Shown: positions 1 to 64,000 of the stretch, piece after piece
How the letters are laid out: each line of letters starts with the position of its first letter
How positions within the stretch are numbered: the first letter of the stretch is position 1
Source of the DNA: a virus
Reading direction: 5' to 3' (one strand)
DNA length: 64,000 nt
Virus record (IMG/VR): IMGVR_UViG_3300027816_004420
Location: 1 to 64,000 of that record
The notes under the pieces: generated by a model
What the model was told of the DNA's origin: nothing
Database searches by the model: none
What the model saw: only the letters and a program-made list of their open reading frames with translations
Position numbers and translations under genes: made by a program

Positions 1-71
1 AGGATGAAACGGTTTTGACCTTGGTAGTTACGAACTTTGTCTTGAACTGAAACTTGGGTTGTGGTAGTCAT
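1..71 (-). CDS. Unknown protein, N-terminus only (cut by window edge)
   Basis: A minus-strand frame opens at the ATG at 69-71 and stays open for 23 codons to the edge. The peptide begins MTTTTQVSVQDKVRNY and has no recognisable domain. A host-type promoter sits just upstream (93-123), giving a leader of about 20 nt, which supports the start. The Thr-rich beginning resembles that of the unknown protein at 4057-4512 (MTQTTTLPAV), which has the same promoter arrangement; the two may be related or regulated alike. Nothing can be said about function. Confidence 0.6.
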   Translation of the reverse strand, partial: MTTTTQVSVQDKVRNYQGQNRFI

Positions 72-92
72 GGTGGATGTGTTTTGTGAATA

Positions 93-123
93 CAAAGATA
101 ATCATTTCACACAATTCACCAAA
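93..123 (-). promoter_or_regulatory. Bacteroidota-type promoter
   Basis: On the minus strand TTTG (120-123), 19 nt, then TATCTTTG (93-100). This matches the Bacteroidota sigma consensus TTTG/TAnnTTTG and points at the truncated gene at 1-71. Confidence 0.75.
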
Positions 124-124
124 A

Positions 125-1036
125 TTATTTTTTTAAAAAACCAAGTTCATATACTAATGGTCTCATTCTATCTTCCAAGTTCTTATATAACTGACGAAAC
201 TCTTTGAACTCTTCTTGGAAATATTCTTTCCACACAAGTTTAAGTTGAGCATACCCTGCATCCCAAGAGTTGAGATGATTTTCATCGTTTGCCATAACTT
301 GACGAAGTTCCATAGACCTTTCAACAAGTTCTGTTGCTTTATCTAATACTGCTTTTGCATCAGGAGAAAGTTTGTCGTAGATTCTTTCTTCACCAAATAG
401 AATTTTGTGAACATAACGGTCTGAAGATGTCCTTGCGTCGTTGTAAAGTTCATCATATCCGTTTTGGTCCGCAAGTTCTTTCATCTTGTCTAAGGACATC
501 CAAAAGAATTCGTTTTTTATATCCCATAATTGGTCTTTGTATTCAACTTGACGAAGAGAAGATTGATTTGATTTAGACTCGAATAAAGAATAAACAACAG
601 AATCATACTTGAATTGATTGAACAATTCATGTTGTTCATTTGGAGCGAGATATTCGTCCTTTTCGTTTTTCCAATCTGCAGTAATCATTCTTCGAACTGA
701 AAATAATAATAAAGACTCTATAAAATTTTTTTGAGTAACTGAAAATCCATGACCAACACTACAGGTGCTTGTAAACAAAGCGACATCTTCCATGCTCTTT
801 CCTACATTGTTGGCGGTAGAAAGTAAATAACCAAAACTATTAGGTAATAGTGAACCATACCCTTTTTGTTTCACTTTCAGAGATGAAGAAAGTTGAGGAG
901 CATCTTTCGCCCCTTTTATTTGACCTTTCGCATAATCTTTTAGTGACTTGAGTTGGTCTGTATTATAAACAAATTTGGTTGATTTATTTTCTATTTGAAA
1001 ATCTTTATTTAATTCAAGTAAATCGTATGTAAACAT
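125..1036 (-). CDS. C-terminal half of an Eco57I-like DNA methyltransferase (split)
   Basis: 303 aa from the ATG at 1034-1036. The sequence reads like the distal part of phage Eco57I/type IIG-like adenine methylases, which carry substrate-recognition segments after the catalytic domain: GHGFSVTQKNF, the W-x-N-x-x-D-E-Y-L-A-P-N segment and the SSLRQVEYKDQLWDIKNEFF-type block are features I associate with that family. The catalytic half is the next gene upstream (1062-2546), 25 nt away in a different frame. This frame is open well upstream of the ATG, through the end of the catalytic gene, so removing one A from an A6 run at the junction would join both into one protein of about 830 aa. It could be a real two-subunit enzyme, a frameshifted gene or a sequence error. 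Confidence 0.6.
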   Translation of the reverse strand: MFTYDLLELNKDFQIENKSTKFVYNTDQLKSLKDYAKGQIKGAKDAPQLSSSLKVKQKGYGSLLPNSFGYLLSTANNVGKSMEDVALFTSTCSVGHGFSVTQKNFIESLLLFSVRRMITADWKNEKDEYLAPNEQHELFNQFKYDSVVYSLFESKSNQSSLRQVEYKDQLWDIKNEFFWMSLDKMKELADQNGYDELYNDARTSSDRYVHKILFGEERIYDKLSPDAKAVLDKATELVERSMELRQVMANDENHLNSWDAGYAQLKLVWKEYFQEEFKEFRQLYKNLEDRMRPLVYELGFLKK

Positions 1037-1061
1037 TTTGTTTTTTTTGTAAAGATAGGAC

Positions 1062-2546
1062 TTATTTTTTATTTGAGAAAATTGAAAATGAAAGTGCCCA
1101 AGAAGACACATCCGCGAAGTTGGATGAATCCATTATGTAACCTCCTGAAAATGAATATTCACCAAAAAAAAGTTTTCTAAATGTTTCGGAAGATGGTCCT
1201 GAAATCCATGTTAATGGAGAGAATATTGCAATATTCGTTTTGAACTCTTTTTGAATTCTATATATGAATTGAAGGTAGAGTTGTTGAGCCGAATTTCCCA
1301 TTTTTTCTTTAACCATGATTTCATTTATCTTAGTTTTACTTGCACCCGCCCTATCATGTCCCTCTTCTTTATAAGATGTTTTTTTCGAACCCGTGGTGTA
1401 GGGTGGATTCATCAATACAATAATCTCCTTACCTCCCTCAATCGCATTTCTCAAACCAATAGGGAGTTTCTCATAATCATCATTCAAGAAGTCATATTGA
1501 AACTTAACCGCTTCAGGGTTATATCCCATTTGATTTGCAGTATCAATATCTGCCTGAATTAAAGTTGAACAATAAAGTTCTTTGAACTTATAATCACGGG
1601 TAAGATTCCCCGTCCCCCAAGCAGGGTCCCAAACAATATATTTTTCTTTCCAATCTTCACCGAACACTGATGTGATATATTCGTGGGCTTTGTCTACCCA
1701 AATTGAAGGTGTGAAGAACTCACCTTGTTTACGACGAACAGTATCTTCAACAATGCGGTCAACAACAGCGGCTAACTTATGTTTCTGAGATGGCGTATAA
1801 GAAGACGAAAAGTGTCCGAAGAATGATTCGAAGGCTTCACGAGATACTACAGGAACCTCACCTAACGCCTTTGAAACAACTGTCTTTCTTTTCTTGACAG
1901 GGTGAAGATAGTTGTCGTCCTTGTTCACCAAAATTTGAACAAATAGATTCGCTCTTTCATTGGTAGTGAACTTATTTTTTACAAGAACTTTTTCATCAAA
2001 ATAACGGAATACCTCTGTAATGTTTTTGTCCGTAACGAGAACTTTTCTTTGAACATTATCAGTGAGGTCTTTAACCTTTTGAATACACTCAGGAAAATGA
2101 TGAGAATCATAGACGAATGGTTTGATTGATTCGTCCTTCATCATGGTTAATACTAAATCAGTAATTGAATGAGCAGATGAGGGTGGAACACTCCAATCCA
2201 AATCCATTTCTAAATACTTAATGATATCATTGACATGTAATGTTAAGCACTCGTTTCTATCCCCGATGAAAATTGTAGATGGAGGAACAATTCCTTTATC
2301 GTAGAAACGCTTTACATAGAAAACAGATTGAGCAAGAACTTTTACAAGTTCAGATTTGTTTGACAAATTCAAATCATCTTTGAACTCCATAAGAGTTCTG
2401 ACCTTGTGAGATTTGGAAACTCCGAATCCATCGCATCCAAAAGGAGATGTGATTTCCATATCCTTGAATTTCTTTTTGAATTCGTGTCGGTAGGAATTTT
2501 CAACATCTTTTTCATTGAGGGCTATTGCCAAACTTTTGGACATCAT
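1062..2546 (-). CDS. Catalytic half of an Eco57I-like N6-adenine DNA methyltransferase
   Basis: 494 aa from the first of two consecutive ATGs (2546 or 2543). SAM-binding motif I is visible as DPAWGTGN (about residues 307-314), catalytic motif IV as NPPY (380-383), and the QGEFFTP motif near 277-283 is typical of type I/IIG methylases. The enzyme would transfer a methyl group from S-adenosylmethionine to adenine N6, most likely to protect phage DNA from host restriction. The protein stops abruptly after SWALSFSIFSNKK, where family members normally continue; the continuation is the frame at 125-1036. A consensus promoter (2564-2595) and a TATTTAT motif (2551-2557) precede it. Confidence 0.8.
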   Translation of the reverse strand: MMSKSLAIALNEKDVENSYRHEFKKKFKDMEITSPFGCDGFGVSKSHKVRTLMEFKDDLNLSNKSELVKVLAQSVFYVKRFYDKGIVPPSTIFIGDRNECLTLHVNDIIKYLEMDLDWSVPPSSAHSITDLVLTMMKDESIKPFVYDSHHFPECIQKVKDLTDNVQRKVLVTDKNITEVFRYFDEKVLVKNKFTTNERANLFVQILVNKDDNYLHPVKKRKTVVSKALGEVPVVSREAFESFFGHFSSSYTPSQKHKLAAVVDRIVEDTVRRKQGEFFTPSIWVDKAHEYITSVFGEDWKEKYIVWDPAWGTGNLTRDYKFKELYCSTLIQADIDTANQMGYNPEAVKFQYDFLNDDYEKLPIGLRNAIEGGKEIIVLMNPPYTTGSKKTSYKEEGHDRAGASKTKINEIMVKEKMGNSAQQLYLQFIYRIQKEFKTNIAIFSPLTWISGPSSETFRKLFFGEYSFSGGYIMDSSNFADVSSWALSFSIFSNKK

Positions 2547-2550
2547 ATCT

Positions 2551-2557
2551 ATAAATA
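2551..2557 (-). promoter_or_regulatory. TATTTAT upstream motif
   Basis: TATTTAT on the minus strand, 4 nt (first ATG) or 7 nt (second ATG) before the methyltransferase start, lying between the host-type promoter and the gene. Confidence 0.4.
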
Positions 2558-2563
2558 TTTGTG

Positions 2564-2595
2564 CAAATATAAGACACAAACCCTATTATGCCAAA
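2564..2595 (-). promoter_or_regulatory. Bacteroidota-type promoter
   Basis: Minus strand TTTG (2592-2595), exactly 20 nt, TATATTTG (2564-2571). It overlaps the 3' end of the uvrC-like gene and drives the methyltransferase at 1062-2546. Confidence 0.75.
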
Positions 2596-3851
2596 AGTTT
2601 TTTTCCTGCTCTTTCTCTATGAAACTTTATTGCAAACCTGTGAACCTCTTCTTGAATAACTCCGAGAACGGACCAATCCATTGGATGTTGTTTACCATCA
2701 GTTGTATGAACGGTCTGTGACCTGTGTTTTTGGTCTTTCGAAATTGATATCAAATCAATCCTGTTGGTAAGTCCAAGAGACTCAAATACCTTCTTTGCAA
2801 CGTTTAATTGACCAATTCCCCCATCAATTAGAACAAGGTCAGGTAGTTGACCCTTTTCATCCAAGAGTCTCTTAAAACGTCTGTAAACCACTTCCTCGAA
2901 TGACAGACAATCATTACCATTGTTTGACTCCTCACGAATGATATACTTACGGTATTCACTCTTGAGAGGTTTGTTATTCACATATCTTACAGAGGCCGCA
3001 ACATTTGAGTCACCCTGATTGTGTGAGTTGTCAAACGCCTCGATAATCAAAGGAAGATTTTTAAGACCCAAAACCTTTTTTATACCAAAGGCAATCTTGT
3101 TATATTTCCTTACACGGATGGGTTCGAGTTTCTCTTCAAGTTTTTTGATTTGATTAACCCTGTTGAGGTAGTTGTCCGCCTTTTCGAACTCCAAGTTCTT
3201 GGCAAACTCATGCATTTTTCCTGTGAGAAACACCTTTAACATCTTATAATCAAGTTCGAATATCTTTCGAACAATTAATTGATACTTCAGATATTCAAGG
3301 TTCGATTCCAAGGCAATGCAGGGTGCGTTACAACGACCAATATGATACTCAAGACATGGTTTGAATTTACCTGCCCCGATGTTTTCTTGATTCAAAGTAT
3401 AGGAACAAGTTCTAAGTGGAAGGATGTCGTTGATAAGTTCCATAACTTCATACGCCCTTTGACCTGAGGTGAAGTTGATTCCACAGGTGTCCTCACCTTT
3501 CCCATGAGTTATTTGAAGTTTGGAGTATGGTCCACCAGTCAAAGACAAATGCCAAGTTCTTGACTTATCATCTTTACCTTTGATGTTGAACTTGGGTTTG
3601 TAAATTTTGATGAGTTCTTCCTCCATGATGAGAGCCTCAGCCTCAGATGAAGCAATCTGATACTCAACGTCACGTATTTGTTCAACAAGGGTCCTTGTCT
3701 TCTTGTCATCGTGTTTCTTATTGAAATAAGACGCAACACGTTTGGGAAGGAACTTGGACATCCCCACATATATTACCTGGTCTTTGCCATCTTTGTAGAT
3801 GTAACAACCAGGGTATTTGGGAGCTGATTTTATTTTTTCTTTGATGTCCAT
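2586..3851 (-). CDS. uvrC: UvrC-like excinuclease without helix-hairpin-helix tail
   Basis: 421 aa. An N-terminal GIY-YIG nuclease domain (residues 10-90, with YPGCYIYK and VIYVGMSK) is followed by the Cys cluster of UvrC (C166, C174, C178), a UVR motif for UvrB contact (about 215-240) and an RNase H-like second nuclease domain whose likely catalytic residues are D274, D343 and H404. Cellular UvrC is about 600 aa and ends in helix-hairpin-helix motifs; these are absent here. In nucleotide excision repair UvrC cuts on both sides of a lesion marked by UvrB. The ATG at 3849-3851 starts the family alignment directly (MDIKEKIKSAPKYPG); the frame is open further upstream, but that part overlaps the preceding gene. 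No uvrA or uvrB is visible in the window, so it would have to use host UvrB or act alone. Confidence 0.85.
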   Translation of the reverse strand: MDIKEKIKSAPKYPGCYIYKDGKDQVIYVGMSKFLPKRVASYFNKKHDDKKTRTLVEQIRDVEYQIASSEAEALIMEEELIKIYKPKFNIKGKDDKSRTWHLSLTGGPYSKLQITHGKGEDTCGINFTSGQRAYEVMELINDILPLRTCSYTLNQENIGAGKFKPCLEYHIGRCNAPCIALESNLEYLKYQLIVRKIFELDYKMLKVFLTGKMHEFAKNLEFEKADNYLNRVNQIKKLEEKLEPIRVRKYNKIAFGIKKVLGLKNLPLIIEAFDNSHNQGDSNVAASVRYVNNKPLKSEYRKYIIREESNNGNDCLSFEEVVYRRFKRLLDEKGQLPDLVLIDGGIGQLNVAKKVFESLGLTNRIDLISISKDQKHRSQTVHTTDGKQHPMDWSVLGVIQEEVHRFAIKFHRERAGKKLLA

Positions 3852-4060
3852 TCTTTTCTGTGTTTGTAAAACCAATAGGAGTGAATGATGATAACGCACG
3901 AATTTACAACAATTGTCGGACCTGCCGAAATTCCGAATCCATAAACTAACCAAAAAATTGCGCCAACCGTGTTGACCGCTCTAAGACGGAAAACGTCCTC
4001 AATTAGGAATGAACCTAAAATGAGGACGCTCCCGATATATCCATATATTTCCCACATCAT
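3830..4060 (-). CDS. Small integral membrane protein
   Basis: 76 aa with three likely membrane segments (about residues 4-20, 27-45 and 47-66) and a basic C-terminus (HRKEWTSKKK). The pattern is reminiscent of small YgjV/CBU_0592-like membrane proteins, but I cannot assign a family firmly. Its double ATG overlaps the stop of the upstream gene (4057-4512), and its own end overlaps the uvrC-like start by 22 nt, so the three genes are probably translated from one message. Confidence 0.6.
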   Translation of the reverse strand: MMWEIYGYIGSVLILGSFLIEDVFRLRAVNTVGAIFWLVYGFGISAGPTIVVNSCVIIIHSYWFYKHRKEWTSKKK

Positions 4061-4512
4061 TTCGCGAATGCTTTATCTGCCCAAGTCTTTGCTCCAACCA
4101 ATGTCCACAAGTTCATATCACACATGTCAGGGAAACAAGTTCTCATGGTTCCAACGGTGATTACCTTTAAGAAACCAAGGTCGATTGAATACCACTTACC
4201 ACCTTTTGTAGTGTAAACGTTCATCCACTGACCGTATTCGTTCTTAACTTGAATGTTGACCAAAGAATTCTTGCCATATCCACGGATTACATCAACAGTT
4301 CCTTTGGTGTCGTGGATGTTGATAAACCCAGCTTTGCATTTGCCTGCGATGCGGAATTCATATTCTTTGTTGATATCTTTCAGGTGGTTTGAAACTGAAA
4401 CGTCGAGAGATTTACCTTTAACGAAAGTTCTGAATGAACCGTAAAAAACGTCAGAAGAATAGGCGTTGTTGGTGTTGATGTTTACTGCGGGAAGGGTAGT
4501 GGTTTGTGTCAT
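4057..4512 (-). CDS. Unknown protein
   Basis: 151 aa starting MTQTTTLPAVN at 4512, chosen because a perfect promoter (4532-4563) lies 19 nt upstream. It is beta-rich in appearance with polar, Thr/Asn-rich N-terminal residues and a C-terminal segment with two Cys (CFPDMC). I do not recognise the family. It heads an operon with the small membrane protein and the uvrC-like gene (overlapping stop and start). Confidence 0.65.
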   Translation of the reverse strand: MTQTTTLPAVNINTNNAYSSDVFYGSFRTFVKGKSLDVSVSNHLKDINKEYEFRIAGKCKAGFINIHDTKGTVDVIRGYGKNSLVNIQVKNEYGQWMNVYTTKGGKWYSIDLGFLKVITVGTMRTCFPDMCDMNLWTLVGAKTWADKAFAK

Positions 4513-4531
4513 ATTGTTGTGTTTTGTTACA

Positions 4532-4563
4532 CAAAGATAGGGAACCACAATTTACCAGCCAAA
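4532..4563 (-). promoter_or_regulatory. Bacteroidota-type promoter
   Basis: Minus strand TTTG (4560-4563), 20 nt, TATCTTTG (4532-4539). Drives the operon 4512 to 2586. Confidence 0.8.
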
Positions 4564-4569
4564 TATATT

Positions 4570-4992
4570 TTAAACTTTATCACAAATGTGTGGTTGGAAA
4601 CAAGCTTGTCCCCCACCTTCCACATATCCAATTCTTTCATTTATATTTGTTGAACGAAGGTATGGTGATTCTTGTCCACAGATTACACATCTGTCTTTCT
4701 CATCCATCTTTGGGTCTCCTTGGAGAACACATCCCAAATGGTCATATCCTACAAGATAATCATATTCAACTTCAGAAGTATCTTTACCACAGATTGAACA
4801 AGTCCAAGGTCGAATGATTTTCTTTACACTTCCATCAGGAGCAATTTCCATCATGAAATGTTCATCATCTTGAGGAGGACCCTCAAGGTTTCTTCTTTCT
4901 TGCCAGTATTTGTTTCTTGCAAGACCACCAAGTTCGAAGTCGTTAGGTGTGTTTAGGATTTCTTCTGCTGTTAGTGTTACAGTGATTCCCAT
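4570..4992 (-). CDS. Unknown protein with two CxxC zinc-ribbon-like motifs
   Basis: 140 aa. CSIC (residues 65-68) and CVIC (102-105) with nearby His85/Cys88 and a C-terminal H-x-C suggest a metal-binding treble-clef or HNH-like fold, but the catalytic His pattern of an HNH nuclease is not evident. It starts at the ATG at 4990-4992 and is divergent from the plus-strand gene at 5053. No function assigned. Confidence 0.6.
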   Translation of the reverse strand: MGITVTLTAEEILNTPNDFELGGLARNKYWQERRNLEGPPQDDEHFMMEIAPDGSVKKIIRPWTCSICGKDTSEVEYDYLVGYDHLGCVLQGDPKMDEKDRCVICGQESPYLRSTNINERIGYVEGGGQACFQPHICDKV

Positions 4993-5039
4993 ATGATTTG
5001 TTTTTTAAAAACTAAAGGAAAATATTCAAAAGACAAATC

Positions 5040-5046
5040 TATTTAT
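5040..5046 (+). promoter_or_regulatory. TATTTAT upstream motif
   Basis: TATTTAT ending 6 nt before the ATG at 5053, the first gene of the plus-strand group 5053-6800. Confidence 0.5.
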
Positions 5047-5052
5047 ATTAAT

Positions 5053-5466
5053 ATGGAAAAATTTTCTAAAGAATGGAAATATAGATACAAAGAAACGCTT
5101 ACGGAAAAGTTCAAGTATCTTTTCCTAAGTGAAATGCACAAACACTTTGAGTTGATAAACCTCCAAGTGACAGACATTTCATATAATGGTGATGTAATGG
5201 AGGGAATGGATGTTGATGTCGAAATTGATTATCAGGGCGCTTGTGACGGAGACGCACACAGTGTTGGACATATGTTATCAATAATCTCAAACCAAGTGCA
5301 TGAATTTTTTTTCAAACACCAAATCGACCCAGTAACCTTTAAGTTTAAAGGAGGTGATGTTGATGGTTTAATTATTAATGACCCTATGATATTAGAATTC
5401 CATTACAAATTAGATGAACTACATAAAGTTCTTTTATACATAACGATGAACTATGACCAACAGTAA
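5053..5466 (+). CDS. Unknown protein
   Basis: 137 aa, start MEKFSKEWKYRY at 5053 chosen over an in-frame upstream ATG because TATTTAT lies 6 nt before it. Acidic, mixed alpha/beta, no recognisable motif. Its end overlaps the next gene by 14 nt, so it is likely co-translated with the zinc-motif protein at 5453-6310. Confidence 0.6.
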   Translation: MEKFSKEWKYRYKETLTEKFKYLFLSEMHKHFELINLQVTDISYNGDVMEGMDVDVEIDYQGACDGDAHSVGHMLSIISNQVHEFFFKHQIDPVTFKFKGGDVDGLIINDPMILEFHYKLDELHKVLLYITMNYDQQ

Positions 5467-6310
5467 GATTTATAGATTAGCCAAAAGGATGTTTAGTGAC
5501 TTTACTAAACCACCTCAGACTCCAAATGATGTTTACAACACATTGACGGGAGAAAAAAACTATTGGGATTACTTTAAGTATATGGGTCCTGACAACTTCA
5601 TTAAATTATGTATTGCCACTTGGGGTGTTTCACAAAACATACCCCAAGAACAAATAGAAGAATGGTATGATAAAGTCTTTTTTGCAACAGTCTTTTCAAC
5701 GGAAGACGAAACCTACTACGATGAATGTGGTATGTGTGATGGAGGAGGACATGTACGATGTGATAACTGTAATGGAATAGGTGATTTGGAATGTGATGAG
5801 TGTGAGGGTGACCTTGAAGTCACTTGTCATTTTTGTGATGGTGATGGTAAAATAGATGGAGATGACGGACCTGAGGACTGTGATGAGTGCGAAGGTAAAG
5901 GACAAAGGGAGTGTGACGAATGTAATGGAACAGGTAAGGTTACATGTCACATATGTGGTGGTGATGGGGATGTATATTGTGATGATTGTAATGGTGATGG
6001 AAATCTCGAAACCGATGAAAAACTATTTGACATTCAATTTATAGTTTGTTGGAATAGAAACCTTTACGACTTATTCGAAATCAAAGAGGAAGAATTTGAA
6101 GAAGTTATACCAACAGATAGATTCTATAATAGTAAATCTATAATTATACTCGGAGAAGTGACACAAGAACACGCTGAACTTTCTGATGAAGTAACCCCAG
6201 ACCAAATATATTGTTTGGGACTTTATAATCAACTTCCAAATGTTAGATTTGAACCGAGAAAACCTAAATTCTTCACAACACCAAGTTGGGACATAAGCCA
6301 TCTCCAATAA
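5453..6310 (+). CDS. Protein with eight DnaJ-type CxxC zinc motifs
   Basis: 285 aa. Between residues 92 and 183 eight CxxC units follow one another (CGMC, CDNC, CDEC, CHFC, CDEC, CDEC, CHIC, CDDC), most in the CxxCxGxG form of the DnaJ cysteine-rich domain, which normally has four. There is no J domain and no HPD motif. The flanks are an alpha-helical N-terminal region (1-85) and a C-terminal domain (190-285) I do not recognise. Such domains bind two zinc ions per four motifs and contact unfolded protein; a chaperone-like or scaffold role is inference. The real DnaJ of this phage is at 39479-40399. Confidence 0.7.
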   Translation: MTNSKIYRLAKRMFSDFTKPPQTPNDVYNTLTGEKNYWDYFKYMGPDNFIKLCIATWGVSQNIPQEQIEEWYDKVFFATVFSTEDETYYDECGMCDGGGHVRCDNCNGIGDLECDECEGDLEVTCHFCDGDGKIDGDDGPEDCDECEGKGQRECDECNGTGKVTCHICGGDGDVYCDDCNGDGNLETDEKLFDIQFIVCWNRNLYDLFEIKEEEFEEVIPTDRFYNSKSIIILGEVTQEHAELSDEVTPDQIYCLGLYNQLPNVRFEPRKPKFFTTPSWDISHLQ

Positions 6311-6315
6311 TTTAT
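6309..6315 (+). promoter_or_regulatory. Variant of the TATTTAT motif (AATTTAT)
   Basis: AATTTAT ending 5 nt before the ATG at 6321. One mismatch to the motif seen at other plus-strand starts but with the same spacing. Confidence 0.3.
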
Positions 6316-6320
6316 ATAGA

Positions 6321-6800
6321 ATGGATGTAAAATATTTTTTAAAGGTATTAGAAAAAGAGGGTTATCCAAATCCTGACATTCAATCTATTGCCAAGATGGT
6401 TGGATACAACTTAGATTATTTTCTCCTTGGTATAAGAGACAGAGTTGGTGAGGAAGGTGTAATCGATTTTTGTGAAAAAGCAATAAATAAATTGCAAGGT
6501 GAAGATGGAGTCAGGGTTGACTTGGGTGGAGACGAATATTGTTACATAAAAATATTTCCACAATACTACGACGAGAGGGAATCGGAAAATGATGTGATTG
6601 CTAAAAGTAGTTGGGGCGATTCAAACATATTGAGTTCAGACCCAGAAACAGGTGATGAGAGCTACTTTACAATTCAAGTAGTAATCGACAATACAGACAT
6701 GGGTGGTTGGAGTGACTTGGACGAGTTATTGGACCACATCAAAGAACAAGCCTACAACATAGTATTCCAAAACTGTGGTTTCGGTGTTTGGTGGGAATAA
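6321..6800 (+). CDS. Unknown acidic protein
   Basis: 159 aa, very acidic, ending in an aromatic tail (NCGFGVWWE). No domain recognised. Last gene of the plus-strand group starting at 5053; it runs into a terminator hairpin that belongs to the opposite strand. Confidence 0.6.
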   Translation: MDVKYFLKVLEKEGYPNPDIQSIAKMVGYNLDYFLLGIRDRVGEEGVIDFCEKAINKLQGEDGVRVDLGGDEYCYIKIFPQYYDERESENDVIAKSSWGDSNILSSDPETGDESYFTIQVVIDNTDMGGWSDLDELLDHIKEQAYNIVFQNCGFGVWWE

Positions 6801-6827
6801 AAAAAAAAGGGGAGACCGAAGTCTCCC
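6801..6827 (-). terminator. Rho-independent terminator, minus strand
   Basis: On the minus strand GGGAGAC-TTCG-GTCTCCC (6810-6827, UUCG tetraloop) followed by about ten T (6801-6809 and beyond). It ends the operon 7728 to 6870. The plus strand has no T-run after the hairpin. Confidence 0.85.
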
Positions 6828-6869
6828 AATAGGGGCTGAACGGTTTTGCCAGCCACTCCACCACCAAGT

Positions 6870-7169
6870 TTAACGAACTTGGAAACCTTTTGGAAATAAT
6901 GTGTTGGCTAAAGAGGTAAGAGCCTCAGAACTTAAATATCCAACAACATCATCGTTAGCTTCAGGTAAGTAATATTTTGTCACGAAATCACCAGTCTCAC
7001 TGTCCATAATTGCAATTTCGAAATCATCTTTGAAATCACCATACAACCCTTGAGCACCCCCAACAATTGAGAGTCCAATTTTTCCATCAGTCATATATGT
7101 CTGACGTGCACCCTCAACCATATTTCTATGGGGTTTGGAGTGTTCTATAATATTTTCAATCGTTATCAT
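6870..7169 (-). CDS. Unknown protein
   Basis: 99 aa, no recognised domain; two probable beta-strand blocks around IGLSIVGG and FEIAIMD. Third gene of a tight operon: its ATG overlaps the stop of the membrane-anchored protein by 4 nt (7166-7169). A strong terminator follows 42 nt downstream. Confidence 0.6.
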   Translation of the reverse strand: MITIENIIEHSKPHRNMVEGARQTYMTDGKIGLSIVGGAQGLYGDFKDDFEIAIMDSETGDFVTKYYLPEANDDVVGYLSSEALTSLANTLFPKGFQVR

Positions 7170-7450
7170 AATCCTTTGAGTAATTGTCTTAATTTGATTT
7201 CTAAAAGTTCTAATGTGTTCTTATCCTTTGCGGTTTTATTTGGTTTTTTCCTTAACGAATCTATGAGTTCCTGTATAAAATCAGATTCACTTTTCTCTTG
7301 AACCACTTCGGCGTCCTGTATGTCACCCATAGGTTCATCTGCAGGTGTGTAAGGTAAGGAGCTTTTTTGCCCTTTTTTCTCACCCAATTTATAGGCACCA
7401 TAAACCAAGGCACCAACTGCTACTATTTTTACTAAATCACTGAATTTCAT
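7166..7450 (-). CDS. Small membrane-anchored protein
   Basis: 94 aa with one N-terminal membrane helix (about residues 7-24, KIVAVGALVYGAYKLGEKKG, glycine-rich) and a charged helical C-terminal half. No family recognised. It sits between two unknown genes with 4-nt overlaps on both sides. Confidence 0.6.
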   Translation of the reverse strand: MKFSDLVKIVAVGALVYGAYKLGEKKGQKSSLPYTPADEPMGDIQDAEVVQEKSESDFIQELIDSLRKKPNKTAKDKNTLELLEIKLRQLLKGL

Positions 7451-7728
7451 TTTGTTACCTCCGCTTCGATTTTAGATTTATTAATAAGATGGTCAGTTAA
7501 AGAATAGAAATCAAGTTTAGTCATAACAATTGAATTAACCAAATGTTTGTGTGGGATATGAACCAAGAAATCCACACCATTGAAGAAGGTTAAATCAGTT
7601 TTCATCTCAATTGAACTTTGAACCATTTTAAGAAAAAGTTTGAACTGAATTTGATTAACAAAAGTTTCATCCAAAAGGGTTCCGAAAGTTTCATGTAGAA
7701 TTTTGATGTTGAGACCTGACATGTTCAT
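7447..7728 (-). CDS. Unknown protein
   Basis: 93 aa (start at 7728, or 7722 for the second Met). No recognisable motif. First gene of the operon 7728-6870, driven by the promoter at 7744-7774 and divergent from the large plus-strand surface protein. Confidence 0.6.
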   Translation of the reverse strand: MNMSGLNIKILHETFGTLLDETFVNQIQFKLFLKMVQSSIEMKTDLTFFNGVDFLVHIPHKHLVNSIVMTKLDFYSLTDHLINKSKIEAEVTK

Positions 7729-7743
7729 ATTCTTTAATTTCTA

Positions 7744-7774
7744 CAAAGATAAACTTTTAAATTCAATTACCAAA
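7744..7774 (-). promoter_or_regulatory. Bacteroidota-type promoter
   Basis: Minus strand TTTG (7771-7774), 19 nt, TATCTTTG (7744-7751), upstream of the operon 7728-6870. Confidence 0.75.
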
Positions 7775-7823
7775 AAAAATTACATTTTGGCTCCGTTTTT
7801 CAATCCTGAATGAAACTTGTTTG

Positions 7824-7830
7824 TATTTAT
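7824..7830 (+). promoter_or_regulatory. TATTTAT upstream motif
   Basis: TATTTAT ending 6 nt before the ATG at 7837 of the modular surface protein. Confidence 0.5.
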
Positions 7831-7836
7831 CTAAGT

Positions 7837-9972
7837 ATGTCAAATCCCGTTATAATTATTGGTCAACAAAGAATTGTAAAAAAAACTGAGAAAATTTCTT
7901 TTTCCAATCCTACTGACTCTGTCATAACAATAAATTATCAGAAGAGTTCGAATTTTCAGTGGGTTTACCAAGACGAAATACTACCTCAACAATCCAAAAG
8001 GATTTGGGCTGTTCCATCATCAATACAAATTCCAAATTACTTTTCTGAGAATTTAGTTAGTCAAGATGACGGAGATATATTAAACATGATACAGACATAT
8101 TCTTTGGGGGATGTTGTGAATGTCAACACCGAATCTTGTTATGTATATGAATACCCATATCCGTTTCCAGTCACTTTAAGAATTTCAAGTGAATATGCCT
8201 TACCACCCAACGTTAATATAGATTATAGAATTGCAACATACAATCCTCCTTACATCGACCCAACAGTGTTCAACGGTATTCCTTGGACAAATTTAGTAAC
8301 GAATTTTCAAGTTGGTGAGTGTCCCAATTATAACTTAGCAGGAACTGTTTATATCTCTTCTCCTTCTTTGGCTATCCAATATAGAGTGAGGGACTTATCT
8401 GACAATAGATTGAATTACTATTACATTATTTACCCTGAAACCTGTTTCGGACCTGGAGAGGACCCTTGTAACATCAATTCAATACCTAGAATTTGGGACT
8501 TATTATTTTCTGGTTGTTCTATAGATGGTATTTCGATTTATTTATTTGAACCATCCCAAATTCCCTTCGCTCAAGATGTTTGGATGGTATTGAAATCTCC
8601 TCCAGGAAACATAACCAACTGCACTACCCCAACTCCAACATCGACCGTTACACAAACACCAACCAACACTCAAACACCAACAAATACTTCTACACAAACT
8701 CCAACGCCAACTAACACTCAAACACCTACCAACACCTCTACCCCGACTCCAACGCCAACTAACACTCAAACACCTACCAACACTCAAACACCTACCAACA
8801 CTCAAACACCTACACAGACCCCTCCTGTTTACTATTATTCAGCTCTTCTATGTGGGGACCCATCTTTCTTGAGATATTTCCGTTCGTCGAATCCAAATTT
8901 AACCGACAGTTGTTCTGTAATTTACGGTTATTGTGATGAGGCACCTCATACTGAATGTGGGGGAGTTCCTCAATGTTTTGATAATGTAAGCCCTTCGGTT
9001 GTCGTGAATTCGAATGATGTTTTAGAATGTTTCGATAGTTGTGAGTGTTGTCAGGGACTTTGTCCAACACCATCCCCAACTCCTACAATAAACCCGACCT
9101 CAACACCAACACCGACCACGACACCATCTCTAACCCCTACATTGACCTCAACTCCTACATTAACTCCTACATCGACCTCGACCTCTACACCAACACCAAC
9201 AACCAGTCCGACAGTCACAGGCACACTTACTCCTACACCAACACAAACGAGACTTGCCGATTGTTATCAAAAAATTTATTTCGATGTAACATTAACTGAA
9301 ACTTTTTTCAGTTACACAGATTGTTGTAGTGGAGAAGTAAATATCCTGAGCGTTGAAGCTGGTGTTGATTCTTGGGGTGCACCCGAGGGTTGTATAGAAT
9401 ATGGTTCAGTAACTGTTATTTCAGGTGAGTTCAATAATTTGTATTATAATTCACCTTGTGCGTGTCCGACACCCACACCAACATTGACAGCCTCTAATAC
9501 TCCAACTCCAACAACTACTAACACACCAACATTGACCGCTTCTAATACTCCAACTCCAACAACTACTAGTACACCAACTAACTCACCAACAACTACCAAC
9601 TCACCTACACCAACGCTTACACAGACTCCGACGGCCTCTGTAACTCAAACTCCTACACCAACACAAACAGAACCAACAGTTACACAGTCTGTAACACCAT
9701 CTCAAACACCTACGCAATCATTTGTATTTTACCCTTATTCAGTTACCTCAGGACAAACTTTTGTATCGATAGATTGTAATCCTGTTGTTTTAACTCAGAC
9801 CTTATATGCCGCAGAATCAAGTTGGTATACAATTACCAAATTTTATTCAGATTCAAACCTAACAACACCATACAATGGTAATGACTTGTATTATACCAAC
9901 AACACTTTAGGTTCCTCCGATTGGTATAGAATCGCAACGAATGGTTCAATAACTGATAGCTACGGTTGTTAA
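7837..9972 (+). CDS. Modular surface protein with Thr/Pro-rich linkers
   Basis: 711 aa, start MSNPVIIIGQQ chosen because TATTTAT lies 6 nt upstream (an in-frame ATG at 7810 precedes the motif). An N-terminal beta-rich domain (1-260) is followed by three Thr/Pro linkers (about 262-330, 410-471, 544-627) separating Cys-containing modules: 331-409 with about ten Cys, 472-543 with several, and a C-terminal domain 628-711. No signal peptide. The beads-on-extended-linkers design suits a virion surface or fibre-associated protein that samples host surfaces or mucus; this is inference. Codon choice in the linkers is very repetitive (ACACCAAC-type), inviting slippage and length change. Confidence 0.7.
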   Translation: MSNPVIIIGQQRIVKKTEKISFSNPTDSVITINYQKSSNFQWVYQDEILPQQSKRIWAVPSSIQIPNYFSENLVSQDDGDILNMIQTYSLGDVVNVNTESCYVYEYPYPFPVTLRISSEYALPPNVNIDYRIATYNPPYIDPTVFNGIPWTNLVTNFQVGECPNYNLAGTVYISSPSLAIQYRVRDLSDNRLNYYYIIYPETCFGPGEDPCNINSIPRIWDLLFSGCSIDGISIYLFEPSQIPFAQDVWMVLKSPPGNITNCTTPTPTSTVTQTPTNTQTPTNTSTQTPTPTNTQTPTNTSTPTPTPTNTQTPTNTQTPTNTQTPTQTPPVYYYSALLCGDPSFLRYFRSSNPNLTDSCSVIYGYCDEAPHTECGGVPQCFDNVSPSVVVNSNDVLECFDSCECCQGLCPTPSPTPTINPTSTPTPTTTPSLTPTLTSTPTLTPTSTSTSTPTPTTSPTVTGTLTPTPTQTRLADCYQKIYFDVTLTETFFSYTDCCSGEVNILSVEAGVDSWGAPEGCIEYGSVTVISGEFNNLYYNSPCACPTPTPTLTASNTPTPTTTNTPTLTASNTPTPTTTSTPTNSPTTTNSPTPTLTQTPTASVTQTPTPTQTEPTVTQSVTPSQTPTQSFVFYPYSVTSGQTFVSIDCNPVVLTQTLYAAESSWYTITKFYSDSNLTTPYNGNDLYYTNNTLGSSDWYRIATNGSITDSYGC
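8620..8826 (+). repeat. Thr/Pro-coding tandem repeat 1
   Basis: Degenerate tandem of short units such as CAAACACCTACCAACACT encoding TPTNTQ-type peptides within the surface protein. Confidence 0.8.
9064..9249 (+). repeat. Thr/Pro-coding tandem repeat 2
   Basis: Second linker of the surface protein, Thr/Pro/Ser-rich (TPTLTSTPTLTPTS-type). Confidence 0.75.
9466..9717 (+). repeat. Thr/Pro-coding tandem repeat 3
   Basis: Third linker. It contains two near-identical copies of a block encoding TASNTPTPTTT separated by about 50 nt, suggesting recent duplication. Confidence 0.75.
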
Positions 9973-10010
9973 AAAAACAAAAAACCCCACCAGTAGAAAC
10001 TGACGGGGTT
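9971..10010 (-). terminator. Rho-independent terminator of the large noncoding RNA
   Basis: On the minus strand an 18-nt-scale hairpin: AACCCC (10005-10010), CAGT, loop TTCT, ACTG, GGGGTT (9983-9988), then TTTTTTGTTTTTTT (9971-9984). The T-run reaches the stop codon of the plus-strand surface protein. The plus strand lacks a T-run after the stem, so the terminator faces the noncoding region. Confidence 0.85.
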
Positions 10011-10976
10011 GGCAAAAAACTCTGAGAATACAAGTTTTGGTGAGAATCTTTGGAAGGATTATGATTTCCCTTCGTTTCCACTTCCTTTTGAGAAGTAATC
10101 CTCAGTCACGGTCAATTAGATTAACCAATCCTTAAGTTGTGTACCACTCTCTCGTTACTCATCACTCTTCGAGGTTGCCACCCCAATTAATCCTTGCGGG
10201 ATTAGAGAACTTTCAAGAAAATCCTGTCGGGCTTGGGACCCTTCAAGGCTAAGAACATCTCTTAACTATGTAGTGACCTGTCGCACACAACTGACGAGCA
10301 CTTTTCCTTGTTTAATTTTGAGTTTGTTAAACCTTAATTAACAAAGTTGGTTTACGGATGATGAAAGTAGCGGCCCGTCTGAAGCCATGCCATCTTTTGG
10401 ACGACACGATACTAAGCTACTCTCTGAAGTCTCCCGACCTCCATATTTTGAGTCAACTTCATAACTAACCTCTTGGTAGAGAGAAAGTTAAGGTTCCATC
10501 AGCACCACCTGTTATGAAACTTACCTTGTTCGGTGTTAAGCCAACTCTAATATTGAATCACGCAATTACTATGGTGGATGCCATAGTTTCTTACATTAAT
10601 CCTTCAGGTTATTCTTATTGGTGTTCCCACCTCAATCAAACGACCCGTATCGCTTGATTACCCAACCACGTTCCCTACAGTGTCACCCTCAGTACTAAAG
10701 GTCAGATAATATCCTGATTGCCTACTCGAGTTCCCTTTCGGAAACCGCAGACCTCCCAAACCAGGGAGTTCCACTTTATACTATTTTCATAGTTTATTTA
10801 ATGACCATAGGCGGCCAATATCTTGAACAGAATGTCTCAGAATAAACCCGAAGGTTTCATCATCAACTAACTGTGAAGATAATATCTTAATTCAAAGAAC
10901 TTTCAAATTTAAAGGGAAGAAGAATCTTGACGACCATCCGAAGTTGGAACACTTACAACTCCTCCCCTTCAATTGT
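9975..10976 (-). ncRNA. Large structured noncoding RNA, about 1 kb (candidate GOLLD/ROOL-like or new class)
   Basis: No frame of useful length exists on either strand for about 1 kb, and base composition is richer in G+C than the genes around it. The region has a perfect promoter (10981-11012) and a strong terminator (9971-10010), both on the minus strand. Read in that sense it forms stable hairpins with classic RNA loops: CCAAC-UUCG-GAUGG (10934-10947), AAACC-UUCG-GGUUU (10844-10857), GUUUCC-GAAA-GGGAAC (10730-10745), plus longer stems at 10634-10659, 10569-10586 and 10322-10346. A polypurine stretch near the 5' end can pair with a polypyrimidine stretch about 60 nt later. Large ornate phage RNAs such as GOLLD and ROOL are of similar size and often lie near tRNA genes, as here. 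I could not match a known consensus by eye; a new class is possible. Confidence 0.75.
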
Positions 10977-10980
10977 TTCA

Positions 10981-11012
10981 CAAAGTTAAGACACGTTTTT
11001 GGAACTGTCAAA
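10981..11012 (-). promoter_or_regulatory. Bacteroidota-type promoter of the large noncoding RNA
   Basis: Minus strand TTTG (11009-11012), exactly 20 nt, TAACTTTG (10981-10988). The predicted start is near 10976. Confidence 0.85.
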
Positions 11013-11118
11013 TCTTTTTGAAACTTTTTTTGACTTTTTCTGATTCGATTCTAATACCCCCCACTCTTAATGGGACAGGTTCAAATTCAGTCTTTGTCAA
11101 AGAACATACGACTCTCAT
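11008..11118 (-). CDS. Possible 36-residue protein
   Basis: A frame of 36 codons (MRVVCSLTKTEFEPVPLRVG..., basic C-terminus) begins 11 nt after the -7 box of the promoter at 11130-11161 and ends at the -33 box of the noncoding-RNA promoter. It could be a small regulator, a leader peptide or chance; the same transcript could instead be a second noncoding RNA (it contains the run GAGTGGGGGG). Confidence 0.3.
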   Translation of the reverse strand: MRVVCSLTKTEFEPVPLRVGGIRIESEKVKKSFKKI

Positions 11119-11129
11119 CGTGTGTTTTA

Positions 11130-11161
11130 CAAAGATAAGAAGGTTTTTTTAAACTCTCAAA
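11130..11161 (-). promoter_or_regulatory. Bacteroidota-type promoter
   Basis: Minus strand TTTG (11158-11161), exactly 20 nt, TATCTTTG (11130-11137). It lies between the tRNA-like element and the noncoding RNA. Confidence 0.8.
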
Positions 11162-11171
11162 TCTTTTTTTT

Positions 11172-11245
11172 GTTGCGTCGCCTTGGAATCGAACCAAGCT
11201 AAGTGGGCTTATGAGACCCATGGAACACCTTGCCCCCCGCCCGCA
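11172..11245 (-). tRNA. tRNA-Met(CAU)-like element, acceptor stem defective
   Basis: Minus strand. A good anticodon arm TGGGT-CTCATAA-GCCCA (anticodon CAU), a 5-nt variable loop and a perfect T arm CTTGG-TTCGATT-CCAAG are present with correct spacing. A weak D arm (GGGG...TTCC) can be drawn. The acceptor does not close normally: the 3' side GCGACGC pairs with the 5' side for only the outer three pairs (five counting flanking TT/AA), then mismatches; no CCA is encoded. It may be a decayed tRNA, a tRNA mimic or part of the neighbouring RNA. Transcribed from the promoter at 11367-11398. Confidence 0.5.
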
Positions 11246-11336
11246 ATATAATGATTAACTCCTACTTACCCCTCGGTCACCTATCCACGTCATGCGCTGG
11301 TTGAACCAGCAGGAGTCATCATTTCAATATTTTTAA
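11243..11336 (-). other. Long imperfect inverted repeat next to the tRNA-like element
   Basis: Nested complementary segments enclose about 60 nt: AATAT/ATATT, ATGAT/ATCAT and ACTCCT/AGGAGT, with an inner hairpin GCTGG-TTCA-ACCAGC. It fits an extended RNA structure at the 5' end of the transcript carrying the tRNA-like element. It does not fold as a canonical tRNA (four-base loop where the T or D loop should be). Confidence 0.5.
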
Positions 11337-11366
11337 GAACTATGTTGTTTTGAAAAAGAAGTCCCA

Positions 11367-11398
11367 CAAATATACGGAGATTTTCTCAAATAACCAAA
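11367..11398 (-). promoter_or_regulatory. Bacteroidota-type promoter inside an inverted repeat
   Basis: Minus strand TTTG (11395-11398), exactly 20 nt, TATATTTG (11367-11374). The whole promoter is bracketed by GTCCCAC (11361-11367) and GTGGGAC (11402-11408), with an inner GAGA-TTT-TCTC (11378-11388), so a dimeric repressor or a cruciform could act on it. It precedes the tRNA-like element. Confidence 0.75.
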
Positions 11399-11429
11399 TT
11401 CGTGGGACTATTATTTCGAGATTACTCTT

Positions 11430-11471
11430 TTATTCATCTCGAGTGTTTGGGGTGTTCGTCCTCTCGGACAT
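11430..11471 (-). other. Possible 13-residue micro-ORF and GNRA hairpin
   Basis: TATTTAT (11478-11484) lies exactly 6 nt before an ATG that opens MSERTNTPNTRDE followed by stop. The start region also folds as GTCC-GAGA-GGAC, a GNRA tetraloop hairpin. The combination may mark a transcript start rather than a peptide. The 11339-11528 stretch has no other gene. Confidence 0.2.
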
Positions 11472-11528
11472 GAACATATAAATATTCCGAAAAGTTCAAA
11501 AAGTAACCCTAAGAAAAAATATTTTTTT

Positions 11529-11633
11529 TTAGTGGTCCAAATCGTCAACCATTCTTCTGAGTTGTCTCATCATATCGAACCATCCTATGATTCCTATAAC
11601 GATGACAAACATAATTAAACCTAATACAATCAT
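11529..11633 (-). CDS. 34-residue single-pass membrane protein
   Basis: MIVLGLIMFVIVIGIIGWFD forms one membrane helix, followed by a short charged tail (MMRQLRRMVDDLDH). Its ATG overlaps the stop of the Nudix gene in an ATGA (11630-11633), the usual coupling in this genome, which is the main support for its being real. Function unknown; small phage membrane proteins often affect lysis or superinfection, but nothing here shows that. Confidence 0.6.
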   Translation of the reverse strand: MIVLGLIMFVIVIGIIGWFDMMRQLRRMVDDLDH

Positions 11634-12049
11634 TGTAAAATAATTTCAGCTAATTTATACATATAGTCACCTGTGTTTTCAGCACGGATTTCATCGAAAC
11701 TGAAATACTTCCAATCAGTATGTTCTTCTCCGTCAATGGCTTTCTCGAAATCTGGTTCAATACATTCTTCAACAATTAACAAATACACATACATCAACCC
11801 TTTAACTTTTTTACCGTCACGAGTGTGTCTTGGAATGAGTCCAATAAAAGTAATTTCTTGGTCATCGATACTAACCGCTGTTTCTTCGAAAAATTCGCGT
11901 TTGGCACCTTCTTGTGTTGTTTCATTTTCTTCGAGTTTTCCACCTGGAATCGACCACATACCTGGGAAAGAACCGAGATTGTTTCTTTTACATAGTAAAA
12001 CTTTATCCTTACATTTTACCATAATTCCTACATAGCTTTGTTGTTTCAT
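11630..12049 (-). CDS. Nudix hydrolase
   Basis: 139 aa. The Nudix box is clear: GGKLEENETTQEGAKREFFE followed by ETAV, matching GX5EX7REUXEE with Ala in place of the usual last Gly. Nudix enzymes hydrolyse nucleoside diphosphates linked to another group; in phages they may clean up oxidised nucleotides, dNTPs, or capped or NAD-linked RNA. The N-terminal MKQQSYVGIMVKCKDKVLLC is typical of MutT-like members. Divergent from the DUF192 gene at 12064, with 14 nt between start codons; coupled to the 34-residue membrane protein. Confidence 0.85.
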   Translation of the reverse strand: MKQQSYVGIMVKCKDKVLLCKRNNLGSFPGMWSIPGGKLEENETTQEGAKREFFEETAVSIDDQEITFIGLIPRHTRDGKKVKGLMYVYLLIVEECIEPDFEKAIDGEEHTDWKYFSFDEIRAENTGDYMYKLAEIILQ

Positions 12050-12051
12050 TG

Positions 12052-12058
12052 TATTTAT
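12052..12058 (+). promoter_or_regulatory. TATTTAT upstream motif
   Basis: TATTTAT ending 5 nt before the ATG at 12064. It lies between two divergent genes only 14 nt apart. Confidence 0.5.
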
Positions 12059-12063
12059 TAAAT

Positions 12064-12411
12064 ATGATTGTTGAAATTAATGAAAATTATTTTAATGTTA
12101 AAACATTGGTTGACCCAAAATCCCAAGCTATTGGGATGATGAGAAGAAAATTCGATGATTCATTCAATGGTTTATTATTTTTAATGGGTGGTAAAAAACA
12201 ATGTTTTTGGATGAAAAATTGTATCATCCCACTTGATATAATAATGATAAAAAATAATGTTATTGTCAATATACATCACGACTGTCCTCCTTGTTTAGAG
12301 GAACCTTGTCCGAGTTATTGTGGAAATGGAAATATCGTATTAGAACTCGAGGGTGGGACCTGTGAAATGTTAGGGATTGAAGCTGGAGATACGGTAGAAT
12401 ATATCTTCTAA
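12064..12411 (+). CDS. DUF192 family protein
   Basis: 115 aa, start MIVEINENYF at 12064 chosen over the in-frame ATG at 12049 because TATTTAT sits between them. DUF192 hallmarks are present: GMMRRKF, GLLFLM, CFWMKNCIIPLDIIMI and the C-terminal VLELEGG...IEAGD. Cellular members are small, often secreted proteins of unknown role; here no signal peptide is seen and a Cys/Pro cluster (CPPCLEEPCPSYC) is inserted. Convergent with and slightly overlapping the DHH gene. Confidence 0.85.
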   Translation: MIVEINENYFNVKTLVDPKSQAIGMMRRKFDDSFNGLLFLMGGKKQCFWMKNCIIPLDIIMIKNNVIVNIHHDCPPCLEEPCPSYCGNGNIVLELEGGTCEMLGIEAGDTVEYIF

Positions 12412-14564
12412 ACTGTGAAATCTCTCACAAAAAATTTACTTGACCTCATTCTCAAAAATATTGTTTTTGGTTTCTCAGGCACTGTTCCAAAAAATGGTAT
12501 TGTGGTTGAACCTATACTAATATCTGAAATACCACCTGCTTTAGCAACATCTACTGCAAAGGTTGCACAATTCGAATCACCACCCTCTGTCAAATCTATG
12601 AATGAGTAACTTCTTGGTTTACTAGCCTCGTTCACAGAGTCTGTGAAATTAGGTAATCTCATAACATTTGTCCACATTGTTAGATTTGGACCGTCTTTGA
12701 AAGTTTTGGCTTTACAAGTTCTTGCAACATCACCAGCATTTGTGAAGTTTCCTTGTGAATCTATAGTCGCAATTTTCCCCATTTCAGTTTTCAAAACCTT
12801 TCCGTTTCCATCGTTATCGTAAGGTCCAAACTCATATAATTTTACAATACCTGTATGGTCAACTAAAATACAACCTCCATGTCCAGTGGCATATATTTTG
12901 ATTTCTCTCTTTCCAACTTGTTCATTCAAACCTAAATAATCCTCTACCCACTCCAATGCTCTTCCGTGGAATGCTAATATGCGAGCAATCCAAGAATCTG
13001 TCATTGAAGGTCTATATTTCGGAAAAACAAAGAACATAAAAAAACCTGATTGATTTTTGTCTATGGGTTGAAGTGACTTAAAAACAAAATCATCCTTCTG
13101 TCTTGCAATTGATAAACTTGGTACTCTAATGTCCCCCGAAGAGGGATTGTACTGTTCCTCCAATTTTGACTCAGATTGAGAAATTTTTTCCTTTAACTTT
13201 CTGAAGAAATCTGAAGCCAACATTTTTGTAAATTTTACATATGGTGCATCTTCTCTTTCAGGGTCATATCTATATTGACCTTCGGGTGGTCTTTTGGACC
13301 TACCAAGATAGTTCAATCCACTTATATTCGTGATACACTTGTGACCTCCAGAGTTTGCGTTGATTAATTCCCAAGCACTTACATTAATATTATCTAAGAT
13401 ACTTTTTTCTTCATCTGTTAATGATGTAAATGGTTTTGACATCATTTCTTTAAGTCTATTCAAAGCCTCTTCTCCTCTTTCTTGTTCTGCAAATTTTTCA
13501 CCATAAACCGCATTAAAATCCTCGAATGTAAACCCAACACTTTCAGGGTTAACACCTGTTTCACTAATCCATTTTATCGTTGATAACGGGACTTTTCTTT
13601 CCTTGAGTTGAGCTTCATACTTTGCAATGACCTCTTTAGCAATCTCTCCGAGATTAACACCTTTGAGCTTCCTTTCCTTTTTAAAAGGATTGCATGATAC
13701 TTGAAGTAATCCCATCGGCCATGCCATGATGAGAAAGTCTGCTTCAGGGTTATTTCTAAATGGGGTATACCTGTCATAAGAGCCAGGCTTAACCATACTA
13801 CCTCCACCATATTGGTAAATGATATTATCTTCAACATGGGGAAATCCTTTCATTTGTTTTGCATAATCTTGTGCGTGTTTTTGTAGTTCTTCTGGTTTTG
13901 GTGCATTTGTATCTTTCATCCATGTTTTGATGTTACTAAGTATATTCATCAAAGATGGTTCTGAATTCATTACAAGTCGCTCCAAAAATCCTTTCTTGTT
14001 TTTGAATGCTAAAATGAGTTTGTTTATAACGAAACCCAATAACATTTTGTTTCTTTGTAACGGCTTTTCTTTATCTAATCTAAAAAGATAATTGACTACC
14101 TCCTCGGGACTTATATCTTGTCTAGCGAAATCTGCGGAGTCAACAGTGTTAATCAATAAAACGTCAGATGAGGGAAATAAATCTTTGGGTGAAATTATTT
14201 GTGAGATTGTTTCCACGTTTGAACGTGCTTGTCTAAATGATTTCGAAGCACCTTTTTCCGCACCTATTTGTTTGTCATGATGGTCCGTGTGGATAACGAA
14301 CATTGGTTTACCATGAGCAAAGTCAACCAAAACAGGCATGGTATCACCCTTAGCGTCATTCTTCTTAACCGCAAATTCTTTTTCCCCATATTGTATTACG
14401 TGAACATCTACCACATCAATACCATTGTTCTCAAGGTATTTTTTCATCGCAATAGCAGTAGTTACACCATCTAAATCTTGGTGGAAATATATTTCAGCCT
14501 TCGGGTATCTTTTTCTTAATGCGGAAATATCTCTTAAACCTGTCTCAGTTATTAGGTTCTTCAT
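12408..14564 (-). CDS. DHH phosphoesterase fused to a Cys/His hydrolase-like domain
   Basis: 718 aa. The N-terminal half has DHH-family motifs: QDLDG (29-33), HTDHHDK (92-98), NTVDSADF (139-146) and a DHHA1-like NSGGHK (404-409). DHH proteins with these motifs are Mn-dependent phosphoesterases such as RecJ exonucleases and nanoRNases. The C-terminal part (about 460-718) is different: GHGGCILVD (561-569) and SNCATFAVDVAKAGG (about 664-678) look like the His and Cys motifs of papain-like or NlpC/P60-like folds. A nuclease joined to a peptidase or amidase-like domain is unusual. The assignment of the second domain is tentative. Confidence 0.65.
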   Translation of the reverse strand: MKNLITETGLRDISALRKRYPKAEIYFHQDLDGVTTAIAMKKYLENNGIDVVDVHVIQYGEKEFAVKKNDAKGDTMPVLVDFAHGKPMFVIHTDHHDKQIGAEKGASKSFRQARSNVETISQIISPKDLFPSSDVLLINTVDSADFARQDISPEEVVNYLFRLDKEKPLQRNKMLLGFVINKLILAFKNKKGFLERLVMNSEPSLMNILSNIKTWMKDTNAPKPEELQKHAQDYAKQMKGFPHVEDNIIYQYGGGSMVKPGSYDRYTPFRNNPEADFLIMAWPMGLLQVSCNPFKKERKLKGVNLGEIAKEVIAKYEAQLKERKVPLSTIKWISETGVNPESVGFTFEDFNAVYGEKFAEQERGEEALNRLKEMMSKPFTSLTDEEKSILDNINVSAWELINANSGGHKCITNISGLNYLGRSKRPPEGQYRYDPEREDAPYVKFTKMLASDFFRKLKEKISQSESKLEEQYNPSSGDIRVPSLSIARQKDDFVFKSLQPIDKNQSGFFMFFVFPKYRPSMTDSWIARILAFHGRALEWVEDYLGLNEQVGKREIKIYATGHGGCILVDHTGIVKLYEFGPYDNDGNGKVLKTEMGKIATIDSQGNFTNAGDVARTCKAKTFKDGPNLTMWTNVMRLPNFTDSVNEASKPRSYSFIDLTEGGDSNCATFAVDVAKAGGISDISIGSTTIPFFGTVPEKPKTIFLRMRSSKFFVRDFTV

Positions 14565-14935
14565 TAATATTTCAGAGTCAACAAGTATTTCGATTTATTA
14601 ATCAAACCTAACATTTCATCTCTTAGATTCAATAAATCTGTATCATATCTCGAGTCCAATTGGTCAGAGATTCCAACTAAAAATTCTGTGATTCCGTCCA
14701 TGAAATTCTGAATACTTAACTTACTGATGTCTTGAAACATCAATCCAAACTCAGGTTCAAATTCAGGTCTACCATACTTTCCCATCATGGTTTCAGTGAA
14801 CTCATCAATGAGACCATCTAATCCCTCATAAATTGCACCGTAGGTTTTATGTTTTGCATCACCAAACGTCTGCCAGTGTAAAAATCTCCATTGAATTTGG
14901 ATTTGGACTAATTTTTTTATCAATTCTTCTTTCAT
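14564..14935 (-). CDS. DUF5856 (ferritin-like) phage protein
   Basis: 123 aa, all-helical, with QWRFLHWQTFGDAKHKTYG, a DEFTE pair and a C-terminal LRDEMLGLINKSKYLLTL. I recognise this as the DUF5856 type common in large phages, distantly Dps/ferritin-like (HW and DE motifs in helices). Whether it stores iron is not known. The stop overlaps the DHH start by one base, so the two are probably co-translated. Confidence 0.7.
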   Translation of the reverse strand: MKEELIKKLVQIQIQWRFLHWQTFGDAKHKTYGAIYEGLDGLIDEFTETMMGKYGRPEFEPEFGLMFQDISKLSIQNFMDGITEFLVGISDQLDSRYDTDLLNLRDEMLGLINKSKYLLTLKY

Positions 14936-14950
14936 ATAATTTAAATATTA

Positions 14951-16165
14951 CTAAGGTAAAGGATTTAACGAACCCGAAAACATATTACTAAACATGTTTT
15001 GAACTGGATTATTTTCTTTCGGTTTTTCAGATGAACTTTGAGGTTTGTAAGCACCAGAACCAAAAAGAGGTTGAATTTGCCCATACCCTACTTTACCTGA
15101 ACCACCATCTTGACCTGCATCAGCGTTTATTGCTTGGTTAAAGTCCGACTCAAAATTATTTTGAGCTTCTTCTGTTTTATTATAGTTTTCCATATTTTTC
15201 AGAAGTTCGTCTTCACCAATTTTAGCCGCCAATTCATCGGGTCCGACAAAATTTGCAATATTCATATAATCTAATAATCCCATCCACCATTTTGTTTGTC
15301 TCATTAAACTTCTTACGGATGCATTTCTATTCAATAGTTGAGGCATTCCTCTGAAAACACTTTTCCAAGACAAAATTCCTTTGGTTGTTCTATAACCTGA
15401 AAATAAACCTGGTGCTTCTTTAGCTAGTTTGGTAAGTTCTTCGAGTGCCGCTAGTTGTTTAGCTTTTGACCATACTCCAACAGATGTAGTTGCAGTTTTC
15501 AATCCTGTCATACCCCTCACTATTTCTTGACCTGTTTTTCTCAAAGGTGCTGTTGCTTTATTATAATTAGCGAATAAATCAAACCATTGTAAAACAGTTT
15601 TCTTTAACCCTCCCATCAATGGCATCGGAACTCTTTCGATATATCCTCTTAACTTACCAGCGATTTTACTGAAAGCTGAAACAAATCTTCCTGTCACACC
15701 ACCCATCGCGGTTATATTATCAAGCATTTTAGCCGCTTCGGCTGTTTTTCCTGCTTCAACCAAGGCGGTAACTTTTCTCAAATTCTTCACGCCAGGACCA
15801 CCAATTTTGAGGGCTGCCATCATAGGTTTGGCAACGATGTCTCCAGCATATGGTAAAGCTGAAATGATTGATAATAATCCGAATAATTTATCTCCTTGTT
15901 TCAAATAAGAGATACCGTTTACTAAATCAACTACCCCTGTTGGGTCAAAAATTCCAACGATATCACCAAGGGTGTTATACCACTTTGCTTCGTTTACTAA
16001 TTTACCCTTTGATGGATATAGAACACACAGTGTTTCGACGATTTGTTTTTTTTCCTCTTTGGAAAACTTTGACCAACTTTCTTCGGCAAGCCTATAATTG
16101 TCTTGCTTGAGAATTTCTAAATTCAAAAGTTGGAGTTGTTTTTCAGAAATTATAAATTCTGCCAT
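14951..16165 (-). CDS. Probable virion-internal or membrane-active protein
   Basis: 404 aa. It begins with an ISEKQLQLL segment like internal virion proteins of large phages, then a glycine/alanine-rich amphipathic region (about 65-180: IVGIFDPTGVVDLVNGISYL, LISALPYAGDIVAKP) that resembles pre-toxin or pore-forming segments, and a disordered Gln/Ser/Gly tail. No enzyme motif. A TATTTAT motif lies upstream (16180-16186), as for other structural genes, so a late virion role such as membrane passage of DNA is plausible but unproven. Confidence 0.5.
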   Translation of the reverse strand: MAEFIISEKQLQLLNLEILKQDNYRLAEESWSKFSKEEKKQIVETLCVLYPSKGKLVNEAKWYNTLGDIVGIFDPTGVVDLVNGISYLKQGDKLFGLLSIISALPYAGDIVAKPMMAALKIGGPGVKNLRKVTALVEAGKTAEAAKMLDNITAMGGVTGRFVSAFSKIAGKLRGYIERVPMPLMGGLKKTVLQWFDLFANYNKATAPLRKTGQEIVRGMTGLKTATTSVGVWSKAKQLAALEELTKLAKEAPGLFSGYRTTKGILSWKSVFRGMPQLLNRNASVRSLMRQTKWWMGLLDYMNIANFVGPDELAAKIGEDELLKNMENYNKTEEAQNNFESDFNQAINADAGQDGGSGKVGYGQIQPLFGSGAYKPQSSSEKPKENNPVQNMFSNMFSGSLNPLP

Positions 16166-16179
16166 GGATACTTTTTCTT

Positions 16180-16186
16180 ATAAATA
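16180..16186 (-). promoter_or_regulatory. TATTTAT upstream motif
   Basis: TATTTAT on the minus strand, 14 nt before the start at 16165. Confidence 0.4.
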
Positions 16187-16197
16187 TCCCTCGGATA

Positions 16198-16224
16198 TAA
16201 AAAAAGGAGGTTAGACCTCCTTTT
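16198..16224 (-). terminator. Rho-independent terminator, minus strand
   Basis: AAGGAGG-TCTAA-CCTCCTT on the minus strand followed by a T-run (16198-16205). The stop codon of the methyltransferase (16211-16213) lies in the loop. Confidence 0.85.
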
Positions 16225-17074
16225 CAAAATCAAGTTCTGGTTGATTTTTTTTATCTATAAAATGTTGAACTCTTTTTCGAGCGACTTCCGCATAATTAGG
16301 ACTGAGTTCAATCCCTATCCACCTTCTATCTAATATCTCTGCCGCACATGCACTTGTTCCACTTCCCATGAATGGGTCAAGAACCAAATCGTTCTTATAG
16401 GTTAATATTTTTATGGCTTTCGCTGGAATATCCATTGAGAAGGTTGCCTTGGTAAGTTGTTTTGTATCAGCGAAATAGTCCCATTGACCATATACTAAAT
16501 CCATAAACTCACGTTTTTGCTCCTCAGTATACATTGTCTTATTTCTTTTTTTTCCATCCTCACTCTCGATTTCCTCAACAACTCCAACCCATTGCGGCTC
16601 CCCCTTAATCTTTTTGATTCTATCTTTTTTATATGCTAAAATCACACATTCTTTCGGATTGTAGATATAAGGAGAGGACGGTGACATCCATGAGCCCCAA
16701 GCAGTGGTCTTACTTCTATGTGGTGAGTTTTCATTCAGGTCAACCAGTCCGTAAAACTTATAACCAATTTTTTGCATGATTGACCATAATTCCGAAACCA
16801 TGAAAATTCTCCCACCTTTATCTTGTCTATTGATTTCATAAGGTATGTTCAGGGCAATTCTTCCGTCGTCTTTCAAAAGTCTGAAAGCTTGGGTCAACCA
16901 TTTTTTTGAAAATTCCTTGTAATCTTCAAATTGAACGTCGTCGTCATGAACATCGTATTCGATTCCAACACCATACGGTGGTGATGTTACAATTAAATCA
17001 ATTGATTTCTCAGGTAGGGTCTTCATGACTTCAACACAATCTCCTTGAGTTATTTTTCTTATATAATTTTCCAT
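16211..17074 (-). CDS. DNA methyltransferase, SPPY type (N4-cytosine or N6-adenine)
   Basis: 287 aa. Motif IV is TSPPYGVG (30-37) near the N-terminus and motif I DPFMGSGT (233-240) near the C-terminus, i.e. the beta-class order. SPPY favours N4-cytosine or N6-adenine methylation. A short recognition region separates them. It closes an operon with the nucleotidyltransferase and APS-kinase-like genes (its ATG abuts the upstream stop at 17074), which may point to a shared DNA-modification or protection role, or simply gene packing. Confidence 0.85.
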   Translation of the reverse strand: MENYIRKITQGDCVEVMKTLPEKSIDLIVTSPPYGVGIEYDVHDDDVQFEDYKEFSKKWLTQAFRLLKDDGRIALNIPYEINRQDKGGRIFMVSELWSIMQKIGYKFYGLVDLNENSPHRSKTTAWGSWMSPSSPYIYNPKECVILAYKKDRIKKIKGEPQWVGVVEEIESEDGKKRNKTMYTEEQKREFMDLVYGQWDYFADTKQLTKATFSMDIPAKAIKILTYKNDLVLDPFMGSGTSACAAEILDRRWIGIELSPNYAEVARKRVQHFIDKKNQPELDFEKEV

Positions 17075-17475
17075 TACAACTTTCCCTCTTGTTTCATTTG
17101 TTCTCTAATCTTTGTTGCAGAGATATCATGAATGTCCTGAGGTGGAACATGTTCAATAATATCATAACCTACTCCTCTTCCAAAATTGACAGATTCAATA
17201 TCGGGTATGACAATTACTTTTACCGTTTGGTCACTGAGCAATTGCCATAATTCTTTTTTTATGTTCGCCTCAACTTCTTGAGCGGAAAAAGGATTTTTTT
17301 CATCAGGGGCAATATCCCTAATACAAATCAAAACATTTTTACCTTCGTTGAGTCTTTGGTCAATCAACCATCTGTGTCCAGCATGCCACGGTTGCCATCT
17401 TCCGATAAACATGGAATACTGTTTTGCCCCCGTGTTTTTTAACTTAGGGTCACCCTCTACGTGAATTTTTTGCAT
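17074..17475 (-). CDS. Nucleotidyltransferase (NMN adenylyl / cytidylyltransferase-like)
   Basis: 133 aa. FIGRWQPWHAGH (23-34) contains the HxGH nucleotide-binding motif and DISATKIRE (about 117-125) the ISxTxxR motif of the nucleotidyltransferase fold. The enzyme would join an NMP moiety to a phosphorylated substrate (NMN, phosphopantetheine, phosphocholine or a sugar phosphate). In cyanophages and other large phages such a gene is often beside an APS-kinase-like gene, as here (26-nt overlap). The short length suggests a minimal catalytic domain. Confidence 0.75.
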   Translation of the reverse strand: MQKIHVEGDPKLKNTGAKQYSMFIGRWQPWHAGHRWLIDQRLNEGKNVLICIRDIAPDEKNPFSAQEVEANIKKELWQLLSDQTVKVIVIPDIESVNFGRGVGYDIIEHVPPQDIHDISATKIREQMKQEGKL

Positions 17476-17899
17476 AGTCTAAAACTTTTTTTGCAGATAC
17501 CTCAACACTTTCATTTGTGGTGTCGATACTAAGATATCTTTCGGTAGGTGCCTCATATTCTTTAACAAAGAAACTTTCTCTTCCTCTTACCTCTGTTGTA
17601 TGAATATAAACCTCAACCATATTATCCCCCATCTTCTGTTTGAACTTGTCTCGTTGGTCTTTGTAAGGGGAAACCAACGATACTAATACATCTTTACCTT
17701 TGTTGTGAAGGTATTGAGCGATTTGTTGTGCGAGTTCTATGTTCTTTCTTCTCCCTGTTTCAGAATAATCTTTATTATCGAATAAATCTCTTAGGTCATC
17801 ACCGTCGATATGAAATATTCTATGGTCTCTAATGTCCAAGATTTCGTTACAGATTGTTGTTTTGCCAGCACCAGGCTGTCCTGTTAACCAGTATATCAT
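17450..17899 (-). CDS. Adenylylsulfate (APS) kinase-like protein
   Basis: 149 aa. P-loop GQPGAGKTT (7-15), then HIDGDDLRDLF and ETGRRKNIELAQQIAQYL, and VSLVSPYKDQRD, all matching the CysC family that phosphorylates adenosine-5'-phosphosulfate. No sulfurylase or PAPS reductase is present in the window. Phage members may phosphorylate another substrate. Overlaps the nucleotidyltransferase by 26 nt and the upstream membrane gene by 4 nt. Confidence 0.8.
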   Translation of the reverse strand: MIYWLTGQPGAGKTTICNEILDIRDHRIFHIDGDDLRDLFDNKDYSETGRRKNIELAQQIAQYLHNKGKDVLVSLVSPYKDQRDKFKQKMGDNMVEVYIHTTEVRGRESFFVKEYEAPTERYLSIDTTNESVEVSAKKVLDYAKNSRRG

Positions 17900-18078
17900 T
17901 TTTTGTCCTCCAATTGTTTTATTCTCAATTCATTAACGAATGATGAACCCATCCAAAGAAGTGTAATGAACTGCCAAGTAAAGTCTTTACCATCAATAAA
18001 AGAAAGTATTATCGAACCTATCACACCAATAAAACCTAACAAGAAACAGGTCTTTGCTAGTAAACTCAATTTATTCAT
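17896..18078 (-). CDS. Small two-helix membrane protein
   Basis: 60 aa with two hydrophobic segments (about 7-28 and 35-50) separated by a short DGKDF turn, and a charged tail. No family recognised. 4-nt overlap with the APS-kinase-like gene and 8-nt overlap with DUF3310. Confidence 0.55.
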   Translation of the reverse strand: MNKLSLLAKTCFLLGFIGVIGSIILSFIDGKDFTWQFITLLWMGSSFVNELRIKQLEDKK

Positions 18079-18298
18079 TTTCTAAATTTTGTATTTTTCG
18101 GTTTAAGTAAAATGAAGCCTTTTTGAGGTCTTCTAATTCTTTTGAAGAATCTTTTTTACCGGCTCTTGCAACGTATTTGACTACATTGAAGAGATATGCA
18201 TCTTTGTGTAACTCCCAAGCCTCACAAACTTTAATCACCTCGTAAGGATTTTCTTCTCCACCATAATGATTCGGGTGGTTTACCATTTCTTTACTCAT
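18071..18298 (-). CDS. DUF3310 family phage protein
   Basis: 75 aa. NHPNHYGG near the N-terminus, then NVVKYVARAGKK and LEDLKKASFYLNRKI, the typical DUF3310 pattern. The domain occurs widely in phages, alone or joined to nucleotide kinases, and is thought to be involved in nucleotide metabolism. Start and upstream stop overlap at 18298. Confidence 0.85.
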   Translation of the reverse strand: MSKEMVNHPNHYGGEENPYEVIKVCEAWELHKDAYLFNVVKYVARAGKKDSSKELEDLKKASFYLNRKIQNLENE

Positions 18299-18486
18299 TA
18301 TCTAGCATTTAAAGTTGAATCTGAGATTTGACTGTGATTTGTGGGATATGAATCCAATTCTTTTTTTATGAACTCTTCTTGGATGTGATTTTGATTTTCA
18401 TAGTTAACCAAATAAATTATAATTGTTACCCAAGAAGCTAACAAAATAGACAAGTATATTTTAAGTCCATCATCTAATTTGTTCAT
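18298..18486 (-). CDS. Small membrane protein
   Basis: 62 aa from the ATG at 18484-18486 (MNKLDDGLKIY), chosen because it overlaps the upstream stop as ATGA. One membrane helix (IYLSILLASWVTIIIYLV) and a polar tail. No function assigned. Confidence 0.5.
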   Translation of the reverse strand: MNKLDDGLKIYLSILLASWVTIIIYLVNYENQNHIQEEFIKKELDSYPTNHSQISDSTLNAR

Positions 18487-18608
18487 TTTTTTGAGCCCCA
18501 TTTGTTTTCCATGTATTCAATATATCTATGCGTCTTATTTCCATTATACAACATCCATACAATGTAATAGTCAAACCACCAATCTATTTTTTTTAATATT
18601 TTTTTCAA
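18483..18608 (-). CDS. Possible 41-residue Trp/Tyr-rich protein (TTG start)
   Basis: A frame beginning with TTG 5 nt after the preceding stop encodes LKKILKKIDWWFDYYIVWML..., ending IEYMENKWGSKK, with its TGA overlapping the next ATG (ATGA). The neat packing between two genes supports it; the non-ATG start and small size weaken it. Confidence 0.4.
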   Translation of the reverse strand: MKKILKKIDWWFDYYIVWMLYNGNKTHRYIEYMENKWGSKK

Positions 18609-18613
18609 TGTAA

Positions 18614-18802
18614 TTAAATTTCTTCTACGTTTTGAACGTGAAAGTCTTCACCTCCTGATGTTTCTTTTTGCCAATGGTCGTCATTGTCATCAATCTCACC
18701 ACTCTCAACCATTTCGATTGCCTCATCTTCAGTCTCGGCTTCAACGGTGTAGGTGACATATTCATCAATAGTTCTCACACCTACGATTGTGAATCTTTTC
18801 AT
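18614..18802 (-). CDS. Small acidic DpnD/PcfM-like protein
   Basis: 62 aa: MKRFTIVGVRTIDEYVTYTV followed by EAETEDEAIEMVESGEID. The beta-strand plus (A/S)E-x-E-E-A-I-E pattern resembles small DpnD/PcfM-like phage and plasmid proteins of unknown role. Part of a run of short genes 18.3-20.2 kb. Confidence 0.5.
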   Translation of the reverse strand: MKRFTIVGVRTIDEYVTYTVEAETEDEAIEMVESGEIDDNDDHWQKETSGGEDFHVQNVEEI

Positions 18803-18803
18803 A

Positions 18804-19019
18804 TTATAAAAAGTATTTTTGTAATGTTTCTAATTTATCATCGGCATCCACCAACATTTGGAGTGCTTCTTCAGCATTTTTATAGAAATCTCCTGTAGAG
18901 TGGTCTCCAATTCCTGATGCATGATTTGATAACAATTCCAAAGTAAGTAATGCTTTGGCTTTTTGTGCTTCAGCTTCTAAACGAAGCATTTCGATTAAAT
19001 GATTCTTAACGTTTCCCAT
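18804..19019 (-). CDS. Unknown small helical protein
   Basis: 71 aa, Ala/Leu-rich, probably two helices (IEMLRLEAEAQKAKALLTLE and AEEALQMLVDADDKLETLQK). No family recognised. Shares one base with the preceding gene's stop at 19019. Confidence 0.5.
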   Translation of the reverse strand: MGNVKNHLIEMLRLEAEAQKAKALLTLELLSNHASGIGDHSTGDFYKNAEEALQMLVDADDKLETLQKYFL

Positions 19020-19252
19020 TATTGTTTGTTTTTATGTTTTTCAGATTTTTGACCCTTCTTGTAGGGTTTCTTTTCTACTTGTTCGGTTACTTGCTCTGTA
19101 GTTTTAGTTTTACGGTTTACAAGTTTCCATTCTGATTTGGGAATATATGCCCACATACTCCCAACCATGTTGTAAGCGGTTTTGTCATCAACTCTTTTGA
19201 TGTCACCGACCTCAACGTCTTTCGATGCTTTTAAAGCTTTAATACACTTCAT
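19019..19252 (-). CDS. Unknown small protein with basic tail
   Basis: 77 aa. The first 50 residues look like a small beta barrel (KDVEVGDIKRVDDKTA...SMWAYIPKSEWKLV), followed by a Lys-rich tail (KKPYKKGQKSEKHKNK) that could bind nucleic acid. Overlaps the next gene upstream by 14 nt. Confidence 0.5.
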   Translation of the reverse strand: MKCIKALKASKDVEVGDIKRVDDKTAYNMVGSMWAYIPKSEWKLVNRKTKTTEQVTEQVEKKPYKKGQKSEKHKNKQ

Positions 19253-19451
19253 TGGTTTTTTCCTCCATGTTTTTTATAGTTAATAGAATTTCTTTTTCGT
19301 TTTTTCCACTTTTGTAATATTCATAAACTTTTGAACTCAGTTCATCTTCAAAAATTAACATATCACTTTTTCCATAATAATCTTTAAGACTATTGTTTTC
19401 AAGTGCTTTCAATGTGTATTCAGCTGAAATAATTCTTTTGTTGAATCCCAT
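19239..19451 (-). CDS. Unknown small protein
   Basis: 70 aa, mixed charge, no recognised motif. Overlaps its downstream neighbour by 14 nt in another frame, as commonly seen in this operon. Confidence 0.5.
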   Translation of the reverse strand: MGFNKRIISAEYTLKALENNSLKDYYGKSDMLIFEDELSSKVYEYYKSGKNEKEILLTIKNMEEKTNEVY

Positions 19452-19469
19452 AAAACAAAAATAATAATT

Positions 19470-20249
19470 TTATAGTTCAGAGTCAAAATTATTTATTTTT
19501 TCTAAATTAACAATCTGAAAAACGTATGCCATTATTTTTCTTTTCATTATGGGTAAGAAAGTTTCCTCCATTGGGAAATCATTCGTGGACTTCAATTCAA
19601 AAATAGGTAAATCTTTAAAATGTTCTTCTTCATTCCAAGTTGAGAAGGTTTCTATAATTGAGTTCAACGTTACATCACTTGGTAATGTGTTGTATATGAG
19701 GTTTAAATAAATTTTACTATTGAAATTCTCGTTCTCGGGTTTTTTTATTTCATATTCCCAAATGAAAATTTCATTCAAGGATTTTTTGAAATAGTAAACA
19801 TACCCCTTCCCCGCGGCTAAATTATTTTTATTTCTTTTGAGACTGAGGTCCATGTGGTCGTAAGCCATGTTCCAAATTGACTTAGCCATATTGAAGGCGT
19901 CAAATAATTTGTTACCAGAATATTTGATTGTCTTGTCAAGTTCATTGGATTCAGAATCACTTAATTGTCTTGGTTTTTTTGGAACCAATTCTTTAAGAAG
20001 AATCTCATCATCACATGACTCGAATGTCTTATTTGTAAGTAGTAACCTATTTTCTTTGACAAGTGATTGTATGTTAGCCAAATGAAGTGAAAGTTCTACA
20101 AAGTCAGGATAAATTTGTAGATTGTTGAAATTGTTTTCGCACTTCTGAAGGTAATCCAATAAAGTATATTTGTTGTATTCGAAGTCAACAGGTTTTTTCA
20201 ACATCCAATCGGGCTTCAATCTGAACGGTTGTTTCTTTTGTCTAGCCAT
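19470..20249 (-). CDS. Unknown protein
   Basis: 259 aa, start MARQKKQPFRLKPDW. Contains Trp/Tyr-rich helical segments (AKSIWNMAYDHMDL, GKGYVYYFKKSLNEIFIWEY) but no catalytic motif that I can identify. Lead gene of the run of short genes down to 17074. No consensus promoter; a weak TTATCTTTTTG-like box lies just upstream. Confidence 0.6.
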   Translation of the reverse strand: MARQKKQPFRLKPDWMLKKPVDFEYNKYTLLDYLQKCENNFNNLQIYPDFVELSLHLANIQSLVKENRLLLTNKTFESCDDEILLKELVPKKPRQLSDSESNELDKTIKYSGNKLFDAFNMAKSIWNMAYDHMDLSLKRNKNNLAAGKGYVYYFKKSLNEIFIWEYEIKKPENENFNSKIYLNLIYNTLPSDVTLNSIIETFSTWNEEEHFKDLPIFELKSTNDFPMEETFLPIMKRKIMAYVFQIVNLEKINNFDSEL

Positions 20250-20275
20250 AACAAAAAGATAATTTATTATAACTA

Positions 20276-22036
20276 TTAATCAATTCTCATTACGTAAAAC
20301 CATTGGTCTTGAATTTTCACCTCATCAGCATTCCCATCGTAAGAATTAAGTGTTTGCCCAAATCCATCAGCATCTATCACCCCTTGTATAAATTCATCTT
20401 TGTCTATAAATTGTTCCCAGTCAATCCCATGCTCATTTAAAAAACCTTCGGGGTCTCTCATAACATCATCAACTAATTCATCAACTTTTTCTTCAACCAA
20501 ATCATCAGGGAATTCTCCATCAGGGTCGTTCTCAATATCATCGATTTCATCCTGATATTCTACTATCAATTCACTTAGTTCATCTATTTTATCTTGAATC
20601 GAATCATCATCTCCCCCGTCCCCAATTAGTTCCTCAAATCTCTCAATTTCTACTTCGGTTCTTTTTATTCTCATTTTGAGAATTTCGATTTCTTCTTTTT
20701 GTTTGGAAGATAATTGTCTCTCACTTTCATCCAAATAAACCTCAGGATTTTGATATACATCGTCCCCTAAGTAGTCTCTTGCATAGTCCGCGACTTGTTC
20801 ATCGTCAATGAAACCTCTCGCAAACCCACTACTGAAACCGCCATAACCAATATCGTCAATTAATGAATCCACCCTTTCCTCACAACTTGATTGCATTTCA
20901 CCCTCCGTTCCCACCGCATATTTTCTATCACTCAAACCTGCATCTATTACCTCAAATTCCGTGCAATCATAATACTCTCCTGTGGGTATTATGTTGTATA
21001 CATCAATTTTTTCCTCTAATTCATTCAACTCATCCTCTAAGTCACTGATTTCGTCTAAAATGTCTGTTTCTACTTCCTCACTATTATCGTATTGGTTTTT
21101 AAGTCTCTCGATTTCATCTTTAAGTCTCTGAATTTCTATTCTGTCCTCATTTGTCAACGCTGAAACGTCACTTGTGTCAACCAACCAATCTAAAAGGGCG
21201 TGGGCTTTCAAACCCTCTTCAGGACAATCGGGACCAAGAGCCCATTCATTTTCCATCCTTCTCTCCTCAGCATCGTCTCTCATTTGCCTTAATATTCTTG
21301 CTTGTCTTAGTGCTTCTTGTCTCTCTTTTTCTTTTTTCGCGGCTTCTTTGTCATTAAAAATCTTTATTTGTTCAGAATACTCTGAGTTCATGTATTCAGT
21401 TATCTGATTAATTATCTCATTGTATTTAGCGGTGCCCACATGAGCAGGATATATATTTGTTTGTTGGTCTGTGGCCGTGAAAAAACTTTTGTTACCGTCA
21501 AATTTGTTGAGCAAGGCTACTTTGTAGAATGGGTCAGATGAATCAGCACTTCTATCTAAAATATAAAACAATTTACCCTCTGTGTTATAATAATTGAATT
21601 GGTGGTCTGAACTTGCCACGGTGCACCACTTTGTTCCTTTACCGTAATAGCATGAAGCCTGATGTGTTTGAGGATTCACAACAAAAAATCTTCCATCATC
21701 GAAAACAACTTTACCACCCTCAACTTGTTTATAATCTCTTCTTGGTCTGTTCGCATATTTTTGTAATTCATCACTGAGTTCGGAAACACTTTTATATGAA
21801 TTAATATCAGTTTTAGGTAGGTTTGATGAAATCTTATCAAATTCTCTAAGTTTTCTGACTAAGTCTTGAAAGTTAGATTCAAAGTTCATCACCTCAAAGT
21901 TTTTGGCAACCCAATCCCAAAATTTTTGAGGAACGTTATCAATGATTTTTTTCAATTGCTCCTCAGAAAATTTCGTTCCATACTTAGCTTTGAGTTCTTC
22001 TGATTTGTTTTCTAATATTAATTCTAAAATTTTCAT
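20276..22036 (-). CDS. Large acidic protein with YYGKGTKWCT motif
   Basis: 586 aa (ATG at 22034-22036). The N-terminal 1-200 contains an MKILELILE start shared by several proteins here, a helical region and then SCYYGKGTKWCTVA (about 128-141), F-N-Y-Y and GKLFYILDR. The same order is present in the protein at 36916-38238 and in many phage proteins I have seen; the role is unknown, though it resembles PcfJ-like Cys motifs found in polyvalent phage proteins. Residues 280-345 and 425-500 are acidic coiled coils; the C-terminus is very acidic. Possibly co-injected with DNA, by inference. Confidence 0.55.
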   Translation of the reverse strand: MKILELILENKSEELKAKYGTKFSEEQLKKIIDNVPQKFWDWVAKNFEVMNFESNFQDLVRKLREFDKISSNLPKTDINSYKSVSELSDELQKYANRPRRDYKQVEGGKVVFDDGRFFVVNPQTHQASCYYGKGTKWCTVASSDHQFNYYNTEGKLFYILDRSADSSDPFYKVALLNKFDGNKSFFTATDQQTNIYPAHVGTAKYNEIINQITEYMNSEYSEQIKIFNDKEAAKKEKERQEALRQARILRQMRDDAEERRMENEWALGPDCPEEGLKAHALLDWLVDTSDVSALTNEDRIEIQRLKDEIERLKNQYDNSEEVETDILDEISDLEDELNELEEKIDVYNIIPTGEYYDCTEFEVIDAGLSDRKYAVGTEGEMQSSCEERVDSLIDDIGYGGFSSGFARGFIDDEQVADYARDYLGDDVYQNPEVYLDESERQLSSKQKEEIEILKMRIKRTEVEIERFEELIGDGGDDDSIQDKIDELSELIVEYQDEIDDIENDPDGEFPDDLVEEKVDELVDDVMRDPEGFLNEHGIDWEQFIDKDEFIQGVIDADGFGQTLNSYDGNADEVKIQDQWFYVMRID

Positions 22037-22049
22037 CAAGTTTTCTTTA

Positions 22050-22056
22050 ATAAATA
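22050..22056 (-). promoter_or_regulatory. TATTTAT upstream motif
   Basis: TATTTAT on the minus strand, 13 nt before the start at 22036. Confidence 0.4.
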
Positions 22057-22087
22057 TCTTTTTTTAATTATAATTGGTTGGAAGTAA

Positions 22088-22094
22088 TATTTAT
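22088..22094 (+). promoter_or_regulatory. TATTTAT upstream motif (with TATAAATA)
   Basis: TATTTAT followed immediately by ATAAATA, 29 nt before the ATG at 22124. The stretch also contains TATAAATA, the T4 late promoter sequence. Confidence 0.35.
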
Positions 22095-22123
22095 ATAAAT
22101 AAAAACTAAAAAATCTTTTTACC

Positions 22124-22303
22124 ATGGGATGCGGATGTAAAAACAAACAGAATACCTCGCCTGAAGCTCAAAAGCTAGCTCAAGAGGCAGTTCAAAAAAC
22201 AATTATGACCAAAAATCAAGAATTGAAAGAAACAGTTAAAAAAACTGTTGAAAAATATTATAACACCAACAAAGGACAAACTAACGGATACATTAGGGAC
22301 TAA
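22124..22303 (+). CDS. Small Cys-rich N-terminus / helical phage protein
   Basis: 59 aa: MGCGCKNKQNTSPEAQ followed by one long charged helix (KLAQEAVQKTIMTKNQELKE...) and a polar tail. MGCGC-type short proteins occur in large marine phages, function unknown. It is a single-gene unit with its own terminator (22331-22356). Confidence 0.65.
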   Translation: MGCGCKNKQNTSPEAQKLAQEAVQKTIMTKNQELKETVKKTVEKYYNTNKGQTNGYIRD

Positions 22304-22330
22304 TATGTCCACTTCACAAAAAAATAATTC

Positions 22331-22356
22331 AAGGGACAAAATTTGTCCCTTTTTTT
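22331..22356 (+). terminator. Rho-independent terminator, plus strand
   Basis: AAGGGACAAA-ATTTGTCCCTT hairpin followed by seven T. Ends the 59-residue gene; the TATTTAT of the next gene (22358-22364) begins right after it. Confidence 0.9.
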
Positions 22357-22357
22357 G

Positions 22358-22364
22358 TATTTAT
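22358..22364 (+). promoter_or_regulatory. TATTTAT upstream motif
   Basis: TATTTAT directly after a terminator T-run and ending 5 nt before the ATG at 22370. Because transcription from upstream is stopped, this is good evidence that the motif is a promoter. Confidence 0.6.
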
Positions 22365-22369
22365 ATGAT

Positions 22370-23380
22370 ATGGAAAATGAATATTCTATACGTGGTTTCT
22401 TGGAATCATTCAATAATAATGACTTGGATGTAAAAAAATATTTTGGTGATTATGAAACATGGTTCAATGTGTTGAAGAAAAGAGGTTTGATGGGTGAAAT
22501 CGACCCGAAGAATGCTGCGGGTTCCGAAGATTGGCAAAATGAATATCTTTTGTGGTTATACGATAATGATAGAGAAAAATATTACAAATGGATGAATGAG
22601 ATTTTATCTGATGTTGTAATAGAAGGTAAAGATGTTTATTGGCAAGGTGACAGAGTTGATTTAGCAATTTTATTTTGTGATGATAGAAGAGACGGTCCGA
22701 GTAGAGATACAATTGAAAGTATTTTAGTTGGTGAGGATGTTTTCGAACCTTATTGGGACACAACCGATGATGTTTACAGAGATGTCATTGAAGAACTAAC
22801 CAAAGAGAATTTAGAAATTTTTAAAGAAAGGATTGTTAAAGAATTATCAGGTCAACAGTTGAGTCCTGATACGGAAGAAATGGAGTTAATAGCCACTGAG
22901 CAAGGACATGAAAATTATTGGACTATAGATTCAGAAAATGTGACGAGAATAATCGACGATGAGGAGTCCATGAATAGTTTACTAAAAGATGAGCTTGCCG
23001 ATGTAAAATCTGATTTATACTCTGTTCATTCTAATTCATATAATTCTGCTTACGAAAGTGAGGTATATAATAGCATTTTCAATAAATTGGATGAATATTT
23101 CAACACCGAAAAAAAACAATGGATAAATGTTCCCCACCCATACAAAAAAGAAACTGTGGTTGAAAAATTCAAAATACCAATATATGATTTCGAAGGTATC
23201 GTGAATGATTTTTTACATTCTAACAAAGGTTATGGAAATTCAGGAACACTTGATTACCATGGAAGTTTTATAGAAATAATTAGGGAAGAAAAGGATTGTC
23301 TCAGATTGTGGTTTCCTGATTACCCTGACTCAAGATTGCTTGACAAAAACATAAATGAAATATTTTCTGATTATTTTTAA
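22370..23380 (+). CDS. Unknown acidic protein
   Basis: 336 aa, start MENEYSIRGFLES chosen because it is the first ATG after the terminator and TATTTAT motif. Rich in Asp/Glu and Tyr/Trp, no recognised motif. First gene of an operon with the two metallopeptidase-like genes (its stop overlaps the next ATG). Confidence 0.6.
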   Translation: MENEYSIRGFLESFNNNDLDVKKYFGDYETWFNVLKKRGLMGEIDPKNAAGSEDWQNEYLLWLYDNDREKYYKWMNEILSDVVIEGKDVYWQGDRVDLAILFCDDRRDGPSRDTIESILVGEDVFEPYWDTTDDVYRDVIEELTKENLEIFKERIVKELSGQQLSPDTEEMELIATEQGHENYWTIDSENVTRIIDDEESMNSLLKDELADVKSDLYSVHSNSYNSAYESEVYNSIFNKLDEYFNTEKKQWINVPHPYKKETVVEKFKIPIYDFEGIVNDFLHSNKGYGNSGTLDYHGSFIEIIREEKDCLRLWFPDYPDSRLLDKNINEIFSDYF

Positions 23381-24162
23381 TGGCTTACGTAAAATACATA
23401 TTAGTTGAACAAAGAGGCTTTACTCCAAGAAAAACTCCTCCACCAAACATCAAAAATATTTTATCCCAAATAGAACTTTTCGAGATGTATCCAAAGATTT
23501 TTGCTCTTGTCATCAAAGACGACAAATTAAGAGCAAGAGTTTTTATGAGGTATCAGGAGTTTTATGAGTCAGATTCCGAGACATTTAGAGGAAAAGGTTT
23601 CAAATGGTATGACTACGTGAAACATTACAAGAAAAAGACCAAGAAAGATTATTTCTCTTATCATGAAGATTGGGCAGGTTATAATATCCCTTGTAACTCA
23701 ATTGAATCTTGTATGAAAGTTATTCCAGACGTAAATTTTTATGATTTGATAATGTTTAGTGTAATAGATACGATTAGAACGTTAGTAGGTGGAGAGGATT
23801 TCTATTTAATTGGTATTGACCAAAGTAATGGTGAAGACCCTTCACTTATTTTTCACGAAGTAGCACATGGTCTTTGGTTTTCATCTCCAATTTATAAGAA
23901 CAAACAAATGAAAAACATAGAAAGACTCGAGCCAAATGTAAGAGAATCGGTAGCAAGAAAAATAACTGGTATGGGATATGGAGAAAATGTGGTAGATGAT
24001 GAGATTCAAGCCTATTTATCTACAGGGATAGGAGATAACATGACAAGAATCAAAAACATCAAACAAGCTCAATTACCTTTCAAACAAGTATTTGATTCTT
24101 ATACAGGTAAAATCAAACCTAATAAAATAAACATAGATTGGAGGACTGATTTGAATGCCTAA
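23380..24162 (+). CDS. HExxH zinc metallopeptidase-like protein
   Basis: 260 aa. LIFHEVAHGLWF gives the zinc-binding HExxH (H159-H163), and DDEIQAYL offers Glu208 as a gluzincin-type third ligand 45 residues later. No signal peptide. Substrate unknown; candidates are phage structural precursors or host proteins. Overlaps the second HExxH gene by 8 nt. Confidence 0.6.
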   Translation: MAYVKYILVEQRGFTPRKTPPPNIKNILSQIELFEMYPKIFALVIKDDKLRARVFMRYQEFYESDSETFRGKGFKWYDYVKHYKKKTKKDYFSYHEDWAGYNIPCNSIESCMKVIPDVNFYDLIMFSVIDTIRTLVGGEDFYLIGIDQSNGEDPSLIFHEVAHGLWFSSPIYKNKQMKNIERLEPNVRESVARKITGMGYGENVVDDEIQAYLSTGIGDNMTRIKNIKQAQLPFKQVFDSYTGKIKPNKINIDWRTDLNA

Positions 24163-25006
24163 ATTCATCAACATATTATCCGATATTTTATCTGAAGCTA
24201 AAAGATATAAATTCACACCTGAATTACTACAAAAAATTAATTCGGTCGTAGAAAACCTTTGGAATGACCGAAACAAAAATTACGGTAATAAGAAAGAGGT
24301 TGTTGATGTTATCCCCTTCAAAACTGCAAATGGTGTTGACGGTTTGGTAAAAGTGATTGTTAATCCAAGATTGAAATACTTGGGATTTATGGGAACTAAA
24401 CCGAGTAAATCTTATGACCCCGCAGACATTTATATCGAGGTAAATCCAAAATATTACGAATCTAAGAAAAATCTTTATCTTACAATCTATCATGAGATGA
24501 TACACGCCAGTGACCCAACTCAAAGTAGTTCTTGGTCTCCAAAATATATGTTGAGCTATGATGAAAAGTCTGATGAAAAGTATTGGGGTCATCCAATAGA
24601 ATTCTTTGCGATATCAAATGAGTTCTTGGAAGGTCTTGTAAGAGAATTTGAAAGAAGAGCAAAAAGATTAAGAAAAATTGAAAACAAAGAGATTTTGGAT
24701 AAGTCTTTGAAAAATATTCTCAACTATTTTGCCAAGGGTGAGCCATTAAATAAGCTCAGTCAAGACATTCTTTTCAGAATCAATGACGAACACGTAGGAC
24801 AAGATTCATTCAAAGTTCTTAAGAATCTGACCGCAGATATGCCCCATTTGGCGGACTTACTTCCTGAAAGAGGTGAGGAACCATATTATTTACACTATGT
24901 CGAATTGATTAAGAAATTTAATCCTGAAATATGGAAAAAGTTCCTAAGTATGTTCTACAATACAACTTTCGAGATTAGAGACATTATCAACAAAAACTAT
25001 AAATAA
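24155..25006 (+). CDS. Second HExxH zinc metallopeptidase-like protein
   Basis: 283 aa. LYLTIYHEMIHASDP carries HExxH (H113-H117) with D120, the HExxHxxD-type arrangement, and YWGHPIEFFA (His146/Glu149) lies downstream. N-terminal INILSDILSEAKRYKFTPEL resembles the leader-like starts of other proteins here. Not obviously homologous to its neighbour beyond the motif. The helical C-terminal half has no recognised fold. Confidence 0.6.
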   Translation: MPKFINILSDILSEAKRYKFTPELLQKINSVVENLWNDRNKNYGNKKEVVDVIPFKTANGVDGLVKVIVNPRLKYLGFMGTKPSKSYDPADIYIEVNPKYYESKKNLYLTIYHEMIHASDPTQSSSWSPKYMLSYDEKSDEKYWGHPIEFFAISNEFLEGLVREFERRAKRLRKIENKEILDKSLKNILNYFAKGEPLNKLSQDILFRINDEHVGQDSFKVLKNLTADMPHLADLLPERGEEPYYLHYVELIKKFNPEIWKKFLSMFYNTTFEIRDIINKNYK

Positions 25007-25036
25007 AAAAAAGGGATTTTTAAATCCCTTTTTTTC
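25007..25036. terminator. Bidirectional terminator
   Basis: AAAAGGGAT-TTTTAA-ATCCCTTTT with A-run on the left and T-run on the right, so it works in both directions between the convergent metallopeptidase and collagen-like genes. The stop codon of the latter (25020-25022) lies in the loop. Confidence 0.9.
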
Positions 25037-27362
25037 CGCTTGCTAACATTTCCAATTTTTCTAATTTCCTTTCATGGAAATCTAAAAGGGTGGATTGTTC
25101 TTTGATTGCCTCTAAACAAGCTGATATAATCGTTTCAAATCTTATTGATAACATTGTGGTTTCTGGGTCTTCATAAACGAGTTCAGGAAATACCAACTGC
25201 AACTCTTGTGCAATAAAACCTATCTGAAGTAACTCGGGTCTTTCATCATCTTTTATTAGATGGTAGGAAACACCTCTAGTCTTTAATATTTTGTCCAAAC
25301 TATCTGTAATTGGTCTGATATTAGTTTTGAACCTTAAATCCGATGGTCCAGGTGCACCTGATGCACCTTGTGCCCCTGTTGGTCCTGTGCCACCTTGTGG
25401 ACCAGTTCCACCACCTCCACCTTGAGCACCTTGTGGACCTGTTCCTCCTGTTCCACCACCAGTCCCTTGAGCACCTTGATTACCCGTAGGACCGGTTGGT
25501 CCTCCAGGACCTTGAGCACCTTGTGCACCTTGGTTTCCATTACCTTGTGATGGACCTTGGGCTCCTTGAGAACCAGTTCCACCTCCTCCACCAGGAGGTC
25601 CTGTGTGACCTTGAGCTCCCTGTGGACCTCGGTTACCCGTTGGTCCGCCAGGACCCTGAGCACCTTGTGCTCCGCCAGGACCCTGAGCACCTTGTCCACC
25701 TTGAGAACCTTGAGCTCCTTGAGCTCCTGTTGCACCACCACCACCTTGAGAACCTTGTCCTCCCTGTGAACCTTGGGCTCCTTGGTTTCCACCACTGCCT
25801 TGAGCTCCTTGCGCACCTTGTCCTCCTGCCGGTCCTTGTGCTCCTTGGTTACCTTTACCACCTTGAGCTCCTTGCGCACCTTGTCCTCCTGCCGGTCCTT
25901 GTGCTCCTTGGGCTCCTCCTGGGCCTTGAGCTCCTTGCGCACCTTGTCCTCCTGTTGGTCCCTGAGCTCCTTGGTTACCTTTACCACCTTGTGCTCCTTG
26001 AGCACCTTGTCCTCCTTGAGAACCTTGTGAACCTGTGGCACCTACAGGCCCCTGTGCTCCTTGTGCTCCCTGTCCACCTTGTGAACCTTGACCACCTTTG
26101 GCACCTTGTGAACCTTGTCCTCCTTGAGCTCCTTGTCCACCTGTTGGTCCTTGTGCTCCTTGATTACCACCCGAACCTTGCGCTCCTTGAGCTCCTTGTC
26201 CACCTGTTGGTCCTGTAGCACCCTTACCACCTTGAGAACCTTGTCCTCCTTGAGCTCCTTGTCCACCTGTTGGTCCTTGAGCTCCTTGATTACCACCCGA
26301 ACCTTGCGCTCCTTGAGCTCCTTGTCCACCCTGTGAGCCTTGGGAACCTGTGGCACCCGCAGAACCTACTGGACCTTGTGCTCCTTGGCCTCCCTGCGAA
26401 CCTTGTGAGCCCGTGGCCCCTTGTGCACCTACTGGCCCTTGAGCTCCCTGTCCACCTTGTGAACCTTGGGAACCTGTGGCTCCTGCTGAACCAACGGGAC
26501 CCTGAGCTCCCTGTCCACCTTGTGAACCTTGTGAACCTATGGCACCTTGTGAACCTTGTCCACCTTGAGCTCCTTGTCCTCCCTGTGAACCTTGGGAACC
26601 TGTAGCTCCTTGTGACCCAACTGGTCCTTGTGCTCCTTGACCTCCTTGTGACCCTTGGGAACCAACCGCTCCCTGAGAACCTGTGGCACCTTGAGCACCT
26701 TGACCTCCTTGTGAACCCTGAGAACCTGTAGCACCTTGTGACCCTACCGGCCCTTGAGCACCTTGTCCACCTTGTGAACCCTGAGAACCGACCGCTCCCT
26801 GTGAACCTGTGGCACCTTGAGCACCTTGACCTCCTTGTGAACCCTGAGAACCAGTATCGCCTTGTGCACCTATTGCACCCTGAGCACCTTGACCACCTTG
26901 TGCGCCTTGTGGACCTACAGCACCTTGGGAACCTTGTGAGCCAGTAATACCTTGAGCCCCTGTTGGACCTTGTGCTCCTTGACCCCCTTGTGAACCTTGA
27001 GCACCTTGACCACCTGTCACTCCCTGGGAACCTTGATTTCCTTGAGCACCTTGTCCCCCTTGAAAACCAATACTACCTTGAGCACCAGTTGGTTCTCTAT
27101 TACCAACCCATCCTGTAGAGTTGATAAGTGTTCCTGCTGAATTTTTTAAACTAGTTGTTATCTTGAGGTTACTATTGTAAGTTACAAATGAAGGTTTATC
27201 ACTTCTCCAAGCAAGATAAACAATATTACTATTATCTGTCCAATGCAAATGTAGTAGTGGTGAATCGTCTTCAAGCTTCAAATATGTTGAGGTTGAGCCA
27301 GAATCAACGAATTCGACCGTGGGAAACGCATAATCAGGATATATTATTATATTTTCAGACAC
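25020..27362 (-). CDS. Collagen-like fibre protein 1 with S74 chaperone domain
   Basis: 780 aa: an N-terminal beta-rich domain (1-95), a collagen-type Gly-X-Y region dominated by GAQ/GSQ/GGQ triplets (about 96-672), and a C-terminal Peptidase_S74 intramolecular chaperone starting at SDLRFKTNI with the hallmark [10 protein letters not shown]74 domains trimerise the fibre and then cut themselves off at the Ser-Asp site. The protein is probably a host-binding tail or head fibre. Its start overlaps the end of fibre 2 by 8 nt. Several long frames on the opposite strand are mirror images of the repeat and not genes. Confidence 0.9.
25345..27077 (-). repeat. Collagen-coding repeat 1
   Basis: About 1.7 kb of degenerate 9-nt periodicity coding Gly-X-Y triplets, mainly Gly-Ala-Gln and Gly-Ser-Gln. 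No Gly-Pro-Pro. Confidence 0.9.
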
Positions 27363-29784
27363 TTAAATTATCTTTTAAAATTTTTATTCTCTCCATTATT
27401 GAGATTATTCTTTTCTGTTGTTCTTGAAGTGCACCAATACCCAAACTTACCATAAGACCATATTCAACTGATTTAAAGCCCTCCTCGTCTGTCCAAACAA
27501 CTTCTGGGACGATATCTTCAATTTGCTGTGCAATAAAACCTATTGTTTCACCAGTAAATGCACTTGGAAGAGATATTGCACGGTTCATTGATATTTTAGG
27601 ATGGTCAACCCATTCGAATCTAACACCCTCAATACCTTTAACTTTTTCTAATACATTTGTTAAGGATTGAATATTATCTTTAAGTCTTTGGTCTGAAGGT
27701 GGACCCTGAGCTCCTTGAGCTCCTTGACCTCCTGTTGGACCAGTTCCACCCTGAGGACCTGTAGGTCCTACGTTACCTTGAGCACCTTGACCACCTTGGC
27801 CCCCACCTGAACCTGTAGCACCTTGGGCACCTTGACCCCCTTGACCACCACCCGAGCCTTGAGCCCCTTGGGCTCCCGTAGCTCCTGGTCCTCCACCAGG
27901 CCCCACTGCTCCTTGGGCACCTTGTCCTCCTGTTCCTCCTGTAGGTCCTGTTGGTCCCTGTGCTCCTTGGAATCCTGTTGCACCTCCCCCTCCTGTTCCA
28001 CCTTGAGCCCCAACAGGACCCTGAGCGCCTTGAGCTCCCTGAGCACCACCCTGTGCTCCTTGAGCACCTGTGGAACCACCTCCACCTTGGCTTCCTTGAG
28101 CACCTGTAGTTCCACCTTGAGCTCCTTGAGCACCTGTTGGTCCTTGAGCACCTTGGTTACCTTGTGCACCTTGGTTACCACCTTGAGCTCCTTGGGCTCC
28201 TTGTGAACCTTGGACACCAGGAGCACCTTGTGCACCCGTATTTCCTCCTTGGGCTCCTTGAGCTCCTTGTGAACCTTGGACACCAGGAGCACCTTGTGCA
28301 CCTGTTGAAGCTCCTTGAGCTCCCTGAGCCCCTTGAGAGCCCTGAACACCAGGAGCTCCCTGTGCTCCCGTTGAACCACCTTGAGCTCCTTGGGCTCCTT
28401 GGGCACCCTGATTACCTGTCGCACCTTGGGCACCTGTTGAACCACCTTGAGCACCCTGTGAACCTTGTGCCCCTTGTGCTCCAGTATTACCTTGAGCTCC
28501 TGTATTGGCTCCTTGTGCTCCTTGAGCACCTTGTGGTCCTTGTGCACCTTGGTTTCCTTGTGCACCTGTATTGGCTCCTTGTGCTCCTTGAGAGCCTTGA
28601 GCTCCTTGAGCACCTGTATTACCTTGAGCTCCTGTATTGGCTCCTTGTGCACCTTGAGCACCTTGTGGTCCTTGTGCACCTTGGTTTCCTTGTGCACCTG
28701 TTGAAGCACCCTGTGCACCTTGCGCTCCCTGTCCTCCTTGTGAGCCTTGACCACCTTGAGCACCTGTTGTTCCTCCTTGGGCTCCTTGTGCTCCTGTTCC
28801 ACCTTGAGCTCCTTGACCTCCTTGTGCCCCCGTGGTTCCCCCTTGGGCTCCTTGAGCACCCTGTCCTCCTTGTGAACCTTGAGCTCCTTGGGCTCCTGTT
28901 GTTCCTCCTTGTGCTCCTTGAGAACCTTGTGCACCTTGTGCTCCAGTTGAACCCTGAGCACCTGTTGTTCCTCCTTGAGCTCCTTGAGCTCCTTGTCCTC
29001 CTTGTGCCCCCTGTGCACCCTGAGCACCTGTTGTTCCTCCTTGGGCTCCTTGTGCACCTTGTCCTCCTTGGGCTCCTTGTGCACCCTGAGCACCTGTATT
29101 AGCTCCCTGAGCTCCTTGTGAACCCTGTCCTCCTTGTGCTCCTTGAGCTCCTTGAGCACCAATTGTTCCACCTTGAGCACCTTGAGCACCTTGTCCTCCT
29201 TGTGCACCTTGTGAACCCTGAGCACCTGTGTTAGCTCCTTGAGCACCTTGAGCTCCTTGACCACCTTGAGCTCCTTGACCACCTTGAGCTCCCGTATCCG
29301 CTCCTTGAGCTCCCTGTGCTCCCTGTCCACCCGTAGCACCTTGAGCTCCTTGAGGTCCTATCGAACCTTGTGAACCTTGAGCACCTACATTTCCTATTGC
29401 TCCCTTAGCACCTTGAGAACCTTGCGCTCCTTGAGCACCTATTGACCCCTGAGAGCCTGTAGTTCCTGAAGCACCTTGTGCTCCTTGAGCACCGGTAAAT
29501 CCAGATATACCCTCAGCAGGTCCTACCCATTCGCCAACTTCATTAATCATTTCTATACCACCCACATACAATCCATATATTCCTCCGGTGACCTTTGCAC
29601 CATCAACGAGTAATTCAGCTCCGATAGTTGCTATGTTACTTTTTGTTGTTGATGAAACTTGGATATTTCCAGAACCATTAACAGATAATTGTATTTTGTC
29701 CGCGGATGAAATCCCTTCAAATTCCATATGAGGGTTAGGGTTTCCACCACTTTTACCATTGGGATATATTATAACGTCAGACAT
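27355..29784 (-). CDS. Collagen-like fibre protein 2 with S74 chaperone domain
   Basis: 809 aa, the same layout as its neighbours: N-terminal domain 1-99 ([14 protein letters not shown]...), Gly-X-Y region about 100-695 with a repeated GGTTGAQ interruption pattern that breaks strict triplet phase, and an S74 domain beginning [10 protein letters not shown] with [15 protein letters not shown] and many GTTGAQG interruptions could make kinks in the triple helix. Start and upstream stop overlap (29784). Confidence 0.9.
27700..29487 (-). repeat. Collagen-coding repeat 2
   Basis: About 1.8 kb coding GAQ-type triplets with regularly spaced TTG, NTG or STG interruptions every 17-20 residues, a superimposed longer period not seen in repeat 1. 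Confidence 0.85.
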
Positions 29785-32408
29785 TAATTAAGAAGGTTTT
29801 CAAGTTCATTTATTTGTTTTTCGATATCTGATATAAATACTTGTTGCTCTTTAATACCTTCAATCAAAACGGCGTTCATTCTATTATATTCAACAGTATA
29901 AAAACCATCAGAACCGATTTTAACTACTGTCGGGAAAAATTCTTTAACATTTTGAGCTATCAGACCAATCGAGTGAAGCTTGTTATTGTTTAATCTTTTA
30001 ATGTAATCGCTTTTCGTCAACTTTTCATTCCAATCGTATTCTACGACTCTAAGTTCAAGAATTTTTTCAAGTGTATTATCAAGTGATTTAACATTATATT
30101 TGACTCTTCTATCAGAGCAGCTGCCCCCGTATGTAAAATAACCATTGAAGTTAGTAGAACCATAATACAAATATGTAACACCAATCGTAATTGAACCATA
30201 GGTCCACTGAAATGTTGAGTTTTGACAAGTTGTAACATCTGAAGCGAGTTGGATGCTAAAATTTGCTTGCCAGTTAATATCTTGGGAATAAACTGTTCTG
30301 TTTTGACATGCCCCCGCGTTTACACAAATGGCGTAATAAGAATCACCACATAGATTCTGAACAAAACAAGAGGTGAACGAGCCAGGTCCTGTTGCACCTT
30401 GTGCACCTTGGGCTCCTTGTCCTCCCGTAGGACCCGTAGGACCCGTAGGACCACCCGACCCTTGTGCACCTTGGTTACCCGTAGGACCAGTAGGACCACC
30501 TGGTCCTTGTGCACCTTGGTTACCTTGAGGTCCTGTTACACCTGGTGCACCTTGAGCACCTTGACCTCCGTTTGGACCTTTCGGTCCAGCAGCTCCTTGC
30601 GCCCCTTGGCTACCCGTAGCACCCCCACCACCTTGAGGACCTTGAGCACCTTGAGCACCCTGACCTCCTGTTCCACCTTGTGGTCCTGGAGCACCTTGAG
30701 CACCTTGATTTCCTGTTGCTCCTTGTGCACCTGGATGACCTGTAGCACCCTTACCACCCTGTGAACCCTGAGCACCTGTTGCTCCCTGAGGACCAATTGC
30801 ACCTGTATTACCCCCTGCACCTTGTGCACCTTGTGGTCCTGTGGCACCTTGTGCTCCTGGATGTCCTGTTCCTCCACCAGAACCTGTTGGACCTTGTGGT
30901 CCTGTGGCTCCCTGTGCTCCTGGATGTCCTGTTCCTCCACCTGAACCTTGAGGACCTTGTGGTCCTGTGGCTCCTTGTGCTCCTGGATGTCCTGTTCCTC
31001 CACCCGAACCTGTTGGACCTTGTGGTCCTGTGGCTCCTTGTGCTCCTGTATGACCAACGGCACCTTGAGCACCTTGAGGTCCTGTTGGTCCTGTTGCTCC
31101 TTGAGCTCCTGGATGTCCTGTGGCTCCTTGAGCACCCGTCGAACCTGCATTACCTGTAGCACCTTGAGCACCAGGGTGACCTGTGTTTCCTGTTGGCCCC
31201 TGTGCACCTTGTGGTCCTGTAGCACCTTGAGCACCCGCATGACCCGTCGCACCTTGTGCCCCAGTAGAACCAGCATTCCCCGTAGCACCTTGTGCACCTG
31301 GATGACCTGTATTTCCTGTTGGTCCCTGTGCTCCTTGTGGTCCTGTAGCACCCTGAGCACCAGCATGACCCGTCGCACCTTGTGGTCCTTGAGCCCCTTG
31401 AGGACCTGTAGCACCTTGAGGTCCTACTGCACCTGTAGAACCTGTAGGTCCTTGTGCACCTGTATTACCTGTGGCTCCTTGTGGGCCAACATTTCCTTGT
31501 GCTCCTGTATTACCTTGTGCTCCTGTGTTACCTGTGGCTCCTTGTGGTCCTACGTTACCTGTAGCCCCGGTAGCTCCCTGAGCCCCTGTGTTACCTGTGG
31601 CCCCTTGTGGTCCAACATTTCCTTGTGCTCCTGTATTACCTTGTGCTCCTGTATTACCTGTGGCCCCTTGTGGACCAACATTTCCTTGTGCTCCTGTATT
31701 ACCTTGTGCTCCTGTGTTACCTGTAGCTCCTTGAGCACCTGTATGACCCTGTGCACCTGTATTTCCTTGTGCTCCTGTATTACCTGTGGCCCCTTGTGGT
31801 CCAACATTTCCTTGAGCTCCCGTGTTACCTTGCGCTCCTGTGTTACCTGTGGCTCCTTGTGCACCTGTATTACCCTGTGCACCTGTATTTCCTTGTGCAC
31901 CGGTATTTCCCGTGGCTCCTTGTGCACCTGTATTACCCTGTGCACCCTGGGTTGTGCCTTTAGCACCCTGTGCCCCTTGGGGTCCAACCTGACCTTGTGC
32001 ACCTGTATCACCTTGTGCACCTTGTATTCCTTGTAACCCTTGTGCACCCAAATTTCCCTGTGCACCCGTATCACCCTGTGCACCTGTATTGCCCTGCGCA
32101 CCTTGGTGACCCTGAGCCCCTTGAGCTCCTGCAATACCTGTGGTTGGTCCAATCCAATCCAAAGTTCCATCAATTACTTGAACTGAGTCAATAGCAAAAT
32201 AATCAGAAACATTAAGCGTTACAACACCAATTGTTTGGCTAGAACGGTCAATAACTAATTGATTAGTAACTGATGCTGAGCTAAGATTAATCTTACCCGT
32301 TGGCACAACTCTCCAAACACTTGTTCCACTGTTAACCCAATTTATATAAGGGACTCTGTCTGGTGTTCTAGAAATGGAATTACTCGGAACTATTAAAATA
32401 TCACCCAT
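29784..32408 (-). CDS. Collagen-like fibre protein 3 with Cys-rich domain and S74 chaperone
   Basis: 874 aa. N-terminal domain 1-96, Gly-X-Y region about 97-678 with higher Thr/Pro/His content ([19 protein letters not shown] type), then an extra beta-rich domain with six Cys (about 680-762) and an S74 domain starting [10 protein letters not shown] with [11 protein letters not shown]. The extra domain is the likely receptor-binding tip exposed after chaperone release. First gene of the fibre operon; preceded by TATTTAT and TATAAATA (32421-32435). Confidence 0.9.
30375..32120 (-). repeat. Collagen-coding repeat 3
   Basis: About 1.75 kb of Gly-X-Y coding sequence. The 5' half is a tandem of [29 protein letters not shown] units (12-18 residues), evidently amplified by duplication. 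Confidence 0.9.
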
Positions 32409-32428
32409 GAATGTTTTTTTCTATTTAT

Positions 32429-32435
32429 ATAAATA
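32429..32435 (-). promoter_or_regulatory. TATTTAT upstream motif (with TATAAATA)
   Basis: TATTTAT on the minus strand followed by ATAAATA, 20 nt before fibre gene 3. Same compound form as at 22088; probable late promoter of the fibre operon. Confidence 0.5.
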
Positions 32436-32508
32436 CAAGTTGAATAGAATTTGTATTCATTTTTATTTTGGAAAATTTTATAATTGACACTATTATAATT
32501 ATTAATTT

Positions 32509-33222
32509 ATGACATTAAAAAAAATAGGTAGCAAATCTTACGTTGTAAACTTACTTTCAGACTACATTCTTTCTGAGATATCAACTGAAGAGAACTCAAT
32601 AATAAAAGTAATCGACTGTGGTAATTTTTTTGTTATCAAAGGAAAAACCACTTCAAAAGAAGTTTTATTTTTACCAAACATAATTTCTAAATTTAATGAG
32701 AGATTCGAAATACCCTCTAAACTCACCCATACAATTGACTTAATTGAATATGATTCTGATTTACCTGATGTAAAGTCAATTTCCCACACATACCACAGTA
32801 ATACCTCCAACTGTTCATATAATCAAACCGAAATCGAAAAAAATGAGATTTCCGAAGAAACTGATGAATTAGTATACGTTTCTTCATTTCCCCACGGTTA
32901 TTCCCTAACTCAGGGTAGATTACTTTATTATTATGGGAAAAAAATATTCTACAACATTCCATCCAATTACCTTGTCACGAGTTTGGAATTTCATCTAACA
33001 AATGAGAGAAATGATGAAAATGAATTTGGATTCAGCGTTTACGATGGATTTTACAAAACAAAGGATGAAGTGCTTCGTTCTGCGGTCTTAGATATATTTG
33101 ATTTCAATATGGAGCCAATCGCCAAAGAAATAAAAAAAGTGGATTGGAGTATCGAACTCACAGACCCACTTTACGAATATGATTTTTTGAAAGAAAAGGT
33201 TGAGGGATTTATTATTATATAA
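32509..33222 (+). CDS. Unknown protein
   Basis: 237 aa. A beta-rich first half, an Asn/Ser/Glu linker (about 95-122), then SSFPHGYSLTQGRLLYYYGK and an acidic C-terminal helix region. Not recognised. Divergent from the fibre operon; its end overlaps the glutaredoxin gene on the other strand by 8 nt. Confidence 0.6.
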   Translation: MTLKKIGSKSYVVNLLSDYILSEISTEENSIIKVIDCGNFFVIKGKTTSKEVLFLPNIISKFNERFEIPSKLTHTIDLIEYDSDLPDVKSISHTYHSNTSNCSYNQTEIEKNEISEETDELVYVSSFPHGYSLTQGRLLYYYGKKIFYNIPSNYLVTSLEFHLTNERNDENEFGFSVYDGFYKTKDEVLRSAVLDIFDFNMEPIAKEIKKVDWSIELTDPLYEYDFLKEKVEGFIII

Positions 33223-33514
33223 TACCTAATTTTTTTCTGTGTCCTTGTATAATTTGAATTGCCTCAGTTAATTCATTATAATTTCTTTCTGGAGCATATA
33301 AATGAGGTTCATAATCTTTATCGTCACCTTCGATAATCATCAAAGCTGGAACCATGTCATTTTCCGTCACTTCAGAATACATATTATATTCTTTGGAATA
33401 CTCATCGATGTCTCGTTCAAAGAAGTCTATGTTTTCGGTTCTCAACATTTTTTTGAATTCATCACAATGAGGACATCCTTTCATTGTGTATACTATAACG
33501 TTTAAATTTTTCAT
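33215..33514 (-). CDS. Glutaredoxin-like protein
   Basis: 99 aa. VIVYTMKGCPHCDEFKKML has the CPHC redox site (C14, C17) and VPALMIIEGDD the cis-Pro region. It would reduce disulfides, for example in ribonucleotide reductase. It follows the thioredoxin gene by one base, forming a redox pair. Confidence 0.85.
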   Translation of the reverse strand: MKNLNVIVYTMKGCPHCDEFKKMLRTENIDFFERDIDEYSKEYNMYSEVTENDMVPALMIIEGDDKDYEPHLYAPERNYNELTEAIQIIQGHRKKLGII

Positions 33515-33515
33515 T

Positions 33516-33839
33516 TTAATCTAAAAGATTTAATACTTCGGGTGCAGTCATGACACCAGGTTTAGAAAACACCTCTTTACCTTCTTTAAATATTTTAATT
33601 GTTGGAACACTTCTGATTTGAAGTTCGTTTACGACATACTCTCTATCGGAATCAATATCCAACTTATAGATTGAATACTTGGGTGAACTTGTTGACTCAC
33701 TAATCAGGGATTCGTTCACCTTTTCGAGATTGTATAACATTATTTTACAAGGTCCGCACCATGTTGCAAACAAATCCAATACAAAATTTTCTCCGTTGTT
33801 AATTTTTTGTTTAAGTTGTTCCGTTGTTATCTGTTCCAT
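33516..33839 (-). CDS. Thioredoxin
   Basis: 107 aa. VLDLFATWCGPCKIML with the WCGPC active site (C28, C31) and RSVPTIKIFKEG with the cis-Pro. Length and motifs are canonical. Overlaps the gene upstream (33811-34170) by 29 nt and is followed by glutaredoxin. Confidence 0.9.
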   Translation of the reverse strand: MEQITTEQLKQKINNGENFVLDLFATWCGPCKIMLYNLEKVNESLISESTSSPKYSIYKLDIDSDREYVVNELQIRSVPTIKIFKEGKEVFSKPGVMTAPEVLNLLD

Positions 33840-34170
33840 CTTTGAAGGGTTTTAAAAGTTGAGTTGTTAAAAAAACAAGTTCTTTAAATTGTTCAGGTTT
33901 ATAATAAATAGTGAGTCCAAACTCATCTTCTCCATTTACGTTTATTGTATTAACTTGAAGATAGAACTTTTGAGCTGTTTCGTAAATGACTTCCTCCCAT
34001 TTAGCTTTGCCTCGGTTGGAAACTACTCCTCTCTCATAAACTCTCTTAAGTTTTTTTTCATCCAAATACTTGATTAAATCATCTGGATATCTGTGAAAAT
34101 CCAAAAGGGAAAAAATACCTTCTTTTTTTTCTAATTGATTAATAAAATCTGGTTTACCTAAAAATCCCAT
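33811..34170 (-). CDS. Unknown protein
   Basis: 119 aa, helical, with FHRYPDDLIKYLDEKKLKRV; no domain recognised. Lies between the PcfJ-like gene (13-nt overlap) and thioredoxin (29-nt overlap), implying one transcript. Confidence 0.55.
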   Translation of the reverse strand: MGFLGKPDFINQLEKKEGIFSLLDFHRYPDDLIKYLDEKKLKRVYERGVVSNRGKAKWEEVIYETAQKFYLQVNTINVNGEDEFGLTIYYKPEQFKELVFLTTQLLKPFKDGTDNNGTT

Positions 34171-35771
34171 GTGTAATAATTGTTTGTTGTTTTTCTCTCA
34201 GTCCAAATCAAGTTTCCATCATCATCAAAATGAGAACCTGAGGAAAGTTTGATTCCGTTGTTACAAACTTTTTCTATCGAGACTGTTTCGAATTTTTTAT
34301 CCTCAAAGCAAGATAAGACAACTTCATCTAATTTCAATAGAACCTTACTCCAAGATGAATCAAGTTTTTGATTGAATTTTCCTAAAGTTTGAACTCTATC
34401 CACATGTATTTTGTCTATATTTTTCAGAAAAACAATTCTATATTCAATCGTTGCTCTTTCTGTGGAATCAATTGAATTTTTTCTAAGTGAAATTATCATG
34501 GAACCCGCTTTACCAATATATCCTTTTACACAGTTGGATTGATTAAAACTTTCATGATTATATTCTTCACTAGTTTTCAATAAGACAGGAAAAAAATCAT
34601 CTAAAGGTTTTTCGATTCTGTCATAAAAATACTCAGGATAAAGTCTTATGTAAGACCCTTTACGATAATGGTCCAATTTATCAGTCCAATCCAAGTGTTC
34701 TGCTTGGAATTTATTGTAATCATTACCATCAGTCGTCCACCTTGTTTCAGTCTCACCGAATTCTTTTAAGGAAGTGTAGGTTCTTACATGGTCATTAAAT
34801 GTCCAATTGTTCATTGTGTCATTGAGAATCATTCCTTTAAAAACAGAATAAACTTTTTTCAATTCTTCGTTGGAAAGATAATTTTTGAAATTATCAGGTA
34901 TTGATATGGATTTCCCTTGAGAACTTAGAATTTCTTTGATGATATCACCATCTTGATTTAACCAATCCTCTCCGAATAATTTCTTAGCACAAGTATAAAG
35001 TTCAACATTGAGAAAATTTACTTCATGTAGATATTTTTTAAGTTTTTTTCCTTTAAAACTCCAAACTTGCATAAATGTATCAACAATTTTCTTGTCATTT
35101 TTTTTCAAGATTTTTCTGTAATCCTTACCCCACATGAAATTCACATAAATCCAAAAATTATTTGGATACTTGAAACCCTTTTTGTCCAAATAGAATTTCA
35201 TTAATTTTTCATCATTATCCAATTTATCCAAATTTAAATCTATTCTTTCGAAGAATTTATTAGCAACTTCGAAAATAACCTCAGATGAGTTGTCACAAAA
35301 ATTGGAGAGATGATTTTTGATACTTGACAGTATAGAGGAAAAAGGGTTATTAGGAAAATAATTTCTTCGTATGGATTTAGTGAATTTTTTTTTCTTTTGG
35401 TAATTGTGCAAATATCCTCTATAAAAATCGCCCGTCTTTTTGTTTACGGTTAGAAATTCAACATTTTTAGAGACTTTGAACCATGGCTTCCCAACCCCTC
35501 TGGCCTTTCCACCATAGAAAAATTTCAAGGATAATTTATCATCTTTTTCTTCAATTACAATCATACTGTAATACCTGTTTACAGCATAGATGGGGTTGGC
35601 AAAATTCTTTACGAATGTTTCCTCATCGTGAAATTTGTTTTCAATTACGAATAAAGGATGTCTCAAGTCCTCTGTTTCTCCAAAAACTATATTCCTCTCA
35701 TTCAAAGATGAGTGGTCTCTATATTTTTCAGAAATGAATTTTGTAAAATTTACTTTATAGATTTCAGTCAT
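34158..35771 (-). CDS. PcfJ-like protein
   Basis: 537 aa. The C-terminal third has the PcfJ pattern: NQSNCVKGYIGKAGSMIISL (Cys-Val-x-Gly-Tyr), then ERATIEYRI and VQTLGKFNQKLDSSW. PcfJ-like domains occur in plasmid and phage polyvalent proteins and are of unknown biochemical role, possibly acting in the recipient cell. The N-terminal two thirds are Lys/Asn-rich and unassigned. A TATATTTG box (35779-35786) ends 7 nt before the ATG, so the mRNA may be nearly leaderless. Confidence 0.6.
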   Translation of the reverse strand: MTEIYKVNFTKFISEKYRDHSSLNERNIVFGETEDLRHPLFVIENKFHDEETFVKNFANPIYAVNRYYSMIVIEEKDDKLSLKFFYGGKARGVGKPWFKVSKNVEFLTVNKKTGDFYRGYLHNYQKKKKFTKSIRRNYFPNNPFSSILSSIKNHLSNFCDNSSEVIFEVANKFFERIDLNLDKLDNDEKLMKFYLDKKGFKYPNNFWIYVNFMWGKDYRKILKKNDKKIVDTFMQVWSFKGKKLKKYLHEVNFLNVELYTCAKKLFGEDWLNQDGDIIKEILSSQGKSISIPDNFKNYLSNEELKKVYSVFKGMILNDTMNNWTFNDHVRTYTSLKEFGETETRWTTDGNDYNKFQAEHLDWTDKLDHYRKGSYIRLYPEYFYDRIEKPLDDFFPVLLKTSEEYNHESFNQSNCVKGYIGKAGSMIISLRKNSIDSTERATIEYRIVFLKNIDKIHVDRVQTLGKFNQKLDSSWSKVLLKLDEVVLSCFEDKKFETVSIEKVCNNGIKLSSGSHFDDDGNLIWTERKTTNNYYTWDF

Positions 35772-35778
35772 TAGTATA

Positions 35779-35786
35779 CAAATATA
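35779..35786 (-). promoter_or_regulatory. Promoter -7 element (TATATTTG) after terminator
   Basis: TATATTTG on the minus strand, adjoining the T-run of the terminator at 35788-35815 and 7 nt upstream of the PcfJ-like gene. No good -33 TTTG at the normal distance. Confidence 0.45.
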
Positions 35787-35787
35787 A

Positions 35788-35815
35788 TAAAAAAAGAAGG
35801 GAGAAAACTCCCTTC
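35788..35815 (-). terminator. Rho-independent terminator, minus strand
   Basis: GAAGGGAG-TTTT-CTCCCTTC followed by a run of seven or eight T. Ends the DUF932 gene. Confidence 0.9.
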
Positions 35816-35820
35816 AAAAA

Positions 35821-36576
35821 TTAACCACAATATGATTCAGCCAATTCCCAAAGACCGGTGTTGATTTTATTAATGGTTTGGAAGTTTTTCAATTCCTTCA
35901 TTGTAACCAAACGACCTCTCTTGGATTGATATTTAGTTCCACCACGGACAAATTTTTCTTGAATCACATTAAAGACTTTCCAAACAGAATTACCGCTATC
36001 AGCATCTCTCTCGGGACGAAGTAATTCTTCAACGTTTATTGAGGTAGGAACTGAACCTTTTTCCCAACGAAGGAGGGATGCCTTATTCATCATATCAATT
36101 GTTCTTTCTTCGTTGAGTTCTGTCGTTTCCATACGACCTACAGCTCTTTGGATAAGTGGGAGACGGTCAGCGAACTCATCAGTGATTTGACGAACAACCC
36201 CCATGTCAACACGCATATGTTTAACAGAAATACTGTCAGCAACTGATGTTGGAACAGTAAGACCATTTGAGCAAACCAAACGGAAAAGACCGGCGCTCAC
36301 TGAAAAGGTGCTCATGCCATTGTGTGAATTTCGAATCACTGCCTCAACCAATGAATCTCCGACTTGAGGTAATTCTCCATTTCTTAAACGTAGTTCGTGA
36401 CTCGAAAAACGACCTTGACCTATTTGTTTTGCGGAATAGAGTCTCCAACCTTCACGGTCAAAATTTTCCAAAATTTCCATGGTTGGAACGAAGGTATACT
36501 TCTCAGACATTTTAGGGTCTGCACTTGTAGAGAAAACGGCGGGAACTGTGTTACGAATAGAATCGAGTGTAATCAT
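35821..36576 (-). CDS. DUF932 family protein
   Basis: 251 aa. SEKYTFVPTMEILENFDREGW, HELRLRN, VRNSHNGMSTFSVSAGLFRL-type and VCSNGLTV segments match the DUF932 (phage/plasmid-like LGT_TIGR03299) family, widespread on mobile elements and sometimes linked to anti-restriction. Stand-alone transcription unit with its own promoter (36595-36624) and terminator (35788-35815). Confidence 0.85.
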   Translation of the reverse strand: MITLDSIRNTVPAVFSTSADPKMSEKYTFVPTMEILENFDREGWRLYSAKQIGQGRFSSHELRLRNGELPQVGDSLVEAVIRNSHNGMSTFSVSAGLFRLVCSNGLTVPTSVADSISVKHMRVDMGVVRQITDEFADRLPLIQRAVGRMETTELNEERTIDMMNKASLLRWEKGSVPTSINVEELLRPERDADSGNSVWKVFNVIQEKFVRGGTKYQSKRGRLVTMKELKNFQTINKINTGLWELAESYCG

Positions 36577-36594
36577 GTTTATTAATTTAGATTA

Positions 36595-36624
36595 CAAAGA
36601 TACAGTATTAATTTGAATTACAAA
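36595..36624 (-). promoter_or_regulatory. Bacteroidota-type promoter
   Basis: Minus strand TTTG (36621-36624), 18 nt, TATCTTTG (36595-36602), upstream of the DUF932 gene. Confidence 0.7.
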
Positions 36625-36626
36625 AA

Positions 36627-36905
36627 TTAATTTAAACAAACTAGACCAAATTTAGTCTTGAAGAAAGGTGCAAATAATTCTTTAGTTTCGATTGGTTTCT
36701 GATTAAGCTCTCTACACACGTCAATGAGTTGTTTCTGAGTTAAACTAACCTCTTTACCATTTTCGATATTATCAAAGGCTACCTCACGAATCTTTACATA
36801 AAATTCTTCTTCCTTGTCTTTTGGAATAAGATTAAATAAGTCTTTTGGATTTTCCTTGAAAAACTTGACGATGTTATTCATATATATGTCAACATCTACG
36901 CTCAT
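36627..36905 (-). CDS. Unknown protein
   Basis: 92 aa, start MSVDVDIYMNN at 36905, chosen because the frame upstream overlaps the WCT/LRR gene. Helical, with a C-terminal FFKTKFGLVCLN. No domain recognised. Confidence 0.55.
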   Translation of the reverse strand: MSVDVDIYMNNIVKFFKENPKDLFNLIPKDKEEEFYVKIREVAFDNIENGKEVSLTQKQLIDVCRELNQKPIETKELFAPFFKTKFGLVCLN

Positions 36906-36915
36906 AGTGAAATGA

Positions 36916-38238
36916 TTATTCCTCACCTTCCAAATCCCACATATTGTTACCCATGTCACTACCTTTTCTTTTGATACATTCAGGAACTTGACAATTGTCA
37001 CTTCCTTTCAGATTAATAAAGAAAAGACTCGGCATGTTACACACACATTCAGGGATAGAAGTAAGTTGTTTGTTATTAATAAGTGCTAAGAACTTCAACT
37101 TTGGTAATTCACAAATTGAATCGGGCACAGTTTCAACACAATTATCAAGTAATATCATTCTCAAGTCTTTGAATCTAGAAATCGATTCAGGAATGTTAAT
37201 AATAATATTATTTTTGTCTCTATTTTGGATTTGAAATTCAGTCAAGGTAGATGGTAAGTTATCTATCAAATCGTCTAAACCATAAAGGGCAATGAATTTT
37301 CCAATTGCACCATGAGAAAAACTATCAATAACAAGTTTTTCACCTCCAACAGTCAAACCTTTTGCAAATTCTGGTTTGAATAACGGTTTCAATTCAGACA
37401 TTCTTCCATTGAGTAGCCCAACTAAATCTTGTTGACGGTCATCCTTGTCCATAAATTGATTGGATGGGAAATGGAATTGAAATCTTTCAACAGGTAAACC
37501 TGTTTCAGAGGCTTTGTTAGGGTCATTTGGATTGAACACAACATATAATGGACCGTCCTTAATATATCTATCAAACCAAGACAATCCAGGTGCAGAAGTG
37601 CACCATCTAGTCTCTCTATTATTTCCACCGTAAAAACATGCGGCTTCTTTTCCTGATAAACCCTTGTCTTCAATCTTAATCACTCTCCAATCTTCACCGT
37701 CATACATGAGTTCAGCACCAGGGTGAACTTCGGCAGTTTTTCTTTCTGCTTTAGTTGTTGTTGCCATCGTAAGGTCGAAGTCTTTAACTTCGTCATACAA
37801 TTGGTCAGGAGTCAACTTCATTATATCCCTTTTTTCCAAAGGAATACGTTTGTAAAATCTTCCGAATTTCTTCAAATCATCTGTAACCTTATACAGGTCT
37901 TCCAAGAATGTTTCCTTTACTTGAGCAAGTTCTCTTTCATAACCCGTATCACCAGGTTGTCTTTCAGTCTTAACGTTCAAGAAACTTTTGATGAGCCAGT
38001 TAACATACTTACCTGCCTTTATTTTTTCAAGTTCTTTGGAGTCTGCACTCTCAGGGTCAACGTTATTTAATTTAGTGGTAGGGTCTGCCTGCACCAATTT
38101 TAAAAATTCAGCCACGGTCATCTTGGGCTTTTGTTTTTTTCCCTTCTTGTCTTCAGTAGGTTTTGTTAAAGCATTTCTCAAAATCTCAAATCTTGATTGC
38201 TCCAACAAAATATCTTTAAGTAATGATGTAAATTTCAT
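36916..38238 (-). CDS. WCT-motif protein with leucine-rich repeats
   Basis: 440 aa. Starts MKFTSLLKDILLEQ; after a helical region comes GAELMYDGEDWRVIKIED and ACFYGGNNRETRWCTSA (about 200-216), F-D-R-Y and GPLYVVFNP, the same ordered motif as in the protein at 20276-22036. The C-terminal part (about 345-425) has several leucine-rich repeats (FKDLRMILLDN, LPKLKFLALINN, MPSLFFINLKG), a protein-binding fold rare in phages. Role unknown. TATTTAT lies 17 nt upstream. Confidence 0.6.
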   Translation of the reverse strand: MKFTSLLKDILLEQSRFEILRNALTKPTEDKKGKKQKPKMTVAEFLKLVQADPTTKLNNVDPESADSKELEKIKAGKYVNWLIKSFLNVKTERQPGDTGYERELAQVKETFLEDLYKVTDDLKKFGRFYKRIPLEKRDIMKLTPDQLYDEVKDFDLTMATTTKAERKTAEVHPGAELMYDGEDWRVIKIEDKGLSGKEAACFYGGNNRETRWCTSAPGLSWFDRYIKDGPLYVVFNPNDPNKASETGLPVERFQFHFPSNQFMDKDDRQQDLVGLLNGRMSELKPLFKPEFAKGLTVGGEKLVIDSFSHGAIGKFIALYGLDDLIDNLPSTLTEFQIQNRDKNNIIINIPESISRFKDLRMILLDNCVETVPDSICELPKLKFLALINNKQLTSIPECVCNMPSLFFINLKGSDNCQVPECIKRKGSDMGNNMWDLEGEE

Positions 38239-38255
38239 CTACCACGAATTTATTA

Positions 38256-38262
38256 ATAAATA
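38256..38262 (-). promoter_or_regulatory. TATTTAT upstream motif
   Basis: TATTTAT on the minus strand 17 nt before the start at 38238. Confidence 0.4.
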
Positions 38263-38282
38263 TATTGATTACACAAAAATAA

Positions 38283-39122
38283 CTAATAATTCAATATCAA
38301 GAGCTCTTCACCCATATTTTGTTTCGTCCCTTTTTTCGCAGCAGCTGCTTTAGCAAACTTCTTCTTTTCCCATCTGAATCTATCTGTTGAATACCATTGA
38401 CTTAAAAGGTCAAAATCGTAGTAAGATAAACTAAACTTACTTTGGACTGAATTCAACACATTTGCCAATCTTTCGTGGTCTGCTCTGTCGAAATCATGGT
38501 TGGAATAGTAATTTTCAGTTTTCCAATATGGTGGGTCCAAGTAAATATAAGTTGACGGGGAGTCGTATTTCTCTATAACCTTTTGGAAATCCATATTTTC
38601 AACATGAGTAATCTTATTAAAGTGTTCGACCCATTTTGGATTAGATAGTTTGTCTCTGAAAGACAAATATTTTGAACGATACTTTCCCTTCAAATCTATA
38701 AAGTTAGAAGTTTCAGGTTTACTTCCACTGAACACTTGAGTGACAATGTAAACGTATTTTGCAGCAACTTCGTAGTCAGGGTAATTTATAGTAAATCCCG
38801 ATGAAAATAATTCAGTTTGATACTCTCTGAATCTATCCTTGTAACTTATGTCTGTAACTAATTTACCAAACTCTTGAACCGGTATGGTGTCCAAAACTCT
38901 TTGGAGTTCAGCAGGATTCTGAACACATTGAAATAGATTGTAGTTTAGTGGGTTGAAGTCATTGTAGACCACTCGTTTGAGGTTTGTGAATTTTTCTAAA
39001 TTCATGTTGAAATAACACCAAAACATTCCCCCGAATGTTTCGACATATGTTTCCATATCCTCAGGATAGTATTCGACTATCCATTTTCCAATTTTTGATT
39101 TTCCTCCGATATAACTTAACAT
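38283..39122 (-). CDS. dam: Dam-like DNA adenine methyltransferase (D12 class)
   Basis: 279 aa. MLSYIGGKSKIGKWIVEY and ETFGGMFW correspond to motif I (F-x-G-G) and YIYLDPPYW (DPPY 196-199) to motif IV, in the order of D12-class methylases such as T4 Dam. It would methylate adenine N6 in a short site, often GATC. The C-terminal region EKKKFAKAAAAKKGTKQN is basic. It is the third of four DNA methyltransferases in the window. Confidence 0.85.
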   Translation of the reverse strand: MLSYIGGKSKIGKWIVEYYPEDMETYVETFGGMFWCYFNMNLEKFTNLKRVVYNDFNPLNYNLFQCVQNPAELQRVLDTIPVQEFGKLVTDISYKDRFREYQTELFSSGFTINYPDYEVAAKYVYIVTQVFSGSKPETSNFIDLKGKYRSKYLSFRDKLSNPKWVEHFNKITHVENMDFQKVIEKYDSPSTYIYLDPPYWKTENYYSNHDFDRADHERLANVLNSVQSKFSLSYYDFDLLSQWYSTDRFRWEKKKFAKAAAAKKGTKQNMGEELLILNY

Positions 39123-39158
39123 ATAAGAAATATAATAAAAAAAATCAAAAAAGCAAAT

Positions 39159-39335
39159 TTAGTTATAACAATTTTTGTAAGGTCTACATGAAGCTTTCTG
39201 AGTAAATCCCATATCTGAGCATGATGTAGATTTACAATATGATTTACTATATTTCCTTGGTTTCTTAAATTTCTTTTGTTCTTTCTCGTCCAAATATTGG
39301 TAAAGAACTCTTTTAATAATTTGTTCCAAAATCAT
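39159..39335 (-). CDS. Small Cys-rich basic protein
   Basis: 58 aa: a charged helix (EQIIKRVLYQYLDEKEQKKF) followed by SYCKSTSCSDMGFTQKASCR and PYKNCYN. The MGF(T/S)QKASC segment recurs in small proteins of T4-like and marine myoviruses, where it is uncharacterised. Four to five Cys could bind a metal. Divergent from the 46-residue gene, with 10 nt between starts. Confidence 0.6.
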   Translation of the reverse strand: MILEQIIKRVLYQYLDEKEQKKFKKPRKYSKSYCKSTSCSDMGFTQKASCRPYKNCYN

Positions 39336-39345
39336 AATTATAAAT

Positions 39346-39486
39346 ATGGCATGTAGTAGTTGTAAATCAAATCGTCCAATAAATAGAGTTAAATGGGGCG
39401 TGTTAATTTTAGGAAGTTATATTGTTTTCTCATCTGTTTACGGAACAATCGAAATATTCAAAATTATAATAGAATTTTTTAAATAG
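39346..39486 (+). CDS. 46-residue membrane protein with CxxC
   Basis: MACSSCKSNRPINRVKWG followed by one membrane helix (VLILGSYIVFSSVYGTIEIF) and a short tail. The ATG lies 10 nt from a divergent gene start; its 3' end overlaps the dnaJ stop by 8 nt. Function unknown. Confidence 0.5.
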   Translation: MACSSCKSNRPINRVKWGVLILGSYIVFSSVYGTIEIFKIIIEFFK

Positions 39487-40399
39487 GTCTCTCGAATTTC
39501 AAATTGAGTTTAACATAAAAATCACCACCTTTATATCCTTTTCCTCTTAATCTTAAAGGTTTAGATGTGTCTATTATTTTTGGTGCTTGTAAATTTAAAT
39601 CACCATCTGGATGTGGAATTAAAAATTTATCATTTTGTATTTGTTCCAAATTCAGTGTCAAATTATAAACCAAATCTGAATTAATCTTTTCAAACCCATC
39701 TTTCGGGACCATTTCCACTTGAATTACCAAATCCCCCATACCTCCGTTTTTGAAATCACCCAAGTTTGGTAGTTTGAGAAACTGTCCACTATCAATACCT
39801 TGTGGGACTTTGACCCTAATGCTATGAATGGTCTGACTTGTTCCTTTTCCACCACACAAATAACACCTTTCAACTAAAATGGTTCCTTGACCATTGCAGT
39901 TCCCGCAAATTGTCCTTATTTGTTGAACCATGAATCCTGTCCCAAATGTTTTGATAAAGAAACCTTGACCACCGCAAGACCCACAGGTTTGATGCTGGCC
40001 CCCGTTACCTTGACAAGAATTACACGGAATATCTCTACTATATTGAATTTCCTTTTCCCCACCCAAATAGGATTCAATTGGTGAAACTTGAAGTCTCACA
40101 ACTTTGTCTGGTGCATGCCTCGGTCTTTGTCCTTGGAAATGAGGATTGCGACCAAACATGTTATCAAAGAAACTCTCAAAATTGGTTCCTTGATATGGGT
40201 TGGACTTTTGATTATTATACTGAGCTCTTTTTTCTCTGTCTCCCAAAACTTCGTAAGCTTCGTTTATCTCTTTAAATTTTTCAGCACCATCGGGATTGAT
40301 GTCAGGATGAAATCTTTTTGAGAGGTTTCTGTAACTCTTTTTGATTTCATCTTCTGAGGCATTCTCTTCAACTTCTAGAATTTTGTAGTAATTTTTCAT
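39479..40399 (-). CDS. dnaJ: DnaJ-type co-chaperone
   Basis: 306 aa. J domain 1-65 with HPD (31-33), Gly/Phe-rich linker (about 68-95), substrate-binding domain I split by four zinc motifs (CNSCQGNG, CGSCGGQG, CGNCNGQG, CYLCGGKG), and a shortened C-terminal domain. It should stimulate host DnaK ATPase through HPD. Cellular DnaJ is about 375 aa; the missing part is the C-terminal dimerisation region. Divergent from 40402 with two bases between the starts. Confidence 0.9.
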   Translation of the reverse strand: MKNYYKILEVEENASEDEIKKSYRNLSKRFHPDINPDGAEKFKEINEAYEVLGDREKRAQYNNQKSNPYQGTNFESFFDNMFGRNPHFQGQRPRHAPDKVVRLQVSPIESYLGGEKEIQYSRDIPCNSCQGNGGQHQTCGSCGGQGFFIKTFGTGFMVQQIRTICGNCNGQGTILVERCYLCGGKGTSQTIHSIRVKVPQGIDSGQFLKLPNLGDFKNGGMGDLVIQVEMVPKDGFEKINSDLVYNLTLNLEQIQNDKFLIPHPDGDLNLQAPKIIDTSKPLRLRGKGYKGGDFYVKLNLKFERPI

Positions 40400-40401
40400 A
40401 T

Positions 40402-41046
40402 ATGGCTAATTACCTCGTGGTATTATTCAAGGATAAAAAAAAGAAAAGAATAATAAATAAGTTTATCACCCCTTCCAAGGCTAAGGATTTTTTCAACAAA
40501 AAAATGAAAGAATCCAGTGACGTAATTTTTGATGTAAAATATGAATCAGGAAAGGAAGTCGACTATGAAATGGGTATAATACATATGAGTTCAAAACAAG
40601 AAGTGCCAATCTATCTAACCGACGATTTGGGTAGAAATTTGAGAGTAAAACTTGATGAACCTGGTATGACATTGATTTTAATATCTCCATACAAAAAGGA
40701 GGAAAAGGTTTTCGACATTCAAACGAAAAAGAAGATAGAAGTCCAAAGGTTGATAAAAACTTATTTGAAGGGCGAAGGTGTAAAAATGATATCAATGTTG
40801 AATAATAAGGTTATCATTCAAGATGAGGAAAAAGTCTTTTTGTTCACTTTGAAAAATGAATCAGAAGCATCACGTTTTATTGATTGTCTATCAAATTACT
40901 TTTGGAAAATCAAAAGGGGTGATTGTCTGTTTGTTAAGGACTTTTCTAAACCACAGAAAAAATACTTATATCAATTGTTGGAAAATAAAGGATTTGATAA
41001 GTCCATCTTATACAGAAGATTTACTTCTCTTCCTCATCAAGAATAA
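40402..41046 (+). CDS. Unknown protein
   Basis: 214 aa, Lys-rich N-terminus (MANYLVVLFKDKKKKRIINK) and acidic middle. No family recognised. Single plus-strand gene between dnaJ (divergent) and a minus-strand cluster whose last gene overlaps its end by 26 nt. Confidence 0.6.
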   Translation: MANYLVVLFKDKKKKRIINKFITPSKAKDFFNKKMKESSDVIFDVKYESGKEVDYEMGIIHMSSKQEVPIYLTDDLGRNLRVKLDEPGMTLILISPYKKEEKVFDIQTKKKIEVQRLIKTYLKGEGVKMISMLNNKVIIQDEEKVFLFTLKNESEASRFIDCLSNYFWKIKRGDCLFVKDFSKPQKKYLYQLLENKGFDKSILYRRFTSLPHQE

Positions 41047-41251
41047 AGTGAAATTCAGTTCCTGAGATGTCTATTGAAAATTGTTTGTGATGTCTTTCAA
41101 TCTCTCTGAAATGATTAATGACTTTGGTATATTCTTCCTTTTTCAGCTCGAATATCATTGTTGCTTTTCCGACAAAAACGTTTTGACAAGCGTCGGCAAT
41201 CAAAGCTAACTTTTCTAATTCCCCAAAATCAGTATTTTTATTTTCTGCCAT
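41021..41251 (-). CDS. Unknown small protein
   Basis: 76 aa, acidic end (FHFILDEEEK). No recognised domain. Overlaps the upstream gene by 37 nt in another frame and the convergent gene by 26 nt. Confidence 0.55.
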   Translation of the reverse strand: MAENKNTDFGELEKLALIADACQNVFVGKATMIFELKKEEYTKVINHFREIERHHKQFSIDISGTEFHFILDEEEK

Positions 41252-41403
41252 AAGGTTAGTTTTTTTGGTTTGGGAAATATGTCTTCTTTATTCAACTTTT
41301 TTATTTGACGTATGAAGCTTTCTTTTTCCCTTTCCAATTCTTTTTTATCCTTCGCTTTCTCGCTGTTCAGCCATTGTAATATCTTCTCCTGTCTCTGACT
41401 CAT
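41215..41403 (-). CDS. Unknown small charged protein
   Basis: 62 aa, mostly one charged helix (EKAKDKKELEREKESFIRQI), ending hydrophobic (LWQKIKILILGN). It overlaps both neighbours (59 and 37 nt), so its reality rests on the regular packing of this cluster. Confidence 0.45.
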   Translation of the reverse strand: MSQRQEKILQWLNSEKAKDKKELEREKESFIRQIKKLNKEDIFPKPKKLTLWQKIKILILGN

Positions 41404-41794
41404 CGTTAATTTCTAATTCAGTTTGTTCTAATTCGAAATCGAAATATAATGTTTTAAGTTTATCTAAATCAGTCTTTTCGAAAGTTTCTTTCAACTGTTC
41501 TATTGTATGTTTGAAAAGTTTTTCTTTGATTTCTTTTTCTTTATTCAATTTAATTATTTTTGAAATCTTAGACAAGGTAGAAGAGGTGTTGGCCTCATCC
41601 AAGGGTGTAACGAACGAAATCCCTTTTTTATTGGAATCCTCTGTTTCGAAAGAAACTACTTGTCCTTCCTCAACCATACTCTTTGGAATTACCCATTTAG
41701 AAGGAAACTCTATGTCGAAACTCAAATAGGTTTTGAGCTTCCTGATTGAACGTATGTATTCAATGAACGGGGCTATTTCTTTGTAAAAACTCAT
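41345..41794 (-). CDS. Conserved unknown phage protein
   Basis: 149 aa: MSFYKEIAPFIEYIRSIRKL, then a beta-rich segment FDIEFPSKWVIPKSMVEEG, a Ser/Thr-rich stretch and coiled coil. The N-terminal pattern is familiar from large myoviruses but uncharacterised. ATGA overlap with the upstream membrane gene. Confidence 0.6.
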   Translation of the reverse strand: MSFYKEIAPFIEYIRSIRKLKTYLSFDIEFPSKWVIPKSMVEEGQVVSFETEDSNKKGISFVTPLDEANTSSTLSKISKIIKLNKEKEIKEKLFKHTIEQLKETFEKTDLDKLKTLYFDFELEQTELEINDESETGEDITMAEQRESEG

Positions 41795-41979
41795 TTCGTA
41801 ATAAGATATGTTATTATGTAACTCAACGATAAACCTAAGAAGATAAGTTCCCTGTTACTATAAACCATTGGTTTTGGTTCTTTTTGTAACAGGGCGCTTA
41901 AAAATTTTGTGACATTTTTTAATGTTACTAATATTGTGAAAACAAATATAAAAATATATATCGTTTCAATATTATGCAT
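41791..41979 (-). CDS. Small membrane protein
   Basis: 62 aa from MHNIETIYIF at 41979 (start nested in the end of the H1-like gene). Two hydrophobic segments (IYIFIFVFTILVTL and ELIFLGLSLSYIITYLI). No family assigned. Confidence 0.5.
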   Translation of the reverse strand: MHNIETIYIFIFVFTILVTLKNVTKFLSALLQKEPKPMVYSNRELIFLGLSLSYIITYLITK

Positions 41980-42154
41980 TATCCTCTGTCTTTTTGTGTT
42001 CAAGAATTTCACCTCTGAGTTTCTGTAAAAGAGCTTTCAATTCTTGTGCAGATTTTCTTGCTCTTGTTCCCGCACTCTTATTTCCTTTGAAAAACTTTGT
42101 TGTGTCAACTGAAAGTAGTTCGGTCAATTCTTTGATTTTTTCTAATGTTTCCAT
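41972..42154 (-). CDS. Histone H1-like (Hc1-type) DNA-binding protein
   Basis: 60 aa: METLEKIKELTELLSVDTTK then KFFKGNKSAGTRARKSAQEL and KALLQKLRGEILEHKK. This is the pattern of the short histone H1-like nucleoid proteins of Bacteroidota (KFxxGNKAAGTRxRKxxQxLK). They coat and compact DNA. A phage copy could organise phage DNA or displace host nucleoid proteins. It also supports the host assignment. Followed immediately by the small membrane gene. Confidence 0.75.
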   Translation of the reverse strand: METLEKIKELTELLSVDTTKFFKGNKSAGTRARKSAQELKALLQKLRGEILEHKKTEDNA

Positions 42155-42234
42155 TTTTCTATGGTTATAGTTGTTTATTAATAGTTATAATATTAACTTT
42201 TTTACGTCTGGTGTAAATAGAATCAAGATTTTTT

Positions 42235-42702
42235 TCAAATCATATTTTTTTCCATTAACTTATATAGCTCGGTCAGTATGTCCAAGTCAGACTTACTAAA
42301 ATCTTTTTCGACATCAAAAACATCATTGAGGAATTTGGGTATTGACATTTTTACGTTATCTTGTTGTTGATTATAAAAACTGTCTGAAAAAAATTCTTTG
42401 AAATACTCTTTGTGGTCCCCTTCTCTGTTTATTTTAATATTTTCCGCTAGAAAATTCTCTAATAATTTATTCCAACACCACTCGAAATGTTTTTCTTTAT
42501 CTTCTTGCGAAAGGTAAATCTTAGTTTCACCCTCGGTGTCTCCCATATAAGTGTTGATAATAATATGGTTTAAACTTTTGAATAGGTCACCATATAGCTC
42601 AATCTTTTCATAACTCATGTTATGAGTATTGAACCAAATCAAAACTTCATCTTTAGGTATTGTCTTGGACATCCAATTAAAAAAATTCTCCATAGAGTTC
42701 AT
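42235..42702 (-). CDS. Unknown protein
   Basis: 155 aa (start 42702 or the second Met at 42693). Helical with Trp residues, no motif recognised. A weak inverted repeat CTCCATAGA/TCTATGGAG overlaps its start region. Confidence 0.55.
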   Translation of the reverse strand: MNSMENFFNWMSKTIPKDEVLIWFNTHNMSYEKIELYGDLFKSLNHIIINTYMGDTEGETKIYLSQEDKEKHFEWCWNKLLENFLAENIKINREGDHKEYFKEFFSDSFYNQQQDNVKMSIPKFLNDVFDVEKDFSKSDLDILTELYKLMEKNMI

Positions 42703-42741
42703 CTATGGAGAATATAATAAATTAAATTTCAATGTGAATTT

Positions 42742-44529
42742 TTACTGAGTCTTTCTGTCGTAACTAATAAGATTTTTCATCTTTTCCATTTCTTCAGAAA
42801 TTATTTTTGATTTCTTGTCCTCAGTTGATTCTAATTGGTTGAATATTTTTGCAGATTTTTCAGTTGATGATTTTATTTTTTTGAGACTTCCAGTTGACTT
42901 GGTCTCACCTGCAACGTCTACAGGTTGAGGTTGTCTTTTATAAGATGCGTTTTGTTGTTCTGCACCGTATAGGTTGTCCTTATAATTTTTCATGAACTTT
43001 TCACCTACCTCACTCGGGACCACGTTACCTAACGCTTTACCATCTTTGTCCTTGACAGCATTACCTGTTTTTGAATTTCCTTTCAAATACATTTCGATTT
43101 TTTCATCTTCAGGTTTGATTTCATCATAAACAAGATTTGTCATACCAGGGTATGCGAATGCATCAATATATTCATCGACTGCTTCAGACGGATGATACTT
43201 TTTTGTTTTTTCTTTCATACCTGAAAGGTCATAATTACTCTCTGGAAACGCCTCAGGGTTTTCACTAAATTCACCATTCGAACCTGATTTGAGATAATCC
43301 TTCATTTTTTTCACAACACTCTTAGCATAATCTTCATTTTCTTTTTTCGACGCGTTAAGAGCTTTCATTGTTTTTTTCAAACCTTCGGGTTCTTTCTTTG
43401 AGATGTTTGATTTTTCCTTTTTTTCTTTTTGCTCGATGACAATATTTTCAATCAAATCTATAAGTTCATTTTCAGTGAAAACGATTTTATTTTCATTTTC
43501 CTTTATTCCTTTGAGGGTCAGAACTAAATTAACTTGTTTCAAAGTTTTTAAGTCCGAAGAAGACAATTTTTTATCCCCTTCAGCTTTCTTCATTAATTCT
43601 TTTTTCAATGATTTCAATTTTGATTGAGGAATTTTCTCATCATCTGGGACATTCAATTTCTTGTGAAGTGCACCTTTTTTAATATCAGTTTTTTGAATCC
43701 ATTTTTTTTCAGATTCTTTAGTTTCTTTTTTGTGATTACATTTACAATTCATCATACCACACTTCGCACACTTCTTACCTTTAGATTCTTTAACATGATA
43801 TTTTTTTCCATCTACTTCAAAAGAATCTCTTCCGTCTTTTTTAGCATCCGCTAAAGCCCCTGTAAAAGCATTTCCTTCTTCAGTCTCAGCTTCTTCTTCT
43901 AAACCTTTCATGATTCTAATTTTCATTGGACCATATTTGTCCTTATACATGTCGAAAAATTTCTTACCTTCTTCACCAGGTGCAAACCAATTAGTTTTTT
44001 CACCAAATTTTTGGAACATAGGTTCGAACTCATCGTATTCTTCTTCATCAAAATCGAAATCAAAATCTCCTATATGAGCTCTATCTTTTTCATCAAACCA
44101 ACCATGTTCATCGCTAAATGAACCAAATATTTTGTTTTTGAGGTTAGCTTTCATTTTATTGTCTTCCAATCCTTTACCAACGTAAGTTGGTTCATTCTGA
44201 GACAATTCTTCTGCATCCTCTTCAGCCTCTTCATCACCTTCGTAATCACCATGTGTTGATTTATCTTTATCATAAAAAAACCATTCATCCATTTCTTCGG
44301 TTTCTTTAGTCTCTTTCTTTTTACTTCTTAATTTTTTGAAGTCTGCAGCATCTAATTTACCCTTTGGCTCTGCAACATCTAATTTCTTTTGACCTCCTTT
44401 GAGTCCTTCCTCAACTTCAATTTCCTGCCATTCACCTTTTTCTTCGGTAATTTGTTTAACCTTGCTCTCGATTTCCTCATTGAGGATTTTAGAAATAAGA
44501 TTGTCAATATGTTTTTGAAACTTGTCCAT
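42742..44529 (-). CDS. Highly charged probable virion-interior protein
   Basis: 595 aa, Lys/Glu-rich with long coiled-coil stretches. KKCAKCGMMNCKCNHKKE (around 252-270) could bind a metal. The segment NAFTGALADAKKDGRDSFEV resembles one seen in structural or prohead-core proteins of large phages. Very low complexity and lack of an enzymatic core fit a scaffold or packaged internal protein; this is inference. Preceded by TATTTAT (44546-44552), the presumed late motif. Confidence 0.5.
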   Translation of the reverse strand: MDKFQKHIDNLISKILNEEIESKVKQITEEKGEWQEIEVEEGLKGGQKKLDVAEPKGKLDAADFKKLRSKKKETKETEEMDEWFFYDKDKSTHGDYEGDEEAEEDAEELSQNEPTYVGKGLEDNKMKANLKNKIFGSFSDEHGWFDEKDRAHIGDFDFDFDEEEYDEFEPMFQKFGEKTNWFAPGEEGKKFFDMYKDKYGPMKIRIMKGLEEEAETEEGNAFTGALADAKKDGRDSFEVDGKKYHVKESKGKKCAKCGMMNCKCNHKKETKESEKKWIQKTDIKKGALHKKLNVPDDEKIPQSKLKSLKKELMKKAEGDKKLSSSDLKTLKQVNLVLTLKGIKENENKIVFTENELIDLIENIVIEQKEKKEKSNISKKEPEGLKKTMKALNASKKENEDYAKSVVKKMKDYLKSGSNGEFSENPEAFPESNYDLSGMKEKTKKYHPSEAVDEYIDAFAYPGMTNLVYDEIKPEDEKIEMYLKGNSKTGNAVKDKDGKALGNVVPSEVGEKFMKNYKDNLYGAEQQNASYKRQPQPVDVAGETKSTGSLKKIKSSTEKSAKIFNQLESTEDKKSKIISEEMEKMKNLISYDRKTQ

Positions 44530-44545
44530 TATGTGTGTTTTTAAT

Positions 44546-44552
44546 ATAAATA
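44546..44552 (-). promoter_or_regulatory. TATTTAT upstream motif
   Basis: TATTTAT on the minus strand 16 nt before the start at 44529. Confidence 0.45.
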
Positions 44553-44555
44553 TCT

Positions 44556-45761
44556 TTATTTTGGTCTTTTATTAATTTTCTCAAACTCGTGCTCCAATAT
44601 TGTGATAATAACATTTTCACTGATTTTGAATTTTTTGGAAATTGATTTTATTGCTTCTTTTACAGACTCATTTTTCGTAATTTTCAAAGCATTTATGTCA
44701 CCCTGATTACAATATGGGAATTTCGTGCATTTCTTTTTTACTTTTACAAATGAACCACCAGGGACTTGGGTTTTCCTACTTGGCCCCCAATCTTTTTTCT
44801 TTGTGGATTTAGCCCACATTGCAGGTGTTTCATAACCACCAACTGAACCCGAACCTGTCGCTTCTTTTGTTTCAGCCTTTTCAATACCATTGAGGCCCAT
44901 TGCATTTACTGCAATACCCTCTTTAAGTTTTGGAGTTTCAGCAAAACTCTTTCTTAGAAAATCACTGTCTTTAAATGCAATAGGACCCGCAAATGCCCCT
45001 GATGAACCTGACCCTGTCGCCTCCTTATTTTCAATTTTTTTTCCCAACCCACACTTTTGAAAAAAGTCATCGTAATCAAACTTTACACCTTCTTTCTTAA
45101 ATTTTTGAACCATGTTTTTAGCAACCTTCATCTTATTTCCTTTATCATTAATTTGATTCAGAATTTCAATGATTCCGTCCACCATATCTTTATCATTACC
45201 TTTCAACTCCTTATCTACTTTTTCATTCGTTTTCTCTTTGCCAGGTCTACCCCACTTTCTTTTCTTGATGTAAGGGTCATCTTTCGTTACATTGGGTAAA
45301 CCGAAGTTAAACTCCTTATATCCTTGTTTGTATTTCGCTCTCTTCTTAAAATCGATATAGTCTTTATCGGCTTGTAAATCTGTCGCAAATTGTCTTTTTG
45401 CGGTAACTTTATCGTCCTCCTTAGTTTCTATTTTACTCAACTTAGAATAATATTTTGGGTCTTCATATAAGTGGTCCATAGCGATTTCTTTGGCCATGTT
45501 CTTATCCTTGGTGTGTTCAGTCTCAATTTTGACTCCTTTAAGAAATTCATGTGTAAGTTTTTTGACATCAACCTTGTGTTTGTGAGCAATGTCACCCAAA
45601 CTCATTTTATCTGCCTTACCACCCTCTAGTTTCTCTTCTTTAAATGATTGTTTCAATCTAGTTGCATCTTTCATAGTTGAGGAATTCAACTTTACATTTG
45701 GTTGTGTTGTGAAAGCCTTGTCTATGGCTTTTTTGAATTGTTCTGCAGCATTAAATCCCAT
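44556..45761 (-). CDS. DUF5661-containing probable structural protein
   Basis: 401 aa. An N-terminal segment LGDIAHKHKVDVKKLTHEFL followed by KIETEHTKDKNMAKEIAMDH and LYEDPKYYSKL matches DUF5661 of phage proteins. Two copies of an EATGSGS-(S/V)-G motif (KEATGSGSSGAFAGPIAF and KEATGSGSVGGYETPAMW) mark a repeat often seen in virion proteins. A C-terminal Cys pair (KKKCTKFPYC) is present. Probably packaged or structural. Confidence 0.6.
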   Translation of the reverse strand: MGFNAAEQFKKAIDKAFTTQPNVKLNSSTMKDATRLKQSFKEEKLEGGKADKMSLGDIAHKHKVDVKKLTHEFLKGVKIETEHTKDKNMAKEIAMDHLYEDPKYYSKLSKIETKEDDKVTAKRQFATDLQADKDYIDFKKRAKYKQGYKEFNFGLPNVTKDDPYIKKRKWGRPGKEKTNEKVDKELKGNDKDMVDGIIEILNQINDKGNKMKVAKNMVQKFKKEGVKFDYDDFFQKCGLGKKIENKEATGSGSSGAFAGPIAFKDSDFLRKSFAETPKLKEGIAVNAMGLNGIEKAETKEATGSGSVGGYETPAMWAKSTKKKDWGPSRKTQVPGGSFVKVKKKCTKFPYCNQGDINALKITKNESVKEAIKSISKKFKISENVIITILEHEFEKINKRPK

Positions 45762-45762
45762 G

Positions 45763-46008
45763 TTAAGCGTTTTTCAATCTAGGTTCCCAATAACCTCTGT
45801 TGGTCCACATGAACTGGTAAAATTCACGGAACATCCTAAGAGTTATATCTTTTATATCACCTTCGAGTTTTCCTTTTTTGATTTCTTTTCTTATTGTATC
45901 AAGAAGTTTATCCTCGAATTGTTTGACAGTATTATTCTGCATAAAGTTTCTAACCTCCTTGCGGACTAATGTTTCAATTTCTTTTATTTCTGAATTTGTA
46001 AATGCCAT
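45763..46008 (-). CDS. Conserved small phage protein
   Basis: 81 aa, helical: MAFTNSEIKEIETLVRKEVR ... FREFYQFMWTNRGYWEPRLK. The C-terminal F-(Y/M)-W-x-x-R-G-x-W pattern recurs in T4-like marine phages, uncharacterised. One-base gap to the DUF5661 gene. Confidence 0.6.
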   Translation of the reverse strand: MAFTNSEIKEIETLVRKEVRNFMQNNTVKQFEDKLLDTIRKEIKKGKLEGDIKDITLRMFREFYQFMWTNRGYWEPRLKNA

Positions 46009-46436
46009 TATTTGGTTATTAAAAAGAACGTTAATACAGCAATCAGACCTGTGCCAAGGATAGAATTGAATTTACTTTTTACTTTCTCTTTCTTCAAATC
46101 AAATTCTAATTTTTTTGAATATCTTTCCATGATATCAAACTTTTGTTTCTCAGAATCAATTATTGTGAGATAATTCGTTTCTTTTGCTCTAAGAATTGTA
46201 ATAACGCTGTCCTTGAGTCCTACTTTTTTCTCGGTTTCAATAAGTTGGAATTCAGTGAGTTTCAATTGTGCCTTTGCAGAATCTCCACTTATTAAGTCTT
46301 TCATTATTTGCTTAACCACAGGTAAGGGAAAACACTTTTCAGTCTTACTTGTATCTATCTGTGAAAAAGCTATCGACTTCACGAGAAGTAAGCTTATCAA
46401 TATTGCTAATTTTTTCATGATAAATTTCTTTGACAA
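46008..46436 (-). CDS. Spanin-like lysis accessory protein (secreted, C-terminal membrane helix)
   Basis: 142 aa (start 46436; second Met at 46418 begins MKKLAILISLLLVKSIAFSQ, a signal peptide). A coiled coil (60-115) and a C-terminal membrane helix (TGLIAVLTFFLI) follow. CFPLPVVKQIMKDL is like small lysis proteins in Bacteroidota phages. It overlaps the next gene by 92 nt in another frame, recalling Rz/Rz1. No lipobox is seen, so a spanin role is tentative. Confidence 0.5.
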   Translation of the reverse strand: MSKKFIMKKLAILISLLLVKSIAFSQIDTSKTEKCFPLPVVKQIMKDLISGDSAKAQLKLTEFQLIETEKKVGLKDSVITILRAKETNYLTIIDSEKQKFDIMERYSKKLEFDLKKEKVKSKFNSILGTGLIAVLTFFLITK

Positions 46437-46707
46437 TTGTTTTTTGATTTTTTATTTTGCCGATAGTTTGGTCTACTTTTTCAATTTCATTGTTGAAATC
46501 AGAAATCTTGTTTTCCAATTTCAAATTATCTTCGTGAAGTTGCTTAATAACAACATTGAGTGAATCAAGTTGTTGTTTTTGGTCGGCAGCCATTTGGACC
46601 CTTGGTGTCAGGAAAAATATTAAATAATAAAGGATGAACAATCCGAAAATAACTTTAAGGATTGTTATGTAATGTTTCTTTAAGAAATTTAGAATTTTAC
46701 TAATCAT
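46345..46707 (-). CDS. i-spanin-like protein (N-terminal helix plus coiled coil)
   Basis: 120 aa. One N-terminal membrane helix (ILKVIFGLFILYYLIFFL) and a periplasmic coiled coil (LDSLNVVIKQLHEDNLKLEN...). This is Rz-like topology. It overlaps the downstream secreted gene by 92 nt and lies near the amidase. Confidence 0.55.
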   Translation of the reverse strand: MISKILNFLKKHYITILKVIFGLFILYYLIFFLTPRVQMAADQKQQLDSLNVVIKQLHEDNLKLENKISDFNNEIEKVDQTIGKIKNQKTIVKEIYHEKISNIDKLTSREVDSFFTDRYK

Positions 46708-46708
46708 A

Positions 46709-47290
46709 TTAAATTGGTGATTCTTTTGTTTTCTTTCTACTCGCCAAAACTTTACCCCATTTGGATTTGAATTTTTGGTAGAATTGTTGAAGTTTATTAA
46801 TTAAATCCAGAAATTCTTGGTCAACCTTAACCATTTGTCCATTGATATAAATTCCACTATCTTCCCCAATTGTGAAGATAAATTCCAAGTCTTCATCAAT
46901 TAATTTCCCAGACCATTCAACATTATTTTGATAAACATTCAAGACATTGAAATCTACAAGGTCAGAAACCTCTTCTACGAATTCATCCATGGTTTCTTGG
47001 AATGCAACTTTATCGTCTGTTGTAATATCCAATTCACTTCTGTCCTTACCATGAAGGGCTAAGATTCCACCTGAAATTCTATATTTCTGAGTTTTGTCTT
47101 CAGGTGTTGGTTTTTCACCTTTCTCTTCATCAGAAACCGCAGTATCATATTGATTGTCTCTTTCAATCCTTTTTTCAAGGTCTTTGGCGACATTGATTTG
47201 TGTCTCTTGTTCGAATATCAGTCTCGATTTTTTCAAAAGAGATTTGATTTCATCGTATCTTTCTTCGTTAAGCATATTGTTCATTTTCAA
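46709..47290 (-). CDS. Unknown phage protein
   Basis: 193 aa (start 47290 or MLNEERYDEIKSL at 47275). First half helical and acidic, second half beta-rich (YQNNVEWSGKLIDEDLEFIF, GIYINGQMVKVD). The ISEERYxxIKxLLxKSR-type beginning is common in structural-module proteins of large phages. No function assigned. Confidence 0.55.
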   Translation of the reverse strand: MKMNNMLNEERYDEIKSLLKKSRLIFEQETQINVAKDLEKRIERDNQYDTAVSDEEKGEKPTPEDKTQKYRISGGILALHGKDRSELDITTDDKVAFQETMDEFVEEVSDLVDFNVLNVYQNNVEWSGKLIDEDLEFIFTIGEDSGIYINGQMVKVDQEFLDLINKLQQFYQKFKSKWGKVLASRKKTKESPI

Positions 47291-47873
47291 AATATTTTTG
47301 TAAGGTCTCGAATTGAAATGAAGGATTTAGGTCCGTATACATTGTGTCGATATTACTCCTTGAAATTATTCCCTCCCAATCAGTAATCCCATCGATTTTT
47401 GTGTTATGACCTATTGACCTCAGTTTTATGTTAAGCGACTCTCCTAGCATTTTACACAGTTCAGCTGTTGATTCCATTTGAATGTCAGTGTAAGGTTGCC
47501 AAAAAAAGTAGTCTCTCCATTTTTTTTCATAAACCTTGTCATTATAAATACTTCCAATCCAGTTAATATAATGATTGGTTAATGGTTTCTTTTCCAACCA
47601 TCCAAGGTTCTCAAGACATATTATGACTGAGTTCTTATTGATTTGTTCCTTAGGAAATATGTTCGAATGACCTAACTCTGGTAGAAGTTGTAAAACCTCA
47701 CCCTTTCTTGTTACAACGTAGTTTGGGATTTTATCATATTGTCCATTATATCTAAATTTAAGGGAGACCAGGAATTCCCCGACCTCCCTTGAAGTATGAC
47801 ATAATATTATTTGATTTTTTTTCTTTTGTTTCCCAATCGGTTTGAAGTTTCCGTATTTTTGGATTTTAAGCAT
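47268..47873 (-). CDS. N-acetylmuramoyl-L-alanine amidase (endolysin)
   Basis: 201 aa with Amidase_2-like pattern: IILCHTS (His26), a YVVTRKGEVLQLLPE strand pair, ICLENLGWL, and LRSIGHNTKIDG (His156) with a terminal YTDLNPSF (Asp about 180) as the third zinc ligand. It would cut the bond between muramic acid and the peptide stem. No signal peptide, so it needs a holin or similar. Overlaps the membrane gene 47866-48585 by 8 nt and is followed by spanin-like genes. Confidence 0.65.
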   Translation of the reverse strand: MLKIQKYGNFKPIGKQKKKNQIILCHTSREVGEFLVSLKFRYNGQYDKIPNYVVTRKGEVLQLLPELGHSNIFPKEQINKNSVIICLENLGWLEKKPLTNHYINWIGSIYNDKVYEKKWRDYFFWQPYTDIQMESTAELCKMLGESLNIKLRSIGHNTKIDGITDWEGIISRSNIDTMYTDLNPSFQFETLQKYFENEQYA

Positions 47874-48585
47874 CTCTTCTCAAATAACTCAATACCTTTT
47901 TATTATTAGTTTCTTTAACTGAGGGTGTTTCATCATAAACAATTGGTTCTTGTAGGTTTCCAAACTTTTGTTCATTTAGTTTCCTCAGTTCTTCTTCAAG
48001 TTTTTTTAATTCATCTTCAGTTGGAGTGAATTTTTCTTTTTCGATTTCGGCCTCTTTCAGTCCAGCTTGTTTACTCAATTCTTCTATATCCAAGTCGAAA
48101 TTATTGACCGGTAGTTTTCTTTTTTCTTCCTCTTCGAATTTCACAAGCATGTGTAGGAACGATAAGGATATCAATGGTAACATACCACCTGCGAACAAAG
48201 CCAAGAATCTTTTGTGTCCAACGAGGTCACCAGATTCTACACCTAAAAATGAAACGATGGGGTCAACCATATCAACCCAATCTTTGAAAGATTCGCTGTT
48301 TATATCAATATATTGATATGCAAAAAATATGTTTCCAATGAATTGTATCAACGTAACAATGATGAATGGGAAATATACTTTTTTACCCATTTGAGCCGCA
48401 ATTGCGGCTAACGCTGATAAAGCAGCGATTTCAATCCCTATTGAAAGATATATCGACCAACTCAATGGATTAGAAATACCATACCAAGTTGTTACGTGAG
48501 AAATGGAAACAATAGCAACCGTAATAATCGGAACCAAGAAGGCAACGTATATTAGGGTTTTAAAGTTTTTTTGTATCCAGTTCAT
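47866..48585 (-). CDS. Four-helix membrane protein, possible holin
   Basis: 239 aa with about four membrane helices in the first 155 residues (LIYVAFLVPIITVAIVSI, LSIGIEIAALSALAAIAA, FIIVTLIQFIGNIFFA, FLALFAGGMLPLISLSF) and a charged coiled-coil cytoplasmic tail. Position directly before the amidase suggests a holin or lysis role, but the tail is longer than in usual holins. Confidence 0.5.
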   Translation of the reverse strand: MNWIQKNFKTLIYVAFLVPIITVAIVSISHVTTWYGISNPLSWSIYLSIGIEIAALSALAAIAAQMGKKVYFPFIIVTLIQFIGNIFFAYQYIDINSESFKDWVDMVDPIVSFLGVESGDLVGHKRFLALFAGGMLPLISLSFLHMLVKFEEEEKRKLPVNNFDLDIEELSKQAGLKEAEIEKEKFTPTEDELKKLEEELRKLNEQKFGNLQEPIVYDETPSVKETNNKKVLSYLRRDA

Positions 48586-48866
48586 TATTTTTTATTTAAT
48601 TTTTTTATTTCTTCTTCGATTTCAGTTTGTCTTCTTACATCAAGAAGTTTTCTATCTGTCGCTTGAATCATTCTTTTTTCAGCCTCAAGACCTGAAATCT
48701 TAAGTTCCTTATTCAACTCGGTTTTAGTATAAGTTGAATCTTTTATTGCTCTTATTTCTGATTTAATCCTACTTAAATCTCTTGAATCTCCACATCCCTT
48801 AAAAAAGGTTAATACCGCAATTACCAATACGATAACTGTGAAATTGTTTTGAATAAATTTTTTCAT
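48585..48866 (-). CDS. Membrane-anchored coiled-coil protein
   Basis: 93 aa. One N-terminal helix (FTVIVLVIAVLTFFKGCG) with a Cys directly after it (weak lipobox), then a coiled coil to the end. Similar in design to i-spanin-like proteins; first gene of the lysis-region operon. Confidence 0.5.
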   Translation of the reverse strand: MKKFIQNNFTVIVLVIAVLTFFKGCGDSRDLSRIKSEIRAIKDSTYTKTELNKELKISGLEAEKRMIQATDRKLLDVRRQTEIEEEIKKLNKK

Positions 48867-48913
48867 AATTTTATAATTTTAATACAACTTAGATTTATAA
48901 TTTTAATATCATA

Positions 48914-48945
48914 AAAATATAAAAGGTGTATCTAATAAATACACC
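48914..48945 (-). terminator. Probable terminator, minus strand
   Basis: GGTGTAT-...-ATACACC hairpin (48925-48945) with a T-rich run after it on the minus strand (TTTTATATTTTT). It separates the sigma-factor gene from the lysis-region operon. Confidence 0.65.
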
Positions 48946-48957
48946 CTTTACCTTTAA

Positions 48958-49755
48958 TTACATGTAGTCGAACAAACTACCCGTTTCATTCCTAAGTTTT
49001 CTGAGGGCTTTTTCTTTGATTTGTCTAACCCTTTCCTTAGTTAAATCAAAGTCATTACCAATATCTTCTAATGTTCTTGTTGAGCCAGATAACCCGAAAT
49101 AATCTTGGATGATTACCTTTTCTCTTTCATCGAGAACATCGAGAAGTGAAAGTAATTTATCTTTAAGTGTTTGCTCTGAAGAAAGTCCTGAGTCCGCACT
49201 TTCAGCATTTGGATTTGGAACAACATCCAAAAGCGTATCTCCCTCTTCGTTAAGTGGGCTATCCAAGTTCACAATAGATGGTAGGTTGAGAAACTTCTCA
49301 GGAAGTTCAGTCCCCACCTTGTCAAGTTCTTTTTTCGCCTTATGTAGTTCTTGAACCACATTTACTGGTAGTCGAATTGTTCTAGCATTTTCATTCAAGG
49401 ATTGAAGTATGGATTGTCTAATCCACCACACAGCGTATGATATGAATCTAAGATTTTTTGACCAATCAAAATTCTCAATCGCTTTCATAAGACCATAATT
49501 ACCTTCAGCGATAAGGTCAGGTAAATCTAACCCTTGGTTTTGATATTGTTTGGAAACAGTAATCACAAACCTTAAGTTACCCTCGAGAATTTCTTTTTTT
49601 ATTTCTTCCTTCTCTTGGATTGAGATTCTACCTGATAACATTTTTCTAGAAAGTTCTCTTTCTCTCTCTACCGTCATTACCTTAAGTTTTCTTACTTCTT
49701 TAAGGTAGGCGTTAATTTCTTCCTGATTAATTGGGATTACACTTTTTTCCTTCAT
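48958..49755 (-). CDS. RpoD-like sigma factor
   Basis: 265 aa. Region 2 is clear (NLRFVITVSKQYQNQGLDLP, AEGNYGLMKAIENFDW, FISYAVWWIRQSILQSL, the -10 reading helix), followed by shorter region 3 and region 4 with DIGNDFDLTKERVRQIKEKA for -35 contact. Size and sequence match the short primary sigma factors of Bacteroidota (about 285 aa, no region 1.1) rather than T4 gp55. It should steer host RNA polymerase to phage promoters; the TATTTAT motif is a candidate target (inference). Followed by a terminator. Confidence 0.9.
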   Translation of the reverse strand: MKEKSVIPINQEEINAYLKEVRKLKVMTVERERELSRKMLSGRISIQEKEEIKKEILEGNLRFVITVSKQYQNQGLDLPDLIAEGNYGLMKAIENFDWSKNLRFISYAVWWIRQSILQSLNENARTIRLPVNVVQELHKAKKELDKVGTELPEKFLNLPSIVNLDSPLNEEGDTLLDVVPNPNAESADSGLSSEQTLKDKLLSLLDVLDEREKVIIQDYFGLSGSTRTLEDIGNDFDLTKERVRQIKEKALRKLRNETGSLFDYM

Positions 49756-49758
49756 AGA

Positions 49759-50277
49759 TTAATTTTTACTATAACTCTTTAATATATCTTTTTCGAACTC
49801 TGTAAGATTTTCAAACCCTTTGTCAATCATCTTGTCCAAAATTTGGTCTAAGGATGGTTTAGGAAACAGGTTATTCTTTTCACCCAAAAGTAATGCCACA
49901 AAATCGTCATCTTCCTCTTCGTCCATGAAATCTAAATTCCTTTTAATTCTATTAAGGTCGATATTCATCTCAACGTCATCACTTGAATTTTCTAAGTCTA
50001 AAAGATGACTTTCTATTTCTTTCGGCATAGACAATGTCATATTGTCATGTAATTCTGTCAGAATAAATGCTTCGGTTATACCATAGAGAATTCCACGGAT
50101 GTATTCAAATATTTCACTTTTTTCAACCTCAGAGGCAAAATGGAATATCAAAATACCGTTTGTGTGTTGGAATTTCATGTGAGGTGAGTCAACAATAGGG
50201 GTTAATGATAGTGCTAACTCTTGACACATCTTCTCGTTTTCGAATTTACCAATTACTGATAAAATGTATTTTTTCAT
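49759..50277 (-). CDS. Unknown phage protein
   Basis: 172 aa, ending LDQILDKMIDKGFENLTEFE KDIL, a C-terminal motif also seen behind rhomboid-like proteins. First half beta-rich. A TATATTTG box (50282-50289) lies 4 nt upstream of the ATG, so the mRNA may be leaderless. Three bases separate it from the sigma gene. Confidence 0.6.
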   Translation of the reverse strand: MKKYILSVIGKFENEKMCQELALSLTPIVDSPHMKFQHTNGILIFHFASEVEKSEIFEYIRGILYGITEAFILTELHDNMTLSMPKEIESHLLDLENSSDDVEMNIDLNRIKRNLDFMDEEEDDDFVALLLGEKNNLFPKPSLDQILDKMIDKGFENLTEFEKDILKSYSKN

Positions 50278-50291
50278 AAAGCAAATATAGG

Positions 50292-50831
50292 TTAAACTCT
50301 CTTGGATAATCCAACTATTTGATAAAAATCTTTTTTTCCTTCACAATACTCTTTTACCAAAGTAAGTAGCCCGCGAAACATAAAAGCATCATCTGATTGT
50401 TTTTCACACTTTGAAAAAAGTTCAACAAATGCTGTAATTGTTTCAACTGTATAATACCCATGACCCCTAAGTTGAGAGTGTTTATTACCCATAACTTGTG
50501 GGTGTTTCAAATCGTATGTATTTCTTTCTTGAATAGATGAGAACTTTTCGGACTCATCGTAGATTTTTATGAGGTCATTAACAAAACTATATAGATAGTT
50601 CATTTTGAAAACTGAACTATGAGACCCTTTAACCAATAAGTCAACTATCCAATGTGTGTGAGATGGGGTTCTCAACCTTTTTCCCTCTTCTTTATACTTA
50701 ACCACAAAATCAAGCTCGGGGTTTTGACCTCGTTCGCCTTGATAAATAGCAACTTCTGTAACTAAGTCAGTTTTCCAAACTTTGATTGGGTGATGTTCAA
50801 CCCCTATTTTCTTGAATGTTAAATGTTTCAT
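50292..50831 (-). CDS. Unknown protein
   Basis: 179 aa: mixed alpha/beta, His-rich (GVEHHPIKVWK, THWIVDLLVKGSH). Not recognised. ATGA overlap with the glycosylase-like gene (50828-50831), so they share a transcript. Confidence 0.6.
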   Translation of the reverse strand: MKHLTFKKIGVEHHPIKVWKTDLVTEVAIYQGERGQNPELDFVVKYKEEGKRLRTPSHTHWIVDLLVKGSHSSVFKMNYLYSFVNDLIKIYDESEKFSSIQERNTYDLKHPQVMGNKHSQLRGHGYYTVETITAFVELFSKCEKQSDDAFMFRGLLTLVKEYCEGKKDFYQIVGLSKRV

Positions 50832-51304
50832 AGATATACTCTTCCTTTTTTTCCTGAATGTTGTTCATACCATTTACCTTCATTATCCAACCATACGTAA
50901 GGGTCTGAAGGGTCTTCGGACCACCCATATTTTTGATAAAATTCAGGTTCTTTTTTCAAAAGATTGGCACGGTGAGATGAATGAAATCTTTCGTTTCCAA
51001 TGAATGGTGGTATAATAACATCATTCTCAATGTATTGTTCAAAACTCATCGTATTCTTGAATCCTCGACAAATCCATTCTGCAATTGAATAATTCATATA
51101 CAATTTCAACGCAGGGACATAGTCTCTCCACATAACCGTGCAAGGATGGTTTAACCAACCTTTGTATGGTGTTCCATCTAACTTAGGCCTACGGGTGATT
51201 GCTGATATTATTTGATAAGTTTCAACTCTTTGTTTACCGAGACGTTTGTTGTCGAGGGATTTAAGAGATTTTCTCATATCGGAATATGGTAAGAAAATTT
51301 GCAT
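50828..51304 (-). CDS. Pyrimidine dimer DNA glycosylase-like protein (Pyr_excise / MSMEG_6728 type)
   Basis: 158 aa, start MQIFLPYSDMRKSLKSLDNK chosen because family members start there. The KSLKSLDNKRLGKQRVE block, WLNHPCTVMWR, and the SSHRANLLKKEPEFYQKYGW block match proteins annotated as pyrimidine-dimer glycosylase (T4 DenV superfamily). Such enzymes cut the glycosyl bond at UV dimers. With the UvrC-like gene this makes a second repair function in the window. Confidence 0.7.
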   Translation of the reverse strand: MQIFLPYSDMRKSLKSLDNKRLGKQRVETYQIISAITRRPKLDGTPYKGWLNHPCTVMWRDYVPALKLYMNYSIAEWICRGFKNTMSFEQYIENDVIIPPFIGNERFHSSHRANLLKKEPEFYQKYGWSEDPSDPYVWLDNEGKWYEQHSGKKGRVYL

Positions 51305-51332
51305 GCTGCAATGATACTGAATATTTTTACAA

Positions 51333-52103
51333 TTACAAAATTTGGTCCAACTTAATAATAAGTTCATTTTTGGGTATACTTCTTGGACCTGTAGTATCAC
51401 CTGAACTAAATTGAATTTGTGATATTAAACGTTGAGCTGTTTGAGGGTCTTCGACTCTAAGAAAATAATGTGAAGTAATTGATACATCTGTATCAGTGAA
51501 AACATCTCCAGCATTGATACCAACTCTTCTGATTGCTAAATTCGCATGTTGTTTTGTGGTGAAAGTAAATTTTGTGGGAGAAAGTTTTATTTCTTTCTCT
51601 CTAAGAACTTCGGTTTTTTTCAAGATAACCCAAACACATGGGACCATGAAATCTTTTCCTTCGAACGTAAAAATATCCTCAGTTAAATCCTGAATTAATG
51701 AAACCTCAAAGTTGAGAGGAATCTTGTCAATCATTGACCTTTTTTTGAAACCTTTGGGTAATATGAATGCGATTGTGTCTGCGTGAAGACAACACTTTTT
51801 TATAAATTTTAATGCAAGACTTGAATTTCTCCCAAATGGAGGATTACCAAAGAAAAGCACTTTACGATTCCCCAAGAAACTTAAATCCTTAGTCAAAAAA
51901 TTACATTGTTCTATATCATCAGACTTAGGTTCAATGTCGTAGGCTATTTTGTCTTGGTGTTCCGCCAAATGAAAAAAAACACCCTCTCCTGCCGATGGCT
52001 CTATGATTGTATCATAATCAGTTAGATTCAGAGTCTCTAAACACCTTCGAGCGACCTCAGATTTTGTATAAAATTGGTCTAAACCATACTTACTTTTTGA
52101 CAT
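51333..52103 (-). CDS. N6-adenine DNA methyltransferase-like protein (NPPF)
   Basis: 256 aa. QFYTKSEVARRCLE at the start, EPSAGEGVFF (motif I) and FGNPPFGRNSSLAL (motif IV, NPPF) identify an adenine methylase with the gamma-class order. No recognition domain is obvious; the C-terminal third is unassigned. It overlaps the nuclease-like gene at 52090-52608 by 14 nt, a linkage typical of restriction-modification pairs. Confidence 0.75.
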   Translation of the reverse strand: MSKSKYGLDQFYTKSEVARRCLETLNLTDYDTIIEPSAGEGVFFHLAEHQDKIAYDIEPKSDDIEQCNFLTKDLSFLGNRKVLFFGNPPFGRNSSLALKFIKKCCLHADTIAFILPKGFKKRSMIDKIPLNFEVSLIQDLTEDIFTFEGKDFMVPCVWVILKKTEVLREKEIKLSPTKFTFTTKQHANLAIRRVGINAGDVFTDTDVSITSHYFLRVEDPQTAQRLISQIQFSSGDTTGPRSIPKNELIIKLDQIL

Positions 52104-52608
52104 AATCTAAAAAAGTTTCCAAGTTTTTGTAAGAAACCGCAGATTGTATTCTACGTTGGGTTTTATGGTCTCTTTTGAATCTAGGTTGAACGATTCTTTC
52201 TTCACCCCACTTTTCTTTCCACTCTTTTACTTCAGACTTCCAAGTGGTATCGTAGTCATAACTATTGGAAACAACATTTTTAATCCAATGTTTAAGTTCT
52301 TCGAAGTGTTCCCAAGTGAATAACTCTTTCCATTTTTCAACGTCTACTAATATAACTTTTTCTTCAACAATGTTTGATTTTTTACCTTTCCAAACACCAT
52401 ACATTAAATAGAAGTCTTTATCTCTCGATACATTATTGAATATATCGGCCAAGGGAATTTCCGAATTTTGTTTGAAGGTTTTAACTACACATGGGGTTCC
52501 ATCTTGACGATAGGCATCCCAAATACCCGTGTAGTTATCATCTGAAGATAGGTTATATCTTTCACAGAGTTGTCTTTGGTAATCAAAACCGTGACCTTGT
52601 CTTTCCAT
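52090..52608 (-). CDS. Possible restriction-endonuclease-like protein
   Basis: 172 aa. GHGFDYQRQLCERYNL, YTGIWDAYRQDGTPCVVKTF and KQNSEIPLADIFNNVSRDKD follow the layout of small PD-(D/E)xK nucleases in which GKGFxxExx..., xWDAY...VxIKxxKxGSxIxLxDxxRN occur; the D (of WDAY) and the K (of VVK) are present but the acidic or Gln residue before K is Val. Function may be lost or altered. A TACATTTG box ends 4 nt before the ATG. Paired with the methylase downstream. Confidence 0.4.
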   Translation of the reverse strand: MERQGHGFDYQRQLCERYNLSSDDNYTGIWDAYRQDGTPCVVKTFKQNSEIPLADIFNNVSRDKDFYLMYGVWKGKKSNIVEEKVILVDVEKWKELFTWEHFEELKHWIKNVVSNSYDYDTTWKSEVKEWKEKWGEERIVQPRFKRDHKTQRRIQSAVSYKNLETFLDYVKK

Positions 52609-52626
52609 ATCGCAAATGTATGGCTT

Positions 52627-55005
52627 TTATTGAGAAACTTTAGAAATATTTTCCGTTTTTGAAATTCTAACCACATTATTAGCCCAATTGTTTACCAAAG
52701 GATTGTGCGTGATAACAAAAATCTTCTCGAAGTATTCTCTCATCTTAGAAAAAAACTCCCCTACCATTTCTAAGTTTTCGTTTGAAATCTTACCAAAAAC
52801 TTCGTCCCATACAATAATGTTTGGTTTTGGTAATGAACACACTTTTGACAACACGGCTCTTAGTGCCATAGCAGCTATCGTTCTTTCATAACCAGACCCT
52901 GATGTCATTGGTTTTTCGATTCCAGTTGAATTATCAATCATCATGAATTCTACCTCATTTTTATCGTTAATTCTTATTTCAAGATTGAAATAACAAGAAT
53001 CCATGAGGAGTCTTTGAAGTTCTTGATTGATTAACGGCATCATCGTCTTCATTATAATTTTCGAGATACCATTTTTACCAAATACCTCCAAATATATCTT
53101 ATATATTTTTTCCCTTTCAAACTCCTCGGTAATTGTTTGAATCATTTCGAGATTCTTATCGATTTGTTGTTTGAGGTTTTTTATTTGAAGTTGGTTAGAT
53201 GTTATAGTTCTTTCGTAATCTCTCTTCTCATTAATTAAATCGTCTATCCTCATTCCCGCCTTCACTAACTGAGCATCAATATCATTGTTCTTTTTAATCT
53301 TATCTTGAACTTCTTCATATCTTGTCAGTTTGTCTTGAGCTTGCTCGAGTTTAAGTTTCGTAGACTCCAAAGACAATTCATACTTTTCTTTTATGAGTTT
53401 GTTTCTTTCATACTCATCAAAGTCTTTTTTCAGTTGGGTGAAAGACTGTTCTTTTTTTTCTAAATCTCCGATTTCTTTTCTGAATTCCCTGACAAGTTTT
53501 TTATATCCTTCTAACTGTTCTATTTTTTTCTTTGTTAGGGATGCCTCCATTAATTTGATTCCGCAGTGCTCGCACTGGATTCCATCCCCATACTTTTCTA
53601 TCAATTCTTGTATTTCTTCAACTTTATTTTCTGCTAACACCAACTCACCATTTCTCGATTTGATTACATCTTTCACCGCGTCGTGTTGGTCTTCATGATA
53701 GAACTCTTTGGGCTCAATAATCTTAACTTCGTTTATTTGAGTTTGAATCGACTTAGATGAATTTTTGAAGTTTTCTATTTCTGTCTTGAGAGTATTTGGA
53801 TTTAGTCTAACAAGTTCTTGGTCTATGTCGTTATGCTTGGATTTAAGAAGATTTTCTTTATAATCTTGACCCTTTTGAAGCCTGTTATCAACATCTTTCA
53901 TTTTTTCCTGAGAATCGATAATTTGACTGTCGAGAACTTTTATTTCTTCATTTGACTCTGAATTGTTTTGCTTCAAAGTTTCAGTATTATATACATTGGA
54001 CAACATACCTTTAGAAAAGTCAGAATAAATTTCTTTACCTGTTTCTTCTTTTTTCTTCAGGAATTCGAGCCCCAAAAATCTACTCAACACTTGTCCACGT
54101 GCTGTTGGCTTTGCCTCCAATAAATCCTCTAAATTCGAAGCGGTAGTCACAATGGTCATCAAAAAGTCATCGATATTACCTATCGATTTTTTGATGAAGT
54201 CCTCAGTCTCTCTCCTTTGTTCACCAGTGAAGTTTTGAAGTTGTCCATCAGCGAGTTTTTTGAAAAACTCCAATTCAGTTTTAACATTCCATTCTCCTGA
54301 CTTAGCCTTTTTTCTTTCAATTTGTCTTGCAATAACATATTCCTCACCATCAATAACAATTTCACCTCTAACGGTTACTTTGTTTTTGTCAGAAAAACGG
54401 TTAAAGATTTCCTCTGCTTTCTGTGTTTTGGTTGTTGAGTTAAAGAATAAGAACAATAATAAATCTACCGTCAATACAGTTTTTCCTCCAAAGTTTGGTG
54501 GGTCAGATTCAACTACTGTGATACCATTACACTTGTCAAAATCAATTACTTGATTTTCCCCGTAAGAAAGAAAGTTACTAAACTCTATCTTTTTGATATA
54601 CCATCTCTTGAAGGGGGTTACTTCGACCTCATTTATCAACATTCTATTTTCAACCGCTAAGTCGATATTCATGACTTGGTCAAAATACTGATGTTGGTTT
54701 TTAGATTCCAAGAAATTTCTGACCAACTCTCTGAGATAGTTTTGGTCCATGATATTCATGGTAACATCTATAGTTTGCTGGGTATCGTCTGTTGTTTTTA
54801 CTTTGGTAATTACATTTACGTTTGTTGAGGCATACTTCTTCATGAAGTATTGCTTAACAGACTTGATTCTTTCTTGTGTAAAATTTTCAGAAGAGTCTTC
54901 CCAAATCACTTGAATGTAAGGGTTATCCAAAGCTGAAGTATCGAGTTTGTGTGACATCTCTTTGTAGTTAAATTCTGGTTTTGGATTGAACAAATCCCAT
55001 TTCAT
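52627..55005 (-). CDS. 46: Rad50/SbcC-like recombination nuclease subunit (T4 gp46-like)
   Basis: 792 aa. The ATPase head begins near residue 132 (WYIKKIEFSNFLSYGENQVI); the P-loop is DPPNFGGKT (168-176), lacking the first Gly of GxxGxGKS. Two long coiled coils flank a zinc hook CEHC (about residue 495). Signature SGSGYERT and Walker B IIVWDEVFG are near the C-terminus. With Mre11 (56374-57153) it should resect DNA ends for recombination-dependent replication. About 130 extra residues precede the head, not seen in T4 gp46. Confidence 0.9.
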   Translation of the reverse strand: MKWDLFNPKPEFNYKEMSHKLDTSALDNPYIQVIWEDSSENFTQERIKSVKQYFMKKYASTNVNVITKVKTTDDTQQTIDVTMNIMDQNYLRELVRNFLESKNQHQYFDQVMNIDLAVENRMLINEVEVTPFKRWYIKKIEFSNFLSYGENQVIDFDKCNGITVVESDPPNFGGKTVLTVDLLLFLFFNSTTKTQKAEEIFNRFSDKNKVTVRGEIVIDGEEYVIARQIERKKAKSGEWNVKTELEFFKKLADGQLQNFTGEQRRETEDFIKKSIGNIDDFLMTIVTTASNLEDLLEAKPTARGQVLSRFLGLEFLKKKEETGKEIYSDFSKGMLSNVYNTETLKQNNSESNEEIKVLDSQIIDSQEKMKDVDNRLQKGQDYKENLLKSKHNDIDQELVRLNPNTLKTEIENFKNSSKSIQTQINEVKIIEPKEFYHEDQHDAVKDVIKSRNGELVLAENKVEEIQELIEKYGDGIQCEHCGIKLMEASLTKKKIEQLEGYKKLVREFRKEIGDLEKKEQSFTQLKKDFDEYERNKLIKEKYELSLESTKLKLEQAQDKLTRYEEVQDKIKKNNDIDAQLVKAGMRIDDLINEKRDYERTITSNQLQIKNLKQQIDKNLEMIQTITEEFEREKIYKIYLEVFGKNGISKIIMKTMMPLINQELQRLLMDSCYFNLEIRINDKNEVEFMMIDNSTGIEKPMTSGSGYERTIAAMALRAVLSKVCSLPKPNIIVWDEVFGKISNENLEMVGEFFSKMREYFEKIFVITHNPLVNNWANNVVRISKTENISKVSQ

Positions 55006-55007
55006 TA

Positions 55008-55193
55008 TTATTGAGGTGTTGTTGTTAGACCTGATGTTTGAGCATCTTTCTTCTTCATTTCCTCTATCTGTAGTTTCATTTGTTCCTCAAACAATTTTTG
55101 CATAACATTTTTTTGTGCATTGATTTGAGTGTTTCTTGATTGAACTCTTTTTCTGTGAGCCTTTGCTCCACCTCTTTTTTTTGACGTTCCCAT
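55008..55193 (-). CDS. Small basic protein
   Basis: 61 aa: MGTSKKRGGAKAHRKRVQSR then a Gln/Met/Lys-rich helix. The basic N-terminus suggests nucleic-acid binding. Located directly upstream of the Rad50-like gene. Confidence 0.5.
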   Translation of the reverse strand: MGTSKKRGGAKAHRKRVQSRNTQINAQKNVMQKLFEEQMKLQIEEMKKKDAQTSGLTTTPQ

Positions 55194-55196
55194 TTT

Positions 55197-55550
55197 TTAA
55201 TTGTTTTGTTGTGGTCTATTTTGTTCAAACCACTCGATTATTGAATTAATTGCCCATACAGAACCAGAAGCCAACATCCCATCAAAAAACCACGATACAA
55301 ATGGTGATACTTCAAGTATAGTATGAACTGGTGAATATAAGAAAATTCCGAAGAAAAATCCAACCCAAGTTGGTGTGCACATCATACATTTCAACATATC
55401 GGATAAGAAAACCCAAAATCCATTGAATAGTGTATGCTCGCTTGCCGCCAATTTGTTTATTTTATTTCTCGGTCCGTTGAAAATGCTCCCATAAACCAAG
55501 ATGTTGCTTATTCCATAAGTCATTATCATCCATAAAATTAATTGTGTCAT
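55197..55550 (-). CDS. DUF1360-like membrane protein
   Basis: 117 aa with about three membrane segments and the LKCMMCTPTWVGFFFGIF block (C-x-x-C-x-x-x-W-x-G) typical of small phage membrane proteins like DUF1360. It is probably an inner-membrane protein of unknown role, oddly placed between recombination genes. Confidence 0.55.
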   Translation of the reverse strand: MTQLILWMIMTYGISNILVYGSIFNGPRNKINKLAASEHTLFNGFWVFLSDMLKCMMCTPTWVGFFFGIFLYSPVHTILEVSPFVSWFFDGMLASGSVWAINSIIEWFEQNRPQQNN

Positions 55551-55556
55551 AAAATA

Positions 55557-56372
55557 TTATTTATAAAGATTATCATCAAGATTCGAGCCCCTCAAGAACA
55601 TTGCTTTTTTATCTTCTTGGAACTTTTGAATATCTTGAATTGTTTTTTCGTATTCTTTTATTTTTTTGTCTTTTTCTATGTTGTCTTGTTTTAGTTTCTG
55701 AACTGTATTCTGTAAAGCATCCAGTTTAGGTTGTAAATCCCCTCCTGTGACTTTTTCAATCACCACTTCTTTGATGACCTCAATTGGAATTTCTTTAGTA
55801 ACCTCCACTATTTTTTCCTGTATCACAACTTTGTCAACAGGGATTTCTTTTACAACTTCAACAATCTTTGGTGGTTGATTTTCCAACTGTTGTATTTTGA
55901 ACAACAACTCATTTATTTGAGTATCGTCTGAAACTTTTACGATTTTTTCAATCACTTTTTCAACAGGCACCTCTTTTACTATTTCTTTGACCACAACTTT
56001 TTCAACAGGGATTTCTTTGATTACCTCGACCACATTTTCAACTACCTTTTCAATTGGAATTTCTTTTATGACCTCAACAATTTTTTCTACAATAACCTCT
56101 TTGATAACTTCGACTGGTTTTTCAATCTCCACATATTCAATTTTGACAACTTCTTTTTCAATTTCCACCGGTATCTCAACTCTCTTTACAACTTCTTTGA
56201 TGACTTCTTTTTCGGTCACTTTTGGTCCAGCATTTAACAAACCATATCTTTCAATGTTGAATCCAGTTGTAAAGGATTCCTTGACAACTGAGCTTATAAG
56301 TAAATCGTTGAGATTACAATAAGAAACCAATTCTTTAAGTTCATCTTTGGAAAGATTAAGTTTAACTTCCAT
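55557..56372 (-). CDS. KEV-repeat coiled protein
   Basis: 271 aa. After a short helical head (1-50), residues 50-150 and 170-205 consist of degenerate repeats of the form (I/V)-x-K-E-(I/V)-P-(I/V)-E-K-(V/I)-V, alternating charge and branched residues with regularly placed Pro. C-terminal 40 residues form a coiled coil. No enzymatic motif. Elongated spacer or fibre-like region is likely. It separates the Mre11-like and Rad50-like genes. Confidence 0.6.
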   Translation of the reverse strand: MEVKLNLSKDELKELVSYCNLNDLLISSVVKESFTTGFNIERYGLLNAGPKVTEKEVIKEVVKRVEIPVEIEKEVVKIEYVEIEKPVEVIKEVIVEKIVEVIKEIPIEKVVENVVEVIKEIPVEKVVVKEIVKEVPVEKVIEKIVKVSDDTQINELLFKIQQLENQPPKIVEVVKEIPVDKVVIQEKIVEVTKEIPIEVIKEVVIEKVTGGDLQPKLDALQNTVQKLKQDNIEKDKKIKEYEKTIQDIQKFQEDKKAMFLRGSNLDDNLYK

Positions 56373-56373
56373 C

Positions 56374-57153
56374 TTAATAATTAACTAACTTTTCAGTTCC
56401 CTTCTCTAAATTATCAATTGAATTAATATAGAATGAAAGGAAAGGTTTAGGGTTAGGTAAATCAATGAAAGTGTATTCGTCTTTTTCGATTTCGTATACT
56501 CCGTATCCGTGTTTCCTTACTGTTTCACCAAAGTTTTGTTGTATAGTGGAACCAATCATATAAGCTTTCTTACCACCAGGTATGTCAAATATCTGCCTTT
56601 TGTGAATATCGCCACATAGAACTAAATCACACCCTTTGAATTTGTTCGAATCGAAACCATCCTCAAACTTATAACCAATATCAGTGTATAATCCTTGAAC
56701 GGGTCCATGAAATAAACCTATATTAATTCTTTCTGACTTTTTTATTTCAGGTGGAATGTTATGCTCCATGAGAGAGAACACACACCAATTAATATTATCA
56801 TCCTCATAAACACCTCTGTTTTTGAAATAAGAAATGTTTTCGTTTTTGAGTGAGTCTATTATCGGTGTCAATGCATCGAGACGAGTGTTGTTGTTTTCCA
56901 AAAAATCATGATTACCGATAATTACAATTGTTTTTGTTATTTCAGCACATTGAGCCAAAACCCAAGCAACAAATTCAACCAATTCAGGTGTCATTTGATT
57001 TTTGGAGTGAACCAAGTCACCTGTGAATACAATTCTATCAGGCGCAAGAGCTTTCCACTCGCTAAGTGCTTGCATCAAAATCCCACGATAAAGTTCGTGG
57101 TCTTTGAACAACCTAATATGAAGGTCAGAAAAATGGACTAATTTTTTAATCAT
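56374..57153 (-). CDS. 47: Mre11/SbcD-like nuclease subunit (T4 gp47-like)
   Basis: 259 aa. Calcineurin-type metal ligands are in order: SDLHIR (D10, H12), FTGDLVHSKN (D about 46), IIGNHDF (N, H about 80-82), LFHGPVQG and CGDIHKRQ. The protein ends soon after the phosphoesterase core; the capping domain of cellular Mre11 is short or absent, as in T4 gp47. Works with the Rad50-like protein. Overlaps the upstream zinc-ribbon gene by 8 nt. Confidence 0.9.
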   Translation of the reverse strand: MIKKLVHFSDLHIRLFKDHELYRGILMQALSEWKALAPDRIVFTGDLVHSKNQMTPELVEFVAWVLAQCAEITKTIVIIGNHDFLENNNTRLDALTPIIDSLKNENISYFKNRGVYEDDNINWCVFSLMEHNIPPEIKKSERINIGLFHGPVQGLYTDIGYKFEDGFDSNKFKGCDLVLCGDIHKRQIFDIPGGKKAYMIGSTIQQNFGETVRKHGYGVYEIEKDEYTFIDLPNPKPFLSFYINSIDNLEKGTEKLVNY

Positions 57154-57382
57154 TAATTAATGATTTTGTTTCTTCTTCAAATGGATTAAATCCTTTATTA
57201 ACATGTCCACAACTATCACACTTTGTTACTGAGAAGGGAACATTTGTGTCTTCTCGGGAACCTGTCATCAGTGCAGGAACTCTTTTTAGAAGTAATACTT
57301 CACGGAAAAAAATCCCACCACAGTTCTCACACTTGACGTTGTCACATTGTCTCAAATCAATTTTTGGGGTTAAATCTTGCAT
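57146..57382 (-). CDS. Zinc-ribbon phage protein
   Basis: 78 aa. KCENCGGIFF and KCDSCGHVN provide two CxxC pairs around a LLLKRVPALMTGS segment. The arrangement (ribbon with L-x-K-x-S/P-x-L-x-x-G) is common in T4-like phage genomes next to recombination genes; its role is unknown. Confidence 0.7.
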   Translation of the reverse strand: MQDLTPKIDLRQCDNVKCENCGGIFFREVLLLKRVPALMTGSREDTNVPFSVTKCDSCGHVNKGFNPFEEETKSLIND

Positions 57383-57413
57383 ACAGTTTTTATTTAAAAT
57401 ATAGTAAAAATTA

Positions 57414-58256
57414 TTATTTATTCAAATATTTTTTGATGTCCATACCCATCACAGTTTCGATTACTTTTTTTGGAACTCTGAACTCTTCAAATTGTGTATC
57501 TTCTCTGAGATGTGCAATAATACAACCATAAACTTTGATATTTTCATATTTGGAACCCTTTAACATTTTCAATAAGAGTTTTCCATAAAGAGGTAATTGA
57601 ACAAAATAATGTCCCAAGGCATTATTCGGTAATTCCTCGAAAGGTTCATACATTCTTTCTGTGTAATCATTTTCAAGGAAGTTTTTTGGTTTATTTGTTT
57701 TCCAATCTGTAATTAACAATCCGAAGTCATTTTTATTAACATTATGGGTTAACCATACTTTATCAGGTTGACCCGTATAACCAAGTTCAGGGTCTCCGAG
57801 AACCATCTCGGTATCTAACAATACAACTTCTCTTTGTTCCAATAAATCCAAATATCTTTTACCCGCAACTATCATTTTATCACTTTTCATGAGTTGGGTT
57901 AAATCGCATTCGAAAACAGGTTTTCTAACCTCTTTATAGGAACCATATCTCTTAATGGCTTCTTCTTCCAAAACGAAGTGCACTCTACTTCCCAAATTCG
58001 TGGAATAAGAACCAGCTGCCGCCCATTCCTCGATAAGTTGTTGTTGTTTTTCAGGGTCACCACCAGCTTTATTATACGCAGCTTCCTCGGTGGGAAATGG
58101 CTTATAAAAATGTTTCAAGACTTTCGAAACTGATGGCCAACTTGTCTTACCATCCATTGTGTATATATGTTTTTCTTCTTGGAAAGTAAGACCTAATTCG
58201 TCTTGTCTTCGGGAAATTATTTCCCTTAATTCATTGGCTACGTTACTTAATTTCAT
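57414..58256 (-). CDS. RecB-like PD-(D/E)xK nuclease
   Basis: 280 aa. GYTGQPDKVWL, LLITDWKTNKP and YFVQLPLYGKLLLKML are motif II, III (D-W-K-T) and the Q-x-x-x-Y motif of the RecB/Cas4 nuclease family. It starts with ISRRQDELGLTF and a YTMDGKTSWPSVSKVL segment. Probably an exonuclease for DNA end processing. Overlaps the primase by 14 nt. Confidence 0.8.
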   Translation of the reverse strand: MKLSNVANELREIISRRQDELGLTFQEEKHIYTMDGKTSWPSVSKVLKHFYKPFPTEEAAYNKAGGDPEKQQQLIEEWAAAGSYSTNLGSRVHFVLEEEAIKRYGSYKEVRKPVFECDLTQLMKSDKMIVAGKRYLDLLEQREVVLLDTEMVLGDPELGYTGQPDKVWLTHNVNKNDFGLLITDWKTNKPKNFLENDYTERMYEPFEELPNNALGHYFVQLPLYGKLLLKMLKGSKYENIKVYGCIIAHLREDTQFEEFRVPKKVIETVMGMDIKKYLNK

Positions 58257-59160
58257 AATAGAATTCTTCGATGTTACCTTTCAAATCACAAACGTCTTTG
58301 TCTTTAGGTAATTTAACAATTTTTATTTTATTATACAAACGACCTCCATTCAGTTCGTGATACATTTTGAGACCGTCATCCCAAGCATCACCATCGACAC
58401 ATATTGTAATATTTCCATTTGCCCTTGTATAAAGGGTTTCGAAAATGAGTTTACTCATTTTTTTACCAAGCATCACTAACGGGTTTGGAAGAAAGAATGA
58501 GTCAAAGGCACCTTCTACGAGGTATATTTCCTTATCCCAATCAATTAGTTTTTCATTGAATATGATTTCGTCTTTAGGGACTGAAGCAGGATTTTTGTAT
58601 TTCATCTTTTTATTAACCCATGCTCTACCAACAAAATAATTCAAGACACCTTCTTTGTCAAAAGACGGTATAATTACTCTATATGCAAAATCTCCTTGAA
58701 CCGTATATCCAATCTTATATTTTTCAATCATTTCATCTGATATACCACGAGATTGAAGGTATTTGTAAGCTTCAATATGAGGAATGAATCTAGGATTTGA
58801 ATCTTTAAATAAAGTGAACCCTTCAGGTAGTCTTAATCTGAGTCTTTTTTTATCCTCCTGTTTGAACTCTTCGGGTTTGATAAGATTGTAAACTTTCTTT
58901 TGTTGTTTTGTTGCATGTCCATCGAAAAGTTTACCCAAGGGTCCGTGTGTTCCGTGAGTTTCACCACAAGCCCAACATTTGTAAACGTGTCGGATATAGT
59001 TAATCTCAAGGTTTCCTTTACCGTCTCCTTTATCCAAACCTTTTTCATCCGCACAGACAGGGCAGTCAAAAGATATTTGCCCCTTTGATTCATAGTGCTG
59101 ATTAGGTTCACCTAAAAAATCACTAAGGAGTTCAACTAAAACCTCTATTTCATCACTCAT
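58243..59160 (-). CDS. DNA primase (DnaG-like, TOPRIM)
   Basis: 305 aa. N-terminal zinc finger CPVC (33-36) and CWAC (about 62-65), a short helical part, and TOPRIM motifs YLVEGAFDS and ITICVDGDAWDDG. Compact, lacking the helicase-binding domain of DnaG, as with T4 gp61. It would lay RNA primers on the lagging strand. ATGA overlap with the 53-residue membrane gene. Confidence 0.85.
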   Translation of the reverse strand: MSDEIEVLVELLSDFLGEPNQHYESKGQISFDCPVCADEKGLDKGDGKGNLEINYIRHVYKCWACGETHGTHGPLGKLFDGHATKQQKKVYNLIKPEEFKQEDKKRLRLRLPEGFTLFKDSNPRFIPHIEAYKYLQSRGISDEMIEKYKIGYTVQGDFAYRVIIPSFDKEGVLNYFVGRAWVNKKMKYKNPASVPKDEIIFNEKLIDWDKEIYLVEGAFDSFFLPNPLVMLGKKMSKLIFETLYTRANGNITICVDGDAWDDGLKMYHELNGGRLYNKIKIVKLPKDKDVCDLKGNIEEFYYEIK

Positions 59161-59318
59161 ATGTCGATATCTTTAGGTGCTTCTGCCACAACGTGTTTTC
59201 TCCACCATTTTTTTACCGGATGATTTTCATCAAAATTTTTTTCTATGAAACCAGCAAAAATGAAGAAAACGACCGTTATAATAAGAAGCGTGACCCAAAT
59301 GTAAAAAAATATTATCAT
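59157..59318 (-). CDS. 53-residue membrane protein
   Basis: MIIFFYIWVTLLIITVVFFI continues as one membrane helix, then a charged tail (EKNFDENHPVKKWWRKHVV). It has ATGA overlaps with genes on both sides (59157-59160 and 59315-59318), which strongly supports it. Function unknown. Confidence 0.65.
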   Translation of the reverse strand: MIIFFYIWVTLLIITVVFFIFAGFIEKNFDENHPVKKWWRKHVVAEAPKDIDI

Positions 59319-59683
59319 TTCCAAATAATTTTCTTAATCAAATCATAATAGGGTATTTCAATATCGAAATACTTTAAGTAAGTTTTAACATCAAAAAAAA
59401 TGTTTCGTCTTATGAATCGATTGACTTTAATTTTTGAAACTCTTCCCCCATTTGGAAAAACGTCAGTCATGACTGAAGAACTATACCAATCTTTTTTCCT
59501 ATTATAGTGAACGAAAATTTGCCCTTCGAATATTATATCTACTTCTTCGAGGTGAGAGTATGAACGGTAGTTTTTGATTGTAAAAGTTCCTTTGAGTTGT
59601 GAGTTGGATATGGGTATCTTGTTACCAAATTTTTTTACAACTTTGGAAATTGACTTTGTGTGTGGTGTTCTCAACATGTGCAT
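59315..59683 (-). CDS. Unknown protein
   Basis: 122 aa, basic, alpha/beta (start 59683, or 59677 for the next Met). A consensus promoter (59688-59719) ends 4 nt upstream, so this operon lead may be leaderless. Operon continues with the small membrane protein, primase and RecB-like nuclease. Confidence 0.6.
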   Translation of the reverse strand: MHMLRTPHTKSISKVVKKFGNKIPISNSQLKGTFTIKNYRSYSHLEEVDIIFEGQIFVHYNRKKDWYSSSVMTDVFPNGGRVSKIKVNRFIRRNIFFDVKTYLKYFDIEIPYYDLIKKIIWK

Positions 59684-59687
59684 ACCA

Positions 59688-59719
59688 CAAAGATATGCTT
59701 TGTTCTTTAAATCACCAAA
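59688..59719 (-). promoter_or_regulatory. Bacteroidota-type promoter
   Basis: Minus strand TTTG (59716-59719), exactly 20 nt, TATCTTTG (59688-59695). Drives the primase operon and overlaps the end of the RuvC-like gene. Confidence 0.8.
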
Positions 59720-60314
59720 TTTCTTTCATCTTCATGTAACCTAGTGCTGCACAGTAAGCGTCTGTTTGGTCGAAGTTTTCTTTTTTAAGGGTGTTGTTTT
59801 TTGTGTATAACCAAGTAATTTGTGGTTCTCTTTTCGCAATCAACTCCCATATGATAACTTTTTTATCTATGTCTTTAGGAAAACCCCCGAACAATACAAA
59901 TTTACCTTTATCATTTTTCTGAACTAAGTGTGGGAATGCAAATTTTCTTGAGTTGTAAGTAGACATAAATTCAGGAACTACTCCTAAGATATCATACACT
60001 TCTTTACAAATCAAAGTGTTGAACCTCATAAGAGTTCCAACCGTATACACGTTGTTTGAATTAAGTAGTGGTTCCTCGATAATGACATTTTGGATTCCTA
60101 ATCCTACATATTCAGAAAGTTTGTTCCTAAAAATGCCCGATTTGAGAATGAGTTCCTCGATTTTATTTTCACTTTTTGGTTTTGGGACCGGTGAAATATG
60201 TGTAAGTTCTAATAAATTTTTTGATTCAATATCAAACAAAGCCCATCCAATAGTTTTGGTGGACACATCCAATCCTAAAATCTTAGGGGAGTCTTTAACA
60301 ATATTTTTAGCCAT
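59712..60314 (-). CDS. RuvC-like Holliday-junction resolvase
   Basis: 200 aa. ILGLDVSTKTIGWAL (D16), NVIIEEPLL (Glu about 78-79) and FDQTDAYCAALGY (D about 180, 183) are the RNase H-fold catalytic carboxylates in RuvC order. It probably resolves branched phage DNA before packaging, the role of endonuclease VII in T4. It is followed by the replication operon. Confidence 0.8.
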   Translation of the reverse strand: MAKNIVKDSPKILGLDVSTKTIGWALFDIESKNLLELTHISPVPKPKSENKIEELILKSGIFRNKLSEYVGLGIQNVIIEEPLLNSNNVYTVGTLMRFNTLICKEVYDILGVVPEFMSTYNSRKFAFPHLVQKNDKGKFVLFGGFPKDIDKKVIIWELIAKREPQITWLYTKNNTLKKENFDQTDAYCAALGYMKMKEIW

Positions 60315-60315
60315 A

Positions 60316-62559
60316 TTAAAAATCTAATTTCACTACGTATTGTTGAATACCTTGTCTCAATTCGGGAGACTGTAGCTTAGATATAACAATAAGGTCTTTA
60401 TTGGAATCGTAAAGACCAATTTCGGTAACATATGAAGTAGTTCCACTTGTCCATGTTGGGTTAGAAGTGTTAGTGAATTGATTTCTTCCCAAATTTATCA
60501 AGTATCTCATCTCATATATTGTTGCCGAAATATCTGTTGTGAAATTACCATAGAAGTAATACTCATCACCAAAATTCAAATAATCTGTTTGATTGTTTGT
60601 TGGAATGTCTATGTAAGAGGCGAGGTTATATATATCACTGTTTGTAACTGCACTTTGATACGTTGCCAAATCTATTTGGAATGTTGTGCCTGTCAATCCT
60701 GACATTGTAATATATCCATTAACCGATGAACCAGATATTTGGTCTGTAACATCAATGTATTTCCAATCAGTTGGACTTGGTCTAGTGTCACCTGAAACCA
60801 TTTGACAAAGAATCATCAATGAGTTTGCACAATATCCTGTCAGATTAATAGCCGTAGAAGAAGGTGAAGGTTGATTCAAAAATTGAAACTCTGGTCCGAA
60901 TCTGACAGCAACATTTTGACTTGTGTCTGTGCAACCTGTTGAAGGTCCAACAATTTTCGAATAATAATTACAGTGTAATGAATCAGTAAATCCTGTATTG
61001 TTGAATCTATAGGTTACCCAAAGTGTTTGTGTATCAGCAGTAAGTAAACCTGTGGCGGTTGAGTTGTTCGTGAAACAAGTATTAGGTGCCAAATAAGAAA
61101 GTTTAGGTGCTGATAGAGTCCAGTTTCTATTAGCCTTATAAGACATAGCCGCTATTACCTCCTCATCGTCAATTACAATGGTCTGTGAATCAGGGAAAAC
61201 CTTGCCAATTCTATTCAAATTACCATTACTATCAGGATTTGTATCCCAAAGATGATAATAACGAATACCAGGGTCGTTCATATCAATGTTTTTGGTTGAT
61301 TTGATATAGTATGGTTTACATAAATCATAACCTGGTGGGTCGATAAAGAATGTTTGACCAATTGTGTTTCCTGTCGACTTATGCCACATCAAAGTAGGTA
61401 TTGTAACCTTAAGGTGTCTCGCTAAACCTGTTTGATTCGAAGGGTTCTGTGGGTCATAAGGAATAGTTGAAAACTTCTCGCCATAAACATGGTCAATATC
61501 TTGATTAGTGTAGTGTATGATTGCAATTGCTTTTTGGTCTTGGGGTCTAACAACTACTTTCTCATCAAACGAATTGTAATAAAAAACTTGACTTGTATCG
61601 GTTTGACCTGAAGGCTCTTGATATCCCAAATATTCTTTAGTCCCGATGTAAGTTACTGAACCGTATTTTGTATAATCTTCATAAGCGTTACTGAAAAGAC
61701 CAGCAGGACTTTCTGACCAAGGAATATTCATGTTCCAAATTAAAGTATTTTCACGGTTTGAAACATCACATGGTGATTCAAAATTAATAGTGTCAGTCTG
61801 CCAATAAGGTGCTGGTGTTATGAAATCATAAAGAACAGTCATACCTGAAGGATATATCAGAACTCTTGCATATTCTCCTGATAATGAAAAAGAACTTAAA
61901 TCTGGAACACTTCTATCTAAGGTAAGTGTCCATGGAGTTGTTCCAGAGGTTCCTGTTGAAGGGCTTATGTTTTGAATTTTATATGTGAAAACAGGATAGT
62001 TACCTACAAAACCTGTAAGTCCTACTCCGAGTATTAATGTAACAAAATCACCTATTGAGGGTGTTCCTGATGATGGCTCGAGTGTAAGTGGGTTTGTATC
62101 TAATTCGATGTCTATCGTTGTTTGACCTGTGAGCGTATCTTGTGCAACCCAATAGTTAGAAGTTATTGTATATGCAGATGAAGTTTGTGCCGTCCAACTA
62201 CCTTGAGTTCCTCCCGTCATGAAAAATCCTTTTTCACCAGCAGAATTATAAACTTCTTGAAATGTAGAATCCATGTAAGGTATTCCGTATGTGTTACCGA
62301 TACCACCCTGAACATAGTAAGGATATTTCACATTTTCTTTGTTGGACTGAGGGGAACCTGTGTCATTTTGAGCATTGAAATCAGGCATCAAAATGTTATT
62401 ATTAGTTTGATTATAGTTAGGAACGGCCTGATAATTAACTTCACTATCCCCTATTTGGAAATAAGAAATGTTGAAATTCCCTTGTGATATCTTTCTACGA
62501 CCAACGTCAGTTAATCTTGTGTTAATTAGACCCGAAGTATTTTTAATTATATAAGCCAT
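60316..62559 (-). CDS. Large virion structural protein, baseplate or fibre-like
   Basis: 747 aa. Start MAYIIKNTSGLINTRLTDVG and QGNFNISYFQIGDSEVNY, end SYVTEIGLYDSNKDLIVISK, resembling the ends of tail-collar or baseplate-associated fibre proteins of large myoviruses. The middle is beta-rich, with many Thr/Ser/Gly. Late gene by inference: TATTTAT sits 5 nt upstream of the ATG. One base separates it from the RuvC-like gene. Confidence 0.6.
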   Translation of the reverse strand: MAYIIKNTSGLINTRLTDVGRRKISQGNFNISYFQIGDSEVNYQAVPNYNQTNNNILMPDFNAQNDTGSPQSNKENVKYPYYVQGGIGNTYGIPYMDSTFQEVYNSAGEKGFFMTGGTQGSWTAQTSSAYTITSNYWVAQDTLTGQTTIDIELDTNPLTLEPSSGTPSIGDFVTLILGVGLTGFVGNYPVFTYKIQNISPSTGTSGTTPWTLTLDRSVPDLSSFSLSGEYARVLIYPSGMTVLYDFITPAPYWQTDTINFESPCDVSNRENTLIWNMNIPWSESPAGLFSNAYEDYTKYGSVTYIGTKEYLGYQEPSGQTDTSQVFYYNSFDEKVVVRPQDQKAIAIIHYTNQDIDHVYGEKFSTIPYDPQNPSNQTGLARHLKVTIPTLMWHKSTGNTIGQTFFIDPPGYDLCKPYYIKSTKNIDMNDPGIRYYHLWDTNPDSNGNLNRIGKVFPDSQTIVIDDEEVIAAMSYKANRNWTLSAPKLSYLAPNTCFTNNSTATGLLTADTQTLWVTYRFNNTGFTDSLHCNYYSKIVGPSTGCTDTSQNVAVRFGPEFQFLNQPSPSSTAINLTGYCANSLMILCQMVSGDTRPSPTDWKYIDVTDQISGSSVNGYITMSGLTGTTFQIDLATYQSAVTNSDIYNLASYIDIPTNNQTDYLNFGDEYYFYGNFTTDISATIYEMRYLINLGRNQFTNTSNPTWTSGTTSYVTEIGLYDSNKDLIVISKLQSPELRQGIQQYVVKLDF

Positions 62560-62564
62560 TACGA

Positions 62565-62571
62565 ATAAATA
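62565..62571 (-). promoter_or_regulatory. TATTTAT upstream motif
   Basis: TATTTAT on the minus strand exactly 5 nt before the start of the structural gene at 62559. Confidence 0.5.
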
Positions 62572-62589
62572 TTTGTCATCCTTTTTTTA

Positions 62590-64000
62590 TTAATCCTGTG
62601 CACATTTACAGCTCGCGTTTGAACATTGTTTTGATGAACAAGAGATAAGAGAATTATCTACGCTGTCAATACAATAAGCAACTATTGTTGGGTCAGGTCC
62701 TGGACTTCCTGAAACGTTGTCTATCATATTACCCGAAGAATTTCCACTTGTTATTGTTACGGTTTTATAAAATACCCCATAGTTACTCGTCTCAATCTGA
62801 ATCGAAAAACTAGTATCAATTGTCACAATGTTTTGCGTAGTAATTACTATGTCCACTGCGGGTTCACCCAAATTAGTAGTTGGTGTCACAATCAAACTTG
62901 TCACAGGATTACAAACAATACTTCCACCATCACTATTATAAACCATCTTGAACACATCACCTGCAACAAGATTAATCGGGTTATACATAACAACACTAAC
63001 ACTTTCATTTATTCCCGCAGAACAGAATCCGTTGAAAATACCCGAGCCAACTTCAACGTCATTCAGCATTGCTTTAACCTCAACATAATAATTGTCGCTT
63101 GTTGGTGTTTGGAAGTTTGCCTGCATGTATTGAACATTATTATTTGGGGATATACCACACGGATATGTGGATAGTCCTGAATCAATTGTAAGAACACCAC
63201 CAGTAGGGCTATATCTGAAATTTTGGAAACAACCCACCTTATTTGGTCCTGAACAAATTAATCCTCCAACTAATTGATTCATGTTGAGATAAATGTTACC
63301 ACTTTGAATAACACCTTGACATGTTACACATTCAGGTGTATCAACCTGACCTTGATAGGTGATTGAGTTGTTATTCACCTGTGTTTTTTCTGTATCACCT
63401 ACCGCTGAACAACAAGTGCATCCTTTGATGACTACATCAGAAACTTGAAAAGAAATTGTCTGTTGTAGATTAGTTGTGCAGTTGGACTGAGCTCCAACTT
63501 GACCATCGGTTATTGTTAATATCGAAGTAGTAGAACCTGAAACAGTGCTAAAATTTGAGAGTTCCAACGAATATTGGTCAGTCTCAGTATCAATTCTTTG
63601 TGTCTCGGGATTACAGTTTGGTCTACTTCCAATAACAGTATCTATGTCTGTGGAGAAAGGTGTCTTTGTTGAACCATTTTGTAGAATAGTAAAGTTGTCT
63701 ACACAAGTTCCTGTTCCTGGTCCATTGAATGTCTTGATAGATGATGTTGTCAAATTGAAATTAACCACAACTCCATTAGGTATAGGCGGAACCGAAGTAA
63801 CATAAAAATATGTTGTTTTCGTTGAAATATTATTTGAAGATACCTCAGTGTTTAATTGTGGTTGTGTTATAATATTAATTTGATATGTTTGTGGACTTCC
63901 CACTGAACTTATTTGAACCGATTGATTAACTATATTATTCGCGGCATCTATAACTCTAATATTGTATGTGTTCGGGCAAAGATTTGTAAAAATATTTGAG
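62590..64000 (-). CDS. Large surface or structural protein, C-terminal part (cut by window edge)
   Basis: The frame is open to the end of the window (at least 470 codons); the GTG near 63901 is internal, because the reading frame continues upstream with sense codons giving NIRVIDAANNIVNQSVQIS. That segment resembles a SprB-type repeat (Y-x-V-x-V-x-D-x-x-x), found in Flavobacterium adhesins. The visible part is beta-rich with many Asn/Thr/Ser and several Cys pairs (GCTCCS, CVTCQG, CSSKQCSNASCKC), ending in a Cys-rich tail. Probably a fibre or adhesin-like virion protein. Confidence 0.6.
   Translation of the reverse strand, partial: SNIFTNLCPNTYNIRVIDAANNIVNQSVQISSVGSPQTYQINIITQPQLNTEVSSNNISTKTTYFYVTSVPPIPNGVVVNFNLTTSSIKTFNGPGTGTCVDNFTILQNGSTKTPFSTDIDTVIGSRPNCNPETQRIDTETDQYSLELSNFSTVSGSTTSILTITDGQVGAQSNCTTNLQQTISFQVSDVVIKGCTCCSAVGDTEKTQVNNNSITYQGQVDTPECVTCQGVIQSGNIYLNMNQLVGGLICSGPNKVGCFQNFRYSPTGGVLTIDSGLSTYPCGISPNNNVQYMQANFQTPTSDNYYVEVKAMLNDVEVGSGIFNGFCSAGINESVSVVMYNPINLVAGDVFKMVYNSDGGSIVCNPVTSLIVTPTTNLGEPAVDIVITTQNIVTIDTSFSIQIETSNYGVFYKTVTITSGNSSGNMIDNVSGSPGPDPTIVAYCIDSVDNSLISCSSKQCSNASCKCAQD

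What the first reader, a model, noticed from the sequence alone, without database searches (positions are those of the whole stretch)
9971..11012. Self-contained gene for an approximately 1-kb structured noncoding RNA
About 1 kb carries no long frame but has a perfect host promoter (TTTG-N20-TAACTTTG), a strong terminator on the same strand and several hairpins with UUCG and GAAA tetraloops that are only favourable in that sense. Established: phages can carry large ornate RNAs such as GOLLD and ROOL, often beside tRNAs. Inferred: this is one of them or an undescribed class. It is the strongest candidate in the window for an unknown system.
Basis: partly seen in the sequence, partly recalled or inferred. 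Interest (0 to 1): 0.85.

Follow-up and report, generated by a model that had tools for sequence, protein, structure and literature searches.

The report
GOLLD giant RNA of Bacteroidota phages
The stretch is a gene for a GOLLD RNA, a known class of giant phage RNA that assembles into hollow RNA cages; what is new is that in this phage group it is read out with ribosomal-RNA-type control signals and sits beside an unrecorded small RNA and initiator-type transfer RNAs, which hints at a role in protein synthesis.

Summary
The minus strand of 9971-11012 has a Bacteroidota promoter, no long reading frame, a strong terminator and a strand-specific fold. Rfam names it GOLLD (RF02032) over the full model, 322 bits, E 1.9e-91, at 10424-10019(-). 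Its 5' half belongs too: 75 non-redundant relatives on viral contigs align across both halves, with compensatory changes throughout (95.3% of pair cells paired against 79.6% shuffled). The Kretsch 2025 intermolecular L20-J13/15 contact appears to be kept in all 75 (44 GC, 28 CG, 3 AU), though the loop naming is my mapping. So it is a new member of a known class, expected to form an RNA nanocage.

A small RNA with its own promoter and boxA lies just upstream at 11124-11040(-); every occurrence found sits directly before GOLLD, and it is not in Rfam. Met(CAT) tRNA genes flank 25/75 copies (0.5 expected), and 15 of the 17 well-formed ones lack the 1:72 pair, an initiator hallmark. The window's copy is a degenerate version. 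Function is unproven; a link to translation is inferred.

The parts
10981..11012 (-). Bacteroidota-type promoter TTTG-N20-TAACTTTG of the GOLLD RNA; start site expected near 10976
   Evidence: kept in 70 of 75 relatives
10892..10900 (-). GTTCTTTGA, rRNA-leader (boxA-like) element in the GOLLD leader
   Evidence: 74 of 75 relatives against 0.9% background; same 9-mer in the 16S leader of a Lentimicrobiaceae genome
9976..10976 (-). GOLLD RNA transcription unit, about 1.0 kb, start and end predicted
10425..10817 (-). GOLLD 5' (cap) domain, not covered by the Rfam model but colinear and covarying in the relatives
10019..10424 (-). GOLLD 3' (ring) domain, full Rfam RF02032 model 1-416, 322 bits
10311..10353 (-). 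A/U-rich variable linker, expected to be disordered inside the cage; no tRNA in it
   Evidence: by comparison with PMC12286853
10306..10307 (-). GG of the linker end (J13/15) that would pair with CC 10236-10235 of L20, the intermolecular B7 contact of Kretsch 2025
   Evidence: covarying pair 75/75: GC 44, CG 28, AU 3
10235..10236 (-). CC of L20, partner of 10306-10307
10273..10277 (-). GUCAC, pseudoknot with GUGAC 10109-10105
   Evidence: all pairs kept in 75/75, changes on both sides
10105..10109 (-). GUGAC, partner of 10277-10273
10643..10648 (-). 5'-domain loop ACGGGU that pairs with AUCCGU 10359-10354 of the 3' domain
   Evidence: three covarying pairs kept in 75/75
9983..10010 (-). intrinsic terminator, 12-pair stem with U run
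11130..11161 (-). promoter of the upstream small RNA
   Evidence: conserved
11040..11124 (-). GOLLD-linked small RNA: leader hairpin, boxA GTTCTTTGA at 11105-11097, conserved hairpin ACCUGUCCCAUUAAGAGUGGGGGGU at 11080-11056; 3' end not defined
   Evidence: not in Rfam
11367..11398 (-). promoter of the farthest upstream unit; boxA-like GTTCTTAAA follows at 11340
11171..11245 (-). degenerate tRNA-Met(CAT)-like element
   Evidence: ARAGORN does not call it
11250..11323 (-). long hairpin with a T-arm-like stem-loop, possibly tRNA-derived
   Evidence: same core in L170 and L226

Best explanation
It is a GOLLD RNA gene of a jumbo phage of a Bacteroidota host. Shown from sequence: a complete GOLLD RNA with 5' and 3' domains, a variable linker, the class's pseudoknots and the covarying contact that matches the published B7 bridge, between a host-type promoter and an intrinsic terminator. 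Inferred: the host RNA polymerase starts at the -33/-7 promoter; the rRNA-type boxA leader loads the Nus antitermination factors so that a 1-kb untranslated transcript is finished and made in large amounts; the RNA folds and self-assembles without protein into a closed cage like the env-38 14-mer, with the linker inside. The most likely purpose, weakly supported, is to act on or hold parts of the translation apparatus late in infection. The link of these copies to initiator-type tRNA genes and small tRNA-like RNAs, the presence of tmRNA in the same phages, and the published pull-down of ribosomes with GOLLD point that way.
For: Rfam full-model match 322 bits, gathering 150. 75 non-redundant relatives align over the whole RNA; 218 pairs, 95.3% of cells paired against 79.6% shuffled and 40-45% slid, 2610 double-change cells against 693. 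B7-type contact 75/75 with CG/GC/AU exchange. Promoter 70/75 and boxA 74/75 against under 1%; boxA-like element in Bacteroidota 16S leaders: GTTCTTTGA in Lentimicrobiaceae, GTTCATTGA in Polaribacter and Maribacter. Cage structure, B7 and linker position: PMC12286853. tRNA-Met flanking; tmRNA.
Against: No transcript data exist here. B7 is matched to the paper by my reading of its stem numbering, without its alignment or coordinates. The window's own tRNA-Met neighbour is degenerate and 50 of 75 relatives show none in reach. In Acinetobacter phages GOLLD sits 9 nt before tRNA-Asp, so Met is not a general rule. An L. brevis GOLLD was reported dispensable for phage production (PMC7567579), and L. 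brevis-type 5' domains may differ. In the 321-kb relatives GOLLD lies about 110 kb from the tRNA array and about 127 kb from the tmRNA.
Confidence: 0.88

Rival explanations
1. It is another or an undescribed large RNA class (ROOL, OLE, a self-splicing intron, or new), with only a chance likeness to GOLLD.
For: The 5' half has no Rfam model of its own, so by Rfam alone only 406 of about 1000 nt are classified.
Against: Full-length GOLLD match far above the gathering score and no match to any other large RNA family; the 5' half covaries, and is paired through a covarying contact with the 3' half, in the same 75 relatives.
Confidence: 0.01
2. It is a decayed or untranscribed GOLLD remnant.
For: The neighbouring tRNA-Met-like element is degenerate and ARAGORN finds no tRNA in the window.
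Against: Promoter, boxA, terminator and all tertiary contacts are intact; 100% identical copies occur in large contigs from several samples; helices are kept by compensatory change.
Confidence: 0.04
3. GOLLD here is a sponge or decoy that works as a monomer, for example by binding ribosomes, and the cage is an in vitro by-product.
For: Pull-down of ribosomes with GOLLD is cited in PMC12286853; rRNA-like transcription control and tRNA neighbours.
Against: A contact shown to be intermolecular in env-38 appears to covary in 75 of 75 copies here, which a monomer function would not require.
Confidence: 0.12
4. The cage stores or protects phage tRNAs or other cargo tethered by the linker, rather than acting on translation initiation.
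For: PMC12286853 proposes encapsulation; tRNAs occur in some GOLLD linkers; tRNA genes lie directly 3' of many GOLLDs.
Against: The linker here is about 43 nt, A/U-rich, with no tRNA; the 3'-adjacent tRNA would be cut off by RNase P.
Confidence: 0.3

Closest known systems
GOLLD RNA, Rfam RF02032 (Weinberg et al. 2009; Kretsch et al. 2025, PMC12286853, env-38 14-mer)
   Same: Full Rfam 3' domain; separate 5' domain; variable linker; phage genome; tRNA-like neighbours; covarying contact that matches B7 (L20-J13/15); conserved CCCGCAAGG loop with a central GC like L21a; GAAA loop in the 5' domain.
   Different: About 1000 nt transcript instead of 833; long leader with rRNA-type boxA; own Bacteroidota promoter with a separate small RNA in front; no tRNA in the linker. 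The env-38 sequence itself was not available for direct comparison.
ROOL RNA
   Same: Large phage RNA, cage-forming, often near tRNAs.
   Different: No Rfam ROOL match; different sequence and stems.
Large untranslated RNA of phage ICP1 (PMC7567579)
   Same: About 1-kb gap without frames, the most abundant phage transcript there, of GOLLD/ROOL size.
   Different: Class not assigned in that paper; ICP1 has no tRNAs. Not compared by sequence here.
Bacteroidota rRNA leader (promoter, then boxA)
   Same: TAnnTTTG-type promoter followed by GTTC[TA]TTGA in three leaders and GTTCATAGA in a fourth.
   Different: Drives GOLLD and small RNAs instead of 16S rRNA.

Membership tests
GOLLD (RF02032) | Covariance-model score above the curated gathering score (150 bits) over the 416-position model | tested here: met
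   322.1 bits, positions 1-416
GOLLD (RF02032) | Conserved 3' region with its hairpins and pseudoknots supported by compensatory change | tested here: met
   helices 22-41 (helix 24 excepted: it was entered one column off, see report) and pseudoknot helix 28 at 100% paired
GOLLD (RF02032) | Additional, more variable 5' region of about 400 nt | tested here: met
   colinear and covarying 10817-10425(-), helices 1-21
GOLLD (RF02032) | L20-J13/15 kissing contact (B7) | tested here: met
   75/75 paired, GC 44, CG 28, AU 3; stem naming by my reading of PMC12286853
GOLLD (RF02032) | Self-complementary loops L21a and L21b joining the half-shells (B8, B9) | tested here: inconclusive
   L21a-like loop CCCGCAAGG keeps its central GC in all eight copies printed; no exchange seen, and the first retrieval pattern required this loop
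GOLLD (RF02032) | Encoded by phages or prophages, often near tRNA genes | tested here: met
   virus record of 149,631 bases, 321-kb relatives; tRNA-Met-like element 11245-11171(-)
GOLLD (RF02032) | Expression rises during phage lysis; forms a multimeric cage | not testable with these tools
   needs RNA-seq and cryo-EM or mass photometry
ROOL, OLE, group I/II introns | Match to the Rfam model of the family | tested here: not met
   no match in the window at gathering scores, nor in 9950-11500 up to E=1

The most novel reading that the evidence does not exclude
In Bacteroidota phages GOLLD is the main part of a multi-RNA module for control of translation: tandem host promoters, each followed by a host rRNA-type boxA, make (1) initiator-type tRNA or tRNA-like RNAs, (2) an undescribed small RNA found only directly in front of GOLLD (23 of 23 distinct window-type loci, and nearly all of a second type), and (3) the GOLLD cage, which acts on initiation complexes or initiator tRNA during infection.
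Probability: 0.25. Interest if true: 0.8.

Novelty: new member of a known kind. Interest (0 to 1): 0.5.

Why it matters
The function of the cage-forming giant RNAs is an open question. This work yields a large family of full-length GOLLDs in Bacteroidota phages with strong covariation, including the apparent intermolecular contact, and three concrete leads to function: rRNA-type transcription control, an always-adjacent small RNA, and initiator-type tRNA neighbours. It also shows that cultured Acinetobacter phages (AM24, P577, Herod, Bestia) carry GOLLD-like sequence that is not annotated as such, in AM24 and P577 between tRNA genes, which would make deletion tests possible.

Tried and rejected
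ROOL, OLE, intron and other Rfam families: no match. Protein-coding origin: no frame, and changes follow stems. Bacterial genomes: the GOLLD pattern hit 34 contigs but none matched the full-length GOLLD profile at E<=1e-6, so they are chance hits for this type. Plasmids: none. Base pairing of the small RNA (ACCUGUC) with GACAGGU of GOLLD: fits 4 of 5 copies but also occurs without the small RNA, and L169 breaks it; not supported. An automatic scan for circularly permuted tRNA genes gave three weak hits and missed the by-eye candidates, so no claim is made. My first regex for the GOLLD motif failed. Helix 24 was entered one column off; the right register is. Relatives by taxonomy cannot be drawn for a virus record. 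No held paper joins GOLLD with initiator tRNA.

Full report
What is there. On the minus strand of 9971-11012 a Bacteroidota promoter (TTTG-N20-TAACTTTG, 11012-10981) is followed by about 1 kb without a long frame and by an intrinsic terminator (stem 10010-9983). The minus strand folds much better than the plus strand (-301.6 against -223.0 kcal/mol). Rfam GOLLD matches 10424-10019(-) over its whole length with 322.1 bits, E 1.9e-91; nothing else in Rfam matches the window at gathering scores. The virus record has one copy.

Relatives. Pattern scans of viral contigs gave about 200 loci with GOLLD of the same type. The window's sequence recurs at 100% identity in contigs of 317-321 kb from other samples, so the record is part of a jumbo phage. 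After removal of copies at least 90% alike, 75 full-length RNAs remain, aligned as A1. Both halves are colinear in all 75. A blastn search with one relative finds a 642-kb uncultured phage covering 80% of the query, several cultured Acinetobacter phages by their 3' part, and a Streptococcus prophage.

Structure. A consensus of 218 pairs keeps 95.3% of cells paired against 79.6% in shuffles and 40-45% when slid; 2610 cells carry changes on both sides against 693. The structure was derived from this same alignment, so the percentage paired leans towards it; the double changes and exchanged pair types are the stronger evidence. Most of the strongest covarying column pairs lie in the structure (83 of the top 100). 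Those outside the nested fold form helices: GUCAC 10277-10273 with GUGAC 10109-10105; the 5'-domain loop 10648-10643 with 10359-10354; GACGGGC 10379-10373 with GCUCGUC 10299-10293 (in one search this last helix, number 24, was entered one column off and should be ignored); and G10306-C10236, which changes GC/CG/AU 44/28/3 with no exception. Kretsch et al. (PMC12286853) report a kissing contact between L20 and the linker J13/15 as intermolecular bridge B7; by position the last pair is that contact. I matched the names from their text, without coordinates or their alignment, so this identification is likely but not certain.

Transcription. The promoter is kept in 70 of 75 and GTTCTT[TA][GA]A in 74 of 75 leaders, against 0.8% and 0.9% of random segments of the same contigs. 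GTTCTTTGA stands in the 16S leader of a Lentimicrobiaceae genome, GTTCATTGA in Polaribacter and Maribacter, GTTCATAGA in Flavobacterium. That this is boxA and recruits Nus factors is inference from the general bacterial boxA consensus (own knowledge); no paper on the Bacteroidota element was found.

Neighbours. Two more promoters lie upstream in tandem. The nearer, 11161-11130(-), precedes a small RNA with a leader hairpin, boxA and the hairpin ACCUGUCCYAUUANGAGURGGRGGU. A scan with a pattern for this hairpin, made without regard to GOLLD, gave 38 stretches; all 23 distinct ones, the window included, lie 48-83 nt before the start of the GOLLD alignment. Aligned (24 sequences), its hairpins show exchanges UA/AU, GC/AU and CG/UA. 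It has no Rfam match. A second, unrelated conserved RNA (CAGTCTAGGTCC...) stands before GOLLD, or in its leader, in 13 of 14 distinct loci; it has no Rfam match either.

tRNA. Met(CAT) tRNA-like genes lie on the same strand within -450 to +120 nt in 25 of 75 loci against 0.5 expected from the rest of the contigs. Among ARAGORN tRNAs within 300 nt 21 of 26 are Met, further away 15 of 145 (Fisher P 5e-13, not corrected for relatedness). Of 17 with a well-formed acceptor stem 15 have no 1:72 pair, a hallmark of bacterial initiator tRNA (own knowledge), but only 3 of the 25 have three G-C pairs in the anticodon stem. The window's element (11245-11171) is a degenerate version, as in L020, L068 and L193. 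Ten relatives found by ARAGORN have tRNA-Met 7-20 nt after GOLLD, and AM24 and P577 have tRNA-Asp 9 nt after it, so RNase P could make the GOLLD 3' end there; in the window a terminator does. tmRNA genes occur in 8 of 75 loci and in the 321-kb relatives of the window's phage.

Verdict. A new member of a known class. The surroundings are new observations that make the function question testable; the step to a function in translation is inference, and the association counts are not corrected for shared descent.

Noticed in passing
window 11124-11040(-); L164, L170, L175, L191, L228 and others: Small RNA with its own promoter and boxA, found only directly upstream of GOLLD (23 of 23 distinct loci); not in Rfam.
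   Followed up: partly
L005 about 9850-9700(-); L004, L070, L136, L179, L300 and others: Second unrelated RNA, about 140 nt, with a nearly invariant 50-nt core (CAGTCTAGGTCCGTAGGGCTACTGTTGTATGTGAGGAAAGTGACTACGGG), next to GOLLD in 13 of 14 distinct loci.
   Followed up: partly
L023 about 7820-7480(-), L210, L008, L051: Elements upstream of GOLLD with the T-arm before the D-arm and a long closing helix, like circularly permuted tRNA genes with a shortened acceptor stem.
   Followed up: partly
L005 6034-6424(+), L012 10288-9868(-), L019, L137, L091, L206; 321-kb contigs of L003 and L022: Phage-encoded tmRNA genes, several with tags ending VAVA or VSVA instead of LAA, some close to GOLLD.
   Followed up: no
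upstream of GOLLD in L020, L055, L077, L158, L219 and many others: Conserved small frame (about 50-60 aa, MSE...YTPN..FA...ANKYGT..VYVEK) directly before GOLLD, absent from the window.
   Followed up: no
L269, L270 (Acinetobacter phages AM24, P577): Unannotated GOLLD-like sequence between tRNA-Asn and tRNA-Asp in cultured phages.
   Followed up: partly
window 11323-11250(-): Long hairpin with a T-arm-like stem-loop beside the tRNA-Met-like element; same core in L170 and L226.
   Followed up: no
window 7810-9972(+): 720-aa protein with long PTPTNTQTPTNT-type threonine/proline repeats, ending at the GOLLD terminator; match to phrog_15511 of unknown function.
   Followed up: no
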